A stretch of DNA of 12,030 bases, taken from assembly GCA_021791235.1 (NCBI GenBank), contig JAJYXA010000220.1, forward strand, positions 1-12,030. Direction: 5' to 3'. The stretch comes from Pseudomonadota bacterium. GTDB lineage: Bacteria > Pseudomonadota > Gammaproteobacteria > Burkholderiales > Thiobacillaceae. A program made the translations under genes and the position numbers. Below, one piece after another: positions 1 to 12,030 of this stretch (its first letter is position 1; every line of letters begins with the position of its first letter). The notes beneath the pieces were generated by a model, which was not told the DNA's origin, did no database searches, and saw nothing but the letters and a program-made list of their open reading frames with translations.

Positions 1-51
1 GGCATCCGATGGGTAGAATGCCGTCACGTCAAAACGCCTTCCTCCAGCACC

Positions 52-321
52 ATGGCCCGTCTTGCCACGCCTCTCACCGACAGCCGCATCCGTCAGGCAA
101 AGCCTGCCGACAGACCGGTCAAGCTGGCGGACGGGGGCGGCATGTATCTGCTGCTGCGGCCGGACGGTTCGCGCTACTGGCGGCTGGATTACCGCTTTGG
201 CGGCAAGCGCAAGACGCTGGCCCTGGGGGTGTATCCGGAGGTGGGCCTTGCCGAGGCGCGGCGGCGCCGCAACGCGGCCAAGTCCCTGCTGATGGAAGGT
301 CAGGATCCGGCAGCCGTGAAA
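52..321 (+). other. Segment encoding the integrase arm-type DNA-binding domain
   Basis: This is the part of the first gene that looks taken from a tyrosine integrase. In integrases of the P4 type this domain binds arm sites of the attachment region. Here the domain is complete at both ends: it starts at the gene's ATG and stops at the usual GxDP end, just before the alpha-helical lead into the first PAS domain. Conserved positions (GGG turn, aromatic-rich strand, LGxYPxxxLAEAR) are all kept, so it does not look like a decaying remnant. DNA binding is inferred from the family and has not been shown for this fusion. Confidence 0.8.
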
Positions 322-2487
322 AAATCGGGCATGATGGCCGCCGATCTCGGCGTGGCGATCGACCATCGCGCGTCGCTGGCGGCCTTGCGCGAGAGCGAGG
401 AACGCTTCCGCCTGCTGCTGGACTCGTCGCCCGAAGCCATCTTCGGCGTTGACGCCCAGGGCCTCTGCACCTTCGTGAATCCGGCCTGCCTCGAGATGCT
501 GGGCTACACGCAGGAGGAAATGCTCGGCCAGAACGTGCATCGCCTCATCCATCACACCTACCCGGACGGTCGCCCGTACCCCAAGGAGCAGTGTCACGTT
601 CGCTGCTCCACTCTGCAAGGCCAATCCACGCACGTCGACAACGAGGTGCACTGGCGCAAGGACGGCAGCAGTTTCCCGGTGGAATACTGGTCTCACCCCA
701 TGTATCGCAACGGCGAACTGGTGGGGGCGGTGGTCAACTTTATCGATATCACCGAGCGCAGGCGCGCCGAGGAGGCGCTGCGCGAAAGCGAAGCGCGCTT
801 CCGCGCCATGGCGGAGCACTCCACCGACTGGATCTGGTCGTGCGACACGCAAGGACGGCATCTCTATTGCAACCCGCGCGGCGTCGCCAACCTGGGCTAT
901 TCGGTCGAAGCGTTTCTCGCCATGGAGGCCGACAGTCTGGTGCATCCGGACGACCTGCCGCAGTTTCACGAAACATTCGAACATGCCCTGTCAACCCGGC
1001 AAGGCTGGCAGAACGTCGTGTTGCGCTGGCGTCACCGGAACGGCAGCTATCGCACCTTCGAATCGAACGCCTCGCCCTTGTTCAACGAGGCGGGACGGCT
1101 GATCGGCTTCCAGGGGGTGGACCGCGACATTACCGAGCGCAGACAGGCGGAGGCGCGCATCGAGTTCCTGGCCCACCACGACGGGCTCACCGGTCTGCCC
1201 AACCGCGTTCTGCTGCGCGACCGCTTCGAACATGCCCTGGCCATGGCGGAGCGTTCCCGCTCGCGGGTGGCCATGCTGTTTCTCGATCTCGACAATTTCA
1301 AGCGGGTAAACGACACGCTGGGGCATGCCGCAGGCGACCAACTGCTGCTGCAGGTGGTCACCCGCCTGTCCGACTGCACGCGCGAAAGCGACACCATCAG
1401 CCGCCAGGGGGGCGATGAATTCATCCTGCTGCTGAACGACATCCCGGACCCGGAAATCGTGGAGCGCATCGCCAGCAAAATCCTCGTGAAGCTCGCCGAG
1501 CCGGTGGAAATCAATGGCCACGAGCTGAATGCCGCCTGCAGCATCGGGGTCGCGCTGTACCCCGATGATGGCAGCAGCTTCGACACGTTGCTGCAGAAGG
1601 CCGATGCGGCGATGTACAACGCCAAGGGCGCGGGCCGCAACACTTACCATTTTTTCGACGAGCAGATGAACCGGCAGGCGCACGAGCACCTGCTGCTGCA
1701 GAACCGGCTGAACCGGGCGCTTTTCCAGGCCGAGTTCCATCTCCATTATCAGCCGCAGCTGGAAATCGACAGCGGCCGGGTGGTCGGCGTGGAAGCGCTG
1801 CTGCGCTGGCGGAATCCGGATCTGGGCGAAGTCGCACCGGCGCGTTTCATTCCGGTGGCGGAAGACTGCGGCCTCATCGTGTCGATCGGCGCCTGGGTGA
1901 TGGAAGAGGCCTGCCGTCAGGCGCAGGCTTTGCGGCAGGCCGACGGCGCCGAGCTGACCATGTCGGTCAACCTGTCGGCCCTGCAATTCCGCCGAGCCGG
2001 CCTGGTCGAGACCGTAGCGGGGGCGCTCGAGCGAAGCGGCCTGCCGCCGCATCTGCTGGAACTGGAGCTGACCGAGTCCGTCCTGCTGCAGGACGTGGAG
2101 AACACCCTGGACACGGTGCGTCGGCTCAAGGCGCTTGGGGTGCGGCTGTCGGTCGACGATTTCGGCACCGGTTATTCCTCGCTCAGCTATCTCAAGCGCT
2201 TTGCGGTCGACCGGCTGAAAATCGACCGCTCCTTCGTGCGCGACGTCACCACCGATCCGGACGATGCCGCCATCGTCCGTGCGGTCATTCAACTGGCGCG
2301 CAGCCTGCGTCTGGGCATCGTGGCCGAAGGGGTGGAAACCGAGGCGCAGCTGGCGTTTCTGCGCGAAGAGGGGTGCCAGGCGGTACAGGGCTACCTGTTC
2401 AGCCGGCCGCTGGCGTCGCCAGACCTGAAAGCCTTTTTGCGCGGGCGCATGGCTCCCGTTGGCGGGGCGGACGGCACCGCCCGCTGA
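52..2487 (+). CDS. Integrase-type arm DNA-binding domain fused to PAS-PAS-GGDEF-EAL (cyclic-di-GMP enzyme)
   Basis: 811 residues in one uninterrupted frame. Residues 1-90 match the arm-type DNA-binding domain (DUF4102) at the N-terminus of P4-like tyrosine integrases: a KLADGGG turn (24-30), YWRLDYR (42-48), LGVYPEVGLAEAR (58-70) and a final GQDP (83-86). No recombinase core or catalytic domain follows. Two PAS domains with PAC ends come next (about 115-235 and 245-362, each ending DITERR), then GGDEF (about 370-535) and EAL (about 550-795). The cyclase signature GGDEF is intact (453-457) with an RESD inhibitory site (444-447) five residues before it. The EAL domain keeps E581-A-L, N640, E675 (LTES), DDFGTGYSS (702-710), K723, E759 and QGYLFS. 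So both making and breaking cyclic-di-GMP are plausible. No membrane segment is seen, so it should be cytoplasmic. The ATG at 52 fits the usual start of arm domains, although no good Shine-Dalgarno is visible and the frame stays open to the window edge. Confidence 0.9.
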   Translation: MARLATPLTDSRIRQAKPADRPVKLADGGGMYLLLRPDGSRYWRLDYRFGGKRKTLALGVYPEVGLAEARRRRNAAKSLLMEGQDPAAVKKSGMMAADLGVAIDHRASLAALRESEERFRLLLDSSPEAIFGVDAQGLCTFVNPACLEMLGYTQEEMLGQNVHRLIHHTYPDGRPYPKEQCHVRCSTLQGQSTHVDNEVHWRKDGSSFPVEYWSHPMYRNGELVGAVVNFIDITERRRAEEALRESEARFRAMAEHSTDWIWSCDTQGRHLYCNPRGVANLGYSVEAFLAMEADSLVHPDDLPQFHETFEHALSTRQGWQNVVLRWRHRNGSYRTFESNASPLFNEAGRLIGFQGVDRDITERRQAEARIEFLAHHDGLTGLPNRVLLRDRFEHALAMAERSRSRVAMLFLDLDNFKRVNDTLGHAAGDQLLLQVVTRLSDCTRESDTISRQGGDEFILLLNDIPDPEIVERIASKILVKLAEPVEINGHELNAACSIGVALYPDDGSSFDTLLQKADAAMYNAKGAGRNTYHFFDEQMNRQAHEHLLLQNRLNRALFQAEFHLHYQPQLEIDSGRVVGVEALLRWRNPDLGEVAPARFIPVAEDCGLIVSIGAWVMEEACRQAQALRQADGAELTMSVNLSALQFRRAGLVETVAGALERSGLPPHLLELELTESVLLQDVENTLDTVRRLKALGVRLSVDDFGTGYSSLSYLKRFAVDRLKIDRSFVRDVTTDPDDAAIVRAVIQLARSLRLGIVAEGVETEAQLAFLREEGCQAVQGYLFSRPLASPDLKAFLRGRMAPVGGADGTAR

Positions 2488-2555
2488 CATCATTCGCGTT
2501 GTGACCGCCCGGGTTCTATGCTGAAAAAAGAATGGTTTTCACATGAGGCCTTGCC

Positions 2556-2834
2556 ATGAGTCACAAACATGAGAGCCTGCTGCGCGCCATTTTTGAAGGC
2601 CCGGTAAGCGGCAATGTCCACTGGCGCGAGGTGGAGTCGATGCTGACGCATCTGGGGGCGAAAGTGGAGCCGCATCACGGGGCGAGCTTCCGCGTGATGC
2701 TGAACGGGGTGGAAGGTTTTTTGCACCGCCCGCACAACAGCAACACCTGCACCAAACAGGAACTGCGCCACGTGCGCGATTATCTGGTGTCGGCGGGGGT
2801 GAACCTGCCGCAGAGCCAGGCTGGGGGACCATAG
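2556..2834 (+). CDS. HicA-like small protein, no HicB neighbour
   Basis: 92 residues. A good Shine-Dalgarno (TGAGG, 2544-2548) lies 7 bases before the ATG. The fold pattern resembles the HicA mRNA-interferase family (small double-stranded-RNA-binding-like fold): helix HWREVESMLTHLG (22-34), strand FRVMLNGVEGFLHRPH (45-60), then a helix LRHVRDYLVSAGV (70-82). Canonical HicA toxins carry a catalytic His in a GSH motif. The equivalent stretch here reads HHGASF (40-45), so that His seems to be replaced, although His residues lie next to it and in LHRPH. No hicB-like reading frame follows: the next 152 bases are non-coding and lead into fdnG. It may be a solo HicA-like RNA-binding protein rather than a toxin. 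Family assignment is fairly sure, toxin activity is not. Confidence 0.7.
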   Translation: MSHKHESLLRAIFEGPVSGNVHWREVESMLTHLGAKVEPHHGASFRVMLNGVEGFLHRPHNSNTCTKQELRHVRDYLVSAGVNLPQSQAGGP

Positions 2835-2837
2835 TCG

Positions 2838-2866
2838 GCCGCAGTCTGAACGCGCGTGCCTGCGGC
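2838..2866. repeat. 7-bp inverted repeat just after the HicA-like gene
   Basis: GCCGCAG (2838-2844) and CTGCGGC (2860-2866) are perfect complements separated by 15 bases. It starts 4 bases after the stop codon at 2832-2834. There is no T-run after it, so it is a poor intrinsic terminator. It may be a processing hairpin, a weak terminator or chance in GC-rich DNA. Confidence 0.3.
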
Positions 2867-2915
2867 GGGAAATGGCGGGAGCCGACATAAGCCCTGCGCG
2901 CGCCGATAAAACAAG

Positions 2916-2943
2916 TTGCATTGGAGCTTTTTGTTCCTATAGT
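2916..2943 (+). promoter_or_regulatory. Candidate sigma70-type promoter for fdnGHI
   Basis: TTGCAT (2916-2921) and TATAGT (2938-2943) are separated by 16 bases. The -10 matches the consensus at five of six positions, the -35 only at its TTG. It sits in the only AT-rich patch between the HicA-like gene and fdnG and would start transcription near 2949-2951, about 37 bases before the fdnG ATG. I could not find a convincing FNR site (TTGAT-N4-ATCAA) or a NarL-type array nearby. Placement is by eye. Confidence 0.4.
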
Positions 2944-2944
2944 T

Positions 2945-2970
2945 TTTTCATGCGGTGCGACGCATGAAAA
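2945..2970. promoter_or_regulatory. Perfect 10-bp inverted repeat at the predicted fdnG transcription start
   Basis: TTTTCATGCG (2945-2954) and CGCATGAAAA (2961-2970) are perfect complements around a 6-base centre GTGCGA. The repeat begins inside the candidate -10 box and ends 4 bases before the GGAGGG ribosome binding site (2975-2980). It could be an operator for a dimeric regulator, or a 5' leader hairpin in the mRNA. The sequence alone does not decide between them, and I do not recognise it as a known binding site. Confidence 0.55.
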
Positions 2971-2986
2971 TAACGGAGGGAACAAC

Positions 2987-5900
2987 ATGCAAGTGACCCG
3001 AAGACAGTTCTTCAGAATCTGCGCGGCCGGGGTCGGCAGTTCCAGCCTCGCGGCGCTGGGGTTCGCGCCCGGCGAGGCGCTGGCGGAGGTGCGGGCCTTC
3101 AAGCTCGCCCGCGCCACCGAGACCCGCAACACCTGTCCCTACTGCTCGGTCGGCTGCGGCCTGCTGATGTACAGCCTGGGCGACAAGGCGAAGAACGCGC
3201 ATACCGAGATCATCCATATCGAGGGCGATCCCGACCACCCGGTGAACCGCGGCACGCTGTGCCCCAAGGGCGCCGGCCTGCTCGATTTCGTGCGCAGCCC
3301 CAACCGCCTGCAGTATCCGGAATACCGCGCGCCCGGCAGCAGGGAATGGACGCGCATTTCCTGGGACGAGGCCTTCAGCCGCATCGCCAGGTTGATGAAG
3401 GACGACCGCGACAAGAATTTCGTGGCCACCAACCAGGACGGCGCCACCGTGAACCGCTGGACCACCACCGGTTTTCTGGCCGCTTCCGCCTCCAGCAACG
3501 AAACCGGATACCTGACGCACAAAGTCGTCCGCAGCCTGGGGATGCTCGCATTCGATAACCAGGCACGTGTCTGACACGGCCCGACGGTGGCAAGTCTTGC
3601 CCCGACGTTTGGCCGCGGCGCGATGACCAACCATTGGGTTGACATCAAGAACACGGACCTGGTTTTGATCATGGGCGGCAATGCCGCCGAGGCGCACCCG
3701 TGCGGCTTCAAGTGGGTGACCGAGGCGAAGGCGCAGCGCAAGGCGCGCCTGATCGTGGTCGACCCGCGCTTCACCCGTTCGGCCGCGGTGTCCGATTTCT
3801 ATGCGCCGATCCGCGCCGGCTCGGACATCGCCTTCCTTGCCGGGATCATCCATTACCTGCTGTCGAACGACAGGATTCATCACGAATACGTGAAGAACTA
3901 CACCGACTTCAGCTTCCTGGTGAATGAGGCGTATACCTTCGAGAACGGCCTGTTCTCCGGCTACAACGCGGACAAGCGCAGCTACGACAAGTCCGCCTGG
4001 GGCTATCAGATCGGCGAGGACGGCTACGTCAAAACCGATCCGACGCTGCAGCATCCGCGCTGCGTCTACCAGATGATGAAGGCGCATTACAGCCGCTACA
4101 CGCCGGACATGGTCTCCACCATCTGCGGCACGCCGAAGGAGGCCTTCCTCAAAGTGTGCGCGATGATCGCCGAGACCGCGGCGCCCAACAAGACCATGAC
4201 CATCATGTATGCGCTCGGCTGGACGCAGCACTCGCAGGGTTCGCAGATGATCCGCACCGGCGCCATGGTGCAGCTGCTGCTCGGCAACATCGGCGTGGCG
4301 GGCGGCGGCATGAACGCGCTGCGCGGCCACTCCAACATCCAGGGGCTGACCGATCTGGGCCTGCTGTCCAACCTGCTGCCGGGCTACATGACGCTGCCGG
4401 GCGAGAAGGAGCTGGACTATCAGGCCTACATCGACAAGCGGGCCACCAAGCCGCTGCGGCCGGGCCAGCTGTCCTACTGGCAGAACTACGGCAAGTTCCA
4501 CGTCAGCGCCATGAAAGCCTGGTTCGGCGACGCCGCCACCGCGGAAAACAACTGGTGCTACGACTGGCTGCCCAAGCTGGACAAGGTCTACGACATCCTG
4601 CAGGTGTTCGAGAACATGAACAACGGCATGATGAACGGATACGTCTGCCAGGGCTTCAATCCGCTGGCGTCGGCGCCGTGCAAGGTCAAGGTGTCGGGCG
4701 CGCTGGCCAAGCTGAAATTTCTTGTCACCATCGACCCGCTGGCGACCGAGACCTCGGAGTTCTGGCAGAACCACGGCGAATACAACGACGTCGACCCGGC
4801 CAGGATCCAGACCGAGGTGTTCCGCCTGCCGTCGACCTGCTTTGCCGAGGAGGACGGCAGCCTGGTCAACTCCGGGCGCTGGCTGCAATGGCACTGGAAG
4901 GGCGCCGAGCCACCCGGCGACGCGCTGTCGGACCAGGAAATCCTGGCCGGCATCTTCCTCGGGATCCGCGAGCTGTACAAGAAGGAAGGCGGCGCCTTCC
5001 CCGACCCCGTCCTCAACCTGAACTGGAAGCACCGGCGCCCGGATTTCCCCTCGCCGGAAGAACTGGCGAAGGAGTTTTCCGGCAAGGCGCTGAAGGATGT
5101 GACCGACCCCAAGGATCCGGCCAGGGTGCTGGTCAAGGCCGGCGAACAGCTCAACGGCTTTGCCGAGCTGCGCGACGACGGCTCCACCGCCTGCGGCTGC
5201 TGGATCTTTTCCGGCGCCTGGAGCGAGAAGGGCAACCTGATGGCGCGGCGCGACAATGCCGATCCCTTCGGCATCGGCCAGACCCTGAACTGGGCCTTCG
5301 CCTGGCCGGCCAACCGGCGCATCCTTTACAACCGCGCTTCCTGCGACCCGTCCGGCAAGCCCTACGACCCGACGCGCAAGCTGATCGCATGGGATGCGGG
5401 CGCGGGCAAGTGGACGGGCTCGGACATCCCCGACTTCAAGCCGGATTCGGCGCCGGAGGAGGGAATGAATCCCTTCATCATGAATCCCGAAGGCGTGGCG
5501 CGTTTCTTCGCGGTGGACAAGATGAACGACGGGCCTTTCCCCGAGCACTACGAGCCCTTCGAGTCGCCGCTGGCGAACAACCCGCTGTTCCCGGACAACC
5601 CGGTGGTGCGGGCCAGCCCGGCGGCGCGGGTGTTCAAGGGCGACTGGGCAAGCTTCGGCAAAGCCGACAAGTTTCCGTTCGTCGCCACCACCTACCGGCT
5701 TACCGAGCATTTCCACTTCTGGACCAAGCACACGTTGTCCGCGGCCATCGTGCAGCCGGAACAGTTCGTGGAGATCGGCGAGGAACTGGCGAAGGAGAAG
5801 GGCATCAAGTCCGGCGACCATGTGCGGGTGAAATCGAACCGCGGATTCATCGTCGCGGTGGCCGTGGTGACCCGGCGCCTGGCGGCGCTGACCGTGGGCG

Positions 5901-6058
5901 GCCAAAAAACCCATACCGTGGGGATTCCCATCCACTGGGGCTTCAAGGGCGTGGCGAAAAACGGCTACCTCACCAATACCCTGACCCCTTTCGTGGGCGA
6001 TGCCAACACCCAGACGCCGGAGTTCAAGGCATTCCTGGTCGACGTCGAGAAAATTTAG
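2987..6058 (+). CDS. fdnG: Formate dehydrogenase-N type catalytic subunit, selenocysteine-containing
   Basis: 1023 residues when UGA at 3572-3574 is read as selenocysteine (residue 196, the same position as in E. coli FdnG, which is 1015 residues). It oxidises formate to CO2 at a molybdenum or tungsten bis-pyranopterin centre on the periplasmic side. A Tat signal opens the protein (TRRQFF, residues 4-9; probable cleavage after ALA, 31-33). One [4Fe-4S] cluster is bound by C50, C53, C57 and C92, followed by the relay K94. Sec196 is followed directly by catalytic H197. The frame on both sides of the UGA is the same and reads through as ARV-Sec-HGPTVAS. The ATG at 2987 was chosen for GGAGGG 6 bases upstream and because the Tat motif then sits at the N-terminus; the longer TTG start at 2921 would bury it. 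It is first in fdnGHI, 9 bases before fdnH. Confidence 0.97.
3572..3574 (+). other. In-frame UGA selenocysteine codon of fdnG
   Basis: TGA lies between GTC (Val) and CAC (His), in frame with coding sequence on both sides. The context NQARV-Sec-HGPTVAS is the FdnG active-site signature, and a SECIS hairpin follows immediately. selA, selB and selC downstream in the same window supply the decoding machinery. Automatic gene callers would split fdnG here into a 195-residue product and a second frame beginning at an internal GTG (3587). Confidence 0.97.
3572..3607 (+). promoter_or_regulatory. Bacterial SECIS element in fdnG mRNA
   Basis: Right after the UGA the RNA can fold into the SelB-binding hairpin. 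GGCAA (3589-3593) pairs with UUGCC (3597-3601) around an apical GUC loop (3594-3596). Below it U3588 is bulged, and CGG (3585-3587) pairs with CCG (3602-3604). An A/A mismatch (3584/3605) and a further two pairs (3582-3583 with 3606-3607) extend the stem. The bulged U and the GU in the loop are the features SelB domain IV contacts in the E. coli fdhF and fdnG elements. The fold was drawn by hand. Confidence 0.9.
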
Positions 6059-6067
6059 GAGACGACC

Positions 6068-6943
6068 ATGGCACTGCAATCGCTCGACATCAAAGCCCGT
6101 TCCGCCACCACCACGCCTTCTCCGAACGTTCGTGCCGAGGCGGTCATCCCGGTCGCCAAGCTGATCGACATTTCCAGGTGCATCGGCTGCAAGGCCTGCC
6201 AGGTGGCCTGCATGCAGTGGAACGATCTGCGCGACGAGGTCGGCAATAACCTGGGCGTATACGACAACCCCATGGACCTCACCGACCAGTCGTGGACGGT
6301 GATGCGCTTCTCCGAAGTGGAAGTGCAGCAGGGCCGCCTGGAATGGCTGATCCGCAAGGACGGCTGCATGCACTGCGCCGATCCGGGGTGCCTCAAGGCC
6401 TGCCCGTCGCCGGGGGCGATCGTGCAATACGCCAACGGCATCGTCGATTTCCATGAGGAAAACTGCATCGGCTGCGGCTACTGCCTCGCCGGCTGCCCCT
6501 TCAACATTCCGCGCATCTCGAAGAAGGACAGCAAGGCCTACAAGTGCACGCTGTGTTCCGACCGCGTGGCGGTGGGGCTGGAGCCGGCCTGCGTGAAGAC
6601 CTGCCCGACCGGCGCCATCGTATTCGGCTCCAAGGTGGACATGATCCGCCACGCCGAAGGCCGCATCGCCGACCTCAAGGAACGCGGCTACGGCAATGCC
6701 GCGCTGTACGACCCGCCAGGCGTCGGCGGCACCCACGTGATGTACGTACTGCAGCACGGCGACCAGCCGGAGCTGTATGCGAACCTGCCGAAGGATCCGG
6801 GCATCAGCCCGCTGGTCGGCCTGTGGAAGGGCATTGCCAAGCCGCTGATGAGTTTCGGCGTCGGGCTGGCGGTTTTTGCCGGCTTCTTCCATTACGTCAC
6901 GGCCGGTCCCAAGGAAGTAGAGGAAGAAGAGGAGCAATCATGA
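6068..6943 (+). CDS. fdnH: Formate dehydrogenase-N iron-sulfur (beta) subunit
   Basis: 291 residues. It carries electrons from FdnG to the cytochrome b subunit through four [4Fe-4S] clusters. The four ferredoxin-like cysteine groups are complete: C38/C41/C44/C48, C100/C103/C108/C112, C133/C136/C139/C143 and C160/C163/C175/C179. A single C-terminal membrane helix (about 257-278) anchors the subunit, followed by an unusually acidic tail with five glutamates in a row. There is no signal peptide, as expected, since the family crosses the membrane together with Tat-bearing FdnG. An AGGAG Shine-Dalgarno overlaps the fdnG stop and stands 6 bases before the ATG. The stop overlaps the fdnI start (ATGA), suggesting translational coupling. 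Confidence 0.97.
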
Positions 6944-7557
6944 GCAAGCTGATACAACGCTACACCGCCAGCGAACGCACCAGCCACTGGGTGGTGGCCA
7001 TCACCTTCGTTCTCGCCGCCCTGTCGGGACTGGCGCTGTTCCACCCGGCATTCTTCTTTTTCGTGCACCTGTTCGGCGGCGGTCCCTGGACCCGCATCCT
7101 GCACCCCTTCATCGGCACGGTGATGTTCCTGTTTTTTATCGGCATGGCCATCCGGTTCTGGCGCTTCAACCGGATCACGCCGGCCGACCGCCAATGGATG
7201 AAGCGCATCGGCGACGTGATGTGCAACCGCGACGAGGGCCTGCCCGAACCCGGCAAGTACAACGCCGGGCAAAAATACCTGTTCTGGGTCATGGTGATCA
7301 GCATTCCCGTGCTGCTGGTTTCCGGCATCGCCATCTGGCAACCGTGGTTCGCGCCGTTCTTCCCCGTCTGGCTCATGCGCGTGGCCGTGGTGGTGCACGC
7401 ACTGGCCGCCTGGATCATGATCCTGGGCATCGTCGTGCACGTCTATGCGGCGATCTGGGTCAAGGGCACGATCCGGGCCATGACGCGCGGCACGGTATCT
7501 GCCGCCTGGGCCAGACATCACCACCGCGCCTGGTACCGTGAAATGACCGGAAAATAA
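6940..7557 (+). CDS. fdnI: Formate dehydrogenase-N cytochrome b (gamma) subunit
   Basis: 205 residues. This membrane subunit takes electrons from FdnH and reduces quinone, using two b haems. Four membrane helices can be seen, at about 16-34, 53-75, 113-132 and 146-172. The haem-ligand histidines are H16, H55, H153 and H167, exactly the E. coli FdnI set (18, 57, 155, 169) shifted by two. The start overlaps the last bases of fdnH (ATGA at 6940-6943), with GGAG upstream inside fdnH. It ends the structural gene block, and 64 bases separate it from fdhE. The C-terminus is basic and cytoplasmic by the positive-inside rule. Confidence 0.96.
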
Positions 7558-7621
7558 TCATGCCTTTCCGTTACGGATCAATAAACCAGGCGAGAAACCT
7601 CACGATGAAATCCGATCGCGC

Positions 7622-8536
7622 ATGACCCCCACGCTCCTACAACCCGGCCAGATCGAAGCGGCGGCCGGCAGCATTCCCGAACTGCGGCTGCCGCACGCCG
7701 ACCTGTTTCTGACGCGCGCCCGGCGGCTGGAGCAACTGGCCGGGCACCATCCCCTGGGCGAATACCTGCGTTTTGTCGCCCGGCTTGCGCGGGCGCAGCA
7801 GGCAAGCCTGGACGCCGGCCCTGCGGCGCAGCTTCCCAGCCCCGAAACCCTGGCGCAGTGCCGCGAATACGCGATGCCGCCGCTGGCGCCCGCCGGGCTT
7901 GCCCGGCCGGACGGCTGGCACGAGACGGCGCGCGAACTGGCGCGGACGGTTCAACCTGGCCTGCCCCAGGCGGGCCAGGCGGCGCTGCAGCGGATCCTGG
8001 ACCAGCCGGACGCGTGGGTCGACGAGCAGGCCGGGCGGCTGCTCGAAGGGGAGATGCCGCATCTGGACGCGGCTGCGGCGCCGGTGATCGGAGCCGCCCT
8101 GCAGGTGCACTGGGTCCATCTCGCCCGCCAGCTCGACCCCGCCCAGGTGGCGCGGCCCGAGCATCCCAACCTGTGCCCGGTATGCGGCTCGCATCCCGTC
8201 AGTTCGGTGGTGCGCATCGGCGGTGCCGGGAATGGCCTGCGCTACCTGCATTGCGGACTATGCGCGTCGGAATGGCATGTGGTGCGCGCCAAGTGCAGCA
8301 ACTGCGACAACACCCGCGGCATCGTTTACTGCCATGTGGAGGGCGGCGACAACGTGGTGCGCGCCGAAAGCTGCCCCGAGTGCCGGACCTACCTGAAAAT
8401 CATGCAGCAGGATAAAGACCCGCTGACCGACCCGGTCGCCGACGACCTCGCCACCCTGGCGCTCGATTGGCTGATGGACGAAACCGGATATGCCAAAAGC
8501 GGAATCAACTGGTATCTGATTCAGGGTCAGCTATAA
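7622..8536 (+). CDS. fdhE: Formate dehydrogenase accessory protein FdhE
   Basis: 304 residues, close to the usual FdhE length. FdhE is a cytoplasmic rubredoxin-like protein needed for active respiratory formate dehydrogenases; in E. coli it contacts the catalytic subunit. The C-terminal half has four CxxC pairs (C185/C188, C211/C214, C225/C228, C251/C254) that bind iron, and the family phrases CPVCGS, CSNCDN and CPECRTYLK are present. The N-terminal half is helical and less conserved. The ATG at 7622 has no strong Shine-Dalgarno; it overlaps the stop of a 6-codon frame starting at 7605. The upstream frame stays open but offers no better ATG. Lying between fdnI and selA, it belongs to the same functional block. 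fdhD, the sulfurtransferase often found nearby, is not in the window. Confidence 0.94.
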
Positions 8537-8545
8537 AAAGACTCT

Positions 8546-8560
8546 GCTGCGCCACGCGGC
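8546..8560 (+). promoter_or_regulatory. Short hairpin in the selA leader
   Basis: GCTGCG (8546-8551) and CGCGGC (8555-8560) can pair over six positions, one of them G-U, around a CCA loop. It lies 31 bases before the selA GTG. E. coli selAB mRNA has a SECIS-like leader element bound by SelB that lowers selAB expression. This hairpin is in the right place, but its loop lacks the GU seen in SECIS elements. It may be only chance GC pairing. Confidence 0.25.
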
Positions 8561-8591
8561 TGTTTCGTCAACCCAAAAGGGATCGTCTATC

Positions 8592-9982
8592 GTGCATAGC
8601 GTCCAGGCCCGTCCGCCTTCGATCGACCGCGTCCTCAACTGGACCGCCGTTGCGCCCCTGCTCGCCGAATACGGCCGCGAACCGGTACTCGCCGGTCTGC
8701 GCAGCGTGCTCGACCGAGCCCGCCAGGCCGCACGTCATGGCGGCCTGGTCGATTACACCGAACCTGCGCTGGCGACGCATCTCGCCGCGCACCTGGCACA
8801 GCAGCATGCACCGCGCCTGCGGCGGGTCTTCAATCTCACCGGCACCGTGCTGCACACCAACCTCGGCCGCGCGCCGCTGCCGGGCGAGGCGGTGGACGCC
8901 CTGGTCATGGCGGCGCGCCATCCCTGCGCACTGGAATACGACCTCGAAACCGGCGGGCGCGGCGACCGCGACGACCTCGTCAACGACCTCTTGTGCGAAC
9001 TCACCGGCGCCGAAGCGGCCACCGTGGTCAACAACAACGCGGCGGCGGTGTTCCTGCTGTTGAACACCCTGGCGCCGAGGAAACAGGTGATCGTCTCGCG
9101 CGGCGAACTGGTGGAGATCGGCGGCGCCTTCCGCGTGCCCGACATCATGGGCCGCGCCGGCGCCAGGCTGGTCGAGGTGGGCACCACCAACCGCACCCAT
9201 CTGCGCGACTTTGCCGACGCCATCGGCCCGCGCAGCGCCATGCTGATGAAGGTGCACACCAGCAACTACGCCATTCAGGGCTTCACCGCCAGCGTGCCGG
9301 AAAGCGAACTGGCGCAGTTGGCCCATGCGAACGGCCTGCCCTTCGTGGTCGACCTCGGCAGCGGCACGCTCGCCGATCTGGCGCGCTTCGGCCTGCCGCG
9401 CGAGCCGACGCCGCAGGAATCGCTGGCGGCGGGGGCCGACCTCGTCAGCTTCAGCGGCGACAAGCTCCTGGGGGGGCCGCAGGCCGGCATCCTGGTGGGG
9501 CGGCACGAGCTGATCCAGCGCATCCGCAAGAACCCGCTGAAGCGCGCATTGCGCGTGGGCAAGCTCACGCTGGCAGCATTGGAAGCCGTGCTGCGCCTGT
9601 ACCGCGATCCCGACCGCCTGGCTGAACGGCTGACGACCCTGCGCCTGCTCACCCGGCCGCCGGACGACATTCGGGCGCAGGCCGAGCGTCTGCTGCCGGC
9701 CATGCGGCAGGCGCTTGCCGCCTGGCCGGTGCGCGTGGCCGTCGAGCCGGCGCTGTCGCAGATCGGCAGCGGCTCGCTTCCGGTCGACAGGCTGCCGAGC
9801 TGGGCGCTGGCGGTGCGGCCTGCCACGCGGAAAAGCGGCGTGCTGCACGCCATCGAAGCCGCGCAGCGCGGCTTGCCGGTGCCGGTGATCGGCCGCATCG
9901 CGGACGGCGCATTGCGGCTCGATCTGCGCTGCCTCGACGATGAGGCCGCCTTCTGCACGCAGCTTCCCGGAGTGGGCACGCC

Positions 9983-9986
<4 letters not shown>
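8592..9986 (+). CDS. selA: L-seryl-tRNA(Sec) selenium transferase
   Basis: 464 residues (E. coli SelA has 463). SelA is a PLP enzyme that converts Ser-tRNA-Sec to Sec-tRNA-Sec using selenophosphate; in bacteria it forms a large ring-shaped decamer. Family signatures are easy to follow: [14 protein letters not shown] (81-94), NNNAAAV (147-153), [13 protein letters not shown] (169-181), [12 protein letters not shown] (220-231), and [12 protein letters not shown] (286-297) holding PLP lysine K291. The end has LPVDRLPS and LPVPVIGRI. The start is GTG at 8592, with AAGGGA (8577-8582) 9 bases upstream; this gives the normal family N-terminus. The stop overlaps the selB start (ATGA), so the two are very likely translated together. 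Confidence 0.96.
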
Positions 9987-11887
<1,901 letters not shown>

Positions 11888-11917
11888 AACGGTCAGTTGA
11901 GGAATCAAGGTTCAAAT

Positions 11918-12013
11918 GGAAGGGAAGCGTGCCTGGTGGTGCGGCCGGACTTCAAATCCGGTTGGGGGTGTCAGCCGCTCCCGGGTGGGTTCGACTCCCG
12001 CTCCCTTCCGCCA
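11918..12013 (+). tRNA. selC: tRNA-Sec (UCA anticodon)
   Basis: 96 nucleotides including encoded CCA. It shows the special tRNA-Sec shape: an 8-bp acceptor stem (GGAAGGGA 11918-11925 with TCCCTTCC 12002-12009), a 6-bp D stem (11928-11933 with 11938-11943) with a 4-base loop, and an anticodon stem CCGGA/TCCGG with loop CUUCAAA (11950-11956) whose anticodon UCA is 11952-11954. A long variable arm follows (about 11964-11982, up to 7 bp) and a 5-bp T stem (11985-11989 with 11997-12001). The discriminator is G12010. The anticodon-loop and variable-arm sequences closely resemble E. coli selC. It lies 30 bases after selB with no evident promoter between, so it may be cotranscribed. selC genes are frequent integration sites of genomic islands, but only 17 bases beyond it are visible. 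Confidence 0.97.
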
Positions 12014-12030
12014 CTTTTTGAGGGTGTTCG

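Follow-up and report, generated by a model that had tools for sequence, protein, structure and literature searches.

An integrase arm domain joined to a PAS-GGDEF-EAL enzyme in the Thiobacillus thioparus family is predicted to bind arm-type repeats in its own promoter

The window (the whole stretch of DNA that was analysed, 12,030 nucleotides) carries on its plus strand, at positions 52 to 2487, a fusion gene for a protein of 811 aa with the order arm domain-PAS-PAS-GGDEF-EAL, as established by profile matches; the position of its start is also supported. A first-pass annotation, made from the letters alone, had read this frame as a complete integrase arm running into PAS-PAS-GGDEF-EAL with no recombinase core, and that reading was borne out. 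The N-terminal 90 or so residues matched the integrase arm DNA-binding domain PF13356 (DUF4102; residues 8-91, positions 73 to 324) at 86.5 bits against a curated cut-off of 27, covering positions 1-81 of the 83 in the profile, and the arm-domain fold is likewise assigned to the window protein. The catalytic recombinase domain PF00589 had no match anywhere in the protein. Further profile matches on the same strand identified a first PAS domain (residues 117-233, positions 400 to 750), a second PAS domain (residues 255-365, positions 814 to 1146), a GGDEF domain (residues 374-530, positions 1171 to 1641) with its GGDEF motif at residues 453-457 and an I-site, RESD, at 444-447, and an EAL domain (residues 551-786, positions 1702 to 2409) that keeps the EAL motif at 581-583 together with further catalytic motifs. 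The GGDEF, RxxD, and EAL motifs checked were intact in 34/34 aligned fusions, that is, in the window protein and 33 relatives; the broken frame of locus L092 was left out of the protein alignments. The product is therefore predicted to combine a DNA-binding domain with a phosphodiesterase of intact active-site motifs, as PdeL does.

The fusion was found in 34 of the 117 genomes that made up our set, the family of T. thioparus DSM 505, with a single copy in each. These genes had an arm score of at least 118 bits and an open frame of 824-1244 aa, the exception being a frame of 127 aa in genome G072. The remaining arm matches in these genomes scored at most 117 bits, and most of their frames were about 400-510 aa long; we regarded them as integrases. 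A gap in both score and frame length separated the two groups. This recurrence disposes of the accidental, strain-specific fusion that the first-pass annotation had considered. A protein search scored with residues 1-115 alone gave 126 matches, and among the 120 of these that were listed at least 111 combined PF13356 with PAS, at least 107 of them also with GGDEF, while at least seven were integrases and at least two were arm-TrmB proteins. Many relatives of the fusion reach about 1090 aa and include an additional GAF/PAS stretch, whereas the form in the window is among the shorter ones. With frames longer than 800 aa as the criterion, a sample of 200 genomes of the order yielded none except those of the family members G001 and G082, and a sample of 185 genomes of the class yielded none except that of G001; the order sample also contained seven frames of 601-702 aa, below the criterion.

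Most fusions occupy one chromosomal slot, with an MscS-like gene and infA upstream in many loci. The conserved downstream neighbor in the window is a HicA-like gene of 92 aa (positions 2556 to 2834, plus strand), whose match to PF07927 (23.8 bits) falls below the cut-off of 27; we do not claim it as part of the mechanism of the fusion. It lies 68-93 nt 3' of the fusion gene in 24 of 34 loci, nine loci are without it, and in L092 it follows the broken fusion frame. Genes were called with a codon-position filter, as ORF length alone gave many false ORFs. We also examined twenty loci chosen via the HicA-like gene. In 19 cases the genome had no detected fusion; the other locus, L207, comes from G074, where the fusion sits on a different contig. 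In seven of the twenty, the distance from the HicA-like gene to the end of an MscS-like or carbonic-anhydrase gene is 126-263 nt; L199 holds fragments of the enzyme, and L201 and L202 encode an orthologue of the fusion enzyme that is devoid of the arm. The slot is thus chromosomal, and repeated loss of the fusion gene is likely, a judgment drawn from the slots rather than from a species tree. Another long arm-less homologue, L018, sits on a long branch of unsure placement and could represent either the pre-fusion state or a loss. As for the formate dehydrogenase genes, fdnG follows the fusion in 14 of 34 loci, and fdnH is present in 18 of the 34 fusion genomes versus 14 of the 83 other family genomes. 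Control of the fdn operon by the fusion was considered and rejected: fdnH also occurs in genomes that have no fusion, the operator pattern described below has no match there, and we treat the association as one of shared neighborhood, not of function.

Alignment of the DNA upstream of the fusion loci revealed a conserved block against unconserved flanks. The block begins with E1 (CCATTCGTACCA-like), followed by a gap of 16-18 nt, the pair E2-E3, and then a TANNAT-like block. E2-E3 is a direct repeat, TGACGGTAY-NNN-TGACGGYAT, with half-sites GACGGTAY and GACGGYAT at 12-nt spacing, and these arm-type repeats lie 62-68 nt 5' of the start in 33 of the 34 relatives' loci; L096 bears an arm and has no recognizable repeat. 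Among 33 loci, 31 match E2 with no more than one mismatch, and 27 match the whole site with no more than two. The edge of the window falls within the repeat, such that positions 1 to 5 (plus strand) hold GGCAT, the last five bases of E3 as aligned with the relatives; E1, E2, and the rest of E3 would lie beyond the window edge, and for this genome E2 and E3 are inferred from its relatives. Downstream, TAGAAT at positions 14 to 19 (plus strand) is a putative -10 element, assigned by consensus only, that corresponds to the TANNAT-like block at the same spacing in the relatives. Overlapping it is an inverted arm-type half-site, E4 (positions 18 to 26, minus strand; ATGCCGTCA on the plus strand and TGACGGCAT on the minus strand), which 6 of 33 relatives share with no more than one mismatch. 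Within the tree, the genes without an arm at L202 and L201 pair as sisters amid arm-bearing ones, and their E2-E3 is recognizable but with 4 and 9 mismatches, respectively, whereas E1 and the -10 block remain; since E1 is kept in this pair, it may belong to another factor. Across the 33 arm-bearing loci, the number of operator mismatches rose with the number of substitutions in the arm, counted over 54 conserved columns (rho 0.44, p 0.01), but not with those in EAL, counted over 173 columns (rho 0.01), both computed free of any kinship correction. Decay of the repeat along with loss of the arm, consisting of one event plus a correlation, is supportive rather than decisive.

One alternative is that the arm mainly tethers the enzyme to the arm-type sites of resident integrative elements, or to a small number of positions on the chromosome, with self-regulation secondary, and pattern searches of the 117 genomes bear on this directly. 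Exact matches to the operator numbered 21, of which 19 were fusion promoters. Sites with the bases of the fusion were also found at or near integrative elements, as tethering would lead one to expect: an exact match in G005 adjoins tRNA-Thr in an attachment-like setting, and one in G035 shares its contig with an arm integrase 11.5 kb away. Allowing one mismatch, the direct-repeat pattern gave 48 matches versus 3 for the reversed control, distributed as 27 fusion promoters, 8 other sites in fusion genomes, and 13 sites in fusion-free genomes. The only site common to most fusion genomes was thus their own promoter (27 of 34), with six further fusion genomes missed at this stringency besides the repeat-less L096. 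When 20 loci of non-promoter matches were inspected, several looked like chance, being intragenic by frame and codon-position bias, one was attachment-like, and five represented a single recurrent site, TGACGGTATAARTGACGGTAA. This recurrent site (flanks read for two of the genomes) could also serve as an anchor, as three of its five genomes carry the fusion, but the other two do not. An inverted-pair pattern matched 3 genomes, none of them fusion-bearing; the reversed control matched more, so this search says little. No second site common to fusion genomes and absent from others emerged from these pattern searches, and a wider regulon was rejected. On balance we judge an enzyme that is primarily DNA-anchored to be unlikely, and binding to the fusion's own promoter to be the better account of the pattern.

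Repeats of the same period accompany the integrases of the family. By eye, the DNA upstream of 22 family arm integrases mostly contains direct repeats of 12-nt period with other bases, for example GGGGGTAT or GGCGGTAT, located between the end of a tRNA and the integrase start. In a motif-free scan for the best 9-mer repeat within 110 nt upstream, with 8 of 9 positions identical at period 12, that period was reached in 16 of 34 fusion regions and 16 of 22 integrase regions, compared to 0.8% and 1.1% of shuffles, respectively; the next-best period in the integrases was 10 (4 of 22). We take the integrase repeats to be arm-type sites. The 79 comparison loci used here and below all contain PF13356 (79/79), along with PF22022 in 75 and PF00589 in 69, and ten of their frames are shorter than 300 aa. 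Upstream of Escherichia coli K-12 intS, copies of GGGTAAA and GGATAAA occur in both orientations and contain the TAAA motif reported as common to the arm-type sites of KplE1 IntS (PMC2951348).

The bases of these half-sites vary with particular residues of the arm. In a first look at half-sites of the form NNbGG[TC]A.., D46 with R53 went with b = C, K46 with E53 went with G, and A46 with Q53 went with T (one case). The rule that R53 specifies C and E53 specifies G was fixed beforehand and then applied to 57 further arm loci (duplicates L210, L216, and L054 excluded) by using a repeat finder blind to base b. A qualifying repeat was present in 35 of the 57 and absent from 22. E53 was accompanied by G in 21/21 cases and R53 by C in 4/6, the exceptions (L259 and L268) being divergent arms that lack T55 and have T as third base; among residues that the rule does not cover, Q53 was paired with T in 5/5 and A or P53 with G in 3/3. 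A strict repeat was present in 54 integrases (19 of the 22 old loci, three being dropped, and 35 of the 57 new ones), and for these a screen of arm columns placed residues 53 and 46 at the top for the third base. For the sixth base, T or C, residue 55 came first (0.29), barely above residue 34 (0.28); R55 was paired with C in 10/10, and C in both copies occurred with no other residue at this position. Residue 42, not 57, led for the eighth base, so the role of residue 57 is weak. We also counted disjoint pairs on the best tree, from whose alignment the tested columns had been left out, and obtained 11.3 for, 0 against, and 1.7 tied for E53-G, 9.0, 0, and 1.0 for R53-C, and 5.0, 0, and 0 for R55-C. 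The eight control columns gave a mixed picture, with residue 29 (6.2 to 1.4) leaning furthest to one side and residue 20 at 5.1 to 1.6; restricting the test to well-supported branches left 1-2 pairs, too few for power. In a structure model, residue 46 lies in strand 41-49, and residues 53, 55, and 57 alternate in strand 52-61, as would be expected if they line one face of the sheet. IntS, aligned by eye, has E53, a residue other than R at 55, and GGGTAAA sites, in agreement with the code. K-12 IntA was tried as a further case and set aside; its 12-nt repeat is present, but the half-sites are off the G[TC]A anchor, and IntA therefore provides no test of the code.

In the window, the proposed specificity residues are encoded at positions 187 to 189 (D46, which with R53 would read C as the third half-site base), 208 to 210 (R53, present in 34/34 aligned fusions), and 214 to 216 (T55, corresponding to T rather than C as the sixth base), with A57 (positions 220 to 222; all four codons on the plus strand) a possible weaker determinant of the eighth base; each assignment derives from covariation. 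D46, R53, T55, and A57 are found in the window protein and in the fusion arms of all 33 aligned relatives, and D46/R53/T55 predict the half-site NNCGGTA, the bases of E2. The weaker ranks of residues 55 and 57 and the mixed controls touch only the second and third positions of the code; it is residue 53 and the operator that carry the main claim. The first-pass annotation had suggested that the arm binds DNA, and specific binding is very probable from the conserved promoter repeats, their 12-nt period, and the residue-base covariation, all of them sequence-level observations. The same data weigh on the possibility that the repeats are the sites of a different regulator or of integrases in trans, the arm now serving oligomerization or protein contacts only. 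That E1 is conserved and survives loss of the arm would suit such a regulator, and arm integrases that could act in trans are present in many genomes of the family, fusion-bearing or not. Against this, the repeat period and half-site fit integrase arm-type sites, the bases predicted from R53/D46 and from T55 are those found, and integrases of other residue classes in the same genome (L055 and L056 of G001) have other half-sites. We consider the repeats quite improbable as the property of another protein, and read them as sites of the fusion itself.

The arm is under purifying selection comparable to that on the catalytic domains: its median dN/dS was 0.21, versus 0.19 in GGDEF and 0.16 in EAL; the two PAS domains gave 0.14 and 0.38 (434-446 of 465 pairs, GGDEF dS 0.05-1.2; the pairs are not independent). 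In a tree of 35 fusion arms and 31 other arms, one branch split the two groups with support of 96/87, on few columns, and the fusion-arm clade was recovered in 97% of 200 bootstrap trees; P0115 and P0117 are tagged 'int' in this tree, though both are arm-TrmB proteins. These analyses support a single origin of the fusion arm. The view of the first-pass annotation that the arm is selected and not left over from an island is upheld by these values, the single clade, and the conserved slot. A recent, neutral N-terminal addition would explain the integrase origin of the arm but hardly its purifying selection, its one clade, or a slot bounded by infA and MscS upstream and the HicA-like gene downstream, and is highly improbable.

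Our preferred reading is that a c-di-GMP enzyme took over the autoregulatory unit of an integrase, its DNA-binding domain plus operator, and so became a trigger enzyme that regulates itself in the manner of PdeL; we regard this as probable. In an ancestor within the Thiobacillus family, a PAS/GAF-GGDEF-EAL enzyme would have acquired the arm of a P4-like (DUF4102) integrase along with the arm-type repeats that served as the integrase's operator. The fusion protein would bind the two 12-nt-spaced repeats in its own promoter via the arm beta-sheet (D46, R53, and T55), an interaction that is well supported by computation, and would thereby control its own synthesis, as do P4-like integrases. P4 Int and PAI I536 IntI are reported to repress their own promoters (PMC7286903), as is KplE1 IntS, for which single arm-site mutations are described as not relieving repression (PMC2951348). 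Because the arm was apparently taken over with the binding sites of the integrase, the fusion probably switches its own gene. With the arm attached to a module for sensing and c-di-GMP turnover, its DNA binding, and hence the supply of the protein, likely follows PAS/GAF signals or c-di-GMP, by analogy to PdeL, which is reported to regulate its own gene in a c-di-GMP-dependent manner (PMC5052742). We infer binding in the cell, the sign of regulation, and this coupling, the last from architecture only. The putative -10 element is downstream of the repeats in the fusion and, by eye, upstream of them in integrases, so the geometry, and perhaps the sign, differ; activation of the fusion promoter is as possible as repression. 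The fuller proposal, in which a captured arm and operator are gated by PAS signals or c-di-GMP and, in addition, a simple DUF4102 code (residues 46/53 for the third base and 55 for the sixth) makes targets predictable from sequence, is put forward tentatively.

PdeL (YahA) of E. coli offers a close parallel, with a DNA-binding domain likewise N-terminal to an EAL enzyme and, reportedly, c-di-GMP-dependent self-regulation through binding of its own promoter; for the fusion, self-regulation is a prediction. PdeL uses a LuxR-type helix-turn-helix with EAL, whereas the fusion has a beta-sheet integrase arm, PAS (often also GAF), and GGDEF with EAL. DUF4102 is described as marking the IntSXT subgroup of tyrosine integrases (PMC8138268). 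P4-like/IntSXT-subgroup integrases (PF13356, PF22022, and PF00589), such as PAI I536 IntI, share the arm domain of the fusion and 12-nt-period repeats of the same kind 5' of the gene, and the arm of KplE1 IntS resembles that of the fusion by eye. Unlike these integrases, the fusion lacks both the core-binding and the catalytic recombinase domain, occupies a chromosomal slot, and carries its arm on a c-di-GMP module. Its sensory and catalytic domains, with intact motifs, recur in hybrid PAS-GGDEF-EAL proteins, which have no arm, as in the arm-less homologue L018. The arm-TrmB-like proteins P0115 (Rhodanobacter sp. C03) and P0117 resemble the fusion in having PF13356 and no listed recombinase domain, although the partner domain is unrelated. 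The literature searched, judged by listings and covering few subscription journals, contained no description of an arm-c-di-GMP fusion or of a DUF4102 code, and the accessible text of a review of recruited mobile elements (PMC8987985) mentions neither arm-binding nor GGDEF. The arm domain, the enzyme type, and the trigger-enzyme idea were known already, whereas the literature searched gave no precedent for the combination, the retained operator, or the code; some of the contacts may already be known from 3rmp, the title of which refers to recognition of attP substrates by P4-like integrases.

The fusion would represent the reuse of a steering domain of a mobile-element integrase, apparently along with its operator, for regulation of a host signaling gene. 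For c-di-GMP biology we propose a second way of arriving at an autoregulating trigger enzyme, unrelated in structure to the first. DUF4102 arms occur in the integrases of many genomic islands and phages, and their sequence specificity is here turned into a testable residue-to-base code; if it is true, the targets of island integrases, and of arms reused elsewhere, would be predictable from sequence.

Downstream of the fusion gene, positions 2556-2834 of the window hold a HicA-like gene, next to which no HicB partner was noticed. Of 34 fusion loci, 24 have this gene as a neighbour, with identities of 78-94%, and it was found in 85 of the 117 family genomes at an E-value of 1e-15 or better. A formate dehydrogenase cluster followed by selA, selB, and tRNA-Sec (11917-12013) occupies positions 2921-12013. 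The cluster members are fdnG, fdnH, fdnI, and fdhE; these names, like selA and selB, were assigned by reading the sequences, without a family search. The fdnG gene carries an in-frame TGA (3572-3574) that is compatible with selenocysteine.

Inspection by eye placed the arm integrases of L150, L155, L156, and L160 downstream of tRNA ends, and their 12-nt repeats were accompanied by inverted copies. The type of arm domain present in the fusion also occurs together with a TrmB-like winged helix in two proteins recovered by the search, P0115 (from Rhodanobacter sp. C03) and P0117, for which the listed domains include no recombinase domain. The E1 element upstream of the fusion gene is closely similar to CCATCCGTACCAGTC, located upstream of intS in E. 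coli K-12 (L270), possibly a chance resemblance.

Outside the fusion promoters, TGACGGTATAARTGACGGTAA recurs at L176, L177, L179, L181, and L184, in five genomes of which three possess the fusion and two lack it. In the two loci examined, L177 and L179, the gene after the site presumably encodes an FAD-dependent oxidoreductase, judging from how it reads. The site may mark the distal end of an integrated element, or it may be an additional target.

In the arm-bearing fusion loci L096, L097, and L098, the proposed operators have decayed, and conserved basic arm residues are substituted as well (R48G, K52Q or K52T). Together, the arm substitutions and operator decay form a sequence pattern that looks as if DNA binding were being lost in these three loci.
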